Positions 1 through 64,000 of a stretch of DNA of 64,000 nt are shown in pieces. The notes under the pieces were generated by a model, which saw only the letters and a program-made list of their open reading frames with translations, did no database searches and had not been told where the DNA came from. Each line of letters opens with the position of its first letter. Position 1 is the stretch's first letter. This DNA is from Chloroflexi bacterium TSY (GTDB lineage: Bacteria; Chloroflexota; Anaerolineae; Caldilineales; Caldilineaceae): assembly GCA_019217005.1 (NCBI GenBank), contig JAHBNG010000031.1:62001-126000 (forward strand), written 5' to 3'. The translations under genes were made by a program, and so were the position numbers.

Positions 1-1
1 A

Positions 2-1474
2 GTCCATCTCGATACTTGTACCATAATAGAGTTAGGCAGCACGCCTTATATGCGTGGTCCCATAGCAGTCAACGAAGATTGGTCTCGCATTGTGTTGAAC
101 GAGATATATACAAGGGGTGACGTTGTTCTCTATATGTGGGAGTCAGAGAAGCCTCAGCTACGTCTGCTCTACGGAACGCCCTTGTCAGAGCGTGAATCAG
201 GCATAGACGTACCTCTGAACGGCATCGGTAGAGGGACGTTCGTATCGGATGATGGCCTGCTCTTTCGTACATCGCTCTTTACGCCTACCTACGGCCTAGG
301 CTACTTCAATGTGGCAAATGCGGATCCAGTTGAGCCAGTAGAAATCAGTGGGATCCATCACAGTGGTTACGGCGAGTTTGAGGGAATAAAAGAGATTGCG
401 CCCGGTCGTTACAACATTTCCTACAATATAGATGGTTGTTCGTGGGTTTATGAGGGGAGCTTTGATGAAAAGAACCTTCGTTTTACCATTACCAAGGTTC
501 TCTGTGGTGCCGGCACTCTTGCTGAAGGGGTGCTTGCAGCCCTCGACTTCGACAAGACCAGTGATCGCTATACCGCAGCCTTCTCTACAGCGACTGCCCC
601 TTCGCAGCTCTATCTTATTGCGAATGGTACTCCTACGCCCCGAACAAATGAACGCATTCTTGGTATCCCACAACAGATGCTTGCTTCGGGCGAAGATACC
701 TCATACCCCAGTCATGATGGCTTGCGGATCTCGGCACGTCTCTACCTGCCTACATCGGACCTTGGTTTTGAGGGTCCACGTCCTGTCGTCTTTTACATTC
801 ATGGAGGTCCACAAAGCCAGGAACGCCCGGACTTTACCTGGTTCTCCATGCCCCTCATTCAGTTCTTCACGCTCACCGGCATTGCTGTCTTTGTGCCCAA
901 CGTGCGCGGCAGCAGTGGCTATGGGATCGAGTACATGAAACATGTCGATCGGGATTGGGGTGGCAACGACCGATTGGACCACTTGGCAGCCTTCGACCAC
1001 CTCCGAGCAGATCCGCGCCTGGACATGGATCGGATAGGTGTCATGGGGCGTTCCTATGGCGGCTATATGACATTGACATTGGCTGCTCGTCATCCCGAAT
1101 TGTGGAAGGCGGCGTGTGATATGTTTGGTCCATACAGCCTCTTCTCCTTTCTCGAACGTCTGCCGCCCGCATGGCGCACTTATTTTGAGATGTCCATGGG
1201 GCATCCCGAAAAAGACAAAGAAATGTTAACGGAACGCTCTCCTCATACCTGGTTGCATCAGTTGGCGTGTCCCATGTTGGTCATTCAGGGTGCCAACGAT
1301 CCGCGCGTGGTCGAAAGTGAGTCAAGCGATCTAGTTGAAAACCTACGTAGCCAAGGGAAAGAGATCGAGTATCTCGTTTTTGAGGATGAGGGGCATGATG
1401 TGATCAAATATCACAATAAGGTGCGTTGTTACAATCAGATCGTGGATTTCTTTGCGCGGCATTTGCAGCCATGA
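2..1474 (+). CDS. S9 prolyl oligopeptidase family peptidase (5' truncated by window)
   Basis: Serine peptidase or acylaminoacyl-peptidase of the S9 family, hydrolysing short peptides, probably in the cytoplasm. The frame is open from base 2 with no stop, so the gene begins outside the window; the first visible Met is at base 50. The first half (to about base 680) reads as the end of a beta-propeller, the rest as an alpha/beta hydrolase. The catalytic triad is visible: Ser in GRSYGGY (codon at 1052), Asp in GANDPRV (1298) and His in DEGHDV (1394). HGGPQSQ is the usual oxyanion-region motif. The next gene is convergent. Family assignment is secure; the substrate is unknown. Confidence 0.9.
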   Translation, partial: VHLDTCTIIELGSTPYMRGPIAVNEDWSRIVLNEIYTRGDVVLYMWESEKPQLRLLYGTPLSERESGIDVPLNGIGRGTFVSDDGLLFRTSLFTPTYGLGYFNVANADPVEPVEISGIHHSGYGEFEGIKEIAPGRYNISYNIDGCSWVYEGSFDEKNLRFTITKVLCGAGTLAEGVLAALDFDKTSDRYTAAFSTATAPSQLYLIANGTPTPRTNERILGIPQQMLASGEDTSYPSHDGLRISARLYLPTSDLGFEGPRPVVFYIHGGPQSQERPDFTWFSMPLIQFFTLTGIAVFVPNVRGSSGYGIEYMKHVDRDWGGNDRLDHLAAFDHLRADPRLDMDRIGVMGRSYGGYMTLTLAARHPELWKAACDMFGPYSLFSFLERLPPAWRTYFEMSMGHPEKDKEMLTERSPHTWLHQLACPMLVIQGANDPRVVESESSDLVENLRSQGKEIEYLVFEDEGHDVIKYHNKVRCYNQIVDFFARHLQP

Positions 1475-1640
1475 TCCACCCGAATGGGTTGCACTCAGGT
1501 CAATCAACTTGTCGACAAATTGTCAACTGCGTGCGACGCATTCCAGCAATTTCAAAATTTCAAATGAGGCCGTTCCAGGTAACTGTCACTCCCGAATGGG
1601 CGGAAAAGGTTGATAAACTTTCGTCCTCACAGCACCTCAA

Positions 1641-1673
1641 GTGACGGTCGCCTTTGCGGAAGGCGACCGTCAC
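1641..1673. terminator. Perfect 14-bp stem-loop between convergent genes
   Basis: Arms 1641-1654 and 1660-1673 are perfectly complementary around a 5-base loop. The hairpin lies between the S9 peptidase and the convergent oxidoreductase. There is no T-tract on either side, so it may slow or terminate transcription in both directions, or protect 3' ends, rather than act as a classic intrinsic terminator. The rest of 1475-1802 shows nothing recognisable. Confidence 0.5.
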
Positions 1674-1802
1674 CTAACGACCCCGCGGGCGTACACTTCT
1701 ACCGAAACGTGGGAGATTTCGCTTCTTGATTCTGGTATAGGTCGCTCTTTTGACTCTTGTCCCGCCAGAGACAGGACCTACGAAAAGCGGTCACAATTTT
1801 GG

Positions 1803-2804
1803 TTACATGGATGAGGAGAGCATTACTGCTGATCTTGTCCGCTCAGACTCAATTGCAGCGTCAATAATCTCCAAGCCTCGCAGACCATCTTGACCAGTTA
1901 CCAAGGGTGCCTCACCAGCCGCAATCTGCGCCAAGAAGGAATGAATGTGGCTCACAAGCGAATCGTAAAAGGTAATGTTCTCTGTCCAATAACTGGGCCG
2001 AAAAGTTTTGGATTCATCTGGATTGGTCCAGAGTTTGACCCCAAGCATGACATCCTCAACAGAGATGATTCCTTTCCTGCCGCCGACTTCCGTCAATTCC
2101 CAGGTACGTTGGGGCGCTTGTCGCCACCCGCTCACGATCGACCCTACAGCGCCGTTGTCAAACTGAAACGAGAGCGTTAAATCATGTACCACTCCTGGCT
2201 CTTGTTGTGGCGCAAAGAAGCTATGTACGGAGACGATTTCACCGCACAAGAAACGCAGCAGATCGATGTGATGGGAAAGGAGAGCAGTCAATATGGTGTA
2301 AGGTTTGGCGACTTTGGCGGATAGCGGAAATCCATCGGTGACGCGGATCATTCCATAACGTATGTCGCCGATTCGACCTGCTTTGATCAGCTCGTGCGCT
2401 TTCTGATAGCCGAAACCAAAGCGACGGTTATAATCGATGGCCAGATGCCGCTCATGCTTCGTGGCGGCCTCTACCATCTTTTTCGCATCATCCAGGCTCG
2501 TCGCCATCAGTTTTTCACAGAAGACGTGGCAACCGGCTTCGACCGCTTGGATAACTGGTTCAACGTGTTGGTCATCCGACGTGGCCACCGTAACGGCATC
2601 GAGTGACTCTGTGGCAAATAGATCATCGAGGCTCGCGTATGCATGTATATCCGTTCCGCTAGTGAGCCGTCGAGCACGCTCCACATCAACATCGCAGACA
2701 GCAACGAGCGTCGCATGTTCCGATTGACGAATGGCTGCCACGTGACGCGTGCCAATCGCGCCACAACCGATTACGGCAGTACGTGGTTTTTGCTGAGTGG
2801 TCAT
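1803..2804 (-). CDS. Gfo/Idh/MocA family oxidoreductase
   Basis: NAD(P)-dependent oxidoreductase of 333 residues, normal for the family, likely acting on a sugar, sugar acid or cyclitol. The N-terminus has the Rossmann motif VIGCGAIGTRH, followed by the family's EK motif (CEKLMATS) near residue 97 and a C-terminal beta-sheet domain. It starts 33 bp after the UxaA-family gene on the same strand, so the two are probably co-transcribed and share a sugar-acid pathway. No strong ribosome site precedes the ATG. The exact substrate cannot be read from sequence. Confidence 0.88.
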   Translation of the reverse strand: MTTQQKPRTAVIGCGAIGTRHVAAIRQSEHATLVAVCDVDVERARRLTSGTDIHAYASLDDLFATESLDAVTVATSDDQHVEPVIQAVEAGCHVFCEKLMATSLDDAKKMVEAATKHERHLAIDYNRRFGFGYQKAHELIKAGRIGDIRYGMIRVTDGFPLSAKVAKPYTILTALLSHHIDLLRFLCGEIVSVHSFFAPQQEPGVVHDLTLSFQFDNGAVGSIVSGWRQAPQRTWELTEVGGRKGIISVEDVMLGVKLWTNPDESKTFRPSYWTENITFYDSLVSHIHSFLAQIAAGEAPLVTGQDGLRGLEIIDAAIESERTRSAVMLSSSM

Positions 2805-2837
2805 GATTGTGAATGTATGATGAGTCTCTATAGTCCC

Positions 2838-5567
2838 TCAAGTAGAAATCCCCAACCACCCCCGCGTCAGCTGGAAATCAGTGTTGTTTTGTGCCAAAGA
2901 TATTGGCTCTCCCTGCCCAGAAACAATTGCAGATATCAAGCGTAGTATTTTGCCAGCCCAATCCGCAGAATTTCCCTCTAAAACAAGATCGATTTCGTTC
3001 TGTGATTGCCTGTTTCCAACCAACAGAACAGGAACAAAAGGATGGCCAGTACGTGGCTTGTCCGTACAGCCCACAAGCGCGTCAACTCCCGTCGCCCCCA
3101 GACCCGTGAGCGTTTCCGTCCAGTGATTTGTGGGCATCTCCATGAGATGAAAACCTGGCTCTTGGACTGATTGACCATATGCAAGGGTCGGCAGCGGTTT
3201 TTGGGTTAAAGAAAGTGCCTTGAGAAATCTAGGTGAATCCACCAGTGCACCGTTGTCTGGTATGACGACCGTGCCGCCGGCACCGACAACGAGTTGCGTT
3301 ACTTCCGCCATACTGATCGCAAATTCTTCGACCCAATGCTCCATGGCAGGATCCCTTTCTGTCAGATCTGGTTCGACGAAGAGGGCGACAGAAAGCGCTC
3401 GACTACTAGTATCGCGAGACGATTTGACGATATGCTCTGCGCAGAAATATGTGCTGATCTTTTCCGTCACTTTCTCGATGCCACCATCCAACTGAACACT
3501 TGCCCATCCAAAGCTTTCGGCGGATAGCCCCGCTTCATCTAACAATGAGTGCAGATAGTCATTGTGGGCTTTTTCACATCCATGTTCCAAAAAGAGGCAT
3601 GCTCCAACCAACGGATGGGTGGCATAGCCAATCATGGTTTTGGCATAGATTTCGCGCGTGGATGCAAACGCAACGCCACATCCCTCGGTATGAACCAGTG
3701 TCGCAAAACGAGACAGCGCTGGTTGCTCGCCCCTATCCATTTCATTCAGCCGTGCCGCGGCCAATCGCGCAATCTGTCCAGAACAAAGGCTTGTTGGCAG
3801 AATCAGACCAATTTTAGCATGATTTCGCTGGGGACGATTCAGCGTCGCAAGGCTATCCTCTGTATCACTCATTTCCCATTGACCAGCATCTGAATCAAGA
3901 ATTCCAATTTGAATGGGACACCCATCCGGTTTCATCCGCTCCAAAATCAGCGGCAAACGACTCCGATCTTGCTGCTGCCAATTGCGCCAGATCGAAATCT
4001 GGGAATGACCGGCACGTTCGCCCTTGCTTGGTTGCCCCGACGCAATGTCAATCAACAGATCGACTGTCTCTTGCGTGAGCTGCTCCATACTTGTCCCATC
4101 AAGATAAGCGCCAGCATTCACATCCATTTCTTGCGAAAGCAGCTCATACCGCTGGGTCGTTGTCATGACTTTGATGGTCGGGACGAACGGAAAGTTGGTG
4201 ATCGAACCATTGCCCGTGACAAAGATGATTAAGTTTGAGCCACCAGCGACCTGTCCGGCAATACTCTCCAGGTCATTGCCAGGCGTATTCATGAAAAAAT
4301 ATCCCGGTTCCATCATGCGTTCGCCGTAATCGACCACATAATCAAGCCGCACGTCAGGGTGTTTTTTCATGGCCGCGCCGATGGACTTGAGTGCAATATT
4401 GTAGAGACCGCGATACTTATTGCCGCCTGATGGATTCCCTTCAGCAGATTGTCCGTGCCACGACAGCCGCTCCTTAAATTCGGCAATATAGTTCAAGAAG
4501 GTTTGCGCCGTCCCAAGGTCCCGAACATTTTGCAGGACATACGCTTCCGAGCCAATCAGTTCGTCCGTCTCCGCTAGATTCGCTCGACCACCAGACCGGA
4601 TGATCTCTTTGGCAACGTTGGATGCCAATGGATTGCCAGAGATACCGGAAAAAGCATCGGAACCGCCACACTGGAGTGCAATTGAGAGACGGGCAATCGA
4701 TTCGGGTGTTCGTCGGAGATCATTGATTTTGGGCAACCATGCTTCCACGATATTTGCCCCTCGTGCTAGGTCATCGTCCCAATTACCTGATGGCGTATAA
4801 AAATGATGCACAACATCATTGAGTGGGTACTCATTGTCCTCCATGTACTGCTTCAACACCCGATTGTTAATGTTATCTGTCTCGAGATCGACTGCAAGCA
4901 CAGCCGCCACATTGGGATGCACGATCAATCCAGCCAGCGTGCGCAACAGAAAATCTCGGTTGTTGATTCGCTCATAACCGCTCCCTTCAGTGTGGGCAAT
5001 TGGGACAATCCCATCCAGATTGGAGAACCCCCGGGTTGCTGGTTGCAACCGTTCGGCGAGAGTCCGTGCATAGCTAGCCGTGCTGGACGTTGTCCCCAGG
5101 ATCACAATCATGTTACGGGTGCCGACACCGCGGGCACGACTCCGTCGATAGCCCATAAAGGTGCGTTCAGAGCCAGAACGCTCCACTTGCTTTCCTGGCT
5201 GAAAGAATGCTTCATTGACCTGATGAGGCACAATACGGTCGCGAAAATTTGGCCTCGGGGGCAGATGAAAATCAAGCGAGCGACCATTCAATGCCTCCAA
5301 CATTCCTTCATTGCAGACATATTGACCTGGCATGATAGGCTCTGTGGCAATGCCAAACGGAACGCCCCATGACAGGAGAGCTTCGTTTTGTGCAATTGGT
5401 TTGATCGCAAAACGATGCCCAACAAGAACGGTGAAGTCCAGGGTAAACGTCAGTTCGTTAAGATTTATGAATGTTCCAGCAGGCAAAATTCGTGTGGCAA
5501 TGGCAACGTTATCGCCAGAAAGGGGAAGACGTCCGACAGATGAAAATGAGATAGGTGGATGGACCAT
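2838..5567 (-). CDS. UxaA-family (altronate/galactarate dehydratase-like) hydrolase, double-length
   Basis: About 909 residues. The N-terminal 80 or so form a SAF domain. A UxaA-type catalytic half follows with the family's HTEGSGYE and MNTPGND motifs, then from about residue 640 a second, related half with HTEGCGVAFAS and FLEHGCEKAHND. Typical UxaA is about 500 residues, so this is an internally duplicated form. Expected chemistry is dehydration of a sugar acid using a divalent metal. The frame stays open upstream into the neighbouring IS, but the conserved N-terminus begins at the ATG at 5565-5567. The IS end lies only 3 bp before that ATG, so the native ribosome site has been lost. Confidence 0.8.
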   Translation of the reverse strand: MVHPPISFSSVGRLPLSGDNVAIATRILPAGTFINLNELTFTLDFTVLVGHRFAIKPIAQNEALLSWGVPFGIATEPIMPGQYVCNEGMLEALNGRSLDFHLPPRPNFRDRIVPHQVNEAFFQPGKQVERSGSERTFMGYRRSRARGVGTRNMIVILGTTSSTASYARTLAERLQPATRGFSNLDGIVPIAHTEGSGYERINNRDFLLRTLAGLIVHPNVAAVLAVDLETDNINNRVLKQYMEDNEYPLNDVVHHFYTPSGNWDDDLARGANIVEAWLPKINDLRRTPESIARLSIALQCGGSDAFSGISGNPLASNVAKEIIRSGGRANLAETDELIGSEAYVLQNVRDLGTAQTFLNYIAEFKERLSWHGQSAEGNPSGGNKYRGLYNIALKSIGAAMKKHPDVRLDYVVDYGERMMEPGYFFMNTPGNDLESIAGQVAGGSNLIIFVTGNGSITNFPFVPTIKVMTTTQRYELLSQEMDVNAGAYLDGTSMEQLTQETVDLLIDIASGQPSKGERAGHSQISIWRNWQQQDRSRLPLILERMKPDGCPIQIGILDSDAGQWEMSDTEDSLATLNRPQRNHAKIGLILPTSLCSGQIARLAAARLNEMDRGEQPALSRFATLVHTEGCGVAFASTREIYAKTMIGYATHPLVGACLFLEHGCEKAHNDYLHSLLDEAGLSAESFGWASVQLDGGIEKVTEKISTYFCAEHIVKSSRDTSSRALSVALFVEPDLTERDPAMEHWVEEFAISMAEVTQLVVGAGGTVVIPDNGALVDSPRFLKALSLTQKPLPTLAYGQSVQEPGFHLMEMPTNHWTETLTGLGATGVDALVGCTDKPRTGHPFVPVLLVGNRQSQNEIDLVLEGNSADWAGKILRLISAIVSGQGEPISLAQNNTDFQLTRGWLGIST

Positions 5568-5570
5568 AAA

Positions 5571-7069
5571 CTTTACTTTCTGGTAAAGGCTTGAGTGACA
5601 AAGGGCAAACCGAAAGGGGCGGAAAAAAGAATCCACCCTGAAAAAACGGGATAAAATGTAAAAATAGTGCTCGGCTAGTTTAAGCAGCGGCATTGAGGCG
5701 GCGATGAGCGAGAACGCCTTTAGGGAAATGGTGTGAAACCGAGGCCTTTTTCCGAAAGTCAGGGTCGAGTTGGTCAGGAGTTGGAAAAAGAGCACTCGAG
5801 AGAACACGGCGCAGCCTGCCGGGAGTGGATTGAGGCTCTCGATCCCAGTAGCCAGTCGGTATGGGAGGAAGAGAAGCGGCTAAATGGGAAAGAAGATTGC
5901 CAGCAAGCAGCCCCAGTTCAGGTAAGCGGAAACAAGCCTCATCGGCATGAACAAATTGACGATGTAAGCCAATCATCTGCTTGGAAGCCAAGGGGGGGGA
6001 GGTTCAACAGGCCAGCGTTCCAGGTAGACAAGATAAATGGTTTCAGGCTGCAAAGTCATAACGGTCGCCAAAACCAAAGGTGTGTTGTAGGCCGGATCCT
6101 GAATGACGTAAATCGAGTAGGTACGGTTGGCTGTATCCACCTTGGTTGTTCTGGGGACGAGATTGTGCCATGCTTGATAGCAAATCAGGCGACCACTATA
6201 GAGAAAGCGACCAGACGAGTCCGGAGTTGTAGCCTCGAGTCGCTTTCCTTATAGCTGCGAGAGCGGTCGCACAATATCACCATATTCAGGTGGTCTGCCT
6301 TTTCCTTTGCGTTTGGGGAACTCATTGCGGCGCACTGTGCAGTTAATGGCTTCCCGCAGGACAAATCGGTCTATGCCGCTTTCTAGCATTTCTCTGATTG
6401 TAAACCCGGCATCGACCACCGCCACTTCGTCTGACTCCAGTGATTTCTTCGTCTCTTTCAGCAGCTTTTTCCGAAACTCACTTTCCTTTGTTCCAACCGT
6501 GCATCTCATGATTGCCTTGAGCAGTGGCACTCGCTTCCCGCCTATCTCCCCGAGCTTATCATCACTCCAAAGATGAGCGGGCAATGCCCGACGAGCCGTT
6601 GAGTTATAGAGTCGGTTCACTTTCCCTTGCAGCTTCGGTCGCCAGAACCCTGTGATATCTATGCTTTTCACTCGGTACCCTTCTAACTTTTTTGCCTCCC
6701 ATTCCCTTTCCACTCCACTTCTTCTTGCCACGACCCCAGCAGACTTGTGATATCCCATGATCCATATCGAAAGCTCCACCAGCTTCGCCGGAGCTCCTCA
6801 TCTTCAAACCCGCTTTCTTTCAATGCGCTATGGATTGCTCCTCGACTTTTCAGAAACGACCCATTCAGCATTGCCCACATCAGACGCATTACATTTACGT
6901 TTGTTCCCATCGGCGTTACTTGCAATACATTCATCAGTGCTGCTATAGTTATTTCTGGTGCGGTTAGCATTCCTTCCTCCTTTTTGGGTTCTCTACCTTT
7001 AGGATGAACTGCTAACCGCTTTTTGTCACATTTCTCACCTCATCTCTTTTCTTTTACCAGAAAGTAAAG
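5571..7069 (-). mobile_element. IS4-type insertion sequence, copy 1
   Basis: A 1499-bp element bounded by perfect 17-bp inverted repeats, CTTTACTTTCTGGTAAA at 5571 and its complement ending at 7069. It is nearly identical, in inverted orientation, to the copy at 36199-37692. The 5-bp length difference is explained at least in part by a tandem GTGGA duplication near 6714 that breaks the transposase frame. Flanking bases do not form a clear target duplication, unlike copy 2. The element abuts the start codon of the UxaA-family gene. Confidence 0.92.
5680..6970 (-). pseudogene. IS4-family transposase, frameshifted (copy 1)
   Basis: DDE transposase reading frame starting MLTAPEITIAALMN at 6970 and ending near 5680, now in at least three frames. 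Asp-containing motifs SIDITGF and VAVVDAGF are visible. The IS4 signature Y-x2-R-x3-E-x6-K is present as YLERWPVEHPPLASK, although the reading frame is broken before it. One break is a 5-bp tandem duplication near 6714; another lies around 6245-6255. The breaks differ from those of copy 2, so the two copies decayed separately or carry different sequencing errors. Confidence 0.85.
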
Positions 7070-7169
7070 TTAAAGGATCCTTGTGATTCTCAGTCGATCC
7101 AAAATGTGTCTTGTGTTCGCCGAGTCGCCATGCATGGCGCAGCGTTCTCTAAGGCCGATCAAATTTTTA

Positions 7170-7245
7170 AATGATCCACAGATGGACGGGATTGACTAGA
7201 TTTTCTCTTTCTAATCCTGTAAATCTTGTCCATCTGTGGATCATT
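7170..7245. repeat. Palindromic repeat with 18-bp perfect arms
   Basis: Arms AATGATCCACAGATGGAC (7170-7187) and its exact complement (7228-7245) enclose a further imperfect inverted repeat centred on TTTTCTCTTT. It lies in the 528-bp gap 7070-7597, which has no gene. It appears to interrupt another repeat: the bases left of it (from about 7113) resemble 52300-52345, and those right of it resemble 21109-21179. A run of six T follows at about 7248. Confidence 0.75.
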
Positions 7246-7261
7246 GATTTTTTGGAATCGC

Positions 7262-7331
7262 CTAATGCGGCTATGCTCGACCGAAACCAGCGTTAGAGGA
7301 TGACCTATTCCACGAGAATTTGAATCGACTG
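7262..7331. repeat. Intergenic repeat fragment shared with 21109-21179
   Basis: The stretch CTAATGC..., then CGACCGAAACC, then TTCCACG, GAATTTG and CTGA, recurs in the same order after the 150-bp element at 20966-21115. About three quarters of positions match by eye. It has no reading frame and is probably the remnant of an older palindromic element. Nothing else is recognised between here and 7597. Confidence 0.5.
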
Positions 7332-7597
7332 ATTCTGGGTTTGTTTGAAAACTTTGGGTTCAAGAAAATTGACAGTATAACATGGATCTCAATCCTCTCC
7401 TGAATCTCTCCCGGGCAATTTCCTAAAATAATGGGTTGTCTGAGGAATTGTGTGGGTTTCAGTTGGTTTGTTGGTTAGATAGTTGGTGAACAAACCAGCA
7501 AACCATCCAACATTTACCCCACAAAACGTCACAGAACCAAATAATGCCATGAGTTGAGAGAATAAGGAACCCATCGCAATTTCTCTGAGCCGATCTC

Positions 7598-9016
7598 TCA
7601 ATGTGGTATAGTGTCTTTCGGCAAAGGAGAAACGTACGCTTTGCCTCGTTGTGCCTGCTCGAATTCTTTGCGTGCAGCTGCTAACACGCTCGGTTTCGTC
7701 ATGAGTTCAAGGCTCGTCAAAGCCAGTGCTTTGGCGGCAAAAAGCATTCCCTTAAAGCCAATACTCGACCCAGATGAAGCCACTGTTTGCCAGCTATGAG
7801 GGGGTGTTCCCAGTGGCCAGCAACAGGTTCGTAATTGCCCCGTAGGTGTAATCCGGCTGACATCTGCTACTTCAGTCGATCCAGAAGAGGTTCCAGGGTT
7901 TGGCACATGCGGCAACACATCTTCCCAGAGTGGATTCTCAACAGCAGTCGGATCGAGTGTAAGCGTCGTTCCTTCCTCTATTTTGTCGAACTCGTGATTC
8001 ACCGAACCATCGGGGAAGGTCTCTTGTAATTGTTTCGCAAAGGCTCGTTCCTGGTCCGTAAAACGCAGATCGTCAATCTCTTGCATCTTTTCGAGCATAA
8101 TGTTGGAAATAACGCTGTTGGACAATAATTCATAGCACCCCGTCACAAAGTCGATGTCGTGAGTCGTGCCGCTCATTAGTGCGGCCCCTTTGGCGATATC
8201 TAACATGCGGGCATAAATTGCCTCTACCTGCTCCCGGCGAGGCGCACGGACAAAGTACCAAATTTGCGCATAAGCGGGCACCACATTTGGCGCTTGACCA
8301 CCACTCGTGATCACGCTATGAATACGTGCTTCTTGGATGATGTGTTCACGCAAATAGTTGACACCGACATCCATCAACATTGCACCATCCAATGCACTAC
8401 GTCCTAATTCGGGTGCCACACCGGCATGGGACGCTCTACCATGAAAATTGACTTTGAAGGAATTCATCGCAAGGGATGAACCCGCCCAGACGACGTTCAC
8501 GGAGCCAGGATGCCAGCCCAATGCAGCATCCAAATCATCAAATACTCCATCACGGGCCATGAAGGTTTTGCCGACAAGTGTCTCCTCTGCTGGACAACCA
8601 TAGTAGCGAATTGTCCCAGGGATTTGCTCGGTTTCCATGATCGTCTTGAGCGAGAGCGCTGCGCCAAGGCAAGCCGTGCCGAAGAGATTGTGCCCACAGC
8701 CGTGACCTGGACCGCCATTCACAATTGGATCGACTTCTGTAGACAAATTTTGCGATAAACCCGGTAACGCATCATATTCACCGAGGAATCCAACAATAGG
8801 CTTTCCCTCTCCCCAGGTGGCGACAAATGCAGTCGGCATTTGGCCGACGCCGCGTTCTACCGCAAAACCGGCATTCTCCAGTTCCTCAGAGAGAAGCCTG
8901 CTGGCAAAAGTCTCTTCCAACGCGATCTCGGGATGATCCCAGATCTCTTTGGCCACATATGATAATTTCTCATCTTGATCATTTAAATACCCCAAAATTT
9001 TCTCGCTTGCCTTCAT
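7598..9016 (-). CDS. M20 family metal-dependent amidohydrolase (AbgB-like)
   Basis: About 472 residues. Hydrolyses an amide such as an aminoacyl- or p-aminobenzoyl-glutamate-type substrate, using two metal ions. Visible metal and catalytic motifs: FLGEYDALPGL, GHGCGHNLFG and CPAEETLVGK, then the dimerisation domain with NSFKVNFHGRASHAG, and a late GSTEVADVS. The start chosen is the ATG at 9014-9016, preceded by GAGGAAA at good spacing; an in-frame ATG at 9040 has no such site. It stands alone between repeat-rich gaps. Substrate is uncertain. Confidence 0.88.
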   Translation of the reverse strand: MKASEKILGYLNDQDEKLSYVAKEIWDHPEIALEETFASRLLSEELENAGFAVERGVGQMPTAFVATWGEGKPIVGFLGEYDALPGLSQNLSTEVDPIVNGGPGHGCGHNLFGTACLGAALSLKTIMETEQIPGTIRYYGCPAEETLVGKTFMARDGVFDDLDAALGWHPGSVNVVWAGSSLAMNSFKVNFHGRASHAGVAPELGRSALDGAMLMDVGVNYLREHIIQEARIHSVITSGGQAPNVVPAYAQIWYFVRAPRREQVEAIYARMLDIAKGAALMSGTTHDIDFVTGCYELLSNSVISNIMLEKMQEIDDLRFTDQERAFAKQLQETFPDGSVNHEFDKIEEGTTLTLDPTAVENPLWEDVLPHVPNPGTSSGSTEVADVSRITPTGQLRTCCWPLGTPPHSWQTVASSGSSIGFKGMLFAAKALALTSLELMTKPSVLAAARKEFEQAQRGKAYVSPLPKDTIPH

Positions 9017-9076
9017 TGATTTCCTCACTGTTCGTACCATTTATAGGCTGTGGCAGTAATGACGAGCCATATCATT

Positions 9077-9130
9077 AAAACTTCGGACAATCATCTCAAT
9101 TTCTATCGAGAGACGACTGTCCGAAGTTTT
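9077..9130. repeat. Palindrome with 13-bp perfect arms
   Basis: Arms AAAACTTCGGACA (9077-9089) and complement (9118-9130) around a centre TTTCTATCGAGAGA. It lies about 60 bp upstream of the M20 start codon on the minus strand and could be an RNA hairpin in its leader or a mobile palindrome. Confidence 0.65.
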
Positions 9131-9143
9131 AGAGATACCCCTT

Positions 9144-9312
9144 TCGGTTCTGTTGACATTTAGGCCAATCCAGAAAAACAAATATCAACAGCTTCTAGAA
9201 GCGTCAATCAACTTTAGCATTTTGAGATAAAACGCACCAATTCACGGTTGCATAGATTCATCCACAACCGTACCAGATGAATCGTGAATACGCTAAACGT
9301 CAACAGAATCTA
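9144..9312. repeat. Palindromic element with ends TCGGTTCTGTTGACATTTAG
   Basis: The left end at 9144-9163 matches, inverted, the right end at 9293-9312 (about 16 of 20 bases). The identical 20-mer, inverted, forms the end of another element at 62913-62932. The right end here also supplies the last codons and stop of the small gene at 9293-9505. No reading frame is contained. Confidence 0.6.
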
Positions 9313-9505
9313 AAGCGATCTGTTTGATGTCGTCTGTCACCTGAGTTGACTGACAGACATGGATATGCGGCAAGCGGATTCGATATCGACGAACAATGCC
9401 GCGAACTCGAATGGTTGTCCCTTTGCCTTTTACTGGCTCGTAGCGCTCATGCTTGATGCTTTGTCCCACCAACTGTCTAAGATTCAGGATAGTCCGGTTA
9501 TACAT
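9293..9505 (-). CDS. Small hypothetical protein, 70 aa
   Basis: Not recognised. The ATG at 9503-9505 has a strong GGAGGA site 5-6 bases upstream, which decides the start over the in-frame ATG at 9538. The protein is basic in the middle (VKGKGTTIRVRGIVRRYRIR) and might be a small beta-barrel or nucleic-acid-binding fold. Its last residues (DSVDV) and stop codon come from the end of a palindromic repeat, so the ancestral C-terminus was probably different. Real coding is likely because of the ribosome site, but not certain. Confidence 0.55.
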   Translation of the reverse strand: MYNRTILNLRQLVGQSIKHERYEPVKGKGTTIRVRGIVRRYRIRLPHIHVCQSTQVTDDIKQIALDSVDV

Positions 9506-9701
9506 CGATTCCTCCAGTGCTATGCTTCTCGGCCGCATTCGAGAATTTCAATTCATACATATTTCTGTGTTCTATTATACACTAACGCACAAAAGACACA
9601 TTTTTTGCCACTTGTGAACCTTAAAATTTTGCAATACTTCGATTGCTCACTGAGTCAAGGCGAAATTTTCGACATATATGGCAAAAATGCTTTCTTGATA
9701 T

Positions 9702-9719
9702 CTTGTCATTGTTGACAAG
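9702..9719. promoter_or_regulatory. Operator-like palindrome CTTGTCA-N4-TGACAAG
   Basis: Perfect 7-bp arms around TTGT, in the 400-bp gap 9506-9905 upstream of the sigma-factor gene. It contains a TTGACA hexamer but no well-spaced -10 box was found. It may be a regulator site for the sigma/CHAT cassette. Confidence 0.35.
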
Positions 9720-9803
9720 GTCTATTGCGGCTGGACAAAAAATAAGCTAGAATTGCCCTACATTTTGGGAAGATTCGCAACTTTTTACGCCGTTTAATAT
9801 GGA

Positions 9804-9876
9804 TGTGTACCACAAAGTGTATAAATGGAGCAGGCTCTCTGACGAAGGGGGCTCCACTTACACGCTTTGGGACACA
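9804..9876. repeat. Type A ~75-bp palindrome (A1), upstream of sigma gene
   Basis: One arm carries TACCACAAAGTGT, the other ACGCTTTGGGACACA, with centre CTCTCTGACGAAG. It is inverted relative to the three copies at 26357, 38256 and 41147. It ends 29 bp before the ATG at 9906, leaving just the ribosome site between. Confidence 0.85.
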
Positions 9877-9905
9877 CTACCTTGAGATCGGAGAGACAAA
9901 CAACG

Positions 9906-10613
9906 ATGAAGCCCCCCACGCAAGAAATTCGCTTCGGTCAACTTCCCTTGGAACAGATCGCCCAAAAATGTGCAGAAGCGACTGAGCACTTTTTTCACAA
10001 TCGCGCTCATGATGATTGCTACTGTTTTGAGATCTTTCGACGCGCCTTTGTCGACGGCAATCAGCGCGCGTGGGAACTGGTTTTCAGTCAGTATCGAACC
10101 CTCATGACCAGTTGGGTCCAGGCACATAGTCAATTTGTACGCTGTGGTGAAGAAGAGCAATACTTTGTCAATGGTGCGTTGATGAATATGGCCAAGGCAT
10201 GTACAGGCGAAAAGTTTGGACGTTTTCCCAACTTGCCAGCGTTGCTTTCCTATCTCAAGTCCTGCGTTCATACTGCCATCTATAATTACGTACGTGATCG
10301 CAGTGGTCCACAGCTCGTCGAGTTGCCAGACTCCTTAACCAGCCGCGCAGATTCTCCGGAGCGAGAAGTCGTTACGCAGACCCAGCGCGAAGAATGCTGG
10401 CGATTGATCAACGTTCGTTTGCAGAATGAGAGAGAGCGTCTTGTGCTTGAACATTGTTTTATCTTCGGACTCAAGCCACGCAAGATCTACGATCTCTATC
10501 CAAACAAGTTTGCCAACGTACGTGAGATCTATCGGATGAAACGCAATATCCTGGACCGGCTGAGTCGCGACCCAGATTTGAAGAAATTTTACGCCGAACA
10601 GAACCATAGATGA
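9906..10613 (+). CDS. Sigma-70-like RNA polymerase sigma factor of a CHAT cassette
   Basis: About 235 residues. Recognised from a region-2-like helix pair (RAWELVFSQYRTLMTSWV, residues about 50-70) and a C-terminal region-4-like helix-turn-helix (ERLVLEHCFIFGLKPRKIYDL). Likely directs RNA polymerase to a small regulon, perhaps its own cluster. The start at 9906 follows GGAGA at good spacing; an in-frame ATG at 9867 overlaps the palindrome. It heads a same-strand row with a double zinc-finger protein, a TPR-CHAT protein and a subtilase. The divergent sequence makes it a non-standard sigma, and no promoter class can be assigned. Confidence 0.7.
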   Translation: MKPPTQEIRFGQLPLEQIAQKCAEATEHFFHNRAHDDCYCFEIFRRAFVDGNQRAWELVFSQYRTLMTSWVQAHSQFVRCGEEEQYFVNGALMNMAKACTGEKFGRFPNLPALLSYLKSCVHTAIYNYVRDRSGPQLVELPDSLTSRADSPEREVVTQTQREECWRLINVRLQNERERLVLEHCFIFGLKPRKIYDLYPNKFANVREIYRMKRNILDRLSRDPDLKKFYAEQNHR

Positions 10614-10856
10614 CCAAGAATGCGCGAAAATGTGAAGATCCTGTGTTCATCATATACCCCTACCATTCATGAGGTGTTCATATTGGCGCTGAATGGGCAG
10701 ATGCGAGTTGCACAGCCAACTTCTCTGCTTATATCACCCAATACGCAACATTACCACATTTGACGCGCAAGATCATTATGTTTTGGAATTGCGTGAAATA
10801 GGTTCTGATAGATTCAAATCCACAAAAGGATTGTCGATCTTGCGCCGCAAGCGGTA

Positions 10857-10894
10857 CTTGGGCCGATGGCCTGGACTCATTCCAGGCCCAAATA
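10857..10894. other. Stem-loop between sigma and zinc-finger genes
   Basis: GGCCTGGA-CTCAT-TCCAGGCC forms a perfect 8-bp stem, extended by TTGGG/CCCAA. There is no T-tract. It sits about 25 bp before the next ATG in the 306-bp gap 10614-10919, which otherwise holds nothing I recognise. It could modulate translation of the zinc-finger protein. Confidence 0.45.
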
Positions 10895-10919
10895 GATAGA
10901 ACTTGAAGGGATAGTTACG

Positions 10920-11651
10920 ATGGCCTGTATATCTCCACCCGAACTTGACCAAATCGATCTGCTGATGCTGTTGGATCACGAAGCAGATGATGCGGTTATA
11001 CAACATGTGCAGCAGTGTACCCATTGTCGCAGCAACGCCGAACGCTTGGCACACCTGGATAACAGAACGTTCCAGCACCTCCATCGCGTCACTTGCCCAG
11101 AGCCCGATGATCTGCGCGACTATCATTATGGGTTTACGATGCCAGAGCAGACGACGGCGATTACGCAGCATCTGGAAACTTGCCCGCACTGTACTCGCGA
11201 GTTGACTACCTTAAGTGCCTTTGTTGGAGAATTTGAGAAGATTGGTGAAGTTGTGGAGATAGGTACACCGACTGCGGAAACGGAGCCGCCTTTGCTGGAT
11301 AAGGTTCGGGTTGTGGTGGCTGAATTATTGCAAGGTGGGAGTGGACTAACGCCAGCCTTTAACGTCCGCGGCCACGACGAATCGTTGGTCTATCAAGCTG
11401 AGGGCGTGCAGATATCGATCCAGATTCAAGAGGATATCGAGCATCCGGGGCACAAAATGCTTTCCGGTCTTATTGTCGGCGTGAACGCCCCGGAATTTGA
11501 GGTACAACTCCGCTTAGAAGGCAGAACGATTGTGCAGACAAGCGTCGATGACCTCGGTATTTTTGCCCTCTCACAACTGTCTCCAAACGAGTATGAACTA
11601 ATTATAATTGGACCGGAATTCCAGATTCAAATTCAGGCATTATCCGTATAA
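10920..11651 (+). CDS. Double HxxxCxxC zinc-finger protein, anti-sigma-like
   Basis: 243 residues. Two zinc-binding modules are visible: HVQQCTHC near residue 30 and HLETCPHC near residue 85, of the zf-HC2 type found in anti-sigma factors. The C-terminal 100 residues are beta-rich (QISIQIQED, FEVQLRLEGRTI, LIIIGPEF), like carboxypeptidase-regulatory or pre-albumin folds. There is no transmembrane segment, so it would act in the cytoplasm. Ribosome site GAAGGGA precedes the ATG. It lies between the sigma gene and the CHAT gene and could hold the sigma factor inactive until proteolysis by the CHAT protein; that is inference. Confidence 0.72.
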   Translation: MACISPPELDQIDLLMLLDHEADDAVIQHVQQCTHCRSNAERLAHLDNRTFQHLHRVTCPEPDDLRDYHYGFTMPEQTTAITQHLETCPHCTRELTTLSAFVGEFEKIGEVVEIGTPTAETEPPLLDKVRVVVAELLQGGSGLTPAFNVRGHDESLVYQAEGVQISIQIQEDIEHPGHKMLSGLIVGVNAPEFEVQLRLEGRTIVQTSVDDLGIFALSQLSPNEYELIIIGPEFQIQIQALSV

Positions 11652-11690
11652 ATATCATTGTAGTCCGTTGACAAATTATCGATACCCCTT

Positions 11691-14489
11691 ATGTCTCCCC
11701 AACAACTTATTGCTCAACTGGTAGCGCTGTCAGACGAGGACAAGCAACGTCAAATTCTTCAACAAAATTTATCTTTTTTCGATGGTCAAATAATCGACGA
11801 GTTAGCCGAAAAATTAAGAGAAAAATTTGTGCGAGACTTGCGTGCCGACATTGCGGAAGCGTCTCAAACGGCCAATCTCATTCGCCTCCTCGCCAGCTTG
11901 ACTCAAGAATTGCGTCACCAAGCCTTGGCATTGCGTATCCAGGCACAGTTGGAAATGCTTGGCTATGGTCGTTTTCAACAGGCGTTGCCCATTTATGATC
12001 GAGCTGTCGAACTCTATGAAATCCTGGGAGACACGGTAGGAAAGGCAGATGTGCAAGTCACACGCATTTGGGCATTGGCCATGACAGAGAAGTATGAGGA
12101 AGCAGTGCAAGCAGGGTTGTGGGCTGGGCGGGTGTTAGTAGAGTATGAAAAATGGTCTGCAGTAAGAACGCTTTATAGCAATTTGGCCATGATTCATAAT
12201 CGGTTTGGCATGTTGGATGATGCACTATCATCGCTAGAGTCAGCACGTGAGGTGTACGAAAATCTGGGGTCTGAAGGAAGACAATTTCTCCCCACTATCG
12301 AACTCAACCGATCTATTGTATTATTTTCTTTGGGTCAATATAGTAAATCGATTCGAGCTAATCAATATGCACTTCAGCTTGCCCAGGAAGCACATGAAGC
12401 AGCTTTGGTTGCTCGATGTAGACATAACTTGGCCCTTACCTACCAGACACTCGGTCACTATACTCAAGCATTGTTGCTCTTCGAGCAGGCAAAAGAAAAT
12501 TGGCTAGCTGAAAAAAGATATCAAAACGTCGCCCAGAATGAATTAGCATCTACATATTGTTTGCTACAGCTGCGCCGCTTTCAAGACGTCATAGCAAAAT
12601 GCCAGCGCGTTCGTAATTATCTGTCGCAACATGAGGTTATCCCTGAGACAATGGTTTCGTTACTGAATGAAGTCCAGGCTTATGCCGGACTGCGTCAGTA
12701 TAATGAAGCACATACATCGCTGGTTGAAATTAGACAGTGGCTTGAGACTACTGGCAATACATATTGGATTGCACTTGTTGACTTAACCAAGGCAGACCTC
12801 TTCTATATGCAAGGTAAGCACGATTCCGCAGAGGGAACTGCACTTAGCTGTATGTCAGTTTTCGCCGAGTCGAATCATCTTCTGGAAGAATTGCAGGCAT
12901 TACTGATTGCAGCGCGTGCAGCGATCGCACAGAATGAATCTCATCGGGCACAATCGTTGGCTCAGACAGCGCTAGCGCGTGCAGAATCTCAAGATATTTC
13001 CATTCTCATCTATGAAGGATATGCCATTTTGGGCCACATTGCGCAGGGAAAAAATGACAGACAAAGAGCCTTCCAATGTTTTGCACGTGCAATAGATGAG
13101 CTTGAGCGCCTGCAAGGACAAACGATGCTTGAATTCCGCTCTGCTTTTCTGGAAGATTCACACAAGCGCCTGCTCTATGAGGAAATGGTCCAACTATGTC
13201 TGAAATTGAATGAGGTCGACCTGGCCCTAGATTATGTAGAACGTGCAAAGTCACGTGCATTAATGACGTTAATTGCGCATCGACTCGATCTGCAGGTTCA
13301 GGCGCGCAACGAAAGCGATGAGCCTATCGTTGTCGAATTGAACAAGCTCTATCAGCGTCGCAATCGAGACTCTCGTCGTCGGGAACAAAATGGGCTAAAT
13401 AACAATGTCTATGATGAATCAGATGCTGCTCAACAGCGTCAGGTTGAGAGTCGCATTACCGAACTCTGGCATCAGCTCCTCATTCGTAATGCCGATTATG
13501 CACGCGATGTTTCGCTCTCTCAGGTCACGACCGAACGACCACACCCTTATCTAACAGATGATGTATGTTTGGTCGAGTATTTCATCATACAAGATGAAAT
13601 TATGGTCTTTATTATGACGGCTGACAGCAATGGACAACGTCAAGCGACGAAATATCATCACCTCCCTCTGTCTATTAAAGAAATTGTGAAGTTTCAGAAC
13701 GCCCTTGATCTAAATTGGGGTTTGGTTCTAAGGAGTTACCCCGAGCAGATTGTGAATCTTACCGCCAATGCCCAGGAGATTCTCAAAAGACTATATCAAG
13801 CACTTATTGCGCCGTTCGAGAGCGAATTATCGGGTACATCCCATCTAATTATCGTCCCACACGGTCAGCTTCACTATCTGCCTTTTCATGCCTTACATGA
13901 CGGCAAGGCATACCTACTTGAAAATATTCAAATCAGCTATCTGCCTTGTGCCAGCTATTTGCGCTACTGTACAGAAATCGATCCATCTGCGCACGGGAGT
14001 GGACTGCTCGCGGTTGGATATTCATACGATGGTCGGTTACCCTTTGTAGCAGATGAGATCAGCACTATTACTCAACACTGGGACAACCGAACGCTCCTTG
14101 AAGATCAAGCTACACTGGATCAGTTGTTGGCGTCCGCTCCCCAATATCATTTGCTTCACTTTGCCACCCACGGTGAATTCCGTGCCGATAATCCCCTCTT
14201 TTCTGGATTAGCCCTAAACGACGGCTGGTTGACTACTTTGGACATCTTTAACATGCGCATCAATGCCTCACTCGTAACGCTGAGTGCCTGCTATACGGGA
14301 CGAAGCGTTGTTGGTGGTGGGGATGAACTCCTAGGGCTGATGCGTGCGTTGTTGGCCGCTGGAACGGTTTCTGTTCTTTTGAGCCAATGGACTGTGGAAG
14401 ATCGATCAACGGCATTGCTTATGGAGATCTTGTACCGTTCCCTGGCTGGTGGCATGACAAAAGCAAGCGCGCTGCAAACAGCACAATGA
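11691..14489 (+). CDS. TPR-CHAT caspase-like protease with in-frame TGA near C-terminus
   Basis: 932 residues to the TGA at 14487-14489. Residues about 70-560 are tetratricopeptide-type helical repeats, which bind partner proteins; residues about 640 onward form a CHAT peptidase domain. The catalytic dyad is present: His827 in HFATHG and Cys867 in LSACYTG. After the TGA the same frame continues for 38 codons to TAA at 14604-14606 and encodes the expected end of a CHAT domain (YYSHPYFWAPFFLVGD). The complete gene was therefore 11691-14606. The stop could be a CGA-to-TGA mutation or an error. Likely a signal-triggered cysteine protease whose substrates include its neighbours. Confidence 0.85.
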   Translation: MSPQQLIAQLVALSDEDKQRQILQQNLSFFDGQIIDELAEKLREKFVRDLRADIAEASQTANLIRLLASLTQELRHQALALRIQAQLEMLGYGRFQQALPIYDRAVELYEILGDTVGKADVQVTRIWALAMTEKYEEAVQAGLWAGRVLVEYEKWSAVRTLYSNLAMIHNRFGMLDDALSSLESAREVYENLGSEGRQFLPTIELNRSIVLFSLGQYSKSIRANQYALQLAQEAHEAALVARCRHNLALTYQTLGHYTQALLLFEQAKENWLAEKRYQNVAQNELASTYCLLQLRRFQDVIAKCQRVRNYLSQHEVIPETMVSLLNEVQAYAGLRQYNEAHTSLVEIRQWLETTGNTYWIALVDLTKADLFYMQGKHDSAEGTALSCMSVFAESNHLLEELQALLIAARAAIAQNESHRAQSLAQTALARAESQDISILIYEGYAILGHIAQGKNDRQRAFQCFARAIDELERLQGQTMLEFRSAFLEDSHKRLLYEEMVQLCLKLNEVDLALDYVERAKSRALMTLIAHRLDLQVQARNESDEPIVVELNKLYQRRNRDSRRREQNGLNNNVYDESDAAQQRQVESRITELWHQLLIRNADYARDVSLSQVTTERPHPYLTDDVCLVEYFIIQDEIMVFIMTADSNGQRQATKYHHLPLSIKEIVKFQNALDLNWGLVLRSYPEQIVNLTANAQEILKRLYQALIAPFESELSGTSHLIIVPHGQLHYLPFHALHDGKAYLLENIQISYLPCASYLRYCTEIDPSAHGSGLLAVGYSYDGRLPFVADEISTITQHWDNRTLLEDQATLDQLLASAPQYHLLHFATHGEFRADNPLFSGLALNDGWLTTLDIFNMRINASLVTLSACYTGRSVVGGGDELLGLMRALLAAGTVSVLLSQWTVEDRSTALLMEILYRSLAGGMTKASALQTAQ

Positions 14490-14698
14490 GCCCTTATTTA
14501 CGGACGCGATACCAAAGGAATGCCCCTGATGGATTGGCGTTCTTACTATTCACATCCCTACTTCTGGGCCCCCTTTTTCTTAGTTGGTGATTCCGGCCTG
14601 CTGTAAAAAGACCCTAAATTTGTGTTCATTCCCATGAGTGAGAAATTTTAGAAGTTGCCTATGCAACTAATTGTTACTATGGAAAGGAATAAACCACA

Positions 14699-17263
14699 AT
14701 GAATAGATTTTATCGTTTGCTAACGTGCTTACTCGTCTTTATGGGGCTTACTCTGATCTTTGCTGGCACAGTACTATCAGGCGAGCTTGCTGTTTCGGAA
14801 ACTGCATTGCCGATACAGAACAAAAGTTCTACCAATGCATTGAACTGCGATCTTGGTCCATTGATTGGCACTCCATTAAAACAAGACCCTGATCAGCCCT
14901 TACATAAGAGTTGGTTGAATACATCGGGGCCAATCAACAAGGATGGATATATTGATAATCAGATTATCATTGCTAGCACATCGTCAGCCACGAGGGCAGG
15001 CATAATCAGCATTGTTAATTCATATTCATTGACACTTGGGGTCGCTATTAGCCCAGCAATTCCAATTCATTCGAATAGTGAAGGGATAACTTTTCAAAAT
15101 CCATTTGAAAAATCTGAGACAATCACCCTCAGTCTTCATCAGATTACGAAAAAAGACGATGCCTCAGTTTTGACAGCAGTTAATGCATTTAATGTAATCG
15201 CACGCCTTCTTTTCCCAAAAGCGTTATTTCCGGTTGCCGAACCTAACTATGCGATCAATCGATCTATACTTAAAGGAGATCCAGGAAGCAGTTCCGAAAT
15301 TGGAGGCAATCCAGAAGATCAACCACCAAAACTTATTACTGTTACGAATACGTCGGATGCATTTAATCATCAATGGTCTTTTGGTGGATTTGGCCTGAAT
15401 TCACTACAGTCAGCGACCGGTAAAGACGTCACGATTGCAATTTTCGATTCGTCTCCTTATTCTACTGGGCAACATATCATTCATTCTGAAGCTACACAAC
15501 CATTTACAATGTGCATATCGGCACTCTTGAAAGATAAGGTGCGACATGTGAACGATATTGTGCAAAGTAATCAACCGCAAAAATCTTACCTGACAAGCAC
15601 AGTTTCAATCTCTAGTTCTCATGGTCTTTTTGTTGCAGGTTTAGCACACCATATTGCACCTCAAAGTAACATTCATCTTATCGAGATATTGGATCACAAG
15701 CTTGAGGGGAGTCTGATTAATCTGTTGCATGCGATGCATCTCTTCTTTCAAGCACAAGAACAAGCGAGCAATGGCTCTCCCGGAAACACTGTTGTGAATC
15801 TTAGCTTGGGATTGCAACTCGATCCAGAAGATATAAACAAGAGCGACCTCAAAGAGCGTCAATGTGCCTTCACAAATTTGTGGACACATCTATATGATTT
15901 GAATAATTTTCTAGTTGATAAAAATACTCTGCCAAATTTAGTGAATTTTCCTCCTGGGTTAGAGCCACTATACGATTACGAAGATCTATTGTGGAATATG
16001 GCTACGTTGCTCTGGGGTAATGACTTCGACCCATCAGACATCAATTACGAAGAGCTATTGTCGTATATTGCTACGTTGCTCCAAGATAATAACGAAGTAG
16101 AAGCAATTTGTCCCCAAATCACTCTTCCGCGTGAGATGCCGTTCCCATCTGTAAGCCTTCCATTGATGCTTGCTGCACATACCAGGAATGTTGATAACAG
16201 AGTGATCGTCGCTGCAGCAGGCAATGATGGATTTAACGAACTCGTGGCAAAAGTTGATCACAGAAGAAGCAAAAGACAGCAGGCTCCCGCTCAGTATCCA
16301 GCGGTCATTGGTGTTGGTGCCCATAACCATGCGCTAGACTTACCATGTTTTACAAATTATGGCGATGTTTTTGCACCAGGCGGCAATGCAACGTGGAATA
16401 AGCTGCCTGGAACAAATAAATGGAGATGCAAAATCCGTCCGACAGACGGGATAGTCAGCTTAATAGAAACGAGGAACGTACATAGACCGATGAATCCCAT
16501 ATCACCCTGGACAGACCACATATTTACACCAACTACTGCAATACGTCCTATACAGTTCATACAACCTGTCAATCCCACGTATGCCTACTGGAGTGGGACA
16601 TCCTTTGCCGCACCGTTGGTCAGCGGTTTGGCAGCACTCGCTTTAGATAAACTGGACGATGATCTGAACGAATTGAGCGGCCCTCCGATGAGATATGATT
16701 CAGTATGGCAACGGTACGTTTTGGAGCAACCATTGTATGCTGTCGTATGGGAGAGCACACCCCCTCAATTTATCAATAGGCAAGTTCAAAAAGCGATCGG
16801 TTGGCATACTGCTCCGGATTGCTGGCCAGCCTCTAAACCAAACCACAAGATTACGGATGTTACGCGCATATTGAGCAATGAATGTCTACGTCGCCCTCGT
16901 GGATTACTAGGTTATGTGTCATTTGATGGTTGGCTTGCCACTGATTTTCAGGCGCGGCGAATGCTATTGAAGTCGGCCCCATGGGTGATAGAGTTCAGAA
17001 AGTTCAATGGCAAAATTGAGTTTAGACAAATGACAATGGATGGACTCCCTCTGATTGGTTGGTTGGGTCCAGGAAAATCTTGTCAGGATCTCTTCAAAGA
17101 TCAGACATTGATCATAAAAGTTCCTTCAGAGGATGAAGCATTAAACAGAATTGCTCGTTTTCTGCAACTCCAACTGTGGCAAGAATGCCAGTTGGCAGTT
17201 GATATCAATCCTGAATATTTTTATTTTGGGTCTGCTCCTGTTATGAGGCTGAGCCGGGAGTAA
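14699..17263 (+). CDS. Exported S8 subtilisin-like serine protease
   Basis: 854 residues with an N-terminal signal segment (positive MNRFYR, then a hydrophobic stretch to about residue 25). A prodomain-like region reaches to about residue 230. Catalytic residues visible: Asp250 (AIFDSS), His308 (SSHGLFVAGLAHH), Asn509 (AAAGNDG) and Ser635 (SGTSFAAPLVSG). The spacing between His and Asn is long because of a 110-residue insertion containing a near-duplicate (YEDLLWNMATLLWGND, YEELLSYIATLLQDNN). It follows the CHAT gene by 92 bp past the ancestral stop, on the same strand. Acts outside the membrane. Confidence 0.88.
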   Translation: MNRFYRLLTCLLVFMGLTLIFAGTVLSGELAVSETALPIQNKSSTNALNCDLGPLIGTPLKQDPDQPLHKSWLNTSGPINKDGYIDNQIIIASTSSATRAGIISIVNSYSLTLGVAISPAIPIHSNSEGITFQNPFEKSETITLSLHQITKKDDASVLTAVNAFNVIARLLFPKALFPVAEPNYAINRSILKGDPGSSSEIGGNPEDQPPKLITVTNTSDAFNHQWSFGGFGLNSLQSATGKDVTIAIFDSSPYSTGQHIIHSEATQPFTMCISALLKDKVRHVNDIVQSNQPQKSYLTSTVSISSSHGLFVAGLAHHIAPQSNIHLIEILDHKLEGSLINLLHAMHLFFQAQEQASNGSPGNTVVNLSLGLQLDPEDINKSDLKERQCAFTNLWTHLYDLNNFLVDKNTLPNLVNFPPGLEPLYDYEDLLWNMATLLWGNDFDPSDINYEELLSYIATLLQDNNEVEAICPQITLPREMPFPSVSLPLMLAAHTRNVDNRVIVAAAGNDGFNELVAKVDHRRSKRQQAPAQYPAVIGVGAHNHALDLPCFTNYGDVFAPGGNATWNKLPGTNKWRCKIRPTDGIVSLIETRNVHRPMNPISPWTDHIFTPTTAIRPIQFIQPVNPTYAYWSGTSFAAPLVSGLAALALDKLDDDLNELSGPPMRYDSVWQRYVLEQPLYAVVWESTPPQFINRQVQKAIGWHTAPDCWPASKPNHKITDVTRILSNECLRRPRGLLGYVSFDGWLATDFQARRMLLKSAPWVIEFRKFNGKIEFRQMTMDGLPLIGWLGPGKSCQDLFKDQTLIIKVPSEDEALNRIARFLQLQLWQECQLAVDINPEYFYFGSAPVMRLSRE

Positions 17264-17357
17264 TCAATTCCGTACTATGCATTGCACCTCTTCGAGGACG
17301 AGAGGAACCAACCCTGACCGATGATCGAGATAGATTCTATCGGTCTTATCAATCATC

Positions 17358-17390
17358 CGCCTCTGGCCAAATGGTCAGAGGCGTTTTTTT
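17358..17390 (+). terminator. Intrinsic terminator after the subtilase
   Basis: Stem CGCCTCTG/CAGAGGCG (17358-17365, 17376-17383), with further pairing inside, followed directly by seven T. It would end transcription of the sigma/CHAT/subtilase cassette. The remaining 17391-17632 holds no gene; 17493-17545 resembles the spacer after the CHAT gene at 14601-14650. Confidence 0.85.
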
Positions 17391-17639
17391 ATAGGCTCGT
17401 CTGATATCACCACAGCTCAATAGGGAGAGATCTTCTAGGAAGAGGTCAAATGTGGATTCGAATGATCGAAAACTCAGAAAATGCTGTAAAACCACCCAGC
17501 CCCGTGTTTATCCCAATGAGCAGTCAATTAGCGCTGACTGACTTGGGCCAGTCCCCCGAGTGCTCAAGAAAAATATATGTTATTATGTGAAACAGGCTGG
17601 TGTTTCGCATGAAGCAAACCTTTTGGAGAAAAATGAATT

Positions 17640-18262
17640 ATGACAACTCTCATAAAATCATCGAATGATGTTCAGCGATCTCTCGCAACTGACATGCAAA
17701 CCCCGTCGCCGATATGACTGTGGCGCAATTGGTGGAGACCATACAGGGGGTCCAGACAGCTACCTTACAGCAGTTTGTTCCGATGCCCGCAATCATTCAG
17801 TGTTTGGAATTCGAGACTCTGCCTCCGGGTGCACAATATCCATGTGGAAGTTCATTCACAGAGGCCAATGTCACTGTCGTCGCCGAGCCTTTCCAATGGG
17901 AGGGCGGCCAATGGACCACTAGCGGACATGCAGAAGTCGCTTCGTTGGGCGCAGCAGGTGGGTCCGGTCAAGAGCTAGTCGTTAATAATGTGACGCTTGG
18001 CTTCTATTTTGGGGGACCTGTCAACAATCTCGAGCTGCGGTTTGGCGAGTTTGGCGGAAACTTAAATGTGCGCATCAATGGCGTATTCCAGAATATCAAC
18101 AACTTCATTGATATTGATGGAACCACGATCGGTGGTGTCTATGTCGCTTCACACAATGGGTATGGCAATGATCAGGGGCTTCTACGCCTGACGGGACCGC
18201 TTCATTCATTCGCAGTTGGTGGGCAAGAGCTGGTCATTGATGCAGTTTGCACGACTTGCTAG
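17640..18262 (+). CDS. Hypothetical protein, probably two-frame (17640-17717 then 17714-18262)
   Basis: The main frame, 17714-18262, gives 182 residues with no family I recognise. It is beta-rich with acidic glycine-rich stretches (GFYFGGPVNNLELRFGE, NGYGNDQG) and ends in a Cys pair, suggestive of an extracellular beta-sandwich. It has no ribosome site of its own. A better site (GGAGA) precedes an ATG at 17640 whose frame ends at a TGA overlapping the 17714 ATG (ATGA). Either this is a coupled leader peptide or one gene with a frameshift near 17710. It may be an effector or substrate of the upstream cassette. Confidence 0.45.
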
Positions 18263-18344
18263 GCTACTTTAAAAATTTGGGCTCTACGCGAGAAAGTGGG
18301 AGAACAGGTTGATGGTCTTTAAAAAATAAACTCGGTGTTCAAGA

Positions 18345-18414
18345 CGGGCACGAGGAACGGCGGTGTGGCGCCTCAGCAACAGAGAAAGCCCTCTTCCGCC
18401 GTGCCTCTTGCCCC
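18345..18414. repeat. 70-bp palindrome, GGGCACG family (copy 1)
   Basis: Left arm GGGCACGAGGAACGGCGG and right arm CCGCCGTGCCTCTTGCCCC. The copy at 61815-61884 is exactly the same length with similar arms and the same TGTGGCG after the left arm. The gap 18263-18583 also holds an 8-bp hairpin around 18470 (GAGCGTCC/GGACGCTC). Confidence 0.7.
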
Positions 18415-18583
18415 TACCGGTCTGCCGAACGATTTTCTTTATCTTCGTAAACCATGTTCAGGGCAATACCGAGCGTCCACGTAGGTGGACGCTCGGCCTA
18501 ATGGCCAAGATCAGCGCCTTCAGTCACTTCTCTGAGTACACGTTCTCGCATAGACCCTTTGTCCTTTAAAAATGGAGGCAAAA

Positions 18584-20881
18584 ATGAAAGCTCTTAAAAA
18601 AATGATTGATAGTTTTGGATCAACATCCAGAGAACTGATAATCGACCAGAAGGTTTTTATTGCAGAAAATGAGACAATCGAAATTCCGGCCAATCTGGCC
18701 GTCCGCGTCACCCGAGAAGGTAAGATTGTCTTTCCGCCGAAAAGTCGGACGACATGCCAGCTTAATGGCATTCCTCAATTGACAATTGCTGGCTCCCTTG
18801 AGGCTGGTCTCTACCCAATTTTTCAGTTTTGCGACAGTAACGAAGTCGACAACGATCTTGACAACGTACTCTTCAAGCGCGGTTCTGTCAAAGAAGTGCC
18901 GACCTGCTGGTTTGGTGCGCAACCGGATGATCCGCAACAGTTTGATAGTCAGCCAGCGATTCAACGAGCTGTCTATGCCGCGTTGGAGGTGAGTCGTCTT
19001 TACATGCCTGCCGGTGAGTATTGGATTAATGAGACGATTCACTTGGAATCACCTGGCACGTCAGCCACGAGTAGCTACGTTTTGGAAGGAAGTAGACCGG
19101 CAATGGGAGCGGCCAATCCAGCAACCATCATTCATGCCCGCTTCAAGGACCGTCCAGCAATCAACCTCTCACAGGCGCGGGACACTCAGATCAAGAATCT
19201 CAGCATCGTGGGACAAAACATCAAGGCATCTCAGGTGGTGGGCCATCCAAAAAAGAAGCTTGACAAGTTTGATGGCGAACGCTGGGCGGATAATCTCCAT
19301 CCGAGCGACTGGATCAGTGAGGGGTGTACAGTAGGCCAACACAATCCTTATTGTGCAATTGCCACCGATGCTTACGGCAGCAGACCCGCCAATCGTCAGG
19401 ATTGGTACGGTGATGAATCTCGCTATCAAACGAGAAACAGGAGCAATTCTGGTTCATCCCAGGTCTTGATCGAAGGGGTCGACATCAGGCAATTCGTCGT
19501 CGGAATTGCAGTCTCGCCTACGGGGGTATTCCCCAACGATCGGATTCGTGTACAGCGCTCGACCATAGAAAGCTGTGCCTATGGCATTGCCGTGGGCACA
19601 CCCGCGGCGCGTGGCTTGCATTTTCAGGATAACAGGTTCGCCAGATGCTACACAGCCATTGACAATTTTACTTTTGGTGCCAGATCTGGATCGAAAATCA
19701 ATTGCACCTCCAATCTCTACGATGCATGTCGCAACCTCTATCATCTAGAGACCACAACGGGTGGAGCCGCCCATCTCTGTGGCGAATTCGCCACAAATAG
19801 TATCAACTTGGGGAACTTTGGTGGTGCGGGCAATACAGCTCTTGGTTCAAATATGGTCTTCTCTGGCTGTCAGTATGAATTTAGGGCCAGAGTCAAAACA
19901 ATGCATTTGTTGCCAACCCGTGGTGCCTTAACCTTCATCGGCTGCGACTTCATCACTTGGGGCGATGAAGAGCGATCGAAAGACTTCCACGTTCGGCTAG
20001 AATCTTTTGGGGCGAATTTGGTCTTTCAGTCCTGCAATTTCCACACAATTGGTGCGGAATATCCAAGATTCTTATTCTCTCGCTATGCCGACTGGAACCG
20101 CATTCATTTCCACGACTGCAACTTGAGACGAATTGATGGTGATCAGACAGCAGTGGAGTTCTTGCTGTCTGATGATCAAGTGGTTGATCTTCATATCGTC
20201 AATCATGCCACGCGTATCCCTCTGCATCTCAATAGTCAGACTTTGCGCGTGCGGAGTACGGAATGGCCCTACCGCGTCTATCACTTGAAATATAACTCGA
20301 TGGTTCAACCCTTTCTACCGGGTCGGACTGCTGAGCGAATCGATCCCTACACGATTCGTTTTATGATAGAGCAAAGCGCAGAAGGATCATTTTTCCCCGG
20401 AGATCGGCTCTATTGCCTATGCTCGCTAGAGGAATACCCGACTCCACCTGAGTCATCCCTTCCCATGCCACTGCTTGAAGTGGAGAGTGTTTCAGAAATT
20501 GAGCGGGACGGCGATTCAAAGATGCTGATTACCGCCCATATTCCGGGCGACCTGCGTCAAGAGGTGAAGTTACCGGAGGACTTCGCAAGCGATCAGAAAC
20601 CGATTGAGCTGCAGCTTCTGCCCAGATCAGAGAATGCACCCTATGTCATTCTCAATGGAGAGTCCAAAGGACAATTTGTTGTCGGAACCGATCGGGTAAT
20701 GGGCGTATCCAATGCCGGTTTGTTGAACATCGGCGATTTGGTGAACGGTGAATTTGTACCCCGCGGCACGCGGATCAAAAAGATAGAAGAAGACACGATC
20801 TACCTTTCGCAAAAAGCAACGAAAAGTTCAACCAGTCAAGACGGAGATCATGTTCCGATTGTCGTTGCGAAAGAAGTATAG
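18584..20881 (+). CDS. Right-handed beta-helix protein, pectate-lyase superfamily
   Basis: About 765 residues. Residues about 100-160 read as the first coils of a pectate-lyase-3 or GH28-like beta-helix (WFGAQPDDP, AIQRAVYAA, LYMPAGEYWI), followed by many coils with INL, FTFGARSG and VFSGCQYEF patterns. It may be a polysaccharide lyase, hydrolase or phage-tail-like adhesin; no catalytic residues can be assigned. No signal peptide is apparent. The start at 18584 is preferred because GGAGG lies 6 bases before it; the earlier ATG at 18572 contains that site. Confidence 0.7.
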   Translation: MKALKKMIDSFGSTSRELIIDQKVFIAENETIEIPANLAVRVTREGKIVFPPKSRTTCQLNGIPQLTIAGSLEAGLYPIFQFCDSNEVDNDLDNVLFKRGSVKEVPTCWFGAQPDDPQQFDSQPAIQRAVYAALEVSRLYMPAGEYWINETIHLESPGTSATSSYVLEGSRPAMGAANPATIIHARFKDRPAINLSQARDTQIKNLSIVGQNIKASQVVGHPKKKLDKFDGERWADNLHPSDWISEGCTVGQHNPYCAIATDAYGSRPANRQDWYGDESRYQTRNRSNSGSSQVLIEGVDIRQFVVGIAVSPTGVFPNDRIRVQRSTIESCAYGIAVGTPAARGLHFQDNRFARCYTAIDNFTFGARSGSKINCTSNLYDACRNLYHLETTTGGAAHLCGEFATNSINLGNFGGAGNTALGSNMVFSGCQYEFRARVKTMHLLPTRGALTFIGCDFITWGDEERSKDFHVRLESFGANLVFQSCNFHTIGAEYPRFLFSRYADWNRIHFHDCNLRRIDGDQTAVEFLLSDDQVVDLHIVNHATRIPLHLNSQTLRVRSTEWPYRVYHLKYNSMVQPFLPGRTAERIDPYTIRFMIEQSAEGSFFPGDRLYCLCSLEEYPTPPESSLPMPLLEVESVSEIERDGDSKMLITAHIPGDLRQEVKLPEDFASDQKPIELQLLPRSENAPYVILNGESKGQFVVGTDRVMGVSNAGLLNIGDLVNGEFVPRGTRIKKIEEDTIYLSQKATKSSTSQDGDHVPIVVAKEV

Positions 20882-20965
20882 AATCAGTTTTTGGCATCAA
20901 GAACACCACTCATATGAATCAAGAGAACCTGATTGAGGAGTCGCTCAATCCCTCTGGGTGAGGCG

Positions 20966-21115
20966 TTCTCTATTACACGCAGTAGACATAATCCTGCACT
21001 TCTCAGTCAAAACAGACTCGAGCGTGCCAAATGGTCCGAGATTCTCTACTGCGTCTTTTTTCGCCATTTGAACGCTCTACCTCTGAGAAATCCTACTGCG
21101 TGTAATCTCTAATGC
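20966..21115. repeat. 150-bp palindromic MITE-like element, copy 1
   Basis: Ends TTCTCTATTACACGCAGTAG and the near-complement CTACTGCGTGTAATCTCTAA. Inner matching arms include GCCAAATGG/CCATTTG and TCTCAG/CTGAGA. The copy at 52359-52508 is the same length and differs at about 2 of 150 positions, so transposition was recent. There is no reading frame. It contains GCGTCTTTTTTCG, which might terminate transcription. Confidence 0.88.
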
Positions 21116-21179
21116 AGTTCTATGCGACCGAAACCGGTGTGAGAGAACGCCTGTTCCACGGGAATTTGGATCTGCTGAG
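21109..21179. repeat. Intergenic repeat fragment shared with 7262-7331
   Basis: Shares ordered blocks (CTAATGC, GCGACCGAAACC, TTCCACG, GAATTTG, CTGA) with 7262-7331. It directly follows the 150-bp element and is probably the part of an older repeat into which that element inserted. Confidence 0.5.
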
Positions 21180-21260
21180 CCTTAGTTCGTAAATCCATAC
21201 TCTGCTCTGTATGGAAACCGTAGTTTGTTCTCTCTGAATGAGTTTGCGAAAACTACGTAT

Positions 21261-21431
21261 GGTGACATTTGTCACCTTGGTCCCTGATTTTGGGTGTTCA
21301 AACCCTATACAAGCGAGTCCTTAGAACACCTCTGAGGGTCTGTTAGCGTCAAAAAGGTTACAACATGACAAATTTGAGGTGCGAACCCTCTACAAACCCT
21401 TGAAATTGTCAATTAGGGTGACAAATGTCAC
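21261..21431. promoter_or_regulatory. Two operator-like palindromes upstream of the ammonium transporter
   Basis: GGTGACATTTGTCACC at 21261-21276 and GTGACAAATGTCAC at 21418-21431, with a half-site ATGACAAATT at about 21365. Between them the motif AACCCT-N-TACAA occurs twice. The second palindrome ends about 60 bp before the ATG at 21493. They are probably sites for a dimeric regulator of nitrogen uptake. They do not match the NtcA (GTA-N8-TAC) or TnrA/GlnR consensus. Confidence 0.55.
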
Positions 21432-21492
21432 TATTACTGTTTTCATCACAACCGAAGTATATAGTCCAAAATCGTAAATCGTTACTTCCTCT

Positions 21493-23097
21493 ATGCAATC
21501 TAGCCTCACTTTTTTGCCCAGTTATTGGTATCTCCTCATGGCTGCAGTGGCGTTTCTTGTCCCAGCAGGCTTTGTTCTTATTGGTATTGCTGGATTAGAT
21601 CCAGAACAAGCCTGGCGCGCGTCAGTCAACTGCCTGGCGGCTGTTGGATTGGCATCGATTGGTTACTGGGCAATTGGATTTGCGCTTCAGTTTGGAGGTG
21701 TTGGATTGGTTTACAGGTTACCCGAGCTAGAGATGCTTGTTTGGGAGTGGAGTGCACTTTCACCCTCATGGGGTACTGGTTGGGGGATGGCTGGCCTGAG
21801 TGGCTGGTTTCTATCTGGACCAGACATAGCGCCGATGATCTATGCACTCTTCTTGGCGCATCTTCCTTGGGCAATCACAGCTGCGATCTTGCCTGTATTG
21901 GCAATTAGAGGACGTGCACCCAGCATAGTGGTTCTCGTTCTGTCGTTGTTTGTTGGGAGTATCCTCTATCCAATTGCGGGAAATTGGGTACAGGGCGGTG
22001 GATGGCTGAGTGCTATAGGACGTAATATGAATTTGGGGCACGGCGTGATCGACTTTGGCGGTGCGGGCACAGTACATCTTGTGGTCGGTGCTTTTGGCCT
22101 CTCGGCGCTTGTTGCTTGGGTACCGCGACGGGAACAAATTCCCATCACCGAGGTAAAACTGCCGCCGGTTCAACTGCCGCTTCTCGCCATCGTCGGGAGC
22201 TTTATGATTCTGGGGGGCACGGTTGGCTGGCTCTGGTCAAACCCGCTTCAGGTCAATGGGTTAACTGAAGTCGCTTTGATGCGAGGAACAATTAACAGTA
22301 TTTTAGCAGCAGGCGGTGGAGCCTTGATCCCGATCGCCTACACTTGGTTCGTGACAGGACAAAGTGATCCTACAGTCAGCGCACGTGGATTGGCTGCTGG
22401 TTCAATTGCAGGCTTGGCTGCTGGTCCATTTGTTGAACCGTTCAGTGCCTTTTTGATCGGGTTTCTCGCTGGTGGGACAGTTCCATTTGTTCTTTTTGTG
22501 ACTGACGGCATCCTGCGCCTGGATGATGCAACGGGCGCCGTCCACATGAATACAGTCCCAGCCATTATTGGTCTTCTGATGGCGGGTCTCTTCGCCGATG
22601 GCGCTGTGGGAAGCGGGTGGCAGGAAACTGGCATTGATCGATATCTGGGTGTGACAGGACAAGGTGTGACAGGACTCTTTGCTGCGCATGGATTCCAATC
22701 CGATTTCCCAAGTCAGCTTCAGGCGCAAGTGATTGGTATTATGTCACTTGGACTCTGGGGGATGGTCTTGGGTATCGTAGTCTGTTCACCGCTAGCACTT
22801 TTGATACGCGGATTCGAGCACTCGTTTGACAGAACCACGAGGGAACCAGCGACAGAAGCAATTTCTGAGAGAGAACCAGTACGACCAGATGGCTTCACAA
22901 ACCTTCACGACATTGACCTGTCACGAGATTTATCACAAGATCTAACAGAAACACAAACCCGTTCTCAAGTTGCATCTCCTCAAACGACTTCTCCTGTCCG
23001 ACGCAACCTCCCGCCACTGATTCGACGACGAAATGAGGAGCAGATGTCATCATCACAAGAGATTGAAGAGCGAATCGAGCCGTTTCAGGAGTCTTGA
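21493..23097 (+). CDS. amt: Ammonium transporter, Amt family
   Basis: 534 residues with about eleven membrane segments, conducting ammonium/ammonia across the cytoplasmic membrane. The pore signature GHGVIDFGGAGTVHLVVGA (about residue 182) includes the first conserved pore His, and ATGAVHMNTVPAIIG (about residue 347) the second. The C-terminus after residue 440 is a long hydrophilic, charged tail (EREPVRPDG..., QEIEERIEP), longer than in typical AmtB, and could be cytosolic and regulatory. No GlnK/PII gene is adjacent. The initiating ATG has no clear ribosome site, but the hydrophobic start fits. Confidence 0.9.
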   Translation: MQSSLTFLPSYWYLLMAAVAFLVPAGFVLIGIAGLDPEQAWRASVNCLAAVGLASIGYWAIGFALQFGGVGLVYRLPELEMLVWEWSALSPSWGTGWGMAGLSGWFLSGPDIAPMIYALFLAHLPWAITAAILPVLAIRGRAPSIVVLVLSLFVGSILYPIAGNWVQGGGWLSAIGRNMNLGHGVIDFGGAGTVHLVVGAFGLSALVAWVPRREQIPITEVKLPPVQLPLLAIVGSFMILGGTVGWLWSNPLQVNGLTEVALMRGTINSILAAGGGALIPIAYTWFVTGQSDPTVSARGLAAGSIAGLAAGPFVEPFSAFLIGFLAGGTVPFVLFVTDGILRLDDATGAVHMNTVPAIIGLLMAGLFADGAVGSGWQETGIDRYLGVTGQGVTGLFAAHGFQSDFPSQLQAQVIGIMSLGLWGMVLGIVVCSPLALLIRGFEHSFDRTTREPATEAISEREPVRPDGFTNLHDIDLSRDLSQDLTETQTRSQVASPQTTSPVRRNLPPLIRRRNEEQMSSSQEIEERIEPFQES

Positions 23098-23137
23098 AGG
23101 CCTGCAACTTTTATCTCGAATGAACGTATAGATCTAT

Positions 23138-23545
23138 ATGTTCAATAAAATTAAAATGAATCTGAAACCTGCAGATGGGTGGCGAAACTACAATCCCTTT
23201 GCCAAAGACAGAAACTTAATTCGCATCCATGTTGATTACAATTGGAAATATGGTCTTATACGATTTATCTTGAGACAGTTTATCGCTTTCTTGTTGATTC
23301 TCTTGGGACTCTTTCTGGCGATACCCTCCGTGCCTGGTCCAGGTTGGCTCAGCATTCTTTTTGGGATGTTTATTGGTAGTTATCCCGGCAAACAGAATTT
23401 CATCAGTTGGATTCGCACCAAGAAGCTCTTTCGGACGTCAAGGGTAATTCTTCGTAAAAGATACCGGATTTTGCTGGTGTTGCCCAGGAAGCAATTGCAG
23501 CAAACAAGCACCCGGGTCGTGACTGTGTCAAAAAATACTCATTGA
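23138..23545 (+). CDS. PGPGW-family putative transmembrane protein
   Basis: 135 residues. Two hydrophobic segments, FIAFLLILLGLFLAI (about residues 45-60) and WLSILFGMFIGSY, flank the diagnostic PSVPGPGWL motif. The family is of unknown function and lies in the membrane. It starts 40 bp after amt on the same strand and may be co-transcribed. The positively charged tail (RTKKLFRTSRVILRKRYR) should be cytoplasmic. Confidence 0.75.
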   Translation: MFNKIKMNLKPADGWRNYNPFAKDRNLIRIHVDYNWKYGLIRFILRQFIAFLLILLGLFLAIPSVPGPGWLSILFGMFIGSYPGKQNFISWIRTKKLFRTSRVILRKRYRILLVLPRKQLQQTSTRVVTVSKNTH

Positions 23546-23582
23546 TCGCGTAAAAAGAACTGTCGAAACTAAAGCGTCCATT

Positions 23583-24194
23583 TTACAGTTGAAGCGGGAA
23601 CGCTTGTAGCGCTTGATACGTCGCACCAGTAGACCGCAGTTCGCTGAGGAAGTGAGTGATCTGTTCGACTCGAAACAGATTCTCGTCAGCTGAGTAAGAT
23701 TCAGCAGCCTGAAGCGTATCGAATTTCTGTTGCAAAACTTCGCCAAGATGACGAATCACTGATTGCTTTGCTTTTCGCTGCACACGGCCAAGCGTAAGAT
23801 GAGGAAAGTATTGTTGAGTGTCTAGAGCAAATCCAGCTTTTTGTGTTGCGTGTTCAACCTCCTTCTGCAGAGCCCTAAGTGCTGTCTTGCCCCCCTTAAT
23901 ACCAACCCAGATCGCGCGTGGACGTTTGATATTTGGAAAACATCCAAATTGTCCCAGTGCCAGATCGAACTGCTTTTGTCGCAGCCCTATCTTTCGCAAT
24001 TCGTGCGCCAGCGCTTGGCGTTGAGTTTGGCTGGTTTTTCCCAGAAAACGCAACGTCAAATGAGCATTCCCTTGCGCAACCCAGCGGATCGAGCGTTCGA
24101 TGCGATGCTCCTCAAGAAGCGCTTGATGCTGCTGGTGCTGGGCAAGCGTCAGGTGGATTTGAGATGGAAGTTCGACAGCAATGAAAGTACGCAT
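23583..24194 (-). CDS. thpR: RNA 2',3'-cyclic phosphodiesterase
   Basis: 203 residues, usual length for the 2H phosphoesterase LigT/ThpR family, which opens 2',3'-cyclic phosphates at RNA ends. Both HxTx motifs are present: HLTLRFLG near residue 45 and HLTLGRV near residue 134. FIAVELP at the N-terminus is also typical. It is convergent with the PGPGW gene and divergent from the aromatic amino acid operon. Confidence 0.92.
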   Translation of the reverse strand: MRTFIAVELPSQIHLTLAQHQQHQALLEEHRIERSIRWVAQGNAHLTLRFLGKTSQTQRQALAHELRKIGLRQKQFDLALGQFGCFPNIKRPRAIWVGIKGGKTALRALQKEVEHATQKAGFALDTQQYFPHLTLGRVQRKAKQSVIRHLGEVLQQKFDTLQAAESYSADENLFRVEQITHFLSELRSTGATYQALQAFPLQL

Positions 24195-24339
24195 GGTTCT
24201 TTATTGGCTCATCTATGGAAAAGGTCTTTCTTCCAGAAAGTATGCAAATATGCGAGGAAGCAGTTGAATTATCAGTGAATTACATACTTTCGTCTGTTGA
24301 GCGTCTTTATTATATCCAGCCGGTAAACTAAATTTCAAG

Positions 24340-24389
24340 TTGACAAACGTGTCTGAACATGCTATGATTCTCTCATATTGACACGTTTG
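24340..24389 (+). promoter_or_regulatory. Sigma-70 promoter of the aromatic operon with flanking inverted repeat
   Basis: TTGACA (24340-24345), exactly 17 bp, then TATGAT (24363-24368). A perfect 10-bp inverted repeat CAAACGTGTC (24344-24353) / GACACGTTTG (24380-24389) overlaps the -35 box and lies just past the expected start site. This fits a repressor bound at two half-operators or looping across the promoter. Confidence 0.8.
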
Positions 24390-24450
24390 GATCGTACAAT
24401 TTTAATTGTATAAGTCTGAATGGCGACTTTCAAGAACGTATGGTAAACCC

Positions 24451-24648
24451 ATGAACAGCGGACGTAAACGTCAGTGGTCTCAATTAAATCAGAGTCCTCT
24501 CAGTGGCAAATTGCTTGCTTCTTTGTTTACGTTTGAATTGAACCTACGCCAAACTGGGCGTGGGTTTTCTTTTTATTTTTTTGGGTTTACATTTTATTTT
24601 ACGTACGCATCGCCATTCCGACTGGTGAGACAGCAAGCGCCTGGCTAA
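24451..24648 (+). CDS. Putative Phe/Tyr-rich leader peptide of the aro operon
   Basis: A 65-codon frame between the promoter and aroH. Near its end it encodes FSFYFFGFTFYFTY, eight Phe and three Tyr within 14 codons. The genes downstream make Phe and Tyr, as with pheL-type attenuators. Against this, no convincing ribosome site precedes the ATG, and the TTT codons coincide with the T-tract of a terminator hairpin (24543-24580), so the Phe codons could be a by-product. The frame is longer than classic leader peptides (15-30 aa). Confidence 0.35.
   Translation: MNSGRKRQWSQLNQSPLSGKLLASLFTFELNLRQTGRGFSFYFFGFTFYFTYASPFRLVRQQAPG
24543..24580 (+). terminator. Intrinsic terminator or attenuator 1 in the aro leader
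   Basis: Stem CCTACGCC-AAACT-GGCGTGGG (one T:G pair) followed by TTTTCTTTTTATTTTTTT. An upstream pairing of ACGTAAAC (about 24462) with GTTTACGT (about 24525) could form an alternative structure. Confidence 0.7.
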
Positions 24649-24670
24649 GGCTTGGTCTAGACTGAACTCA

Positions 24671-24715
24671 ACGAGAGCGAGAATGGTGGACAGCCATCGC
24701 TCTCGTTTTTTTTTT
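24671..24715 (+). terminator. Intrinsic terminator or attenuator 2 in the aro leader
   Basis: Perfect 10-bp stem ACGAGAGCGA/TCGCTCTCGT (24671-24680, 24697-24706) followed by nine or ten T. It lies about 215 bp before aroH and after the promoter at 24340, so transcripts must read through it, or aroH uses a second promoter. Confidence 0.85.
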
Positions 24716-24767
24716 GGCAAAAATCAAAGGGTTTGAGATACATAGCTCCCCAGAAAAGTATTAGAGT

Positions 24768-24836
24768 TTATAAGGATTGAACATTTCTGCCTGACGATTG
24801 TGCAATTTCTCAGAGAGATACTTTGAATCCTTATAA
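24768..24836. repeat. Palindrome with arms TTATAAGGATT/AATCCTTATAA
   Basis: Perfect 11-bp arms 24768-24778 and 24826-24836 around a centre containing TTTCTCAGAGAG. The outer bases (AGAG-TTATAAGGAT... and ...TCCTTATAATGTCT) resemble the ends of the element at 52735-52855. The right arm contains a TATAAT box (24832-24837) that could serve aroH, although no good -35 lies at 17 bp. Confidence 0.6.
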
Positions 24837-24930
24837 TGTCTATTGTCACTCGGAGCAACGACAGGGCGGATTGTTCTGGGGATGAATGTCATATGTGCCC
24901 ACTCGAACCTCACAAACATTGGAGGATTTT

Positions 24931-25362
24931 ATGGTCTGTCGAGGAGTACGCGGCGCAACGACAATTGACCACGATGATCGAGAATCGATTCTGAAAGCCA
25001 CACGCGAGCTATTGGCTCTCATGATTCGACTTAATGGGATTGAGGCGGAAGATGTCGCTAGCGCATACTTTACGACCTCGCCCGATGTTACAGCTGCTTA
25101 TCCTGCTGTGGCAGCTCGGCAGCTTGGATGGCTCGATGTGCCACTGATTTGTGGACATGAGATGAATGTACCTGATGGTCTGCCGCGTTGTATTCGCGCG
25201 TTGGTGCACTGGAATACAATCAAAGGACAAAAAGAGATTCAGCACATTTATTTACGTGAAGCTGAACGACTCAGACCGGATAAGAAAATGATTATTCCAG
25301 AAATCGATATGAATGAGCTAGAAAATTGGATTCAAAGACAACTGGCAGTTTGGGAACAATAA
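24931..25362 (+). CDS. aroH: Chorismate mutase, AroH type
   Basis: 143 residues. Converts chorismate to prephenate, the branch point to Phe and Tyr. The small trimeric AroH fold is recognised by CRGVRGATT at the N-terminus (active-site Arg), [11 protein letters not shown] and [11 protein letters not shown]. The start at 24931 follows GGAGG at good spacing; an upstream in-frame ATG at 24886 lacks a site. It is the first enzyme gene of the aromatic operon, 46 bp before pheA. Confidence 0.93.
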
Positions 25363-25408
25363 AGAAAGAACGAAAATCAAAAATTAAAAAACGTTATGGG
25401 AGTCTATT

Positions 25409-26269
25409 ATGACCGTTGTTGCATTCCAAGGCGAAATCGGAGCATTTTCAGAAGAAGCAGTTTATCAGCATTTCGGACGAGATGTCGAGTCATTGCCCTA
25501 TCAAGCTTTTGAGCACATATTTGAGGCTGTAGAAGACGGAATAGCAGATTTTTCTGCCGTGCCAGTCGAGAATTCAACAGCCGGCAGTATCAACAAAGCC
25601 TATGATTTGCTATTAGATCACGATCTCAAAGTACATGGCGAAGTGTTATTATGTGTACGCTACTGTCTGATGACGCTGCCTGAAAATAAGAACGGAATCA
25701 CTCAGATCCGAGCGCATCCTCAGTCGCTGGCTCAGTGCGAAGATTATCTCAACCGTAATCATTTGACGGCTGTTCCTTGGTATGATTCCGCCGGTGCAGC
25801 CAAGGAGCTAATCGAAAAACCGGAAGAGGGCATTGGCATTGTTGCAAGTCGCTTGACTGCACAACACTACGGCCTGAAAATAATTGATGAGGGTATCGAA
25901 GATTTTAAACACAACTATACCCGTTTTTTCATTGTAGGCAAAGGAGAAGCGGAACGATGTCAACCTGCCAAGACATCATTAGTCTTTGCTGTGCCAGAGA
26001 TTCTAGGCGCACTCTACGAAGCAATTGGTCAATTTGCCAGCCGCAAAATCAATTTGACCAAAATCGAGAGTCGTCCTCGCCGCAACCGACTTTGGCAATA
26101 TATCTTTTATTTGGATTTCGACGGTCATTATCAAGATGCCTTGGCCAGTGAAGCACTCGTTGGACTGTTAAGCAAGGCATCCTTTGTGAAGCTACTTGGT
26201 AGCTATCCACCTGCATCAATGCAGAAAACTGAACAGACGACAGTGCAATCTGCATTATTACAAATATAA
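25409..26269 (+). CDS. pheA: Prephenate dehydratase
   Basis: 286 residues. Converts prephenate to phenylpyruvate for Phe synthesis. The catalytic domain starts [14 protein letters not shown] and contains the conserved NYTRFFIVG near residue 172. The C-terminal ACT domain (about 190-265) has [20 protein letters not shown] followed by ESRP, the Phe-binding motif, so feedback inhibition by Phe is expected. Like AroH it is monofunctional, without a fused mutase. Ribosome site ATGGGAG upstream. Confidence 0.95.
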
Positions 26270-26356
26270 AGCAGCGCGACAAAGTGCCAAGATTGCAAAA
26301 TGTGTCGAGAACGTGACTTTGCAACCTTACAACTCTGCTATCTTGCAATTTTGACA

Positions 26357-26431
26357 GTGTGTCCCAAAGTGTGTAAACGGAGACCGCCCAGTCAGAGAAT
26401 CTACTCCATTTACACACTTTGTGGTACACAC
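26357..26431. repeat. Type A ~75-bp palindrome (A2), between pheA and aroF
   Basis: Left arm CCCAAAGTGTGTAAA, right arm TTTACACACTTTGTGGTAC, centre CCCAGTCAGAGAAT. It ends 27 bp before the aroF ATG. A TTGACA hexamer adjoins its left side (26351), but no good -10 lies 17 bp away. Confidence 0.9.
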
Positions 26432-26458
26432 CCGCAATTTCTTTTGAGGAGGAAAATT

Positions 26459-27475
26459 ATGATCATTGTGATGAAAAAGGATGCGACTCCAGAAATGGTA
26501 GAGAGCGTCGTGAAACGAGTTGAAGAATCTGGACATAAGGTCCATCTCAGCCGAGGTGAAGCACGAACAATCATTGGAATTATTGGTGCTGACGAACATA
26601 CGCTGGAGACACGTACGTTTGAAATTCTCGACGGTGTGGAAAAATCGATGCGCGTGATGCAACCGTACAAACTCGCCAGCCGAGACTTTGTCCCAGAAGA
26701 CACGATTATTCAGGTGAATGGTACAGCAATTGGTGGAAAAAAGATCACGGTGATGGCTGGCCCTTGTAGTGTAGAAAGCCGTGATCAAATCTTAGAGACA
26801 GCTCATGCTGTAAAAGAAGCTGGTGCCTCAGTGCTACGTGGGGGAGCCTACAAGCCACGTTCCAGTCCATATACTTTTCAGGGTCTGGGCGAAGATGGGC
26901 TGAAGTATCTCGCTGAGGCGCGCGAGCAGACGGGTCTTCCCATCATTACGGAAGTCATGAGCATTGACGAAATTGATTTGGTTTCTGAGTACGCAGATAT
27001 TTTGCAAATTGGGGCGCGGAACAACCAAAACTATCCATTGTTGAAAGCAGTTGGCAAACAAACAAAACCGGTCTTTTTGAAACGGGGTACCAGTGGTTCG
27101 ATACAAGAGCTCTTAATGGGAGCAGAATATGTTCTGAGTGGCGGCAACATGCACGTAATGCTTTGCGAACGCGGCATTCGTACATATGAGACAGCTACGC
27201 GCAATACCTTCGATGTGAATGCCATCCCTGTCTTGCAAGAGCTAAGCCACCTTCCGGTTGTAGCGGATCCTGCTCATGGAACAGGTCGTTGGGATCTCGT
27301 CAGCCCAATTGCAAAAGCGGCAGTCGCCGCGGGGACGGATGCATTGATGGTTGAAGTCCATCCCAATCCAGAAAATGCACTCAGTGATGGGGCACAGAGC
27401 CTGACTCCCAAGCGCTTTCAAACATTGATGAACGAATTAAGACCCATTGCTGAGGCGGTCGGCCGCAAAATCTAA
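26459..27475 (+). CDS. aroF: 3-deoxy-7-phosphoheptulonate synthase, type I-beta
   Basis: 338 residues, the same length class as the Thermotoga enzyme. First step of the shikimate pathway: phosphoenolpyruvate plus erythrose 4-phosphate. The N-terminal 70 residues form a ferredoxin-like regulatory domain ([15 protein letters not shown]), usually the site of Tyr/Phe inhibition. The barrel has [40 protein letters not shown] and ADPAHGTG. The start at 26459 follows GAGGAGG; the upstream extension of the frame runs through the palindrome and is not used. Confidence 0.95.
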
Positions 27476-27501
27476 GATATCTCAGATTATTGTAAAGTAT
27501 C

Positions 27502-28398
27502 ATGAAATCTTTATCTGATTGTCGAGTCGCCGTTGTCGGACTGGGGCTGATGGGTGCCAGTCTTTGTCTCGATCTGACCCAAAATCAACTTTGTCGAGAA
27601 GTGCGTGGGATTGCGCGCCGCACAGAAACAGTTCTTCAAGCATTTTTTGCCGAGGCTGTTGATCTAGCAACCGATGATATTCACACGGGAATTCTGGGGG
27701 CGGATATTGTTATCTTGGCGACGCCTGTTAGAACTATCGTTTCAATGCTGCACGAGTTAGGACCATTATTGTGGCCAGGAACTCTCATCATGGATATGGG
27801 GAGCACCAAATCCGAAATCTGTGCAGTGATGGATGAGTTACCTGCAGGCGTTCAGCCTATCGGCGGTCATCCTATGACGGGAAAAGAGATGTCTGGTTTT
27901 GTTGCCGCTGAACCCGACCTGTATCGGAATGCAACCTGGGTGCTTTCACCGTTGGAACGGACAAGTCCTGCTTCTGTGGATCTGGCAATAGAGCTTGTGG
28001 AAGCGGTTCATGCTTGCCCAGTAGTCTTGCCTGCTCAACGCCACGATCGATTGGTAGCTAGTATTAGTCACTTACCGTTTTTGCTGGCATCAGCTCTTGT
28101 GCATGCTGTCTCTAATGTTGGTTGCGACGATCCCGTTGTTTGGGAGCTTGCTGCGGGCGGTTTTCGCGACACCAGCCGCGTCGCAGCAAGTGATACCCGC
28201 ATGTTTATGGATATTTTGATGACGAATCGATCGGCGGTGCTGGAACAACTGGATTGTTTTAATGCGCAGGTAGCTGAACTGCAAAATCTTTTGTCTGATT
28301 CAAATGAAAGTGCCCTGAGACAAAAATTGATACAATCACAAACGGAGCGGGCGGATTGGGGGACACGCCTAGCGGGAAATGGACACTCTATAAAGTGA
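27502..28398 (+). CDS. tyrA: Prephenate dehydrogenase
   Basis: 298 residues. Oxidatively decarboxylates prephenate (or arogenate) for Tyr synthesis. The Rossmann motif VVGLGLMGASL is at residue 10, followed by DMGSTKSEI, GGHPMTGKEMSG (catalytic His region) and SHLPFLLASAL. No ACT domain follows, so feedback control would lie elsewhere. It starts 26 bp after aroF. Confidence 0.94.
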   Translation: MKSLSDCRVAVVGLGLMGASLCLDLTQNQLCREVRGIARRTETVLQAFFAEAVDLATDDIHTGILGADIVILATPVRTIVSMLHELGPLLWPGTLIMDMGSTKSEICAVMDELPAGVQPIGGHPMTGKEMSGFVAAEPDLYRNATWVLSPLERTSPASVDLAIELVEAVHACPVVLPAQRHDRLVASISHLPFLLASALVHAVSNVGCDDPVVWELAAGGFRDTSRVAASDTRMFMDILMTNRSAVLEQLDCFNAQVAELQNLLSDSNESALRQKLIQSQTERADWGTRLAGNGHSIK

Positions 28399-28553
28399 TT
28401 CTCATAGAGTAACATGATTACTCGGGTTCTATATGCCACTTTGGAACATATTTATACTCTAAGACTTGTCCAGATTGGCCTATACCAAAAGGTTAAAATA
28501 ACAGAATAGTCAACGATCAACGATGGCTATTGACCATTTTATTGGAAAACACA

Positions 28554-29864
28554 ATGACCCACTTAAAAATTAAATCCAATCACCCGCTCACTGGCCAATG
28601 CCGCGTCCCCGGCGATAAATCGATTAGCCACCGCTCCGTTATGTTTGGCAGCATTGCCGAAGGCGAAACCCGCGTACAAAATTTTCTTGATGGTGGCGAC
28701 TGTCGTTCGACCGTTGAGATCATGCGTAATCTAGGTGTTCAGATTGACGAAATATCGCCGACTGAATTGATTGTACACGGTCGGGGCATCGATGGACTAA
28801 CGGAGCCGAATGGTGTTCTCGATTGCGGCAATTCTGGCACAACTGTTCGACTTCTTACTGGCTTACTTGCTGGACAACGATTCACGAGCTTTATCAATGG
28901 AACCGAGCAGATCCGTAGACGACCCATGGGACGAATTGTGCGTCCACTTCGCATGATGGGTGCGTCCATTATTGGGCGACAGGATGGAAATTATGCACCT
29001 TTAGGCATCGAACAGCGAGAGCTACGCAGCATCGAGTATGATATGCCGGTGGCAAGTGCTCAGGTCAAAAGCTGTGTCTTATTAGCAGGTCTCTATGCAA
29101 ATGGGCTCACTGTTGTACGCGAACCCGGTCCGACCCGCGATCATACAGAGCGAATGTTGCTTTCTATGGGTGCTCCGATTCAGCGTTGGGGCAATGCAAT
29201 TCACTGCGAGCGACCGAAAAATCCATTGACTCCCCTCGATATCACAGTACCGGGAGATATCTCTTCTGCTGCCTTTTTGCTTGTTGCGGGTACGGTCGTG
29301 CCGGACAGCCGAATGACCATTGCCGATGTGGGTGTAAATCCAACCCGCAGTGGTATTGTGGATGCGTTGGTCGAAATGGGCGCCTCAATTGAATTTCAGA
29401 ATGAGCGGGAAGACGGTGGTGAACCTGTCGCCGATCTGGAAGTGCGTTTCAGTAATTTGCAAGCCGCAAGATTTGGCGGTGAGCAGATTGTCACGATGAT
29501 CGATGAGCTGCCGGTTCTGGCCGTGGCAGCGACGCAAGCCACTGGCACAACCGTTGTCAGAGATGCGGCTGAACTGCGCGTCAAGGAGACCGACCGCATT
29601 GCCTCTACCGTAAGCGAACTACGCAAAATGGGTGCTCAGATCGAGCCAACGGAAGATGGTTTTATCGTAGATGGACCAACAAAGCTGCGCGGCGCGCCAG
29701 TAGAGAGTCATGGCGATCATCGGATGGCGATGGCAATGACGATTGCGGGACTGGTTGCCGAAGGGACTTCAACAGTTTATGAAGCCGAGTTGACGGCAGA
29801 TAGTTTTCCTGGCTATGAGTCGATGCTTCAGATTCTAGGAGCGGACATTGAGTTGCAAGAATAA
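28554..29864 (+). CDS. aroA: 3-phosphoshikimate 1-carboxyvinyltransferase (EPSP synthase)
   Basis: 436 residues. Sixth shikimate step, adding enolpyruvate from PEP. Motifs RVPGDKSISHRSVMFG, LDCGNSGTTVRLLTG, RRRPMGRIVRPL and VKETDRIAS are in place; RPMGR resembles the class II (CP4-like) enzymes. The ATG at 28554 fits the family start; a TTG at 28530 is the upstream limit. The ribosome site is weak. The kinase gene follows after 2 bp. Confidence 0.95.
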   Translation: MTHLKIKSNHPLTGQCRVPGDKSISHRSVMFGSIAEGETRVQNFLDGGDCRSTVEIMRNLGVQIDEISPTELIVHGRGIDGLTEPNGVLDCGNSGTTVRLLTGLLAGQRFTSFINGTEQIRRRPMGRIVRPLRMMGASIIGRQDGNYAPLGIEQRELRSIEYDMPVASAQVKSCVLLAGLYANGLTVVREPGPTRDHTERMLLSMGAPIQRWGNAIHCERPKNPLTPLDITVPGDISSAAFLLVAGTVVPDSRMTIADVGVNPTRSGIVDALVEMGASIEFQNEREDGGEPVADLEVRFSNLQAARFGGEQIVTMIDELPVLAVAATQATGTTVVRDAAELRVKETDRIASTVSELRKMGAQIEPTEDGFIVDGPTKLRGAPVESHGDHRMAMAMTIAGLVAEGTSTVYEAELTADSFPGYESMLQILGADIELQE

Positions 29865-29866
29865 CA

Positions 29867-30838
29867 ATGTCCCGACTTCCTTCAACGGAAACAATCAAGC
29901 AGATTGCAGATCTGGTCACAAACACGTCCAATTGCTGCGTCAAATTCATTGGCCAAGGCGCCACGAGTGCAGCATGGCGTGTAGACGCAAAGACTGAAGC
30001 GCTGATCATACGGATGATTCTCCGTGGGACAAATCGGCCAGTTACATATCGCTCTGAATTTACAATTCTGCAACTGTTGCATAGTCAAGGGGCCTACGTT
30101 CCGGAACCGTTGTTAAACAGCCTAGACGATCGCTCACAACCGATTGTAGATATAACAGAACCGTGGGCAATCACACGCGTACTGCCTGGACAAGCACTAC
30201 AAAAAGAGGCGATGTCCCATTCTGTCGCCAATAGTTTAGGAACTTTCTTAGCGCATCTTCACGGCATTCCCGTTCAAGGGTATGGTCGTTTGCAAGAAGA
30301 TGAGAGCCGAATTTGTGGTCAACAGACCGATGCGTTGTCGGGTATTCTTGCTAGATGGTGTTGGGGGCAATTGTGGCCTTTTGATCAATCGTCACTTCAT
30401 GATCATCCGTTTGCCAAGATGGATCCCGCATTGATTCCCAAATTGCAAATGGTTCAGGCCGAGCTTTTGGAGTTGGCCAGCTCAGAAAATGCCGTCCTGC
30501 TGCATGCCGATCTACACGGAGAGCATATTTTTCAGGAGAACAGCGAGCTGACTGGCGTCATCGATTTTGGTGCAGCGGCCATCGGTCTGCCGGCGTGGGA
30601 CTTTGCCATTTTAGCGCACTATCATGGATGGGCTGCAGTGCAACAGGTTCTCATGGAATACGATGGATCAGTTCTACGTCAGAAGGCGTTCGTACATCAA
30701 GTACAGGAATTGGCGATTGTGATCGGGCTGTACAAGCTAGAGCGAGCTGTCAAAGCAGATGCATCCAAACAAAAAGTGGAGCGAATACGAAAATTTGTCT
30801 GTCAAACAATAGGCGGTGGCATCCCAAATTGTGTGTAA
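29867..30838 (+). CDS. APH-family phosphotransferase (small-molecule kinase)
   Basis: 323 residues of the aminoglycoside-phosphotransferase fold. Catalytic loop LLHADLHGEHIF and metal motif VIDFGAAA are visible, with AWRVDAKTEALIIR near the N-terminus as the nucleotide-binding region. Substrate unknown; could be an antibiotic, choline, homoserine or an aromatic precursor. It starts 2 bp after aroA, so it is co-translated with it. Its last codons (IPNCV) and TAA lie inside the palindrome at 30815, so its native C-terminus was probably replaced. Confidence 0.8.
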   Translation: MSRLPSTETIKQIADLVTNTSNCCVKFIGQGATSAAWRVDAKTEALIIRMILRGTNRPVTYRSEFTILQLLHSQGAYVPEPLLNSLDDRSQPIVDITEPWAITRVLPGQALQKEAMSHSVANSLGTFLAHLHGIPVQGYGRLQEDESRICGQQTDALSGILARWCWGQLWPFDQSSLHDHPFAKMDPALIPKLQMVQAELLELASSENAVLLHADLHGEHIFQENSELTGVIDFGAAAIGLPAWDFAILAHYHGWAAVQQVLMEYDGSVLRQKAFVHQVQELAIVIGLYKLERAVKADASKQKVERIRKFVCQTIGGGIPNCV

Positions 30839-30894
30839 ATTCGCTTTCTCTCTGAGAGGTCAATTCATTCTTACACAATTTGTGTGATACCACC
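30815..30894. repeat. Type B ~80-bp palindrome (B1)
   Basis: Ends GGTGGCATCCCAAATTGTGT and ACACAATTTGTGTGATACCACC, centre CTTTCTCTCTGAGAGG. It ends 18 bp before the methyltransferase ATG and overlaps the 3' end of the kinase gene. Related to B2 at 40921. Confidence 0.85.
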
Positions 30895-30912
30895 CAATTA
30901 GTAAGGTACTCA

Positions 30913-31653
30913 ATGAATAGTCGATCAATTCTGGCCTATAATAGTGACCAGCAGGCGCAGAACTACAACTCTCGGCGTGGCTTCGACCCTGCACGGAAGG
31001 AACGGATGCTAAACAGTGCGCTACGATTACTAATCGATTTAGCACCAACTGACTCAACCTTGCTCGAACTTGGTGCCGGCACCGGACTATTCACCCAGAA
31101 GATCGTTGACTCAACTCATTTTTCTCGCATTCATGTCACGGATGGGGCTTCTTCAATGCTCTCAATTGCGCAAGAGCAACTGACCTCTTGTCATACACAG
31201 CTTACATTTGAGCTTCTCGACTTTGCTGGGTCCGGTTGGTCCGCTCGATGTCACAATGTTCATTTTGATGCCGTAACGAGCTCCATGGCCATACATCATG
31301 TGGCTGACAAACAGAGGCTCTTCGATGAAGTTTTTCATCTATTGAGCGATGGAGGTATCTTTGTTATTGCTGATCACATCTCTGGTTCCTCTGAACTGTT
31401 TGATAAAGTGATTCAGCACGAGCGTGGTCGCACAAAATTGGCTGCCAATGGTCTAGAACAACCTGATTCTGCTGCAATGATTTCGTTTATTGCGTCTGAC
31501 CTACGTAAACAAGCGGCGGAAGGGAACCGTTGCGAGTCGCTCACTCAATATCTCCACTATCTTTCATCGGCTGGTTTCCAACACGTGGATTGTCTCTGGC
31601 GCGACAGTTGGTTGGCAGTCATTGTCGCCATCAAGAAAGGAACAATCTCTTGA
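30913..31653 (+). CDS. Class I SAM-dependent methyltransferase
   Basis: 246 residues. SAM-binding motif I LLELGAGTGLFTQ near residue 52, then HVTDGASSMLSIA and AVTSSMAIHHV, typical of small-molecule methyltransferases of the UbiE/Trm type. The start at 30913 avoids an upstream extension that runs into the palindrome. Its TGA overlaps the aroE TTG start (TTGA), so the two are translationally coupled. Substrate unknown. Confidence 0.82.
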   Translation: MNSRSILAYNSDQQAQNYNSRRGFDPARKERMLNSALRLLIDLAPTDSTLLELGAGTGLFTQKIVDSTHFSRIHVTDGASSMLSIAQEQLTSCHTQLTFELLDFAGSGWSARCHNVHFDAVTSSMAIHHVADKQRLFDEVFHLLSDGGIFVIADHISGSSELFDKVIQHERGRTKLAANGLEQPDSAAMISFIASDLRKQAAEGNRCESLTQYLHYLSSAGFQHVDCLWRDSWLAVIVAIKKGTIS

Positions 31654-32558
31654 CATCATCCTCATTAATTTCAGGCAAAACACAAATGGTCGGCTTGATT
31701 GGCTACCCCGTCAGCCACAGCATCAGCCCCCCCATGCACAACGCAGCATTCTCAGACCTGGGCTTAGATTGGTGCTATATACCGCTACCGGTTCCAATTG
31801 AGCCACGGGAGCGAATCGCCGAAGCAGTCCGTGGTGTGCGTGCACTGGGGTTGGCGGGGTGCAATGTGACGGTGCCGCACAAGCAAGCAGTCATGCCGCA
31901 TTTAGACAAATTGACTCAAGCGGCAGAGGCCATCGGTGCTGTCAACACCATCCGCGTTGAAGATGATGGCTCGCTTCTGGGCGACAACACAGATGCACCG
32001 GGGTTTGTGCGCGACATCGAATCACACGGGGTTGAACTGCGCGGAAAATGGACGCTTGTTCTGGGAGCCGGTGGCTCCTCCCGCGCGATTGTCTATGGTC
32101 TGGCGAATGCTGGTTGCGTGGAGATTGCCATCGCCAATCGTACGGTCTCAAAGGCCCACCAATTAGCTACTGAGATGCAGGTTTATTTTGACGGTTGTTC
32201 GATCTCAGGCCATGCCATGTCGGGCGATCTTGCGGCACTCGCACAGAAAACAGATCTAATTGTCAACTGTACTTCGCTAGGTATGACGCCCAATGTGGAT
32301 GCGATGGCTTGGGATCCAACCGTACATTTTCGCTCCGACCAGATTGTCTACGATCTCGTCTACAATCCGCCACAGACTCGCATCTTGCAGAAAGCAGAAC
32401 AAGATGGGGCGCAAGCAATTGGTGGACTTGGCATGTTGGTCTGGCAAGGGGCCATTGCCTTTGAGATATGGACGGGACAATTTCCATCTGTGGTTCTCAT
32501 GACGGAGGCCGTGACGCGCGCTTTCTCTGACAAACCCACAGCAGGAGAGGAATCATGA
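31650..32558 (+). CDS. aroE: Shikimate dehydrogenase
   Basis: 302 residues. NADP-dependent reduction of 3-dehydroshikimate. Motifs VGLIGYPVSHSISP, GCNVTVPHK (catalytic Lys near residue 78), GDNTDAPGF (partner Asp) and the NADP loop VLGAGGSSRAIVYG. The TTG at 31650 is preferred because it overlaps the previous stop, has AAAGGA about 9 bases upstream and gives a usual-length N-terminus; the ATG at 31686 is the alternative. Its TGA overlaps the pheS ATG. Confidence 0.94.
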   Translation: MTSSSLISGKTQMVGLIGYPVSHSISPPMHNAAFSDLGLDWCYIPLPVPIEPRERIAEAVRGVRALGLAGCNVTVPHKQAVMPHLDKLTQAAEAIGAVNTIRVEDDGSLLGDNTDAPGFVRDIESHGVELRGKWTLVLGAGGSSRAIVYGLANAGCVEIAIANRTVSKAHQLATEMQVYFDGCSISGHAMSGDLAALAQKTDLIVNCTSLGMTPNVDAMAWDPTVHFRSDQIVYDLVYNPPQTRILQKAEQDGAQAIGGLGMLVWQGAIAFEIWTGQFPSVVLMTEAVTRAFSDKPTAGEES

Positions 32559-34111
32559 CTGTATCGCAAAGCAAGGAGCGTTCCGCAGTGTCGACAATCT
32601 TGAGCCCACACGAGGCGGCCGTGATTCGAGCGCTCCAAGCAGAGACGGAGGGTGCCACGCTTATAGAGATCGCCGAATGGAGCGACATCGAGGTCGCTCA
32701 GGCTCGTTCTGCGGTGGAGCGGTTGAAGCTAAAGAGTGCGCTCGAGCAGACAAACGAGCAGGTAGTTGCTCATGTGACACTCACCGAATTTGGCGATGAG
32801 TGCGCAACACTCGGTCTGCCAGAGTTGCGGCTGCTGCGTATGCTGAACGAAGAGGGACCGCTCTCCATTCGGGCGCTCCAACAGCGGGAGGATCTCTCAC
32901 CAGCAGAGGTAGGTGCAGCGTTCGGGGCACTCAAACAGGCCGGAGCACTCAAGCTCGTAGATGGAATAGTGCATCCTGTGCAGGACGAGAACGATGCACG
33001 CGCTGTCACTGCACTAGATGCCCGTCAACGCCTGGTAAAAAGAGTCCAGACAGATGGGACTCTAGAACGTACTGCCCTAACGCTCGAAGAACAAAAGTGG
33101 TTACTCGAACGCCGGTTACGCAACCTCTTTCGACTGCGTGAATCAAAAGTACGTAGCTATCGACTCACTGAAAGAGGACATACACTGCTCCCAACAGCAT
33201 TAGAAAGCGCAGATGAACTGGTTCGTCTAACACCTGCTATGCTTCAGAACGGATCGTGGCGGGAACGCCGATTTCGACAATTTAATATTGGACTGCCACC
33301 TCGCCTCGTTGGAGGTAGCCGCAATCCCTATCGACGCTTTCTCGATCGAACCAAGCAGACGCTTCTTGCACTGGGTTTCGAGGAGATGCGCGGCTCTCTG
33401 GTCGAGAATGAGTTCTGGGACATGGACGCGCTCTTTATGCCTCAATTCCACCCGGCGCGTGAGATTCACGACGTCTATTTTGTACAGTCGCCTACCCATG
33501 GTCGGGAGATCCTTGAACCTTATCTTTCCAATGTGGCCAAAGCTCATGCAGGAAGCTCTGATTATGACTCTCGCGGCTGGGGATATCTCTTTGATAAGAA
33601 GCGTACCCACCGACTTATCTTGCGCAGCCAAGGCACGGCGCTCTCTGCACGTCAGTTGATCAAGCAGCCGAATATTCCAGGCAAGTACTTTTCCATGGCG
33701 CGTTGCTTCCGCTATGACGCAGTCGATGCCACCCACGCACCGGATTTCATTCAGATCGAGGGGATCGTCCTCTCGGAGCAGATCACGCTGCGCCACTTAT
33801 TGGGAATGCTTCAACTCTTTGCGTACGAGGTGGCCCAAGCCGAGGAGGTCCGCGCCGTACCCGCTTACTTTCCCTTCACTGAACCCTCAGTCGAGATGCA
33901 CATGCGTCATCCTACGCTTGGCTGGATCGAGTTGGGCGGCGCAGGTATCTTCCGCCCAGAAGTGACGGGACCCCTAGAAATCGACGTACCGGTGATTGCG
34001 TGGGGATTGGGGCTGGACCGGATGGCGATGACTGCCTTGGGTTTCAACGACATCCGCCACCTTTTTACCAATAATTTGGTGAATGGGCTTGGCGATCTGC
34101 GAGTCTATTAA
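32555..34111 (+). CDS. pheS: Phenylalanyl-tRNA synthetase alpha subunit, archaeal/eukaryal type
   Basis: 518 residues, against about 340 in ordinary bacterial PheS. The N-terminal 230 residues carry winged-helix-like DNA/RNA-binding modules (ALQAETEGATLIEIAEW, LRMLNEEGPLSIRAL) as in archaeal and eukaryal PheS. The class II catalytic core has FEEMRGSLVENEFWDMDALFMPQ, HPAREIHDVYF, CFRYDAVDATHAPDFIQIEG and GLGLDRMAM. Overlaps aroE by 4 bases (ATGA). Acts in the cytosol as a heterotetramer with PheT. Confidence 0.92.
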   Translation: MTVSQSKERSAVSTILSPHEAAVIRALQAETEGATLIEIAEWSDIEVAQARSAVERLKLKSALEQTNEQVVAHVTLTEFGDECATLGLPELRLLRMLNEEGPLSIRALQQREDLSPAEVGAAFGALKQAGALKLVDGIVHPVQDENDARAVTALDARQRLVKRVQTDGTLERTALTLEEQKWLLERRLRNLFRLRESKVRSYRLTERGHTLLPTALESADELVRLTPAMLQNGSWRERRFRQFNIGLPPRLVGGSRNPYRRFLDRTKQTLLALGFEEMRGSLVENEFWDMDALFMPQFHPAREIHDVYFVQSPTHGREILEPYLSNVAKAHAGSSDYDSRGWGYLFDKKRTHRLILRSQGTALSARQLIKQPNIPGKYFSMARCFRYDAVDATHAPDFIQIEGIVLSEQITLRHLLGMLQLFAYEVAQAEEVRAVPAYFPFTEPSVEMHMRHPTLGWIELGGAGIFRPEVTGPLEIDVPVIAWGLGLDRMAMTALGFNDIRHLFTNNLVNGLGDLRVY

Positions 34112-34181
34112 ACTGAACGCAGATTTGAGAGTCTCAGCATTGTTTTGGTCAAGATGGCATTGTCTCATCGTTTGTGACGCT

Positions 34182-34202
34182 GAACAAACAAGCTGTTTGT
34201 TC
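34182..34202. other. Stem-loop between pheS and pheT
   Basis: GAACAAAC-AAGCT-GTTTGTTC, a perfect 8-bp stem 26 bp before the pheT ATG. There is no strong T-tract. It may tune PheT translation or mRNA stability. Confidence 0.45.
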
Positions 34203-34228
34203 TACAATAGGAATTTGGAGTAAACCGA

Positions 34229-36106
34229 ATGCCAACCATTACGGTTCAACGCCAGGATCTCTATCGACTGGCTGGGTTAGAGATTGACTATCCATTGGCT
34301 GCGCTGGACGAGAAGTTGATGTTGGTCAAGGGCGAGTTGAATAGCCGCACACATGACGGTATCGACCTGCGTAGGACAGATGGCACTTGGCAAGTCGATA
34401 GCGATAACTACAAGTTGCGCATTGAGCTAGCCGACACCAATCGTCCCGATCTCTGGTCGGTGGAAGGAATCGCTCGCCATCTCCGCGATCACGCACGTGG
34501 ACATGGTGAACGATATGTTTTTGCGCCTTCCACGTCGATTTCTGATAGTGAGCCGAAGAGAGACGACCGACAGTTCGAGATCCGTGTGGATCCGCAAATG
34601 GAGGCGATTCGACCTTATGTGGGTGGCTTTCTTGCACAGGGCGGGGTCATGGATGAGGCGACTCTATTGGCCATCATCGAGGCACAGGAGACGTTGACCG
34701 CCAACTTTGGTCGACATCGCCGCGCTGTCTCGATTGGCCTCTATGATGGAGAAACGCTGGCATGGCCAATTCGCTATACTGCCGTCGGATTTGATGAGAT
34801 GCGTTTTGTGCCGCTGCCGCCAGTGAGTGAAGGTGAGAACGAGAACGAGGCATGGCCGATGGATCTTGCCATGACGCCGCGTGAGATATTGGAACAGCAC
34901 CCGACGGGACGCGAGTATGCAACCATCCTGGCCGATGTGGCTCAGGCACCAATGCTCTTTGATGCAAACGATGAAGTACTCTCCTTCCCACCAATTATCA
35001 ATAGTGCTTACTTAGGACGAGTCACCGTGGGTATGCGTGCGATCTTTGTAGAAGCAACCGGTCTGGACCAGGATCAGTGTCTGCTTGTGCTCAATATCTT
35101 GGCCGCGAATTTTCAGGATCGAGGATGGACAATCAGACCTGTAACGAGCAACTACCCCTACGGGACACCACGCGGATGTAATGTTCATGCTCCGTTCAAC
35201 CTGTCACAGCAGCAGCAAGTTTGCCTGAGTAATTTCGTGCGCTCCCTTGGCGAACTGACCACTGAAGATGAGGTGATGGCTTCATTACACGCGTATGGGG
35301 TTGATTGCTCGATCATCAGCTCTGGATCGGAGAGTGGTGACCCAAAGGAGACAATTCTTCTTGCAACTGCTCCTCCCTATCGTCAAGATTATCTCCACGC
35401 CGTAGATGTGATCGAGGATTATGCCATCAGCCGAGGGTACGATAGCTTGACACCATTGCTACCAACTGATTTTACTGTCGGGAAGCTCGATCCAATGACC
35501 GAATTGGAGGATCTTGTGCGAGATTTGCTGATCGGTTTCGGCTTCGAGGAGGCGGTCTGCAATATTCTGACGAGTCACCAGGTCATTCGGATGCAGATGG
35601 ACCTGCCGGAGGATGAGGCTCAGCCTTCCACATATGGAGGTTTTCATGGCGGTTTGAGCGTCTCTATTCAGAACATAATGAGCCGCAACTATGCAACATT
35701 GCGCGATTGGGTGATCCCTTCGCTGCTTGAGATTGAATCCCATTCTACTGCAACACTTTATCCGCATCGAATCTTTGAAGTAGGCGAAGTGGCTGTCTAC
35801 GAACCAGATGAGAATCTTGGCTCACGAACGGAATCGCGCGCGGCGGGGATCAATGCTGATGAGGGGGTAAACTTTGACACAACCCAGTCGGTTATCTACG
35901 CGCTGCTCCAGAGTCTGGAATTGCCTTTTGTGGTTCAACCATGGCAGCATCCTTCTTTCATTCCCGGACGCGTGGCTAGACTGACGGGAAAAGACGGGCA
36001 ACCCATTGGCTTTTTGGGTGAACTTTCTCCACAGGTGTTGACGAATTGGGGAATCCGTGTGCCGATTTCTGCGTTCGAAATAACCGTCAATGCCCTTCAC
36101 CATTAG
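34229..36106 (+). CDS. pheT: Phenylalanyl-tRNA synthetase beta subunit, archaeal/eukaryal type
   Basis: 625 residues, compared with about 800 in ordinary bacteria and 550-600 in archaea and eukaryotes. It lacks the N-terminal EMAP-like and C-terminal anticodon (FDX-ACB) domains of bacterial PheT. Recognised by VQRQDLYRLAG, ADTNRPDLWSVEGIARHLRD, FPPIINSAYLG, YRQDYLHAVDVIEDYAI and RIFEVGEVAVY. Starts 117 bp after pheS and ends 92 bp before an IS. Forms the tetramer with PheS. Confidence 0.92.
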   Translation: MPTITVQRQDLYRLAGLEIDYPLAALDEKLMLVKGELNSRTHDGIDLRRTDGTWQVDSDNYKLRIELADTNRPDLWSVEGIARHLRDHARGHGERYVFAPSTSISDSEPKRDDRQFEIRVDPQMEAIRPYVGGFLAQGGVMDEATLLAIIEAQETLTANFGRHRRAVSIGLYDGETLAWPIRYTAVGFDEMRFVPLPPVSEGENENEAWPMDLAMTPREILEQHPTGREYATILADVAQAPMLFDANDEVLSFPPIINSAYLGRVTVGMRAIFVEATGLDQDQCLLVLNILAANFQDRGWTIRPVTSNYPYGTPRGCNVHAPFNLSQQQQVCLSNFVRSLGELTTEDEVMASLHAYGVDCSIISSGSESGDPKETILLATAPPYRQDYLHAVDVIEDYAISRGYDSLTPLLPTDFTVGKLDPMTELEDLVRDLLIGFGFEEAVCNILTSHQVIRMQMDLPEDEAQPSTYGGFHGGLSVSIQNIMSRNYATLRDWVIPSLLEIESHSTATLYPHRIFEVGEVAVYEPDENLGSRTESRAAGINADEGVNFDTTQSVIYALLQSLELPFVVQPWQHPSFIPGRVARLTGKDGQPIGFLGELSPQVLTNWGIRVPISAFEITVNALHH

Positions 36107-36198
36107 TTATGTCCAAAGCCACTGGGTATGGATAATATGATCTTGACAAAAACTTCCTTCCACATCTAAGATTACATCTAAATGCAATCCTAATGTAA

Positions 36199-37692
36199 CT
36201 TTACTTTCTGGTAAAAGAAAAGAGATGAGGTGAGAAATGTGACAAAAAGCGGTTAGCAGTTCATCCTAAAGGTAGAGAACCCAAAAAGGAGGAAGGAATG
36301 CTAACCGCGCCAGAAATAACTATAGCAGTACTGATGAATGTATTGCAAGTAACGCCGATGGGAACAAACGTAAATGTAATGCGTCTGATGTGGGCAATGC
36401 GGAATGGGTCGTTTCTGAAAAGTCGAGGAGCAATCCATAGCGCATTGAAAGAAAGCGGGTTTGAAGATGAGGAGCTCCGGCGAAGCTGGTGGAGCTTTCG
36501 ATATGGATCATGGGATATCACAAGTCTGCTGGGGTCGTGGCAAGAAGAAGTGGAAAGGGAATGGGAGGCAAAAAAGTTAGAAGGGTACCGAGTGAAAAGC
36601 ATAGATATCACAGGGTTCTGGCGACCGAAGCTGCAAGGGAAAGTGAACCGACTCTATAACTCAACGGCTCGTCGGCATTGCCCGCGCTCATCTTTGGAGT
36701 GATGATAAGCTCGGGGAGATAGGCGGGAAGCGAGTGCCACTGCTCAAGGCAATCATGAGATGCACGGTTGGAACAAAGGAAAGTGAGTTTCGGAAAAGCT
36801 GCTGAAAGAGACGAAGAAATCACTGGAGTCAGACGAAGTGGCGGTGGTCGATGCCGGGTTTACAATCAGAGAAATGCTAGAAAGCGGCATAGACCGATTT
36901 GTCCTGCGGGAAGCGATTAACTGCACAGTGCGCCGCAATGAGTTCCCAAACGCAAAGAAAAAGGCAGACCACCTGAATATGGTGATATTGTGCGACCGCT
37001 CTCTCGCAGCTATAAGGGAAAGCGACTCGAGGCTACAACTCCGGACTCGTCTGGTCGCTTTCTCTATAGTGGTCGCCTGATTTGCTATCAAGCATGGCAC
37101 AATCTCGTCCCCAGAACAACCAAGGTGGATACAGCCAACCGTACCTACTCGATTTACGTCATTCAGGATCCGGCCTACAACACACCTTTGGTTTTGGCGA
37201 CCGTTATGACTTTGCAGCCTGAAACCATTTATCTTGTCTACCTGGAACGCTGGCCTGTTGAACATCCCCCCTTGGCTTCCAAGCAGATGATTGGCTTACA
37301 TCGTCAATTTGTTCATGCCGATGAGGCTTGTTTCCGCTTACCTGAACTGGGGCTGCTGGCTGGCAATCTTCTTTCCCATTTAGCCGCTTCTCTTCCTCCC
37401 ATACCGACTGGCTACTGGGATCGAGAGCCTCAATCCACTCCCGGCAGGCTGCGCCGTGTTCTCTCGAGTGCTCTTTTTCCAACTCCTGACCAACTCGACC
37501 CTGACTTTCGGAAAAAGGCCTCGGTTTCACACCATTTCCCTAAAGGCGTTCTCGCTCATCGCCGCCTCAATGCCGCTGCTTAAACTAGCCGAGCACTATT
37601 TTTACATTTTATCCCGTTTTTTCAGGGTGGATTCTTTTTTCCGCCCCTTTCGGTTTGCCCTTTGTCACTCAAGCCTTTACCAGAAAGTAAAG
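36199..37692 (+). mobile_element. IS4-type insertion sequence, copy 2
   Basis: A 1494-bp element with inverted ends CTTTACTTTCTGGTAAA / complement, flanked by a perfect 6-bp duplication ATGTAA (36193-36198 and 37693-37698). Nearly identical to copy 1 in the opposite orientation, so recombination between them could invert 31 kb. It separates pheT from a toxin-antitoxin pair and ends 20 bp before the antitoxin ATG. Confidence 0.94.
36298..37583 (+). pseudogene. IS4-family transposase, frameshifted (copy 2)
   Basis: Starts MLTAPEITIAVLMN at 36298. Frame breaks lie near 36674 (one base lost and two gained relative to copy 1), near 36800 and near 36955. The C-terminal part 36990-37583 keeps the IS4 YREK signature (YLERWPVEHPPLASK). 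Copy 2 has the intact version of the region where copy 1 carries a 5-bp duplication, so an intact transposase can be reconstructed by combining the two. Confidence 0.85.
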
Positions 37693-37712
37693 ATGTAATC
37701 TAGGAGGCTAAA

Positions 37713-38006
37713 ATGGACAAAATACAACAGTTTGTGCCAATTACTGAAATGCGTTTGCGCCATTCACAAGTACTAGAGCTGCTTGATAACGGTCCGGTCA
37801 TTCTTGCACAGCGGTCAAAACCGACGGCAGTGTTGGTGAATGTTGATATGTGGGACAATGTCGCTGAGTATATTGACGAGTTGGAAGCGACGATTGATGC
37901 ACTCATGGCAGAATTAAAGATTGCCCGCGGTGAGACAGAGACTTATATTCTGGCGGAAAATGAAATCGCAGAGTGGGCGGGCGAAGATGAAAAAATACCG
38001 ACTTGA
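37713..38006 (+). CDS. Phd/YefM-family antitoxin
   Basis: 97 residues. The N-terminal part (FVPITEMRLRHSQVLELL, GPVILAQRSKPTAVLVNVDMWD) has the Phd/YefM DNA-binding fold; the acidic tail should wrap the toxin. Excellent AGGAGG ribosome site. It overlaps the toxin gene by 20 bases. The IS lies immediately upstream, so the natural autoregulated promoter is probably lost or displaced. Confidence 0.85.
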   Translation: MDKIQQFVPITEMRLRHSQVLELLDNGPVILAQRSKPTAVLVNVDMWDNVAEYIDELEATIDALMAELKIARGETETYILAENEIAEWAGEDEKIPT

Positions 38007-38277
38007 TATTGGGCTTGTTAAACGGCAGATCGATCGATTGCCTGGCCACATGAAAAGTCGCGTCAAAAAAGAAACTGCGCAGTTGGCACAGCAGCCGCGT
38101 CCGGCTCATGCGAAAGAACTGCGACTGCTACCGAACACCTATCGTATTCGTTTGGACAACCATCGTATCGTCTATCGAATTGACGATGAGATCGTTCTTA
38201 TCATCGTATTAAAGGTCGGACGCAAGCGCGGACCAGATTTCTACCAGGATATCGGGAGTGTGTCCCAAAGTGTGTAA
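37987..38277 (+). CDS. ParE/RelE-family toxin
   Basis: 96 residues: [20 protein letters not shown] and [19 protein letters not shown] are typical of RelE/ParE toxins, which cleave mRNA on the ribosome or poison gyrase. The start at 37987 lies within the antitoxin gene. The last residues (SVSQSV) and the TAA come from the palindrome at 38256-38333, so the C-terminus has been altered by that element. Confidence 0.85.
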
Positions 38278-38333
38278 ATGCAGCGGTTCTCTGACTGAGC
38301 AGTGTTTATTTACACGTTTTGTGGTATACACTC
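38256..38333. repeat. Type A palindrome (A3), upstream of trpB
   Basis: Left arm CCCAAAGTGTGTAAATG, right arm TTTACACGTTTTGTGGTATAC, centre TTCTCTGACTGAGCAG, identical in the centre to A4. It ends 26 bp before the trpB ATG and forms the 3' end of the toxin gene. Confidence 0.9.
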
Positions 38334-38359
38334 GGATATCAAACAGCAAAGGAACTCTC

Positions 38360-39610
38360 ATGACAACAACCACCCTTGATGCTCTCCCTAAAATCAACTA
38401 CCAATCCGTACCCGACGAAGATGGCCGTTTTGGCCCTTATGGCGGCAAATTTGTGCCAGAAACGTTAATGCCTGCCCTGGATGAGTTGGAAGCAGCCTAT
38501 CTTCAGGCGCGTAATGACGCAGAATTTATGGAGGAACTGGCCTATCTCCAACGCACCTATATCGGGCGCCCCACACCCATTACCCATGCCAAGCGGCTGA
38601 GCGAACGTTTGGGCGGTGCACAGATCTACCTCAAACGCGAAGATCTTTCTCATACCGGTGCGCACAAGATCAACAATGCGCTTGGGCAAGCGTTGCTCAT
38701 GAAGCGCAAAATGGGCAAAACACGCATTGTGGCCGAGACAGGTGCTGGTCAACATGGCGTGGCAACGGCGACGGTTGCGGCCTGGCTTGGCATTGAGTGT
38801 ATTGTCTATATGGGAACGGTGGATATGGCGCGTCAGGAGCCGAATGTTTTTCGGATGAGACTTTTGGGCACGGAGGTACGCGGCGTTGAGAGCGGTAGTA
38901 AGACGCTGAAAGATGCAATCAACGAAGCGATTCGGGACTGGGTGACCAATGTCGAGACGACTCACTATCTTCTCGGCAGCGTGCTGGGACCACATCCATA
39001 TCCCGCAATGGTGCGTGATTTCCAGAGCATCATCGGGTGTGAGGCAGTCTACCAAATGCGTGAGCACGAGGACGGTCCTGGTCGACTGCCCGATGTTCTG
39101 GTGGCTTGTGTTGGCGGTGGTAGCAATGCCATTGGTCTTTTTCATTCGTTTTTGGAATTTGAAGACGTGCGCATGATCGGTGTTGAGGCAGGTGGTCACG
39201 GCATCGAAAGCGGCGAACATGCATCTCGCTTCTGCGATCCCAAGCTGGGACGTGTCGGCATCTTGCAGGGCACAATGAGCTATGTGCTCCAGGATTATGA
39301 CGGTCAGATTGCGTTAACCCACAGCATCAGCGCCGGATTGGACTATGCTAGTGTTGGACCAGAACATGCATGGCTGCGCGATCTGGGTCGCGCTGAGTAT
39401 ACCTATTGCACCGATGAACAAACATTGGCAGGTTTGAAACTACTCTGCGAGTTAGAGGGAATTATTCCGGCGCTGGAAAGCGCACACGCCATTGGATATG
39501 TCATGGAGCTTGCACCCCAAATGAGCAAAGATGAAATCATTTTGGTCAACTTGAGTGGGCGCGGTGACAAGGATCTTGGGACGGTGATGGATCAATTGAA
39601 ATTGGGATAA
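38360..39610 (+). CDS. trpB: Tryptophan synthase beta subunit
   Basis: 416 residues, TrpB1 type. Condenses indole with serine using [18 protein letters not shown] at the start and [16 protein letters not shown] with the PLP Lys near residue 103, then [10 protein letters not shown] and VGGGSNAIG. The ATG at 38360 follows AAAGGAA; the longer frame from 38258 runs through the palindrome. Pairs with TrpA 268 bp downstream. The other trp genes are not in the window. Confidence 0.96.
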
Positions 39611-39878
39611 TCAGTAGAGCGAAATCGTGTCATTCTTGAACGAAGTGAAGAATCTAATGATTGCGATCTACTGATAATTGAACACAAACAGTGAGTGACT
39701 CCCGTAAATAATTCGACATTTTTTGCGATTAAGTCCCTCTTCTCAATCGGACAGAACCGACCTTCCTGGAAGAGGGCGTGGATTGTCCCAAATACCCAAC
39801 AACCCTTGCTCACTTGATCGCAAAGGTGCTAGGAAAACATCGGAAAACTTAGTTAACATAGAATCAGGGGGAAACAAG

Positions 39879-40676
39879 ATGACTGGCGAAGAGAGAATTT
39901 CAGCCGTTTTCAAAGAATTAAACCGCTCTGGCAAAGCGGCCTTTATGCCTTACCATGCAATGGGATATCCAACTCGGGCAAAATCCCTGGAGGTCATTCA
40001 GACATTGGCGGCAGAGGGGGCGGATCTGTTCGAGATCGGCATTCCATTCAGCGACCCACTGGCTGATGGTCCAACAATTCAAGCAGCGACTTATACAGCG
40101 CTCATGCAAGGCACAACAACGACCGATTCGTTGGCAATGGTGCGCGAATTGCGTGAACGAGGTGTTGAGCAGCCTTTCTGCGCAATGGTCTACTACAATC
40201 CGATCTATGCATACGGCATTGAGCGCTTTGTTCAAGATGGGATGGAAGCAGGGATCGATGGCCTGATTGTTCCTGATTTACCCCCAGAAGAGGCGGAGGA
40301 GATTGAGACTGCCTGTCGCAAGGCAGGTCTGGCCACAAGCTATTTAGTGGCTCCGACTAGCACAGACGAGCGTATCAAACTGGTCACTGATCACTGCTCA
40401 GGCTTTGTGTACATCGTCAGCGTTGTAGGGATTACAGGTGCACGGCGCGAAGTGCCACCAACTCTGACAGGCTTTGTTGAACGCGTCCGTCGTCATACGG
40501 ATCTACCACTTGCCGTTGGATTTGGCATTGGGACGGGTGAGCAGGCCGCAACGGTGGCCGAAATTGCCGAAGGTGTCATCGTCGGTTCCGCGTTGGTCAA
40601 AGCTGCGGGGGAAGAAGGGCTAGAACCTGTACGTGCTTTGGGGGCAGAATTGGCGGCTGGAGCGCACAAGGGGTAG
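39879..40676 (+). CDS. trpA: Tryptophan synthase alpha subunit
   Basis: 265 residues. Cleaves indole-3-glycerol phosphate to indole for channelling to Trp[20 protein letters not shown] contains the catalytic Glu and Asp, and [13 protein letters not shown] the second catalytic Asp. [11 protein letters not shown] and [11 protein letters not shown] are phosphate-site motifs. The ATG at 39879 has AGGGGGA upstream. The 268-bp gap before it holds an imperfect hairpin CCCTCTTC/GAAGAGGG near 39730-39780. Confidence 0.95.
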
Positions 40677-40920
40677 CAATTTCATCACCACAATCTCTAG
40701 GTGGTATACCATACCGAATCAACCAGCTGTCTAATCAAGCAACTGAAAACCACACAATTCCTCGATAGACCACATCCTCTGATTAATGTAGTTTCGTTGT
40801 TCCACAGCAAGAGCCAAATGGTCCGCGTCGTTCATGCTTGTGTGCCCGACTTCGCGCGCAGCAATTGCACGAAAACCTCGTTCTAGCAGAGCATGCAGCT
40901 ATATCTTCGTCTATGTATTG

Positions 40921-40999
40921 GGTGGTATAGCACAAATTGTGTAAATTGCCGATCTCAGTCAGAGAGAAATCGAATTTATACACGATTTGGCATACCACC
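40921..40999. repeat. Type B palindrome (B2)
   Basis: Ends GGTGGTATAGCACAAATTGTGT and ACGATTTGGCATACCACC, centre GATCTCAGTCAGAGAG. It lies in the 574-bp gene-free gap 40677-41250 together with A4. It is not directly before a start codon. A lone GGTGGTATAC at 40700 may be a remnant end. Confidence 0.85.
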
Positions 41000-41146
41000 A
41001 TATATTGTCGGATGATCTATTTTTCGGAGCAGCCATATTGATATGATGAGCTGGAGAGACCAAGTTCCCCAAATCTACCACTATAGTAGTGACGGCTTCA
41101 GTAATCGATTACTTTCCGTACTTTTGGTAAGAGTCAATTGATTGGG

Positions 41147-41224
41147 GAGTGTATCCCAAAGTGTGTAAGTGCAGCGGTTCTCTGACTGAGCAGCGTTCAT
41201 TTACACATTTTGTAGTACACACTC
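41147..41224. repeat. Type A palindrome (A4), upstream of the sigma-BFN-ClpN gene
   Basis: Left arm CCCAAAGTGTGTAAGTG, right arm TTTACACATTTTGTAGTAC, centre identical to A3. It ends 26 bp before the ATG at 41251. Confidence 0.9.
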
Positions 41225-41250
41225 ATTGATAGAGATAGAAGAGATATGTA

Positions 41251-42834
41251 ATGTCAGAGGGGAAACAAACAGACGCAGAACTGGTCAGCGCAACGAAACT
41301 GGGTGATAAGCGTGCGTTTGGCGAACTGATTGAACGCCATCAAGCGATGGCGCTTCGGACTGCTCTGTTCAAGACTGGGAACGAAAGCGTTGCTGAGGAC
41401 TTGGTCCAAGAGGCTTTGCTTCAAGCCTATCTTTCGTTAAAGAATTTGCGCAATGAGAACCACTTCAAGAGCTGGTTTCGTGGCATTGTGCTCAATGTCT
41501 GCCGAAGTTTTCTGCGGGCGAAAAAGTTTCGTCCTCAGTCGCTTGATGCCATACTGGATGAAATCGAATCAGCCTCATCTGAATTCTGTTCCGTAGAGCC
41601 AGGACCAGATGAAATTATCCTTGATCGCGAGTCGAGTGCCCAACTTCTGACCCACATCGATTCGTTATCCACGGAGAATCGACTCGTCACTCTGCTCTAT
41701 TACTACGGACAACTGAGCGTTCAAGAAATTGCGCAACACCAAAATATGACGATTTCGGCCGTCAAAAATCGGCTCTATAAGTCGCGACAGCGGCTGCGAG
41801 AACAGCTGACACAGGTGAGTCAAGAACAGATTAAACGAGAGAGCGAACAAACAGATGAACCGACAATTGAAAGGACAAACAACATGATCAAGGTATCCGA
41901 TGTCCACATTATACGGACGGAAGCAACCGAAAATTATATTGTTTTTCTACTCGAACAAACAAAGCAGCGGGCGGTACCCATTTGGGTCGGAGGAAGCGAA
42001 GGTGTCCAAATCCGTATGCAGCTCACTGGAGCGACGCCCCATAGACCAAAGACATATCATTTTGTAGCAAATATTTTGCAGACACTGGACGCCACGCTCG
42101 AGGAAGTGCGGATAGAGAGTTTGACCGGGGCCACTTTTTATGCCATTGCCAAACTAAAAGGACAAAACGGTGTCCATGAGTTAGATGTGCGGCCGAGCGA
42201 TGCAATCACACTTGCCTTGTATACCGGCAGGCCGATCTTCATAGCGGATGATGTGATGGGACAAGCCGGCAAAGCACTACCCGAGACCTTTGATCCAACC
42301 GCTTGGCAGTCTAAAGAAGCCGAGCGCGTGGCGAATTTGGAAGAGATGTATGGACTCGTGCAAGAGTGGGAACAAGAATGGGAAGAACAAGCCAAGGAAG
42401 GAATGAATCGCTTTACAATACACGCGCGTCAAGCATTTGACCTGGCGAAGTCGGAAGCGAAGCGTCTACGACACAACTACCTTGGTACAGAACATCTCTT
42501 GCTGGGATTGGCTCAAGATACGGAAGGTGTAGCGGCCAAAGCGTTGCAAGAATCTGGTGTTAGCGCCAAAGAAGTGACCGAGGCTGTAGAAAAGACAATT
42601 GCACAAGGGCTGGAAGATGAATCCGTTGAACCCACCGTCGCACCAAGGGTCAAACATGTCATTGCCCTGGCGGCCGAAGAGAGACGAGTCATGGGACATC
42701 GCTACATCGGTACAGAGCACCTGTTGCTTGGGTTAATGCAAGAAGGCAAAGGCGCTGGTGTACAGGTTCTAATTTCTCTCAACCTCAATCTCAACCGAGT
42801 GCGTTCACGTATTCTAGAAGTTTTTGGTGGTTGA
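41251..42834 (+). CDS. ECF sigma factor fused to bifunctional-nuclease and ClpN domains
   Basis: 527 residues in one open frame. Residues about 10-195 form an ECF sigma factor: region 2 (AEDLVQEALLQAY, FKSWFRGIVLNVCRSFL) and region 4 (VQEIAQHQNMTISAVKNRLY). Residues 212-345 form a BFN/DUF151 domain (IKVSDVHIIRTEA, VPIWVGGSEG, LDVRPSDAITLAL). Residues 385-527 form a double Clp N-terminal domain (NYLGTEHLLLGLAQ, RYIGTEHLLLGLMQ). Internal ATGs at 41884 and 42403 have AAAGGA- and GGAAGGA-like sites, so shorter products are possible. Convergent with a ClpN-S2P gene. Confidence 0.85.
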   Translation: MSEGKQTDAELVSATKLGDKRAFGELIERHQAMALRTALFKTGNESVAEDLVQEALLQAYLSLKNLRNENHFKSWFRGIVLNVCRSFLRAKKFRPQSLDAILDEIESASSEFCSVEPGPDEIILDRESSAQLLTHIDSLSTENRLVTLLYYYGQLSVQEIAQHQNMTISAVKNRLYKSRQRLREQLTQVSQEQIKRESEQTDEPTIERTNNMIKVSDVHIIRTEATENYIVFLLEQTKQRAVPIWVGGSEGVQIRMQLTGATPHRPKTYHFVANILQTLDATLEEVRIESLTGATFYAIAKLKGQNGVHELDVRPSDAITLALYTGRPIFIADDVMGQAGKALPETFDPTAWQSKEAERVANLEEMYGLVQEWEQEWEEQAKEGMNRFTIHARQAFDLAKSEAKRLRHNYLGTEHLLLGLAQDTEGVAAKALQESGVSAKEVTEAVEKTIAQGLEDESVEPTVAPRVKHVIALAAEERRVMGHRYIGTEHLLLGLMQEGKGAGVQVLISLNLNLNRVRSRILEVFGG

Positions 42835-42910
42835 CTGGAACGAAGCGAGGGGAAGTGGCAAGTTACGCATCACTTGTCACCCATCTCTCTGCTGGGTGCA
42901 TTGATATCCC

Positions 42911-44167
42911 TTATCTCAAAAGCTCCCAAAAGCGAAATTGCGCAAATCCATAACCAGCTAAACCTGGGTCTACTTGAAATAGTTCCAATGTGCGAACAAT
43001 ACTATCCCAAAACACAACCCGGATTGGTGAATCGATGAAAAAGAGAAAGAAGATCAAGAAGAAGGTCAGTCCACCCAAAGATTGGAGCGTATTGCGCACA
43101 TTATCCGGCATAAATGGGGCTAAAATATTAAACCCATCCAATCCGGGAATAGGAATCAGGTTGATAATGATGGCAGTAATTTGGAGCAGAATCAGTAGAG
43201 CCACACCGCTCCAAAATTCAAGGTGCTGGAATTGTTCGGGCTGCGAGAGACCAATAAAGAAGGGAATCGATAGCAACAAGCAGAAGATGAGATTGGCGAG
43301 TGGTCCCGCAGCAGAGACAAAGCTCATCATGCGTTCGCTGCGGATTGCACTACGGTCTATGTAAACAGCGCCGCCCGGTAAACCGATTCCTCCCATAATG
43401 AGGAAAAGCAAGGGCATGGCGATACTCAACAAGCCATGGGTATATTTCAACGGGTTGAGGGTCAAATAGCCCTTATCAACTACGCTGTGATCTCCTGCAT
43501 AGTAAGCAACCGCAGCATGACCAAATTCGTGCAGCGCTAAGGAGATCACCCAACCGCCCGTGACAAAGATAAAGACAGCAAAGGGGCTGGCAAACGTAGG
43601 TGAATAGCTGGCGTAACCAGCTAACGCAGTCAACAAAACAATTGCGATAAAGACCGGACTGATGGAGAAAGGGTTCCGTGTGACAATACCTCCTGAACTC
43701 GAACCGGAACGCTCTCTGCTTTCACCAGCATATTCACGTACAGCTTGTACATGGACATTGTATTGGGACAAGAGTTGTTGAGCATATCCTTTTGTCTGAT
43801 TCAAAATCCCCACGAGAAGATGTCGCGTTGTAACACCGAAGACCTGGTCTCCTGCCGCCTCGATTAACGCCTCGTCAACCACTGCCCGCGCCGAACTGGC
43901 CATGTATGACCAAGCCTCTTCGTCCTCTGACGATTTGGGGCCACTCATCCACTCGGGACTGTCTTGGCCCAGTTGATTTTGAAACTCCTTTAGATTTACC
44001 CCTATTTTCGCCAATACCTGCCGGGCATCACAGCGTTTTAGCTCCAGCATTGCATAGAGAAAGTGCTCGGGTACGACTTGGCGACTCTCATCTGATTCAT
44101 GTAGCTTGCGGGCGCGTGTGACAATATGGAGGGCTTCTGCCGTGAAACGTGCATAGATATCGGGCAT
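42911..44167 (-). CDS. ClpN-fused site-2-protease-like M50 metalloprotease
   Basis: 418 residues. The N-terminal 150 carry two Clp-N-type repeats (VPEHFLYAMLELKR, TTRHLLVGILNQTK). Membrane segments start at about residue 170, with zinc motif HEFGHA and the third ligand motif NLIPIPGLDG, as in site-2 proteases that cut within the membrane. GLPGGAVYIDRS and SAAGPLANLIF fit the family. Start ATG follows GAGG. It is convergent with the sigma-BFN-ClpN gene 76 bp away. Likely role is regulated intramembrane proteolysis; the ClpN part would be cytosolic. Confidence 0.85.
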   Translation of the reverse strand: MPDIYARFTAEALHIVTRARKLHESDESRQVVPEHFLYAMLELKRCDARQVLAKIGVNLKEFQNQLGQDSPEWMSGPKSSEDEEAWSYMASSARAVVDEALIEAAGDQVFGVTTRHLLVGILNQTKGYAQQLLSQYNVHVQAVREYAGESRERSGSSSGGIVTRNPFSISPVFIAIVLLTALAGYASYSPTFASPFAVFIFVTGGWVISLALHEFGHAAVAYYAGDHSVVDKGYLTLNPLKYTHGLLSIAMPLLFLIMGGIGLPGGAVYIDRSAIRSERMMSFVSAAGPLANLIFCLLLSIPFFIGLSQPEQFQHLEFWSGVALLILLQITAIIINLIPIPGLDGFNILAPFMPDNVRNTLQSLGGLTFFLIFFLFFIDSPIRVVFWDSIVRTLELFQVDPGLAGYGFAQFRFWELLR

Positions 44168-44372
44168 TCTGGAACCTCAGCTTCTATATGGATTTTGCAA
44201 ATAAAAAGGTTTTCAAATTAGAAAGATCAATTCTTCCGATTTTACCACTATAATCGTTATGGTGTCATTTATCGATTGCATTTGGGTTCATGTAACCACA
44301 AGATGCACCCCATTTCTGGGAATCAGCGGGAGAATCTCACCCTGAAAATCAGGAAGTTGTGCTCTTTGATCA

Positions 44373-44400
44373 TTGACATTTGGCCGCATTATGTTACTAT
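44373..44400 (+). promoter_or_regulatory. Sigma-70 promoter of the sugar ABC operon
   Basis: TTGACA (44373-44378), 16 bp, TACTAT (44395-44400), about 90 bp before the binding-protein ATG. The rest of 44168-44492 has no gene. Confidence 0.6.
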
Positions 44401-44492
44401 TCCTCAAGAACACTCCTCTTCCCCCATTGATCCATCGTCTACTACAAATGTAAATCGTTGTCTGGTTTTGTCGAATAAAGGAGAAACAGCTC

Positions 44493-45875
44493 ATGAAGAT
44501 GGAAAAGAACGCTCCAAGTGGTCGACAACTGTCGCGTCGAACCTTCTTGCAAGTTGCCGCAACGACTGCGGGTCTCATGGCAACGGCCGCTTGTGCGCCA
44601 GCCGCTTCCACGGGAGGTGAAGCAGCCGATAGTGGGGCCACGCAAGAGGCAGTTGAATTGCGTTTGGCCTATTGGGGCTTCGAAGTGGAGAAGCAAGGGG
44701 CGATGCAAGACAAGTTTATGGAAACTTATCCCAATATCAAGCTCAAAGAAGAAATCACTGGATGGGGCACTTACTGGCAAAAGATGCTGACCTCCACTGC
44801 GGCGGGCGAATCGCCCGACATCATGTATCACTCGCCCTATTACCATGTGCAGTTTGCCTCGAACAGCGTAACGATTCCACTGGATCCCTTCATCGAACGC
44901 GACGGCATTGACCTCTCTGAATTCTACGAAGGGGCCATCACCTCCGGACGCTGGGCGCCGGGTCAGGTACGCACCGGAACAGGTGATCTGCATGCCTTTC
45001 CGACAGTCTGGCACACGGGAACTATGTGGTTCTATAACAAAAATCAATTCGCCGACAAAGGCATTGCGGAACCGGATGAAACCTGGACCTGGGATACAAT
45101 TGTCGAAGTGGGCAAAGAGTTTACTGTCATCAATGATGATGGCTCCGCCGAGTCCTATGGAATGGACACCCCTGTGGATGGTAATGGGCGCATGAATTTC
45201 TGGATCTTCCAGGCGGGCGGCGTTTTTTACGATGAGGAATATACTCATTGTCTCATCAAAGAGCCAGAAGCCATGGAGGCGTTCCAGTGGATGGTGGATT
45301 TGGTCAATGACCATCAGGTAGCCCTACCGCCAGAGCCAGACCAGCAGTTCAATCCTTTTGAAACCGGACGTGTCGCCTTCGCTGTACAGGGCGACTGGAA
45401 GATTCCGGCCTTTGCAGAGGTTGAAGATTTTGAGTGGGACGTCTTCACACCCCCGTCGCATTCGCAGACAGGACTGAACACAATCGACGCCTATCAAAAC
45501 GGCATAGCCATCACCAGTTCAACAGAAAACAAGGATGCTGCCTGGGAGTATATTAAATGGATAACGGCTGGCGAGGGTGCCGTCATGTTCGCACAAAACA
45601 TCTTCCCCTTCCCGGCACATATCCCAACTGCAGAAAATCTCATCTACGTTCAGACCCGTGAGGAACCGCCTACTCAGCTGTGGCTCCTCAACGACCTTTT
45701 GAAGGCAGCAAAGCCAGTCTTCTTAGGTCCTGCCGAGGGGGAAATTGCTGGGATTGCTGTAGAAGAACAGCAGGCAGCCATGTTGCAAGTAAAGACGGTC
45801 GAAGATGCCACCAACGACCTCGAATCGCGCGTGAACGCTGTATTGGAGCGGGCGCGGGAAGAGTTAATTGGGTAG
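44493..45875 (+). CDS. Sugar ABC transporter substrate-binding lipoprotein
   Basis: 460 residues. The signal has a Tat-like SRRTFLQ at residues 14-20 and a lipobox ending at Cys34 (TAAC), so it is probably exported folded and anchored to the membrane. The body is a family-1 extracellular solute-binding protein (ITGWGTYWQKMLTSTAAGE, TWTWDTIVEVGKEFT, NTIDAYQNGIAITSST). Ligand is likely an oligosaccharide. Followed by a hairpin and two permease genes; no ATPase gene is nearby, so a shared MsmK/UgpC-type ATPase is expected. Confidence 0.93.
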   Translation: MKMEKNAPSGRQLSRRTFLQVAATTAGLMATAACAPAASTGGEAADSGATQEAVELRLAYWGFEVEKQGAMQDKFMETYPNIKLKEEITGWGTYWQKMLTSTAAGESPDIMYHSPYYHVQFASNSVTIPLDPFIERDGIDLSEFYEGAITSGRWAPGQVRTGTGDLHAFPTVWHTGTMWFYNKNQFADKGIAEPDETWTWDTIVEVGKEFTVINDDGSAESYGMDTPVDGNGRMNFWIFQAGGVFYDEEYTHCLIKEPEAMEAFQWMVDLVNDHQVALPPEPDQQFNPFETGRVAFAVQGDWKIPAFAEVEDFEWDVFTPPSHSQTGLNTIDAYQNGIAITSSTENKDAAWEYIKWITAGEGAVMFAQNIFPFPAHIPTAENLIYVQTREEPPTQLWLLNDLLKAAKPVFLGPAEGEIAGIAVEEQQAAMLQVKTVEDATNDLESRVNAVLERAREELIG

Positions 45876-45901
45876 TTCACTGGATTCCGATTAGGGTCGA
45901 G

Positions 45902-45967
45902 ACCTTCCGGGAAGAGGTCAAGAATAGTAGTGTTTTCGAATCTTTTTCTGACCTCTTCCCGGAAGGT
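45902..45967. repeat. Hairpin with 19-bp perfect arms between binding protein and permeases
   Basis: ACCTTCCGGGAAGAGGTCA (45902-45920) and its exact complement (45949-45967). It lies 26 bp after the binding-protein stop. By analogy with malE-malF REP hairpins it may protect the upstream mRNA and keep binding protein in excess over permease; related TGACCTCTTC words occur at about 52592. Confidence 0.8.
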
Positions 45968-46165
45968 TGGTGCTGTCCAACTACTTCTCGTTGTGAAGAA
46001 ACGCGTTGTGGCAAAAGACACACAGGGGTGAGGACTCAAGTCCATCACGTGTCTGAAGCCCGGACGTCCACCTTCGTGGACTGGTCTAAACGGACATGAT
46101 ATTGTCTGCGAAGGTAGACAGTCAGCATCGCTTCGAGAAGTTCGTAAGCAGGGAGAAAGACCGAT

Positions 46166-47095
46166 ATGAGTGCGGCAACAACACCCGTACGTAGTGGATT
46201 TCGTGAATTTTTGGGAAGCAATCGGGTGCGGGAAGCCATTGAAGCCTACATTCTGATCCTACCCACGATCTTGGGGCTGGTCATCTTTACAGCTGGGCCA
46301 GTGCTGGCATCGCTCTATTTTAGCTTTACCCGTTGGAATCTGCTGAGCAGCCCGAAATGGCAGGGGCTGGACAACTACATCGAGCTATTTACCAACGATC
46401 CGATCTTTTGGGTGACGATCAGAAATACGGCTCTCTATGTGTTGGGTACTGTTCCGACTGGTACGGTACTCGCCCTGCTGTTGGCCATTGCTCTCAACCA
46501 AAAGATTCGCATGTTGGCGGTCTTTCGCACCATCTACTTTTTGCCCGTTGTCTCGTCGGTGGTGGCAATCTCCGTACTCTGGCTTTGGCTCTACCAGGCC
46601 GATTTTGGCTTAATCAACCAGTTCTTGCGCTTTCTAGGATTTCGGGGTGTACGCTGGTTGAGCAGTACAACCTGGGCCATGCCTGCCATTATCATCATGA
46701 GCATCTGGCATGGCTTGGGCTACAATATTGTGATCTTCATTGCAGGATTGCAGAGCATCCCTCAAGACTATTACGAAGCGGCTACGGTAGATGGTGCAAC
46801 AGCCTGGTACAAATTCCGCAAAATTACGATTCCGTTGATCTCACCTGTCACCTTCTTTGTCATCACCTTGTCCATTATTAACTCCTTCCAAGTTTTCGCC
46901 CAGGCCTATGTCATGACGCAGGGTGGACCAGTCAATGCGACCAAGACCATTGTCTACTACCTGTATCAGCAGGGATTTATGCATTTCCACATGGGCTATG
47001 CTTCAGCACTCGCCTATGTGTTATTCGTCATCATAGTGATGTTGACTCTATTTCAGTTCTGGTTCCAGCGACGTTGGGTTCATTATGAAATCTAA
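46166..47095 (+). CDS. Sugar ABC transporter permease, MalF/UgpA type
   Basis: 309 residues with six predicted membrane segments. The EAA loop YYEAATVDGATAWYKFRKITIPLISP (about residue 205) contacts the ATPase. N-terminus and spacing fit CUT1 importers. Works with the next permease and the upstream binding protein. Confidence 0.93.
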   Translation: MSAATTPVRSGFREFLGSNRVREAIEAYILILPTILGLVIFTAGPVLASLYFSFTRWNLLSSPKWQGLDNYIELFTNDPIFWVTIRNTALYVLGTVPTGTVLALLLAIALNQKIRMLAVFRTIYFLPVVSSVVAISVLWLWLYQADFGLINQFLRFLGFRGVRWLSSTTWAMPAIIIMSIWHGLGYNIVIFIAGLQSIPQDYYEAATVDGATAWYKFRKITIPLISPVTFFVITLSIINSFQVFAQAYVMTQGGPVNATKTIVYYLYQQGFMHFHMGYASALAYVLFVIIVMLTLFQFWFQRRWVHYEI

Positions 47096-47161
47096 ACAAC
47101 TGATTAAGGCAATCACCTAAATTCACAAGCCATTTCGGAATGATCCGTAAGGAAAACGAGA

Positions 47162-48082
47162 ATGAGTGCTGGTAAAGCAGACCCCATACGCGACACACAA
47201 TCTAGTCCACTATCTGGCTCAGTGGCTACTGCGCCGCCCGGATTGATGATGCACAAGGTTCTCTACATCGGAGGCAGGGTGTTGTTGTATGTACTCTTGA
47301 TCACCATTGGTGTGACTATGCTTTTTCCCTTGCTTTGGATGCTGTCCACCTCACTCAAAAATCCTGGCGAGATCTTTATTCTGCCCCCCAAGTGGATTCC
47401 GAACCCACCCCAGTGGAGTAATTATGTTAAGCTGTTCGAGGTTCTCCCCTTCGAACTCTTTGTCTTGAATAGCGTCAAAATCGCTGCACTGGCTACCTTA
47501 GGCGCACTATTGAGTTGTTCGATGGCGGCCTTTGCCTTCGCCCGCATGAGATTTCCAGGGCAGAACATCATCTTTGCGATAGTGCTGGCCACCTTAATGA
47601 TTCCTTTTCACGTGACCCTTATCCCCCTCTTCGCTCTCTATCGCGACCTGAAATGGCTAGGCACCCACCTACCGCTGACTGTGCCCTTCTTTTTTGGCAC
47701 TGCGTTTGGCATCTTTCTCATGCGTCAGTTTTATCTGACGATTCCCCAAGAACTGGTCGACGCAGCCCGCATTGATGGCTGTAGCTTCATCCAAACCTAC
47801 TATAAAATATTCCTCCCTCTCTCCAAACCAGCCTTGGCGACTCTGGGCATCTTTACGTTTCTCGGCTCGTGGAACAACCTGATGGGGCCACTGATCTTCC
47901 TCAACGAGGTTGAGTCCATGACCATCACCTTAGGCTTGACGCTGCTCACTACTCAAGCGGGCGGGCGCTGGGAACTCATCCAAGCGGGCGCTGTGATCAG
48001 TATCGTGCCGATTATTGTGATGTTCTTTATTGGCCAAGAACACTTCATTCAGGGGATTGCGCGGACGGGGCTGAAGGGGTGA
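47162..48082 (+). CDS. Sugar ABC transporter permease, MalG/UgpE type
   Basis: 306 residues with six predicted membrane segments. EAA loop ELVDAARIDGCSFIQTYYK near residue 200. The segment FFGTAFGIFLMRQFY is typical of the MalG side. Starts 66 bp after the first permease. Its last 38 bp overlap the 3' end of the convergent AAA ATPase gene. Confidence 0.93.
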   Translation: MSAGKADPIRDTQSSPLSGSVATAPPGLMMHKVLYIGGRVLLYVLLITIGVTMLFPLLWMLSTSLKNPGEIFILPPKWIPNPPQWSNYVKLFEVLPFELFVLNSVKIAALATLGALLSCSMAAFAFARMRFPGQNIIFAIVLATLMIPFHVTLIPLFALYRDLKWLGTHLPLTVPFFFGTAFGIFLMRQFYLTIPQELVDAARIDGCSFIQTYYKIFLPLSKPALATLGIFTFLGSWNNLMGPLIFLNEVESMTITLGLTLLTTQAGGRWELIQAGAVISIVPIIVMFFIGQEHFIQGIARTGLKG

Positions 48083-49865
48083 GCGGCGGCAACTTTCGTA
48101 GGCCCAAATAGGTTAATAACTCATCCAATTGTTCTCGTGTGGACCACAAAATTCCCTCCTTCTGGGCCAACTCCAGCGCATCTCGAGTTAGTCCTTCGTG
48201 GGCAAAGATCCACATCCGTATTGAGTTAGATTCATATTCCGTTTGAACCGCTTCTGCTTGCGCCATCAATTCGCGTAAGACGGCAGGTCCGATTTTGCGA
48301 GTTGTCACCCATTTGCTTTGACAGACCCACTTTTCGGTGCCAATGGCGGCCAACAGATCGATCTCTTGACCTTGGCCCAACTGCAAACGTACTCGATGAC
48401 GGACGTAACTCAAAGGCCAGCCCATGGGAATATCGTCCTGACTATTGAATAACCGTCCGGGTAGCGGCAATTGGCTCTTATCCTGACTGTTGAGCAAGAT
48501 TTGTCCCATGAAGACTTCGCCGAGATAGCCCTGATATTCCCGAATGCGCCGTTCCAGTTTTTGATATTGGAGTACGAGGTCATCTTGAACATCATTGGGA
48601 TTTTGGCCTTCAACCTCGATGCGTCCCCACACTTTCAAGAAGTCCAATAAGATAGGGTCATCAATCTTGCGGAACCAACCGCCCAATTCTAGATATTCCA
48701 GCAAATCACCGCGGGATAGCTTCACTAACACATCGCGAATTTTGTCTAAGGAAACGGTCTGCCTTTCACGCTCGTACAGTACCTGCTGGATCCGCTCGAG
48801 ACTAATACGTTCACCCTCCTCTAATGCTGAAAGATAGAGAATCCACTTGGTAATTCCATAGTCATTCAGACGCTCGATCCAGCCGTTGACCTGCTCATAT
48901 AGTTCACCCCAGATAAAGCCAGAGGCAATATCGACGGCTAAGACGTTATTGATGGCTTCTTCGTCTATTAATGGTTTATTTGTTTCAGCTGATTGTTGGA
49001 CAACCGCGTTGATATAAAATGGATTACCACCACAACGGTCTGCAATCACCGGAGCCATCACTTCCGGCACTTCCGCTCGATGGTAGCGGGCTGCCTTTAG
49101 CGCCAATTCGGCTCCCCAGTAGCCAGAGAGTGGATCGATTGGCTTGCTTCGAAAACGACCAAAGAGCGCTCCGCGTCCAATGATTTCCCGAGCCAGAATG
49201 CTCATGGCAGAACCAGTCACAAAGTGAGGGCAGGTGTTTGATTCGACAGCTTCTTGCATATACCCAACGATGCTAAACTCATATTGAGGCAATCGAGTAT
49301 TCTGAAATTCATCGAGAAAGACCACAACAGTGGAATCATTCACATCGGACACCCGACGGGGAATCTCTAACGCATCTTGCTCTGGAATCGTCATCTGCCC
49401 GTCTGTCATTGCGTCGTACCAATAGAGAAGTCGGTCCAGGCTTTTGGGAAATGGATGGGATGCTCTAGCTGCTTCAACAGCGGCAATTAATTTCTTTTCA
49501 GCAATATTGTCCAGCACAAGTTCCGGTTGGCGGCTGTAGAAACCGACATAGTAGCGCATGAAGTTTTCCAGATATTTTATGGCAAATGTTAGCCGATCCG
49601 GTGCTTCATATGGAAAACTATAGTAGACGGGTACAACTGCGTCAGGATCGCTTGGATCCTGTTCAAAGAAAAGCCGATTGACGACACGCCGAAAAATCTC
49701 AGTTTTGCCCATACGTCTTCGCCCCAGCAGTACAGTGGACATCGTGCGGCGCGTTGCTGCTTTCAACGCAATTTCGTAAAAATAGTCCAGAAATTCAGCG
49801 CGATCCGTGTAGACCTCTTCGGGCACCAATGATTTAATGATCCAGGGGGTGGCTTCTTTTGCCAT
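48045..49865 (-). CDS. AAA-family ATPase with PD-(D/E)xK-like C-terminal domain
   Basis: About 606 residues. Walker A GRRRMGKTEI near residue 49 and Walker B VVVFLDEFQ near 187 are those of archaeal-type STAND-like ATPases (DUF234 group). A winged-helix region follows (ERIQQVLYERERQTVS), then a C-terminal EIDLLAAIGTEKWVCQSKW resembling the nuclease D-x(n)-(E/Q)xK core. The start at 49865 has GGAGA 8 bases upstream; the ATG at 49871 is too close to it. It overlaps the permease gene tail to tail. Role unknown; perhaps mobile or defence related. Confidence 0.8.
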   Translation of the reverse strand: MAKEATPWIIKSLVPEEVYTDRAEFLDYFYEIALKAATRRTMSTVLLGRRRMGKTEIFRRVVNRLFFEQDPSDPDAVVPVYYSFPYEAPDRLTFAIKYLENFMRYYVGFYSRQPELVLDNIAEKKLIAAVEAARASHPFPKSLDRLLYWYDAMTDGQMTIPEQDALEIPRRVSDVNDSTVVVFLDEFQNTRLPQYEFSIVGYMQEAVESNTCPHFVTGSAMSILAREIIGRGALFGRFRSKPIDPLSGYWGAELALKAARYHRAEVPEVMAPVIADRCGGNPFYINAVVQQSAETNKPLIDEEAINNVLAVDIASGFIWGELYEQVNGWIERLNDYGITKWILYLSALEEGERISLERIQQVLYERERQTVSLDKIRDVLVKLSRGDLLEYLELGGWFRKIDDPILLDFLKVWGRIEVEGQNPNDVQDDLVLQYQKLERRIREYQGYLGEVFMGQILLNSQDKSQLPLPGRLFNSQDDIPMGWPLSYVRHRVRLQLGQGQEIDLLAAIGTEKWVCQSKWVTTRKIGPAVLRELMAQAEAVQTEYESNSIRMWIFAHEGLTRDALELAQKEGILWSTREQLDELLTYLGLRKLPPLTPSAPSAQSPE

Positions 49866-49981
49866 CAGCATGTCTCCTATCAGTCATCTATTCGATCTAT
49901 TATAACACAACTGATACTTTCGTTGATACAGACACTTCGCTCCATAGAGTGGACAATAGCTACCCGTCAATGTTCCGATCG

Positions 49982-49990
49982 TGATATAAT
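49982..49990 (+). promoter_or_regulatory. Extended -10 promoter element
   Basis: TG-A-TATAAT is a perfect extended -10 box about 100 bp before the oxidoreductase ATG at 50089. No good -35 is seen. Confidence 0.5.
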
Positions 49991-50088
49991 AATATAAGCT
50001 CATGTGCCCTGCATGAAGAATATCCGACACACTCAAAATCAAGGAATATCCATGCCCCGCCAAAAATTCTGCAAGGAGTATTCACCCA

Positions 50089-51243
50089 ATGACATCTAAG
50101 AAATATCGAGTCGCTGTGGTAGGAGGCGTTGGAACTTGGGGCCAGTTTTACCTGCAAGCCTACGCGACACATCCTCACTGCGAAGAAGTCATTCTCGTTG
50201 ATCTTGCTCGTGATCGGCGGCAAGAGTTTACGGCACACTATGGAATCAAAACAGTGTACGACACGGTGGAGGAGCTTCTCACGCACGAAGTGCCAGATAT
50301 CGTTTCGGTGATATTGCCCGTGATCCATATCCCTGATGCCGTGATTGCTTGTGCGGAGGCCGGTGTCAAAGTGATCTCCTGTGAAAAACCAATTGCGGCG
50401 GGACTAGACCAGGCAGATGAGATGGTCCGTATCTGTCGAGAACGAGGAGCGATTCTAGGTTGTGGTACCCTGTTAGGGAATCCGCATCTGCAAGCCACCG
50501 CGGCATGGATTGGCGAAGGCAACATCGGGAAGCTGACTGCTGCCGCGATTCCTTTTGGCATTGAGCGCGAATTAACAGGAAATGGGTCTGTTCTTCTGAC
50601 CATTTTGCGATTGCTCACCAATAGGGAGATCGAATGGGTGGAAGGCTGGACATTGCCTTCGGAACCTGGTTTTCGAGCAGAAGAAGCGACCGATTTGGAG
50701 GCTGATTGTTCCGGCTATGGCCGACTCGGGTTATCGGGCTGTATCATCTGTGAGATTCCAAAACCGCAGACGGGTCAAGGTTTTTCGGGCTATAAAGTTT
50801 CGGTTACAGGAGAGGCTGGACAGATTTACTTCTTCAGCGGTGCCAAACCAATCTTGATTCAGGGCAACGGCGCGCGCTCCTTTCCCGTATTTCCTAAATT
50901 CCTGAATCCACCACCCCCCATCTTGCGCTTTTCCTTTGCGCCCGTCATCGAACCCCTGATGCGTGCACATGATACAGGGAAGCCAGTTTGGCCCAGCGGT
51001 CATGACTTCCGGCAAGCATTAGAAATCGCCATTGCGCTCAAACAATCGGCGCATCGGAATCACGAGCGCGTCCACCTCCCACTAGAAGATCGCACGCTTA
51101 AACTCTATCCCCATCCATACCGTCTGAAAGGTGGTGATGTCTTTGGTTGGGGGACCGGTTTTGGCGGCGCTCATCCACCGAATTTGGATGAGCACACTGC
51201 TCATTTTGCACAAGTAATGAACTCAAGTAAAGAAATATCATGA
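50089..51243 (+). CDS. Gfo/Idh/MocA family oxidoreductase
   Basis: 384 residues. Rossmann start VAVVGGVGTWGQFYLQAY and conserved CEKPIAAGLDQADEM near residue 100. Its N-terminal glycine loop is slightly unusual (GGVGTWG). Ends with a 4-base overlap (ATGA) into a second family member, so the two are co-translated and probably act in one pathway, such as inositol or sugar-acid oxidation. Confidence 0.88.
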   Translation: MTSKKYRVAVVGGVGTWGQFYLQAYATHPHCEEVILVDLARDRRQEFTAHYGIKTVYDTVEELLTHEVPDIVSVILPVIHIPDAVIACAEAGVKVISCEKPIAAGLDQADEMVRICRERGAILGCGTLLGNPHLQATAAWIGEGNIGKLTAAAIPFGIERELTGNGSVLLTILRLLTNREIEWVEGWTLPSEPGFRAEEATDLEADCSGYGRLGLSGCIICEIPKPQTGQGFSGYKVSVTGEAGQIYFFSGAKPILIQGNGARSFPVFPKFLNPPPPILRFSFAPVIEPLMRAHDTGKPVWPSGHDFRQALEIAIALKQSAHRNHERVHLPLEDRTLKLYPHPYRLKGGDVFGWGTGFGGAHPPNLDEHTAHFAQVMNSSKEIS

Positions 51244-52262
51244 TCCGCATCGGACTCATTGGCTGTGGCGGAATGGGCAACACACACCGCGCAGCTATCC
51301 AACAGCTTCGAGATCGCGCTCAGTTCACGGCAGCGGTTGATCTGGACCTACAGCGAGCACGCGATACGGCAAATATTTTGGGGTGTCACACAGCTGCGAC
51401 CGACTATCGCCAAGTCTTGGACGAAATCGACGCGGCAATCGTCGCTGTACCCCACCATCTTCATCATCCCATCGGTCTGGATCTGCTTCACCACAGCAAA
51501 CATCTGCTCATGGAAAAGCCTTTAGCCAATTCTGAAGCAGAGTGCCTGGATCTAATTCAGGCGGCGCAGGAGAACAACGTCACCTTGATGGTGGCCTACT
51601 GCATGCGTTTTCATCCAATTGTCGTCGAAATGGAGCGTCTGCTCAAGGCGGAGACCTACGGCGACCTCTTTCAGCTTTCCATTTGGACGGAACAGCACAC
51701 CCAAGGTGAGCCAGGAAGCTGGATGCATCGCGTCGAGACGTTGGGGGGTGGTCAACTCTTTAGCCACGGCTGTCACTATATCGATATTCTACTGGCCTGG
51801 ATGGGGCAACCTGTCCTTGGAACGCACATCGGTACCAATTTTGGCACACCTTGGATGGAGGCAGAAGGCACCTCCAACGTGACGATCAAATTTAAACATG
51901 GTGCACTGGGTTATCATTTTGGTACTTGGGGTGCCAAGGGGACGCGCCTAAAATACTCATTCCACGCCCACTGTACTGGGGGTATGTTGGAAGGTCAAAT
52001 CAGCCAGGGACGCCTTCTATTTCATCGAGGTGCGCAGGAAGCAGAGACGGGACGAGAAGAATTGCTTTTTGAAACCGAGCCAGGCAAGCATGTACAGAAT
52101 GAGTTGATGCATTTTGTCGAGTGCTTGGAAAGTGGTCGGCGTCCACTGACTGATGGCGTTCGTAGCTTGCAGAGTCTGCGCGTCATTTGGAAGCTGTATG
52201 AAGCCGAGAAGCGGGGTGTTATGGCAGATTTACGAGGACTGGGGATTGACCGAATAAGTTAA
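51240..52262 (+). CDS. Gfo/Idh/MocA family oxidoreductase
   Basis: 340 residues. LIGCGGMGNTHRAAI at the N-terminus, MEKPLANSEAECLDL near residue 92, and GGGQLFSHGCHYIDILLAW with the catalytic-region His. Coupled to the preceding gene. Only about 28% of residues look alike between the pair by eye, so they are not recent duplicates. Substrate unknown. Confidence 0.9.
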   Translation: MIRIGLIGCGGMGNTHRAAIQQLRDRAQFTAAVDLDLQRARDTANILGCHTAATDYRQVLDEIDAAIVAVPHHLHHPIGLDLLHHSKHLLMEKPLANSEAECLDLIQAAQENNVTLMVAYCMRFHPIVVEMERLLKAETYGDLFQLSIWTEQHTQGEPGSWMHRVETLGGGQLFSHGCHYIDILLAWMGQPVLGTHIGTNFGTPWMEAEGTSNVTIKFKHGALGYHFGTWGAKGTRLKYSFHAHCTGGMLEGQISQGRLLFHRGAQEAETGREELLFETEPGKHVQNELMHFVECLESGRRPLTDGVRSLQSLRVIWKLYEAEKRGVMADLRGLGIDRIS

Positions 52263-52331
52263 CCCATAGACAAACCAGATAAAACCCATACAAATGTGGA
52301 GTCGCCGTCCATGGCGCGCCATGTATGGCGC

Positions 52332-52544
52332 AGCATTCTCTAATGCGAATGAGCGGCATTCTCTATTACACGCAGTAGACATAATCCTGCACTTCTCAGT
52401 CAAAACAGACTCGAGCGGGCCAAATGGTCCGAGATTCTCTACTGCGTCTTTTTTCGCCATTTGAACGCTCTACCTCTGAGAAATCCTACTGCGTGTAATC
52501 TCTAACGCCGGATCGAGTCGAGTATACTCGCATTAGAGAATGCT
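52332..52544. repeat. Outer palindrome (17-bp perfect arms) interrupted by the 150-bp element
   Basis: AGCATTCTCTAATGCGA (52332-52348) and its exact complement (52528-52544) flank the 150-bp element at 52359-52508. This looks like one palindromic repeat inserted into another. The bases just left, from about 52304, resemble 7113-7145. Confidence 0.75.
52359..52508. repeat. 150-bp palindromic MITE-like element, copy 2
   Basis: Same length as 20966-21115 and about 2 mismatches in 150. Same orientation. It lies in the 622-bp gap 52263-52884, which is filled by repeats and has no gene. Confidence 0.88.
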
Positions 52545-52734
52545 CCCTCCACAGATATAAGAAACATTTTGGATCGACGGAGGCTGTTCTTGACCTCTTC
52601 TGGGGAGTTCATGGCACTTCTTTGTCAACCCCCTGAGATCCTGAAGAGCCAAGAGATTGACACAGAACTTTTCGGACAAGTACTGAATGGAGGGGAAATG
52701 TGTTATCATACGAAATAACCGATCAACATACAAT

Positions 52735-52855
52735 AGAGATTATAAGGATGAAGAATCTGGGACACGGATGAACACGGATTCGACGGATTTTCTCTGAAAT
52801 CATCCGTGTTTATCCTCAAAATCCGTGTCCTAACCTCAATCCATGTAATGTCTAA
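52735..52855. repeat. Palindrome with ACACGGAT core repeats
   Basis: Outer ends AGATTATAAGGATGA and TCAATCCATGTAATGTCT; inner arms GGACACGGAT (about 52760) and ATCCGTGTCC (about 52821), with ACACGGAT repeated on each side. The ends resemble the element at 24768-24836. It stops about 30 bp before the start codon of the SelA-like gene. Confidence 0.7.
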
Positions 52856-52884
52856 TGGAGCAACAAGTCATGAAGGAGTCGACC

Positions 52885-54006
52885 ATGAATATTTATGAAG
52901 AACTGGGCGTGCGACCGATCATCAATGCGGCCGGGACAGTAACACGTTATGGTGGTTCTTTGATGGCGGCGGAGGTTCTAGACACAATGCGTGCTGCCTC
53001 ACAACAGTTCTGTGTGCTGGATGAGTTGCACGGAAAGGTTGGGCAACGGATTGCGAATCTGCTCAATGTCGACGCGGCCTATGTCACATCAAGTGCGGCC
53101 TCGGGATTGGTTCTGACGGCAGCCGCCTGTATGGCCGGGAGCGATCCAGACAAGATCGCGCAATTGCCCGACACGAATGGCATGAGGCATGAGATCCTCA
53201 TCCAGACGGGGCATCGCATCGCCTACGATCAGGCCATGCGGACGGCAGGAGCCAAACTGATCGAAATTACCGACGATGGAACGCCGCCCATTGCTGCGAT
53301 GCAGGCGGCCATCAATGATAAGACAGCCGCCATCTTTTATTTGGCCCGCGTGGTGGATCAACCAGCGTCGATTCCGTTTGAGCAAGTGGTTGCCATGGCC
53401 CACGCGGCAGGCATCGCAGTGATTGTGGATGCCGCTTCAGAGTGCCCACCAATGACGACGCTCTCCCGTTTTTCAGATGCTGGTGTCGATCTGGTCATCT
53501 TCAGTGGTGGCAAGAGCTTGATGGGTCCTCAATCTACAGGCTTAATCATCGGTCGCCAGGATCTGGTCGCGGCCTGTGCCGCCAACGGGGTTCCATTTGC
53601 GGCCATCGGTCGTCCCATGAAGGTCAGCCGAGAGGAGATCATTGCTTTTCTCAAGGCACTGGAACTTTATTTGGCCCGCGATCACAAAGCCGATCAGCGA
53701 CAATGGGAGAGCCAACTTGCGTACGTCGAACAGAATTTGCGTGACATTCCGTACATCACGCTCACTCGCCTTCCCCAGGTACAGACCTATGCTGTACCGT
53801 GCCTCTCTATCCGCCCCGAACCACAACTGGGTATGACGCGTGACGAGATAGCGGAAGCCCTGTTAGCCGGTGATCCCCGTATTGTTGTCAGCCAACATCA
53901 AACGGCCGATAGCGTGGTGATCAATCCACATATGCTCCAATCAGGGCAAGAAGAGATTGTGGCCCAACAATGTCGGGCCGTGCTGACTGGTCGTGCGCAA
54001 CAATGA
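52885..54006 (+). CDS. SelA-like PLP-dependent enzyme (DgaE-type aminotransferase/lyase)
   Basis: 373 residues. PLP enzyme of the SelA/DgaE group: LGVRPIINAAGTVTRYGGS, VTSSAASGLVLTAAA, VDAASECPP and the PLP Lys in FSGGKSLMGPQ. Members outside selenocysteine synthesis act as ammonia-lyases on amino sugar acids, which fits the sugar-acid genes around. The start at 52885 follows AAGGAG; the in-frame ATG at 52855 overlaps a repeat end. Not taken as true selA, since no selB or tRNA-Sec is nearby. Confidence 0.85.
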   Translation: MNIYEELGVRPIINAAGTVTRYGGSLMAAEVLDTMRAASQQFCVLDELHGKVGQRIANLLNVDAAYVTSSAASGLVLTAAACMAGSDPDKIAQLPDTNGMRHEILIQTGHRIAYDQAMRTAGAKLIEITDDGTPPIAAMQAAINDKTAAIFYLARVVDQPASIPFEQVVAMAHAAGIAVIVDAASECPPMTTLSRFSDAGVDLVIFSGGKSLMGPQSTGLIIGRQDLVAACAANGVPFAAIGRPMKVSREEIIAFLKALELYLARDHKADQRQWESQLAYVEQNLRDIPYITLTRLPQVQTYAVPCLSIRPEPQLGMTRDEIAEALLAGDPRIVVSQHQTADSVVINPHMLQSGQEEIVAQQCRAVLTGRAQQ

Positions 54007-54182
54007 TGTGTCGCTTATCACCTAACCTGGACAAGGCCGCTTCGCTTCCAAGCCAGAACCAAAAGGATAGAATGATTGAGATGATGCGCCAAATTGGCGA
54101 GATGATTGAGACGAATCGCCCTTCATCTCAATCATCTTATTCATCCTATCATTTCTATGAAGGATAACAAAGAGAGGGACAA

Positions 54183-55040
54183 ATGATAACAGACACCAAC
54201 ACATATAGCTACCGAGTTGTCGAGGGCTGGGGCCAAGGGCCAAATGGCCGCAAATTTGGCGGCGTGGTGCCGTCGGTGGCCACCGATTCCCATGACCGCG
54301 TCTACATCACCCGGCGCGCGCCCCCGGCCATGCTTGTCTATGACCGTGAGGGCCAGTTTCTGACGTCGTGGGGCGAGGATCTGTTCAAGAATCCTCACAG
54401 TGTCTGGATCAGCGACGCAGACCAGATATATGTGGCAGACGTCGAGGATCACACCATACGCAAGTTCGATACAGAAGGACGGTTGTTACAGATTTTGGGA
54501 ACACCCGGACAGGTAGGGTCGCCCGGGATGCCGTTTAACAAGCCCACCTGGGCAGTTCTCTCCCCCACGAACGATCTATTTGTCTCGGATGGCTACGGCC
54601 AGTTTCGGGTGCATCGCTTTTCCGCAGATGGGACGCTACTGCACTCTTGGGGCGAGGAGGGCCAGAAGCCGGGCCAGTTTGCCTTGCCGCACTGCGTCCG
54701 GGTGGATCGACATGGACGGGTGCTGGTCTTGGATCGAGAGAACAATCGTCTCCAGATCTTTGATGCCGAGGGGACTTTTCTTGGCGAGTGGACGGATCTA
54801 CAGGGGCCCAATGACCTCTACATTGATCAGGATGACATTGTTTACATTGCCGAAGCTCCACATCGCATTAGCATCTTCACCCTGGACGGAGAGCTGTTGG
54901 CGCGCTGGGGCGAGCAAGGGGAGGCACCCGGCCAGTTCGCTGACCACCCCCACGGACTGTGGGTCGATTCTCACGGGGATCTCTACGTCGCCGAAGTCCC
55001 CTTTCTCGACAACCGATTGCAGAAGTTCACCCGGGTATGA
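54183..55040 (+). CDS. NHL-repeat six-bladed beta-propeller protein
   Basis: 285 residues with repeated blades, each containing a motif like LLHSWGEEGQKPGQF, LLARWGEQGEAPGQF or ILGTPGQVGSPGMPF. Resembles peptidyl-alpha-hydroxyglycine-lyase-like and SMP-30-like propellers. No signal peptide. It follows the SelA-like gene by 176 bp and may be in the same transcript. Enzyme activity unproven. Confidence 0.85.
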   Translation: MITDTNTYSYRVVEGWGQGPNGRKFGGVVPSVATDSHDRVYITRRAPPAMLVYDREGQFLTSWGEDLFKNPHSVWISDADQIYVADVEDHTIRKFDTEGRLLQILGTPGQVGSPGMPFNKPTWAVLSPTNDLFVSDGYGQFRVHRFSADGTLLHSWGEEGQKPGQFALPHCVRVDRHGRVLVLDRENNRLQIFDAEGTFLGEWTDLQGPNDLYIDQDDIVYIAEAPHRISIFTLDGELLARWGEQGEAPGQFADHPHGLWVDSHGDLYVAEVPFLDNRLQKFTRV

Positions 55041-55440
55041 AGTGGCTGTCACCTAGAGCGGCGATGGCGCCGAATTTGTGCCCAGCTCGTGAACCGAACC
55101 TCATCATAAGACGCATTTTGGATCGGCTGAGTCTGGTGCTGGTTGCGCAACAGAAAGGGGACAAATCCGTGCGAGGCTCTGCCCTAGTGCTTATGGGACG
55201 CTTGATGATCTGGGTGGGCAGTGCCACGCTCGCTGATGGCCTGGTCGAACGAGCGTGGCACAGGTCCCCCAAAGCGCCCAAGACCGCTGAATCGTCAACC
55301 CTGAGCCTCGCACGTGGGTCAAGATAGTTTAGCCGCAGGTCCGATTCCAAATCGGACAATTGTCCAAGTTGCCCATCAAGATGCTTGGATCCAACTGGTT
55401 TACGGCACTTGTCACATTGCAAATGTGACCTACGAAAATT
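55041..55440. other. 400 bp without a recognisable gene
   Basis: Several short frames on both strands, none with a ribosome site or a recognised family. Possibly decayed sequence, since the neighbour is a malE remnant. Confidence 0.4.
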
Positions 55441-55925
55441 CTACTCGTTTGCGATGGCCAGCCGAACCTGTTCAGCTGCGTCCCGAAACACAACCTCTGG
55501 CTCTGCCTTCCCCTGAGAGACGAGTCGAATCGCGCCAAGGTTTCCGTAGAGCCGCCATTTGGGGGAGATTGGGCCAAGGCAGGCCGTTTTCACCCGTTGC
55601 GGCAAGCGGCGGCAATATCTGGGTCGTCGATCGCGTGGCGGACGGGCAAAAAGGTCGAGGGGCGCAACGCATCGGCGTCGAAGAGGGCCTGCATGGTCTC
55701 CTCGGTGGCCACGAATTCTTGTAGAAAGGTCTGGGCCAACTGTGAATCTTGGCTAAAGTGGCTCACCATAGAACCCTGAAGGGTCAACAATGGCTGTGCG
55801 TCTTGGGTTTCGCCTGGGAGGGACGATGCCACTGTGTAGGGGACGTCGGCCTCACGAAGCCGAGGAAAATTCCAGGGCCAGGTGAGAATCATGGCTGCTT
55901 CGCCCGACCCGAGTGCAACGCACGG
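55441..55925 (-). pseudogene. Remnant of a maltose-type ABC substrate-binding protein
   Basis: Reading on the minus strand from about 55925: [16 protein letters not shown], then GSMVSHFSQ and [19 protein letters not shown], a typical end region of MalE-like proteins. The frame shifts near 55600 (continuing as NGLPWPNLPQMAA) and again near 55520 (ending AEPEVVFRDAAEQVR... and stopping at 55441). The N-terminal two thirds are missing. It is a 3' fragment with at least two frameshifts, unrelated to the intact binding protein at 44493. Confidence 0.8.
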
Positions 55926-56032
55926 CGATAGCGCTGACTGGAACGAGGAATTTCAGGACGCCGTGCAATGCGCTCTACTCGCGAGAATGCATTGCACGGG
56001 TGCAAAAGGGCACCGATTGTCCAACTCGATCC

Positions 56033-58092
56033 TCACCCGTGCGTTGCATTCGGCTTTCGCGTCGCCACCGCCTCCTGCTCCAGGCGAAACTGCGTGTCAA
56101 ACAGGTGCGTATAGAGACCACCCTGGGCCAAGAGCGCGCCATGTGTGCCTGCCTCCACCAGCTTGCCTTGGTCCAGCACGAGAATCTGGTCCGCGGCCAG
56201 AATCGTGGAGAGGCGGTGGGCAATGACCAGGCTGGTGCGCCCCTTGAAGAGCGGTTCCAACGCGGCCTGGATCAGCGCCTCGTTCTGCGAATCCAGGTGG
56301 GAAGTGGCTTCGTCCAGGATGAGGATGCGTGGGTCTTTGAGGATGACGCGGGCAATGGCGATGCGCTGCTTTTCGCCACCGCTGAGCCGGTAGCCGCGCT
56401 CACCCACGATGGTGTCATAGCCGTCGGGCAGCGCGGCGATGGTATCGTAGACGTGGGCGGCGCGGGTGGCTGCATCCAGTTCCTCTTGACTGGCGTTGGG
56501 CTTGGCGTAGCGCAGGTTGGCGCGAATCGTGTCGTGGAAGAGATAGGTCTCCTGGGGCACAATGCCAATCTGGTCGACCAGCGATGCCTGGGTGACGGTG
56601 CGCAGATCCTGGCCGTCGATTAGGATGCGGCCAGTGGTGGGATCATAGAGGCGCGGCAGGAGATAGGTGATGGTTGTCTTGCCCGCACCGCTTGGCCCCA
56701 CCAGCGCCACCAGTTGGCCCGGCGCAATCTCAAAGCTCACATCCTCGAGCGCCCACTGGCGCGCGGCGACGCGTGCCATCGCGGACGCCGACCCAGCCGC
56801 CGGCGGCCCCGGTTGCAGTGGCGGAGCGTGTTGCTTCGCTGGCTGCACACCATTGTGGCCGAGTGATACTGTGCCGTTGGTGACTGTGCCCTTGGCTGGT
56901 TGATCGACCGGGGCCACAGACGTCGGTGCTGCCACTTGTTCCGTCCTGGGCACTGCCGCACTCACGTTCTCTGACTCATCTGCCCCCTGGTAGCGAAACG
57001 AGACCGCGTCAAAGTGGACGCGGCCTTCGATCTGGTCCAAGGGGAGAGCATCGCCCCAATCCGCAATCTCCACCGGGATGTCTAGATAGTCAAAGAGCCG
57101 GTCGAAGCTGACCAGAGCTTTGGCGAAATCGACCCCGACGTTGGAGAGGGCCGAGATGGGACCATAGATGCGGCCGAGGTAGGCCACAAAGGCCACAATC
57201 GTACCGGTGGTCAGCGTGTCGGTGAGCACCATGTAGCCGCCGGCCCAGTAGATGAGGGCCGTGCCAATGGCCGACGCCATGCCCAATCCCATAAAAAAGA
57301 GTTGGCCGACCAGGGCGCCGCGCACGCCGATGTCGCGCACAGCGGCCGCGGCCCGCCCAAAGCGGTCCCGCTCCTGGTGCTGACGACCAAAGCTCTTGAC
57401 GAGCAGCGCACCATTGATGGTCAGCGTCTCGCTGATGCTGTTGTTCATGTCGGCCTGGTGTTCCAGCGCCTCGCGCTGGATTTGGCTCAGCACGCGGGCC
57501 ACGCGGCGGGCCGGCAGCAGAAAGAGGGGCAGCACCATGACCGCCAGCAGGGTCAGCCGCCACTCGATGGTGAGCATGATGGCCAGGGTCGTCAGCAGCG
57601 TTAGGAGGCTGGTGATGATGCTGGGGATGGTGCCGGTGATGGCGTGCTGGGCGCCGACCACGTCGTTGTTGAAGCGGGAGACGATCTCGCCCAACTTGGT
57701 TTCGGTGAAAAAGCGCAGCGACAGGCGCTGCAGGTGGGCGTACATGGCCTGGCGCAGGTCGTAGGTGATGCCGGTGCCCGCACGTGCCCCATAATAGTTC
57801 TGGACCAACCCCAACAGCCCCAGCAGCAGGGGGATGCCCAACATGGCCGCGGCCAGCCAGTTGAGCCGGGCGAAGTTGCGCTGGAGCAAGACATTGTCGA
57901 TCAGGTCGCGGACGAGCAGGGGGGGACGAGCGCCACCAGCGAGATGGCAAAAATGGTCGCCAGCACCATCATCACGGAAAAGAGATGCGGCTTCGCATAG
58001 CCATAAATGCACACCAGCAGAGCCCGATCTACCCGTGGTAACGGCTTTGATTCATCGACAGCAAGATAGTTGTGCCAGTCGTTTCGTTGCAT
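56033..58092 (-). pseudogene. ABC exporter (fused permease-ATPase), frameshifted at a poly-G/C tract
   Basis: Type I ABC exporter of about 685 residues: six membrane segments, then a long linker, then the ATPase with GPSGAGKTT (Walker A), LSGGEKQR (signature) and ILILDEATSHLD (Walker B). The start is at 58092 (MQRNDWHNYLAV). The frame breaks at 57919-57925, seven G on the plus strand. Eight would restore ISLVALVPPLLVRDLIDNV. It may be a phase-variable tract, a real mutation or a sequencing error. The linker (about 70 residues, Ala/Pro/Thr rich) is unusually long. Probably exports a peptide or lipid. Confidence 0.85.
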
Positions 58093-58130
58093 GGGGTCTC
58101 TTCCTTTGTTGATAGGATCTTGTCATCCTG

Positions 58131-58418
58131 TCACTCTAATATCCGCGCCAACGCCAGGCGCTGTTGCTCCTCCCCGACCGCACCGCGTAAATAATCTTGA
58201 ATGTTGCCGTTGGCGTCGATGAAGTAGACGGCCGGAATCCCTTGGAACTCTACTGTTTGATACTGCGCAAAGACCGTTTCATCGGGATCGACCAGGAGCG
58301 GGAAGGAAATCGCGGGATTCTCTGCTTGCAATTGTTGAATGACCGCTGAACCGAGTGTTCCTGTGACGGAAAAATCCGCTCCTATCCGAATCCGTTGTAG
58401 TCGTTGATTCCATGTCAT
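58131..58418 (-). CDS. N-terminally truncated TlpA-like thioredoxin paralogue
   Basis: 95 residues. The region SFPLLVDPDETVFAQYQTVEFQGIP and YFIDANGNIQDYLRGA matches the C-terminal half of the TlpA protein at 58469-59098 almost in step, but the CxxC active site is absent. Probably a duplicated 3' part, possibly untranslated. A 27-bp tandem repeat separates the two. Confidence 0.55.
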   Translation of the reverse strand: MTWNQRLQRIRIGADFSVTGTLGSAVIQQLQAENPAISFPLLVDPDETVFAQYQTVEFQGIPAVYFIDANGNIQDYLRGAVGEEQQRLALARILE

Positions 58419-58467
58419 GTAAGCGAAGCGGCGTCATCCTGTCATGTAAGCGAAGCGGCGTCATCCT
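58414..58467. repeat. 27-bp perfect tandem repeat, two units
   Basis: Two adjacent copies of a 27-bp unit containing GTAAGCGAAGCGGCGTCATC, 58414-58440 and 58441-58467. GTCATCCTGTCACT also recurs at about 58123-58136, after the truncated paralogue, consistent with a duplication of this segment. Confidence 0.85.
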
Positions 58468-58468
58468 G

Positions 58469-59098
58469 TCACTCCAAAATCTGCGCCAACGCCAGACGTT
58501 GTTCCTCCAACCCTTGCGCACCGCGTACATACTCTTGAATGTTGCCGTCGGCATCAATGAAATAGGTGGTCGGAATCACTTGGGCACCTTTTGCCTCATA
58601 TTGGGCCCAGACCGATGCCTCTGGATCGACCAGGAGTGGGAAGGAAATTGTGGGATAATCTTGTTGAAATTGTTGAATGGTGGCCTTCTCCTCCTCCCGA
58701 TTGACGGCCAGGAAGATGACTTCGTCCTGATGCTCCTCCCAAAGCGTTTGCAATTCTGGTAACTCCCGCTGACAAAATTGACACCAGGAGGCCCAGAAGA
58801 CCAAGACAACCGGCTGGCCCTGGAACTGGGACAATGTGACGGGGTCCCCCGTCACCGTCTCCAGCGCAAAATCGGGGGCTGCTGAGCCAATCACTCGGGC
58901 GTATGTCTGATTGTTCTGCGCCGAGATAAGCGCACTTAAGATCGGCCGCAGGAAGAAATTACGGTCGATGTTATAGCGCTGGGTGAGCAAGAAGAGACCA
59001 ACCAGCGAGATGGCCAGCACTCCCAACACCCAAGGCCAGCGACGGGCGCGTATTGGCGGCGCGTCTGTTTGGGGGACGGCAACGGATTGCGTGTTCAT
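58469..59098 (-). CDS. TlpA-family thiol-disulfide oxidoreductase, membrane-anchored
   Basis: 209 residues. One N-terminal membrane segment (WPWVLGVLAISLVGLFLL) and an extracytoplasmic thioredoxin domain with WCQFC as the redox motif near residue 109 and the cis-Pro at VIPTTYFID. It would reduce or oxidise disulfides outside the membrane. The start at 59098 lies 33 bp from a palindromic repeat. Same strand as the ABC exporter, a membrane protein and a Cys-rich peptide gene, suggesting a shared role. Confidence 0.85.
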   Translation of the reverse strand: MNTQSVAVPQTDAPPIRARRWPWVLGVLAISLVGLFLLTQRYNIDRNFFLRPILSALISAQNNQTYARVIGSAAPDFALETVTGDPVTLSQFQGQPVVLVFWASWCQFCQRELPELQTLWEEHQDEVIFLAVNREEEKATIQQFQQDYPTISFPLLVDPEASVWAQYEAKGAQVIPTTYFIDADGNIQEYVRGAQGLEEQRLALAQILE

Positions 59099-59131
59099 TT
59101 GTGTGTCTCCTTGAGATAAAAGTTGCAGGGT

Positions 59132-59288
59132 GGGGGGTGGTTCATTTTAGGCGGACAATTAGGTTTACATTTTTGCAAAGAGAAAAGATGTTTATATTTT
59201 CTACTTTGAGCCATGCTCAGGCAGAAAATGACCTCATATAGATTTTTATCTATGTATCAAAAGTGTAAACCTAATTCTGAACCACCCC
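59132..59288. repeat. ~157-bp palindrome upstream of the tlpA-like gene
   Basis: Outer arms GGGGGTGGTTC / GAACCACCCCC, inner arms ATTAGGTTTACA (59157-59168) / TGTAAACCTAAT (59263-59274), and an A+T-rich centre. It stops 33 bp before the start codon at 59098. The remaining 59289-59648 has no gene but holds GGGCACG-type inverted repeats around 59386-59500 and 59548-59620. Confidence 0.75.
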
Positions 59289-59648
59289 CAGGGTGGCAAG
59301 TCAAATCCTGCCGCTCCATAACGCTGCAAGCTTGCAACACTTGTCGGTTTGAGGCAACGCTTCGTTGGGTACTTTGTTCTCTTGACGGGACGATGGGCAC
59401 GCGCCAGGGCGACCCCACCCGTAGGGGCATGTGGTGGGAGGGTGGCAATCGTCTGGCCAGGTTCCAAAACTCGCACCGCCCTCCCACTACGTGCCCGTCT
59501 CGCCTCTACTCCCCAACCTGGGGCAGTGTGTAGGTCGCGACAGGCGGGCACGTGGACGGGCGGATGGATGATTCAGGACAAACGGAACCTCTTTCCCCGC
59601 CCGACCTTGATGGTGAAACGTCCCATGCCCCAACCGGTTGACCAGACC

Positions 59649-60140
59649 TCAGCCACCAGAGGCGTGTGTCAAGGTCAACGGCTCCGGCGCAGGTGCTGTT
59701 TCGGCTGAGGCGGCACGGACGGAGGGGGTGGCGACGCTTTTCTCGGCTTCTGCCTGCCAGAGCCAGCGCAGACAGAGCAGGGTGGGCAGCCACAAGAGGA
59801 GGCCAAAGAAAAGGAGCTGGATCACGAGGAAGAGCAGGCTGCCCACCCCCTGCCCCAGCACCAGGAAGAAGTCCAGGAGATCGATGGCAAAATGGAGTAG
59901 AAAGAGCACAAAGAGCATGGCCCGGTTGCGGAGGAGGAGAGCGGCGATGAGGGCCAGCGAAAGGCCCAGGTTGCGGTTGGCAAAGAGGCCAATCGCCCAG
60001 GCCGCGGCCTCGTTCTCCACCAGCTCGGGGAATTGAAGGCCACGATTCAGATAGGCCAGAGCGCCAAAGGCCACAGCCGAGAGCAATTGCAGCACGGCGT
60101 AGCCGATAACCCAGCGCGAGATCAGTTGATTGCGTTGCAT
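59649..60140 (-). CDS. Four-helix membrane protein of unknown function
   Basis: 163 residues. Not recognised. Four hydrophobic stretches: WVIGYAVLQLLSAVAFGAL, LGLSLALIAALLL, AMLFVLFLLHFAIDLLDFFLV and LLFLVIQLLFFGLLLWL. The start at 60140 has GGAGGG upstream; an in-frame ATG at 60260 lacks a site. Between the Cys-rich peptide gene and tlpA on the same strand, it may be a redox-associated or peptide-handling membrane protein. Confidence 0.6.
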   Translation of the reverse strand: MQRNQLISRWVIGYAVLQLLSAVAFGALAYLNRGLQFPELVENEAAAWAIGLFANRNLGLSLALIAALLLRNRAMLFVLFLLHFAIDLLDFFLVLGQGVGSLLFLVIQLLFFGLLLWLPTLLCLRWLWQAEAEKSVATPSVRAASAETAPAPEPLTLTHASGG

Positions 60141-60352
60141 GGTTGTTCCCTCCGGTTGTGTGCTCTGGTTGTTGGTATTGGGGCGTCGGTCACCGTGTCG
60201 GTTCCCGTCAGGCTGGGGTTGTCTGGACGACACGATGACCAACGCCCTACATTCTTGCACTTGATTGGACTGGACGGATACGTCGCGGCCTGTAGGACAC
60301 CGGTCGTTCCGTGAGCAGTGTTCAGTGACGGTACAGGACTAAATACCCCACT

Positions 60353-60523
60353 CTAATAGCAGCATTCAATTATGTCCCCCGCGTTCGCCCAACAACATAA
60401 ATAGCAACCCTCTGAACAACCTCCCTCGTCACACTCCTCCGGCGTGCAATATTCGAAAGGCGTCATCATCCCAGCCACGACACTTATCCAGTCGACCGAT
60501 GTTAACATCATATACAGTTCCAT
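60353..60523 (-). CDS. Cysteine-rich small peptide, 56 aa
   Basis: The ATG at 60523 has a textbook AAGGAG site. The N-terminal 28 residues (MELYMMLTSVDWISVVAGMM) contain no Cys; the C-terminal 30 contain eight (YCTPEECDEGGCSEGCYLCC... ECCY). No classical signal peptide. This leader-plus-core shape suggests a ribosomally made, modified or disulfide-bonded peptide, or a metal-binding peptide. Downstream on the same strand are a membrane protein, a TlpA thioredoxin and an ABC exporter. No recognised modification enzyme is near, so the class is open. Confidence 0.6.
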   Translation of the reverse strand: MELYMMLTSVDWISVVAGMMTPFEYCTPEECDEGGCSEGCYLCCWANAGDIIECCY

Positions 60524-60646
60524 TTTGTTCTCCTTTCGAAAGCATGTTAACCGTTGATTGTGTCCGGTCAAGCGTCAGGGCACTTTGCGATTTGTCGGGG
60601 GAAGGGGGACGGTTCTAGCATACAGGATACGGGGTGGTTTGTCTAT

Positions 60647-60722
60647 AGACATTTGTATTGACTTGTATAGGCATTTGTCCAAAGGACATGGACATTTGTC
60701 CAAGGGGCGTGGACATTTGTCC
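60647..60722. promoter_or_regulatory. Four phased GGACATTTGTCC operator-like repeats
   Basis: AGACATTTGTA (60647), GGCATTTGTCC (60670), GGACATTTGTCC (60690) and GGACATTTGTCC (60711) recur every 21-22 bp, two helical turns. They lie about 125-200 bp upstream of the Cys-rich peptide start. The core GACATTTGTC equals the core of the amt palindrome at 21261. Confidence 0.6.
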
Positions 60723-60755
60723 AAAGGGGAAAAAGAGGAAGTGGTTTCGTCGAGG

Positions 60756-60850
60756 TGGGCACGTGGATGGGCGGGTGCAAGATCGGGGGCAGGCGGCCAT
60801 TTATCCCCGCCCGACCCCATACCCCTACCACCGCGTGCCCGTCTGGTCCA
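60756..60850. repeat. GGGCACGTGGA-type inverted repeat
   Basis: GTGGGCACGTGGATGGGCGG on the left; CCCCGCCCGACC and GCGTGCCC on the right. A close relative lies at 59548-59620 (CGGGCACGTGGACGGGCGG ... CCCCGCCCGACC). Possibly related to the 70-bp GGGCACG palindromes. Confidence 0.5.
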
Positions 60851-60855
60851 ACCAA

Positions 60856-61176
60856 TTACGCCGCTGATTCTGTGAGAAAGGTCTGCTCAATTTCGGCAAT
60901 GAGAAAGGGGAGATTGGGCTGGGTAAAGCTCAAGTCTGGTGCTGGAATGCGGTTGTGTTTGATGTCAGGTGGAATGTGTTCGTGGTGGGGATAGTTCAAG
61001 GCGAGGTCGGGGTTGTTGGGATGGGGCTGCGAATCGTACCAGTTGAGTTTGACATCATCATGCCAAATCTCGTACCCATAAAACTCGATAACGACCGGTC
61101 CGTCTTCCATCGTCAATTGTTCGTATATGGTGAGATAGGGCAATCGCGTACATTGCCGCCTGGGATTCAAATCCCA
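60856..61176 (-). pseudogene. TumE/DUF6516-like toxin-antitoxin protein, 5' truncated
   Basis: The C-terminal part (NWYDSQPHPNNP, YPHHEHIPPDIKHNRIPAP, PNLPFLIAEIE) matches DUF6516/TumE-type proteins. The N-terminal part is missing: the frame runs into a palindromic repeat at 61177-61256, and the only later ATG (61110) has no ribosome site. Read as a gene truncated by the repeat; family assignment is from memory of its motif. Confidence 0.55.
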
Positions 61177-61256
61177 GTCTGATACAGGAAATCCGTTAAA
61201 ACGGATTAAGGATGGCTTTATAATTAGTGCATTTGAATGCACTTTCTGTATCAGAC
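61177..61256. repeat. 80-bp palindrome with arms GTCTGATACAG/CTGTATCAGAC
   Basis: Perfect 11-bp outer arms (61177-61187, 61246-61256) enclosing two smaller hairpins, ATCCGTT-AAAACGGAT and AGTGCATTTGAATGCACT. Similar in size to the type A and B elements but different in sequence. Confidence 0.75.
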
Positions 61257-62131
61257 GCCCTGTTTCAACCGGCGGCGGCTCAATTATTTAAGGTACGCGA
61301 TTGCCCTAGTATCGACAACGTACATCCAGCCCAACTTGATCGAACACTCGTTTCACGTATCACGCACTACGCAACACGTCTCCTGATTGTTGATGACCAG
61401 CGGCGCAACGCGGAAGAGGCCGCACCGCTGGTCGAGATTGTGGTCAAAAAGCAAAACGGCCACCCCAACCAAAACGACAACAAGCCGCGCAATCGAGGTG
61501 GCCGCACATCGTTTGACATCACGTTTTTGACGCGCCTCTTAAGGAGCAAGTAAACTGATACACAGCCCCCAGACTGCCTTTACAGTTTGGGTGGTTAGCT
61601 TCGGCTGACCGATCCGGCCCAGACGTAGCGGTGAGGGGAGGGGCAGGTGCGTGACCGACCGTCGCCCCCGCGGCAACCGATGGCTGGATTGGCGTAAGAT
61701 ACTATACATCCCATACATTGTGTCAAATGTGGGCGGATGCATCCGAAAACCGATCCGCGGGGAGATTGGGGAGTCGCCATGCTTGACAGTCAAAATTCAA
61801 ATTGGGAAACGAGATGGGCACGAAGAATGGCGGTGTGGCGAATCTCTATCTGGCCATCTAGTTTTCCGCCATTCCTCATGCCCCTACACATCATACCGAA
61901 CTATTTTCTTAACGTTCATCATGGCGACTCTGCGGGAATAGGGGAAGCACCTGTTCCAGTATCAGGAGGGCCGAACTTGTCAACCAACCGCTGCTCTGAA
62001 ATTAAACCAGACCGTCAAACGCTAAGGTAACTATATTTATATGATTGACCAATGATCAGACAATATGATATTGATGTTCAGGTAATAATGTGTCTTATCG
62101 TAGATGTCAAATGTGCATTGAGGAACCATCC
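61257..62131. other. Gene-free stretch of about 870 bp
   Basis: Apart from the 70-bp repeat at 61815 no feature is supported. The plus-strand frame to 61553 ends LVEIVVKKQNGHPNQ... without a start signal and is not recognised. Confidence 0.4.
61815..61884. repeat. 70-bp palindrome, GGGCACG family (copy 2)
   Basis: Left arm GGGCACGAAGAATGGCGG, right arm CCGCCATTCCTCATGCCCC, nearly perfect. Exactly the length of copy 1 at 18345-18414, with compensating base changes in both arms that keep pairing. Confidence 0.75.
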
Positions 62132-62812
62132 ATGAAAATCCTAATTACCGGCGCTGCTGGTACCATCGGTTCAATCCTGGTCAAGGGCCTGCGCGACCGC
62201 TACCAACTGCGCGGGTTTGATCGGATGCCGATGCCGGAACTCGAAGATGCCATTGTCGGTGAGCTAACGGACTTTGAAGCCGTTCTCAAGGGCACCCAGG
62301 GCATGGAGGCGGTTATTCACTTGGGCGGCAATCCGTCTGGTGCGGCACCCTGGGAGGAGATCCTGAATAGCAACATCATCGGCACCTACAATCTGTTTGA
62401 GGCCGCCCGGCAACATAATGTGCGTCGCATCGCCTTTGCCAGCCGTGCGGGTTTGCTGGCTCCTTACCCAGAGAACATCACGCGCACAGTTGACATGCCG
62501 CCCCGGCCAGAGAGCTACTACTCCATCAGCAAGGTCTTCGGCGAGAACTTGGGCTACATGTATGCCAGTCAGCATGGAATGGAATGTGTGTCCGTACGCA
62601 TCGGTAATGTCCGGCCCGACCGGCCCCATGCCGAGCACCCGCACCACCTCAGCCACGCGGACGCAGTGCGGGTCTTCGAGCGGGCAATGATCCAACCGGG
62701 CGTGAAATATGAGGTGGTGTTCGGCGTTTCGGGAGGCGACTGGCCGCTCTATGATTTGGATCACGGTTGCAATGTGATCGGCTATGAACCTGGTGAACGT
62801 GGCCAGGAGTGA
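62132..62812 (+). CDS. NAD-dependent epimerase/dehydratase (uronate-dehydrogenase-like)
   Basis: 226 residues, extended SDR. Glycine motif ITGAAGTIGSIL at residue 5, VIHLGGNPSG, catalytic YYSISK and the segment FGENLGYMYASQHGM. Closest in feel to uronate dehydrogenases, which would fit the sugar-acid genes; this is inference. The start at 62132 follows GAGGAA. Shorter than most (about 265), with no obvious internal loss. Confidence 0.83.
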   Translation: MKILITGAAGTIGSILVKGLRDRYQLRGFDRMPMPELEDAIVGELTDFEAVLKGTQGMEAVIHLGGNPSGAAPWEEILNSNIIGTYNLFEAARQHNVRRIAFASRAGLLAPYPENITRTVDMPPRPESYYSISKVFGENLGYMYASQHGMECVSVRIGNVRPDRPHAEHPHHLSHADAVRVFERAMIQPGVKYEVVFGVSGGDWPLYDLDHGCNVIGYEPGERGQE

Positions 62813-62820
62813 AGTTAGGA

Positions 62821-62932
62821 GCCGTCGACATTTGCTCACGCAGTGGGTGCGTAGCACCCAACCTCTCGAGAGAAAGTATCTCTCAACACGATCAATGCAC
62901 TGAGGGCGCACGCTAAATGTCAACAGAACCGA
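62821..62932. repeat. Palindromic element sharing its end with 9144-9163
   Basis: Right end CTAAATGTCAACAGAACCGA is the exact inverse of 9144-9163. The left end (GCCGTCGACATTTGC) is a weaker inverted copy; inner hairpins GGGTGCGTAGCACCC and GAGAGAAAGTATCTCTC. It ends 21 bp before the CPBP gene ATG. Confidence 0.65.
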
Positions 62933-62953
62933 CCATTATGGAGCGTTAGCACA

Positions 62954-63679
62954 ATGGATCACGAAGAACATCCTCTGGGTGTGTCAATTGGTCTACATTT
63001 ACTGCCAGGGATCATTATCTTCCTGGCATATATCGCCATCGCGCGCGTCGTAATGACTTGGGGCTTCCCGCCAACCTTCGCCTTAGTCCTGGCCTTCGTC
63101 TTCGTTGGCATGCCGTTCCAGTTGGGAATTCTTTTCTATCAGGGCAAGAAAAGAAAGGGCGTGTTTTCCTTGGACGGTATTGTTCTATATCGCAATGCCA
63201 AACCATATTAGCTCTACCTTCTAATCGTTCCCTTACTCGGGTATGCCATTCTGCTGTCAGCCCTGATTGAGCCCGTATCGACTTTCTTAACGGACACGAT
63301 GTTCAGTGGATTACCAGAGTGGTTCCTCGACCCATCAGTGGCGCCTGAAGGTGATCTTCCCCTAGCCGTCTTATTGGTGTTCCTGATAACGAACCTCATC
63401 ATTGATGGTATTGCCAACCCCGTCGTAGAAGAGCTCTATTTTCGTGGCTATTTGCTGCCTCGTCTCTCTCGGTTCAAAGCATGGGCACCTCTTCTTCACG
63501 CCGGGTTGTTCTCAGTTGTCCATCTCTGGCAACCCCAAAATGTTCCCTTCATCTTTTTGTTGGTGCTCCCTCTTTATTACCTCGTTTGGTGGAGACAGAA
63601 TATATATTTGGCAATCGCTGTACATGCTTTGGGCAATACGATTGGCGCAGTTTTAATCTTTGGAACATATTTGGGCTAG
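62954..63679 (+). pseudogene. CPBP intramembrane metalloprotease with in-frame TAG
   Basis: The frame from 62954 runs 85 codons to TAG at 63209-63211, then continues in the same frame to TAA or TAG at 63679. The second part has the CPBP motifs VVEELYFRGYL (catalytic Glu pair), SVVHLWQPQN and VHALGNTIG. The whole (about 241 residues) is normal for the family with the stop at a Trp/Gln-compatible position (TGG or CAG to TAG). Either recent inactivation, readthrough or a base error. Membrane protease, substrate unknown. Confidence 0.8.
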
Positions 63680-63813
63680 CCATGACTGAGATGATAGGAA
63701 ATCGCATTCTCGCCTCAAAATGAATTACACCCGTCTGGTGGCATATACTGATCATTTTTGCTATACTGAAGATGAGTGATGAAAGATGCTGATTGAGTGC
63801 TAGGAGAAAATGA

Positions 63814-64000
63814 ATGGAATTGGTTTTGCAGACTGAAGCTCCTCCAATGTATCGCGACAGTTCAGGTGGAATCCGCATTGGAAACTCTCGGGTTTTGCTG
63901 GAGTTGGTGATTCGTGCATTTGAGGATGGCGCAACACCTGAGGCAATTACACAACGATATTCAACCGTAACTTTAGCAGAAGTTTATAGTGTGATTGCTT
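63814..64000 (+). CDS. DUF433 antitoxin-like protein (3' truncated by window)
   Basis: 62 visible residues: GGIRIGNSRVLLELVIRAFEDG and TPEAITQRYSTVTLAEVYSVIA are characteristic of DUF433, a short helix-turn-helix protein usually paired with a PIN-like DUF5615 toxin encoded just downstream. AGGAGA precedes the ATG at 63814. The partner would lie beyond the window. Confidence 0.85.
   Translation, partial: MELVLQTEAPPMYRDSSGGIRIGNSRVLLELVIRAFEDGATPEAITQRYSTVTLAEVYSVIA

Follow-up and report, generated by a model that had tools for sequence, protein, structure and literature searches.

A nested sigma-BFN-ClpN gene predicted in a Chloroflexota bacterium, and related sigma factors carrying protease reader domains

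The gene at 41251-42834 (+ strand) of the window, by which we mean the whole 64,000-nucleotide stretch of Chloroflexi bacterium TSY DNA analysed here, was found to encode a full-length protein of 527 aa in which an ECF-type sigma2-sigma4 pair is followed by a BFN domain and a double ClpN module. This domain order recurs, N-domains of several kinds of protease are carried on related sigma factors, and the internal start at the sigma/BFN junction is conserved beyond synonymous chance. We tentatively suggest, at a little under even likelihood, that these genes make up a family in which the regulator of the sigma factor would be carried twice, once fused and once free by way of an internal ribosome-binding site, with a sensor borrowed, according to lineage, from the N-domain with which one of the AAA+ proteases ClpC, Lon or ClpX reads its clients, so that protease load would set transcription without a membrane anti-sigma factor.

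The architecture proposed for this gene by a sequence-only reading was borne out by Pfam, which placed Sigma70_r2 at residues 26-92 and Sigma70_r4_2 at residues 131-182 (sigma part, 41326..41796, + strand), BFN_dom at residues 232-341 (E 4.3e-28) and two Clp_N stretches (E 4.6e-31). The sigma part consists of regions 2 and 4 without region 3 (only the Pfam models for r2 and r4 being matched), which is the ECF arrangement, and its Foldseek matches included SigW/RsiW (5wur) and SigmaE (1or7). The BFN (DUF151) domain (residues 212-341; 41884..42273, + strand) matched TM0160 (1sj5/1vjl) both by sequence and by structure (TM 0.87), and in its RPSDA motif A318 was invariant and R314-D317 nearly so among 35 aligned proteins. 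The double ClpN module (residues 389-527; 42415..42834, + strand) has the double repeat fold by Pfam and by sequence and structure comparison (best E 5e-37 against ClpC N-domain structures; TM 0.93 to 8ibp), and is 50-51% identical to the ClpC of nine genomes in the window's order. The ORF stops after ClpN with no AAA domain, and is therefore not part of a ClpC ATPase, and no membrane segment was apparent by eye. The inter-domain arrangement in the predicted structure is unreliable (pTM 0.47), and 'ECF' and 'nuclease' are used here as domain labels for predicted activities. An 80-nt repeat, MITE-like by eye, lies directly 5' of the gene (41145..41224), with a second copy, 91% identical, at 38254-38333. 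The flanking ORFs resemble, by eye, trpB, trpA and a sugar ABC transporter, with no membrane anti-sigma apparent.

An assembly error is an unlikely source of the fusion: 20 other clusters among the 120 listed have the same three domains, at 32-47% identity to the protein of the window, and a single clade (SH-aLRT 98) unites 16 proteins of this kind, the window's among them. In total, sigma-BFN-ClpN without LON was represented by 23 protein clusters. LON_N was found on sigma-BFN in 11 further clusters (8 sigma-BFN-LON_N and 3 sigma-BFN-LON_N-ClpN; 8 of the 11 verified by Pfam scan), with a support of 99 for the LON clade, and ClpN rows were spread over more than one clade in both trees. Sigma-ClpX zinc finger relatives, mainly cyanobacterial, carried zf-C4_ClpX in all four proteins scanned. 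Most of the sigma-BFN proteins compared (128 of 162) carry no protease reader, which marks ClpN as an add-on. A ClpN-fused sigma was found at none of 23 places in the class sample (HMM scan of loci, top 4 candidates per genome scored), in none of 46 genomes of the order (one copy, in G006, ends at a contig end inside BFN) and at none of 3 matches in a phylum sample of 400 (top 3 candidates per genome scored). Viral contigs gave no sigma-BFN and one weak S2P-type match. No description of sigma-BFN, sigma-ClpN or sigma-LON fusions was found among the best matches in the open-licence literature, where, of two papers with both 'sigma factor' and 'DUF151', one gives DUF151 in a marine correlation table and the other matched through DUF1510.

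Of 162 sigma-BFN proteins, 160 have an in-frame Met at the junction between the sigma and BFN parts; the remaining two have V and L. At this Met in the window (ATG 41884) the Shine-Dalgarno-like AAGGA (41871-41875, + strand, inside GAAAGGA 41869-41875) lies 8 nt before the start codon. The DNA comparison covered sigma-BFN genes without ClpN, the window being the sole ClpN-fused gene with DNA. A Shine-Dalgarno (SD) run of at least 5 nt preceded the junction Met in 33 of 34 loci, at a spacing of 5-12 nt (mostly 6-8), and with synonymous codons redrawn for these loci the mean was 4.25 and the maximum 9, none of 2000 sets reaching 33. After removal of rows more than 70% identical the count was 20 of 21 (null mean 3.92, maximum 9, 0/2000 as high). 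Within the 7 codons before the junction Met, AGG made up 22 of 33 Arg codons, against 49 of 831 elsewhere, and a comparable SD stood before 21 of 154 other internal Mets (both counts from 23 representatives, including 2 ClpX-type rows). The junction Met is missing at 2 of 36 loci (L008 and L012), and some relatives have a stronger SD, AGGAGG, than the 5-nt run of the window. Two database proteins, P0021 (314 aa) and P0036 (316 aa), start at the junction Met. In the structure model of the window protein residues 201-208 have low confidence and are taken to be disordered, and the internal start would lie directly after them. Junctions of the ClpX type had the Met at 8 of 10 distinct loci (not L232 or L234; rows L228 and L229 represent a single gene), with an SD of at least 4 nt in 9 of 9 rows (null mean 3.63, 0/2000 as high) and of at least 5 nt in only 4 of 9 (30/2000 null sets as high); here an internal start is suggestive only, and less clear than in sigma-BFN. 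For the sigma-BFN family itself, a conserved internal start beyond synonymous chance is well supported by these comparisons. With a conserved Met and an SD at its junction, the window gene would probably yield two products, sigma-BFN-ClpN and a free BFN-ClpN of 316 aa (41884..42834, + strand). The start at 41884 had not been remarked on by the sequence-only reading.

In the fused ClpN modules the ClpC residues E32 (20 of 21) and E106 (18 of 21) are kept; the GTEH motif that holds them may be structural, so that their conservation is no proof of ligand binding. Residues noted as resting-state contacts of ClpC (PMC12583610) are mostly missing, R9 being R in 7 of 21 modules and K85 being K in 4 of 21. 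Of the phospho-arginine pocket residues (T7/E32 and T81/E106) the window module keeps T7, E32 and E106; at position 81 it has A, the residue also present there in ClpC of the order. Phospho-arginine sensing was tentatively disfavoured, as the arginine-kinase family (PF00217) was matched in only 1 of 46 order genomes by a search of unproven sensitivity (0 of 14 control genomes matched). The ClpS family was matched in 34 of the 46, and in 5 of 14 control genomes. Sensing of cyclomarin-type antibiotics was rejected: at position 80, to which one cyclomarin-holding phenylalanine of ClpC2 presumably maps (the only one of them compared), the window module has V, and F stands there in 2 of the 21 fused modules. 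Two phenylalanines hold cyclomarin in ClpC2, according to PMC10030653.

An anti-sigma factor is usually encoded directly after its sigma gene. We propose, at about even odds in our own estimate, that the window gene is a nested two-product regulator, a cytoplasmic sigma/regulator unit made from one gene, with ClpN reading the clients or adaptors of an AAA+ protease. Translation begun at 41251 would give sigma-BFN-ClpN, and translation begun at the internal site would give BFN-ClpN on its own. In the long protein BFN-ClpN occupies the usual anti-sigma slot, right after sigma4 and with its own ribosome-binding site, and would act as a cytoplasmic regulator of the attached sigma. The internal start would supply extra free regulator, which may assemble with the long form through BFN. 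ClpN, as a detached substrate- or adaptor-reading domain of ClpC, would take the ligands of ClpC itself, either unfolded segments or adaptors, ClpS for example. Sigma activity would then change with the load of clients, and transcription would report protease load directly. We infer that the short protein is made and that BFN mediates assembly, and likewise what ClpN binds, how a ClpN-fused sigma would sense and in which direction regulation would run.

The same domains could be put to other uses. ClpN might be a degradation handle, ClpN-docking adaptors delivering the fusion to ClpCP so that sigma accumulates only when they are busy with clients; the ClpS matches in the order would suit this, as would the Clp-degraded ECF sigma AntA (ECF282) and the predicted Clp control of ECF115 (PMC8999054). 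We think this unlikely, as it leaves LON_N or a ClpX zinc finger in the same place unexplained, and substrates would normally lack the reader domain of their own protease. It is similarly improbable that free BFN-ClpN is the main effector, as an adaptor or a nuclease with ClpC, and that sigma only controls expression of its own gene, although several observations lean that way. A run of at least 5 nt was found at 4 of 14 main starts against 20 of 21 internal ones (the main starts being picked approximately, and pickable in 14 of 20 representatives, not in 6), BFN-ClpN also occurs joined to kinases and without sigma, the sigma part is broken by TGA in two genomes (G008 and G303), and plant UVR-DUF151 proteins (UVR2-4) are enriched in a CLPC1 trap (PMC8889267). 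Against it, the frame is open across sigma and BFN in 162 proteins, an argument that is partly circular as these were chosen for that. The SD-like stretch could instead be a programmed ribosome pause that lets sigma fold before BFN is made, with no second protein, intragenic SD-like sequences having been proposed to slow ribosomes. A pause has no need of a start codon, yet the junction Met is all but invariant and the spacing is start-like, and we regard a pause as distinctly unlikely.

The convergent neighbour (42911-44167, - strand, 418 aa), its stop codon 76 bases from that of the sigma fusion, was confirmed as a double ClpN domain joined to a site-2 protease (S2P). Pfam gave one Clp_N stretch (E 6.9e-11) and Peptidase_M50 (E 8.7e-9), and HEFGH (213-217) and NLIPIPGLDG (336-345) match the HExxH and the distal NPxPxLDG-like motif of the M50 family and lie in long helices. 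The second repeat of its divergent double ClpN (43718..44167, - strand, about residues 1-150) escaped Pfam but shows in the alignment and the model, and carries R at the position that corresponds to E106. The sequence-only reading had raised the possibility that the two genes form a signalling pair, in which the protease would cleave or free the sigma fusion and the ClpN modules would meet at the same Clp machine. The genes are adjacent, both proteins carry ClpN, and S2Ps activate ECF sigma factors through membrane anti-sigma factors. We nevertheless consider such a pairing very unlikely. The ClpN module said to be common to both proteins is only 22% identical between them and falls into different groups, the convergent genes have no shared promoter, by eye the sigma fusion lacks a membrane segment on which an intramembrane protease could act, and none of the ORFs beside it resembles a membrane anti-sigma by eye. 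Nor do the sampled genomes couple the two. Across the order (46 genomes) an S2P match (E <= 1e-15) was present in 3, none of them with a sigma-protein match (E <= 1e-40), and across the class (396 genomes; sigma-BFN E <= 1e-60, S2P E <= 1e-40, top 4 candidates per genome scored) a sigma-BFN set of 22 and an S2P set of 38 did not overlap. As about 2 shared genomes were expected by chance, this indicates no association rather than avoidance; the comparison covers sigma-BFN genes, the ClpN-fused sigma being in no sampled genome and the exact pair outside it. ClpN was seen in 19 of 30 S2P loci fetched from the class sample. When all stop-to-stop frames of at least 50 residues were scanned, no sigma or BFN gene was found in 22 S2P regions (17 of these with ClpN), and no S2P or ClpN gene in 20 sigma-BFN regions. 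One hint for the pair is too weak to carry weight: the longest contigs of 2 of 20 sigma-BFN-ClpN clusters equal S2P contigs in size (4443 and 1765; 119 sizes compared), but such coincidence also arose in 12 of 400 offsets, and 1765 bases could not hold the two genes. Among the 15 contigs that could fit both, one match remained (4443; P0011 and P0121), and at least one match was likewise obtained at 27 of 400 offsets. The adjacent protease thus looks like a bystander outside the sigma/regulator unit, with a function that is probably unrelated. What survives of the proposed linkage of sigma release, nuclease activity and degradation is a plausible link of sigma-BFN to Clp-type proteolysis, given the captures of ClpN and LON_N, the ClpX zinc finger and plant UVR-DUF151 in the CLPC1 trap; the route through the S2P does not.

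Among known systems, RseP/RasP-type S2P pathways act on ECF sigma factors, and the window recalls them in having an S2P and a sigma gene side by side; it differs in its convergent genes, the lack of co-occurrence and of any membrane anti-sigma seen by eye. In-frame nested genes with internal starts include those for the CheA short form and Cas8/Cas11, in which, as predicted for the window, one frame gives two products and the short one lacks the N-terminal domain; none of the texts consulted gives such an arrangement for a sigma factor. The ECF sigmas described in the consulted sections of PMC8999054 likewise join sigma2-sigma4 to a fused regulatory module without a separate anti-sigma; the extensions named there are SnoaL, TPR, WD40 and Cys-rich, with ClpN, LON_N, the ClpX zinc finger and an internal start not among them, and the word 'nuclease' is absent from the text. 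Mycobacterial ClpC2 (8AD9, 8ADA) offers a precedent for the proposed regulator: according to PMC10030653 this ClpN protein keeps its own gene repressed and lets go when a ligand binds. Like the window protein, it has a ClpC N-domain detached from the ATPase in a regulator that acts on DNA, and it senses a ClpN ligand, as proposed for the window; unlike the window protein, it is a repressor, dimerises through an N-terminal domain and lacks sigma and BFN. Plant UVR2-4, CLPC1-trap interactors (PMC8889267), resemble the window in tying BFN/DUF151 physically to the ClpC system, and differ in having UVR for ClpN, no sigma factor and a plastid location.

An internal start of this kind, invisible at protein level, would mean that for many sigma-BFN genes databases show a single product where there are two. 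Should the proposed regulator hold, bacteria would couple protein turnover to transcription by placing on a sigma factor the domain with which the protease itself reads clients, sigma and its regulator would be made from one nested gene, and BFN/DUF151, a little-understood domain with a tie to ClpC in plants, would gain a concrete role. The presence of ClpN (probably acquired more than once), the Lon N-domain and the ClpX zinc finger on related sigma factors makes this testable by swapping the readers.

By open reading frame and domain matches, the plus-strand gene at 41251-42834 encodes a 527-residue fusion in which sigma regions 2 and 4 are followed by BFN (DUF151) and then by a double ClpN module, and the minus-strand gene at 42911-44167 encodes a 418-residue protein in which a double ClpN module (its second repeat visible by alignment and in the model) is joined to an M50 site-2 protease (S2P) core with both the HEFGH and NLIPIPGLDG motifs. 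The genes are convergent, with stop codons 76 bases apart, and both architectures described in the sequence-only reading were borne out. In the predicted structure of the fusion the domains were confident (mean pLDDT 87.3), with Foldseek matches to ClpC N-domains, TM0160 (DUF151) and ECF sigma structures, and residues 201-208, ahead of an internal methionine, fell below pLDDT 50; the domain arrangement was not interpreted because pTM was only 0.47. The S2P model (pLDDT 86.2, pTM 0.64) matched ClpC N-domains over about 140 columns, with no solved S2P structure among the best 50 rows of its structure matches.

The sigma-BFN-ClpN fusion is real and recurrent. The three parts occurred together in 21 protein clusters including the window's (precomputed Pfam, best 120 of 4750 matches), and a search starting from a related protein (best 120 of 1002) contributed two further such clusters and three also bearing a Lon N-domain, all five confirmed by Pfam scan. 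In a sigma-BFN tree of 93 rows made by a quick method (all 34 fused and 59 of 128 unfused proteins), 16 ClpN-fused proteins including the window's formed one clade (SH-aLRT 98), four others grouped with the Lon clade (support 87, not starred), while P0022, P0029 and P0077 fell outside these groups, on branches that are long or poorly placed. The label "any ClpN" needed 8 changes on this tree; for ClpN without LON the starred branches force at least two, in principle possibly one gain and one loss. Since the 29 genomes with the best matches to the window's TrpB-like protein (80-85% identity; best 29 of 60 listed) all come from the order of genome G382, the window was placed in or near that order (46 genomes). 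Caldilinea or Caldilineaceae names appeared among the listed relatives for P0008 in the fusion search and P0140 and P0144 in the S2P search.

A methionine stands at the sigma/BFN junction in 160 of 162 sigma-BFN proteins (V and L in the other two), including 24 of the 25 ClpN-fused proteins besides the window's, LON-bearing ones counted. For the corresponding DNA, 40 distinct loci were collected; L085 (contig end), L016 and L010 (ClpX type) and L045 (coverage) were dropped, and 34 of the 36 loci covering sigma and BFN had Met at this column (not L008 or L012), the window's gene being the one ClpN-fused gene among them. A Shine-Dalgarno run of at least 5 bases preceded the junction Met in 33 of the 34, mostly at a spacing of 6-8 bases, and in 20 of 21 once rows more than 70% identical were removed; when synonymous codons were drawn by each gene's own usage, means were 4.25 and 3.92, the maximum was 9 and none of 2000 draws reached the observed counts. 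The sole exception is L007, where AAAGGAG stands six bases ahead of a further ATG, three codons upstream of the junction. Among 23 representatives (two ClpX-type), AGG made up 22 of 33 arginine codons just before the junction Met versus 49 of 831 elsewhere, and comparable runs preceded 21 of 154 other internal Mets. Because of this excess over the null, the AGG enrichment and the rarity at other Mets, a ribosome-binding site in the DNA is the probable source of the RRxxM or ERxxxM motif seen in the proteins. The window has GAAAGGA, followed after 8 bases by the plus-strand ATG at 41884. P0021 (314 aa) and P0036 (316 aa) are BFN-ClpN alone, beginning at the junction Met; since their contigs are short (1324 and 1352 bases), they show a gene-caller's choice, not a cell product. 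In G008 and G303 a TGA interrupts the sigma part and the remainder is open. Judged by its codons, the internal start is selected, and it is very probably used.

Other protease N-domains occupy the same position in related proteins. A LON substrate-binding domain follows BFN in 11 clusters (8 of the 11 checked by Pfam scan), three of which then carry ClpN, and all 11 form one clade (support 99). Sigma relatives from three cyanobacterial records and a MAG labelled Gracilibacteria (43-52% identical in the best segment) end in a ClpX C4 zinc finger in place of BFN, as found in all four scanned (E 4e-15 to 6e-12). Matches to this ClpX-finger sigma at E <= 1e-60 occurred in 7 of 185 genomes of its order, and the internal-start pattern is weaker at its junction. 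ClpN, LON_N and the ClpX zinc finger are different folds with one thing in common: in its own AAA+ protease, each is the N-terminal domain for substrates or adaptors. One sigma-BFN protein, P0092, ends in FliMN_C (FliM/FliN C-terminal, SpoA-like) domains by Pfam scan.

The ClpN of the fusion was 50-51% identical to the ClpC N-domain of nine genomes of the window's order, and those ClpCs were the sister group (support 85, not starred) of the window-type fused clade (support 97). P0024, P0028, P0250, P0291 and P0243-P0245 formed a second fused clade (support 98). As fused modules fall in separate clades, more than one capture of ClpN by the sigma-BFN line is likely, though not proven. According to PMC12583610, R9 and K85 hold ClpC in its resting state and E32 and E106 are pocket glutamates; fused modules kept E32 in 20 of 21 and E106 in 18 of 21, with R9 in 7 and K85 in 4 of 21, which might be the look of a detached reader. 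The GTEH motif (E32/E106) may be structural rather than ligand-linked. P0046, P0057, P0058 and P0066 combine readers in further ways (BFN-4xClpN-kinase, 4xClpN-2xBFN, ClpX zinc finger-4xClpN), and ClpN seems to be exchanged widely as a module among these bacteria.

The S2P ClpN modules formed a third, distant group (support 88), with R at the E106 equivalent in 16 of 23 and 22% identity between the two window modules. That fusion and S2P act as a signalling pair through a shared ClpN module, as had been proposed, was not supported. In the class sample of 396 genomes, with the four best candidates scored in each, sigma-BFN was found in 22 (E <= 1e-60), an S2P relative in 38 (E <= 1e-40) and both in none; ClpN-fused sigma was seen in none of the sampled genomes, so these counts concern sigma-BFN without ClpN, not the exact pair. 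ClpN was present in 19 of 30 S2P loci fetched. No sigma or BFN gene lay in 22 S2P regions (276 kb in total, 17 with ClpN), and the 20 sigma-BFN regions contained neither an S2P nor a ClpN gene. Within the window's order, the three of 46 genomes with an S2P match (G408, G409 and G382, whose gene seems to be divided between two contigs) had no sigma-protein match at E <= 1e-40. Such support as a functional pair has comes from two matches of contigs equal in size between the sigma-BFN-ClpN and S2P lists, equalled by 12 of 400 offsets, one of them (P0011 and P0121, both 4443 bases) with room for the two genes, equalled by 27 of 400. The ClpN-S2P genes of G408 and G409 (L222, L223, L185) adjoin a permease (the one scanned is CitMHS with TrkA_C), and a CitMHS permease cluster was also seen in 4 of 20 other S2P regions (one member scanned).

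Around the window's genes, a repeat of 80 nt that has inverted ends and by eye resembles a MITE lies directly upstream of the sigma gene (41145-41224) and of the trpB-like gene (38254-38333), the copies being 91% identical, with related ends at 9851-9881 and 26404-26434; it could carry or disturb their promoters. Inverted multi-block copies of a long element, 98-100% identical and about 30 kb apart (5571-7072 and 36196-37692), are perhaps an insertion sequence. A 154-nt direct repeat (20962-21115 and 52355-52508, 98% identical) has its copies 31 kb apart, and overlapping small ORFs at 37713-38006 and 37921-38277 resemble, by eye, a Phd/YefM-type antitoxin and a RelE-type toxin. Of the regions with sigma-BFN lacking ClpN (L196-L215), 15 of 20 encode a protein like the 723-aa PA14-domain lipoprotein of L199, where its gene is divergent; carA occurs in 11, a GNAT acetyltransferase in 13 (one member of each of the three scanned) and argD-like and argB-like genes, by eye, in 7 each. 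These neighbours are candidates for the target and context of sigma-BFN.

In ordinary ECF operons an anti-sigma gene follows the sigma gene, often starting at its end. BFN with its reader domain, in frame with sigma and with no stop between, occupies that slot and, on the simplest reading, would be a regulator produced both fused and free, the reader hinting at what may be sensed, namely clients or adaptors of AAA+ proteases. ClpS is a known ClpN-domain ligand; 34 of the 46 genomes in the window's order have a member of its family, and structures 1lzw and 1r6o were among the matches of the S2P model. Phospho-arginine as a general signal was disfavoured, because the arginine-kinase family occurred in only 1 of the 46, although control genomes gave no match either. 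Plant DUF151-UVR proteins, enriched in a CLPC1 trap, resemble the fusion in tying DUF151 to the ClpC system (PMC8889267), and mycobacterial ClpC2, a ClpN-bearing autoregulator, in placing ClpN on a regulator (PMC10030653). A protease-load sensor, for which we infer the direction of control, the ligand and the role of BFN, is a model as apt to prove wrong as right. The lasting result, as read from sequence, is that sigma-BFN proteins form a recurrent family which has borrowed its reader domains from proteases and whose genes contain an internal start under selection.
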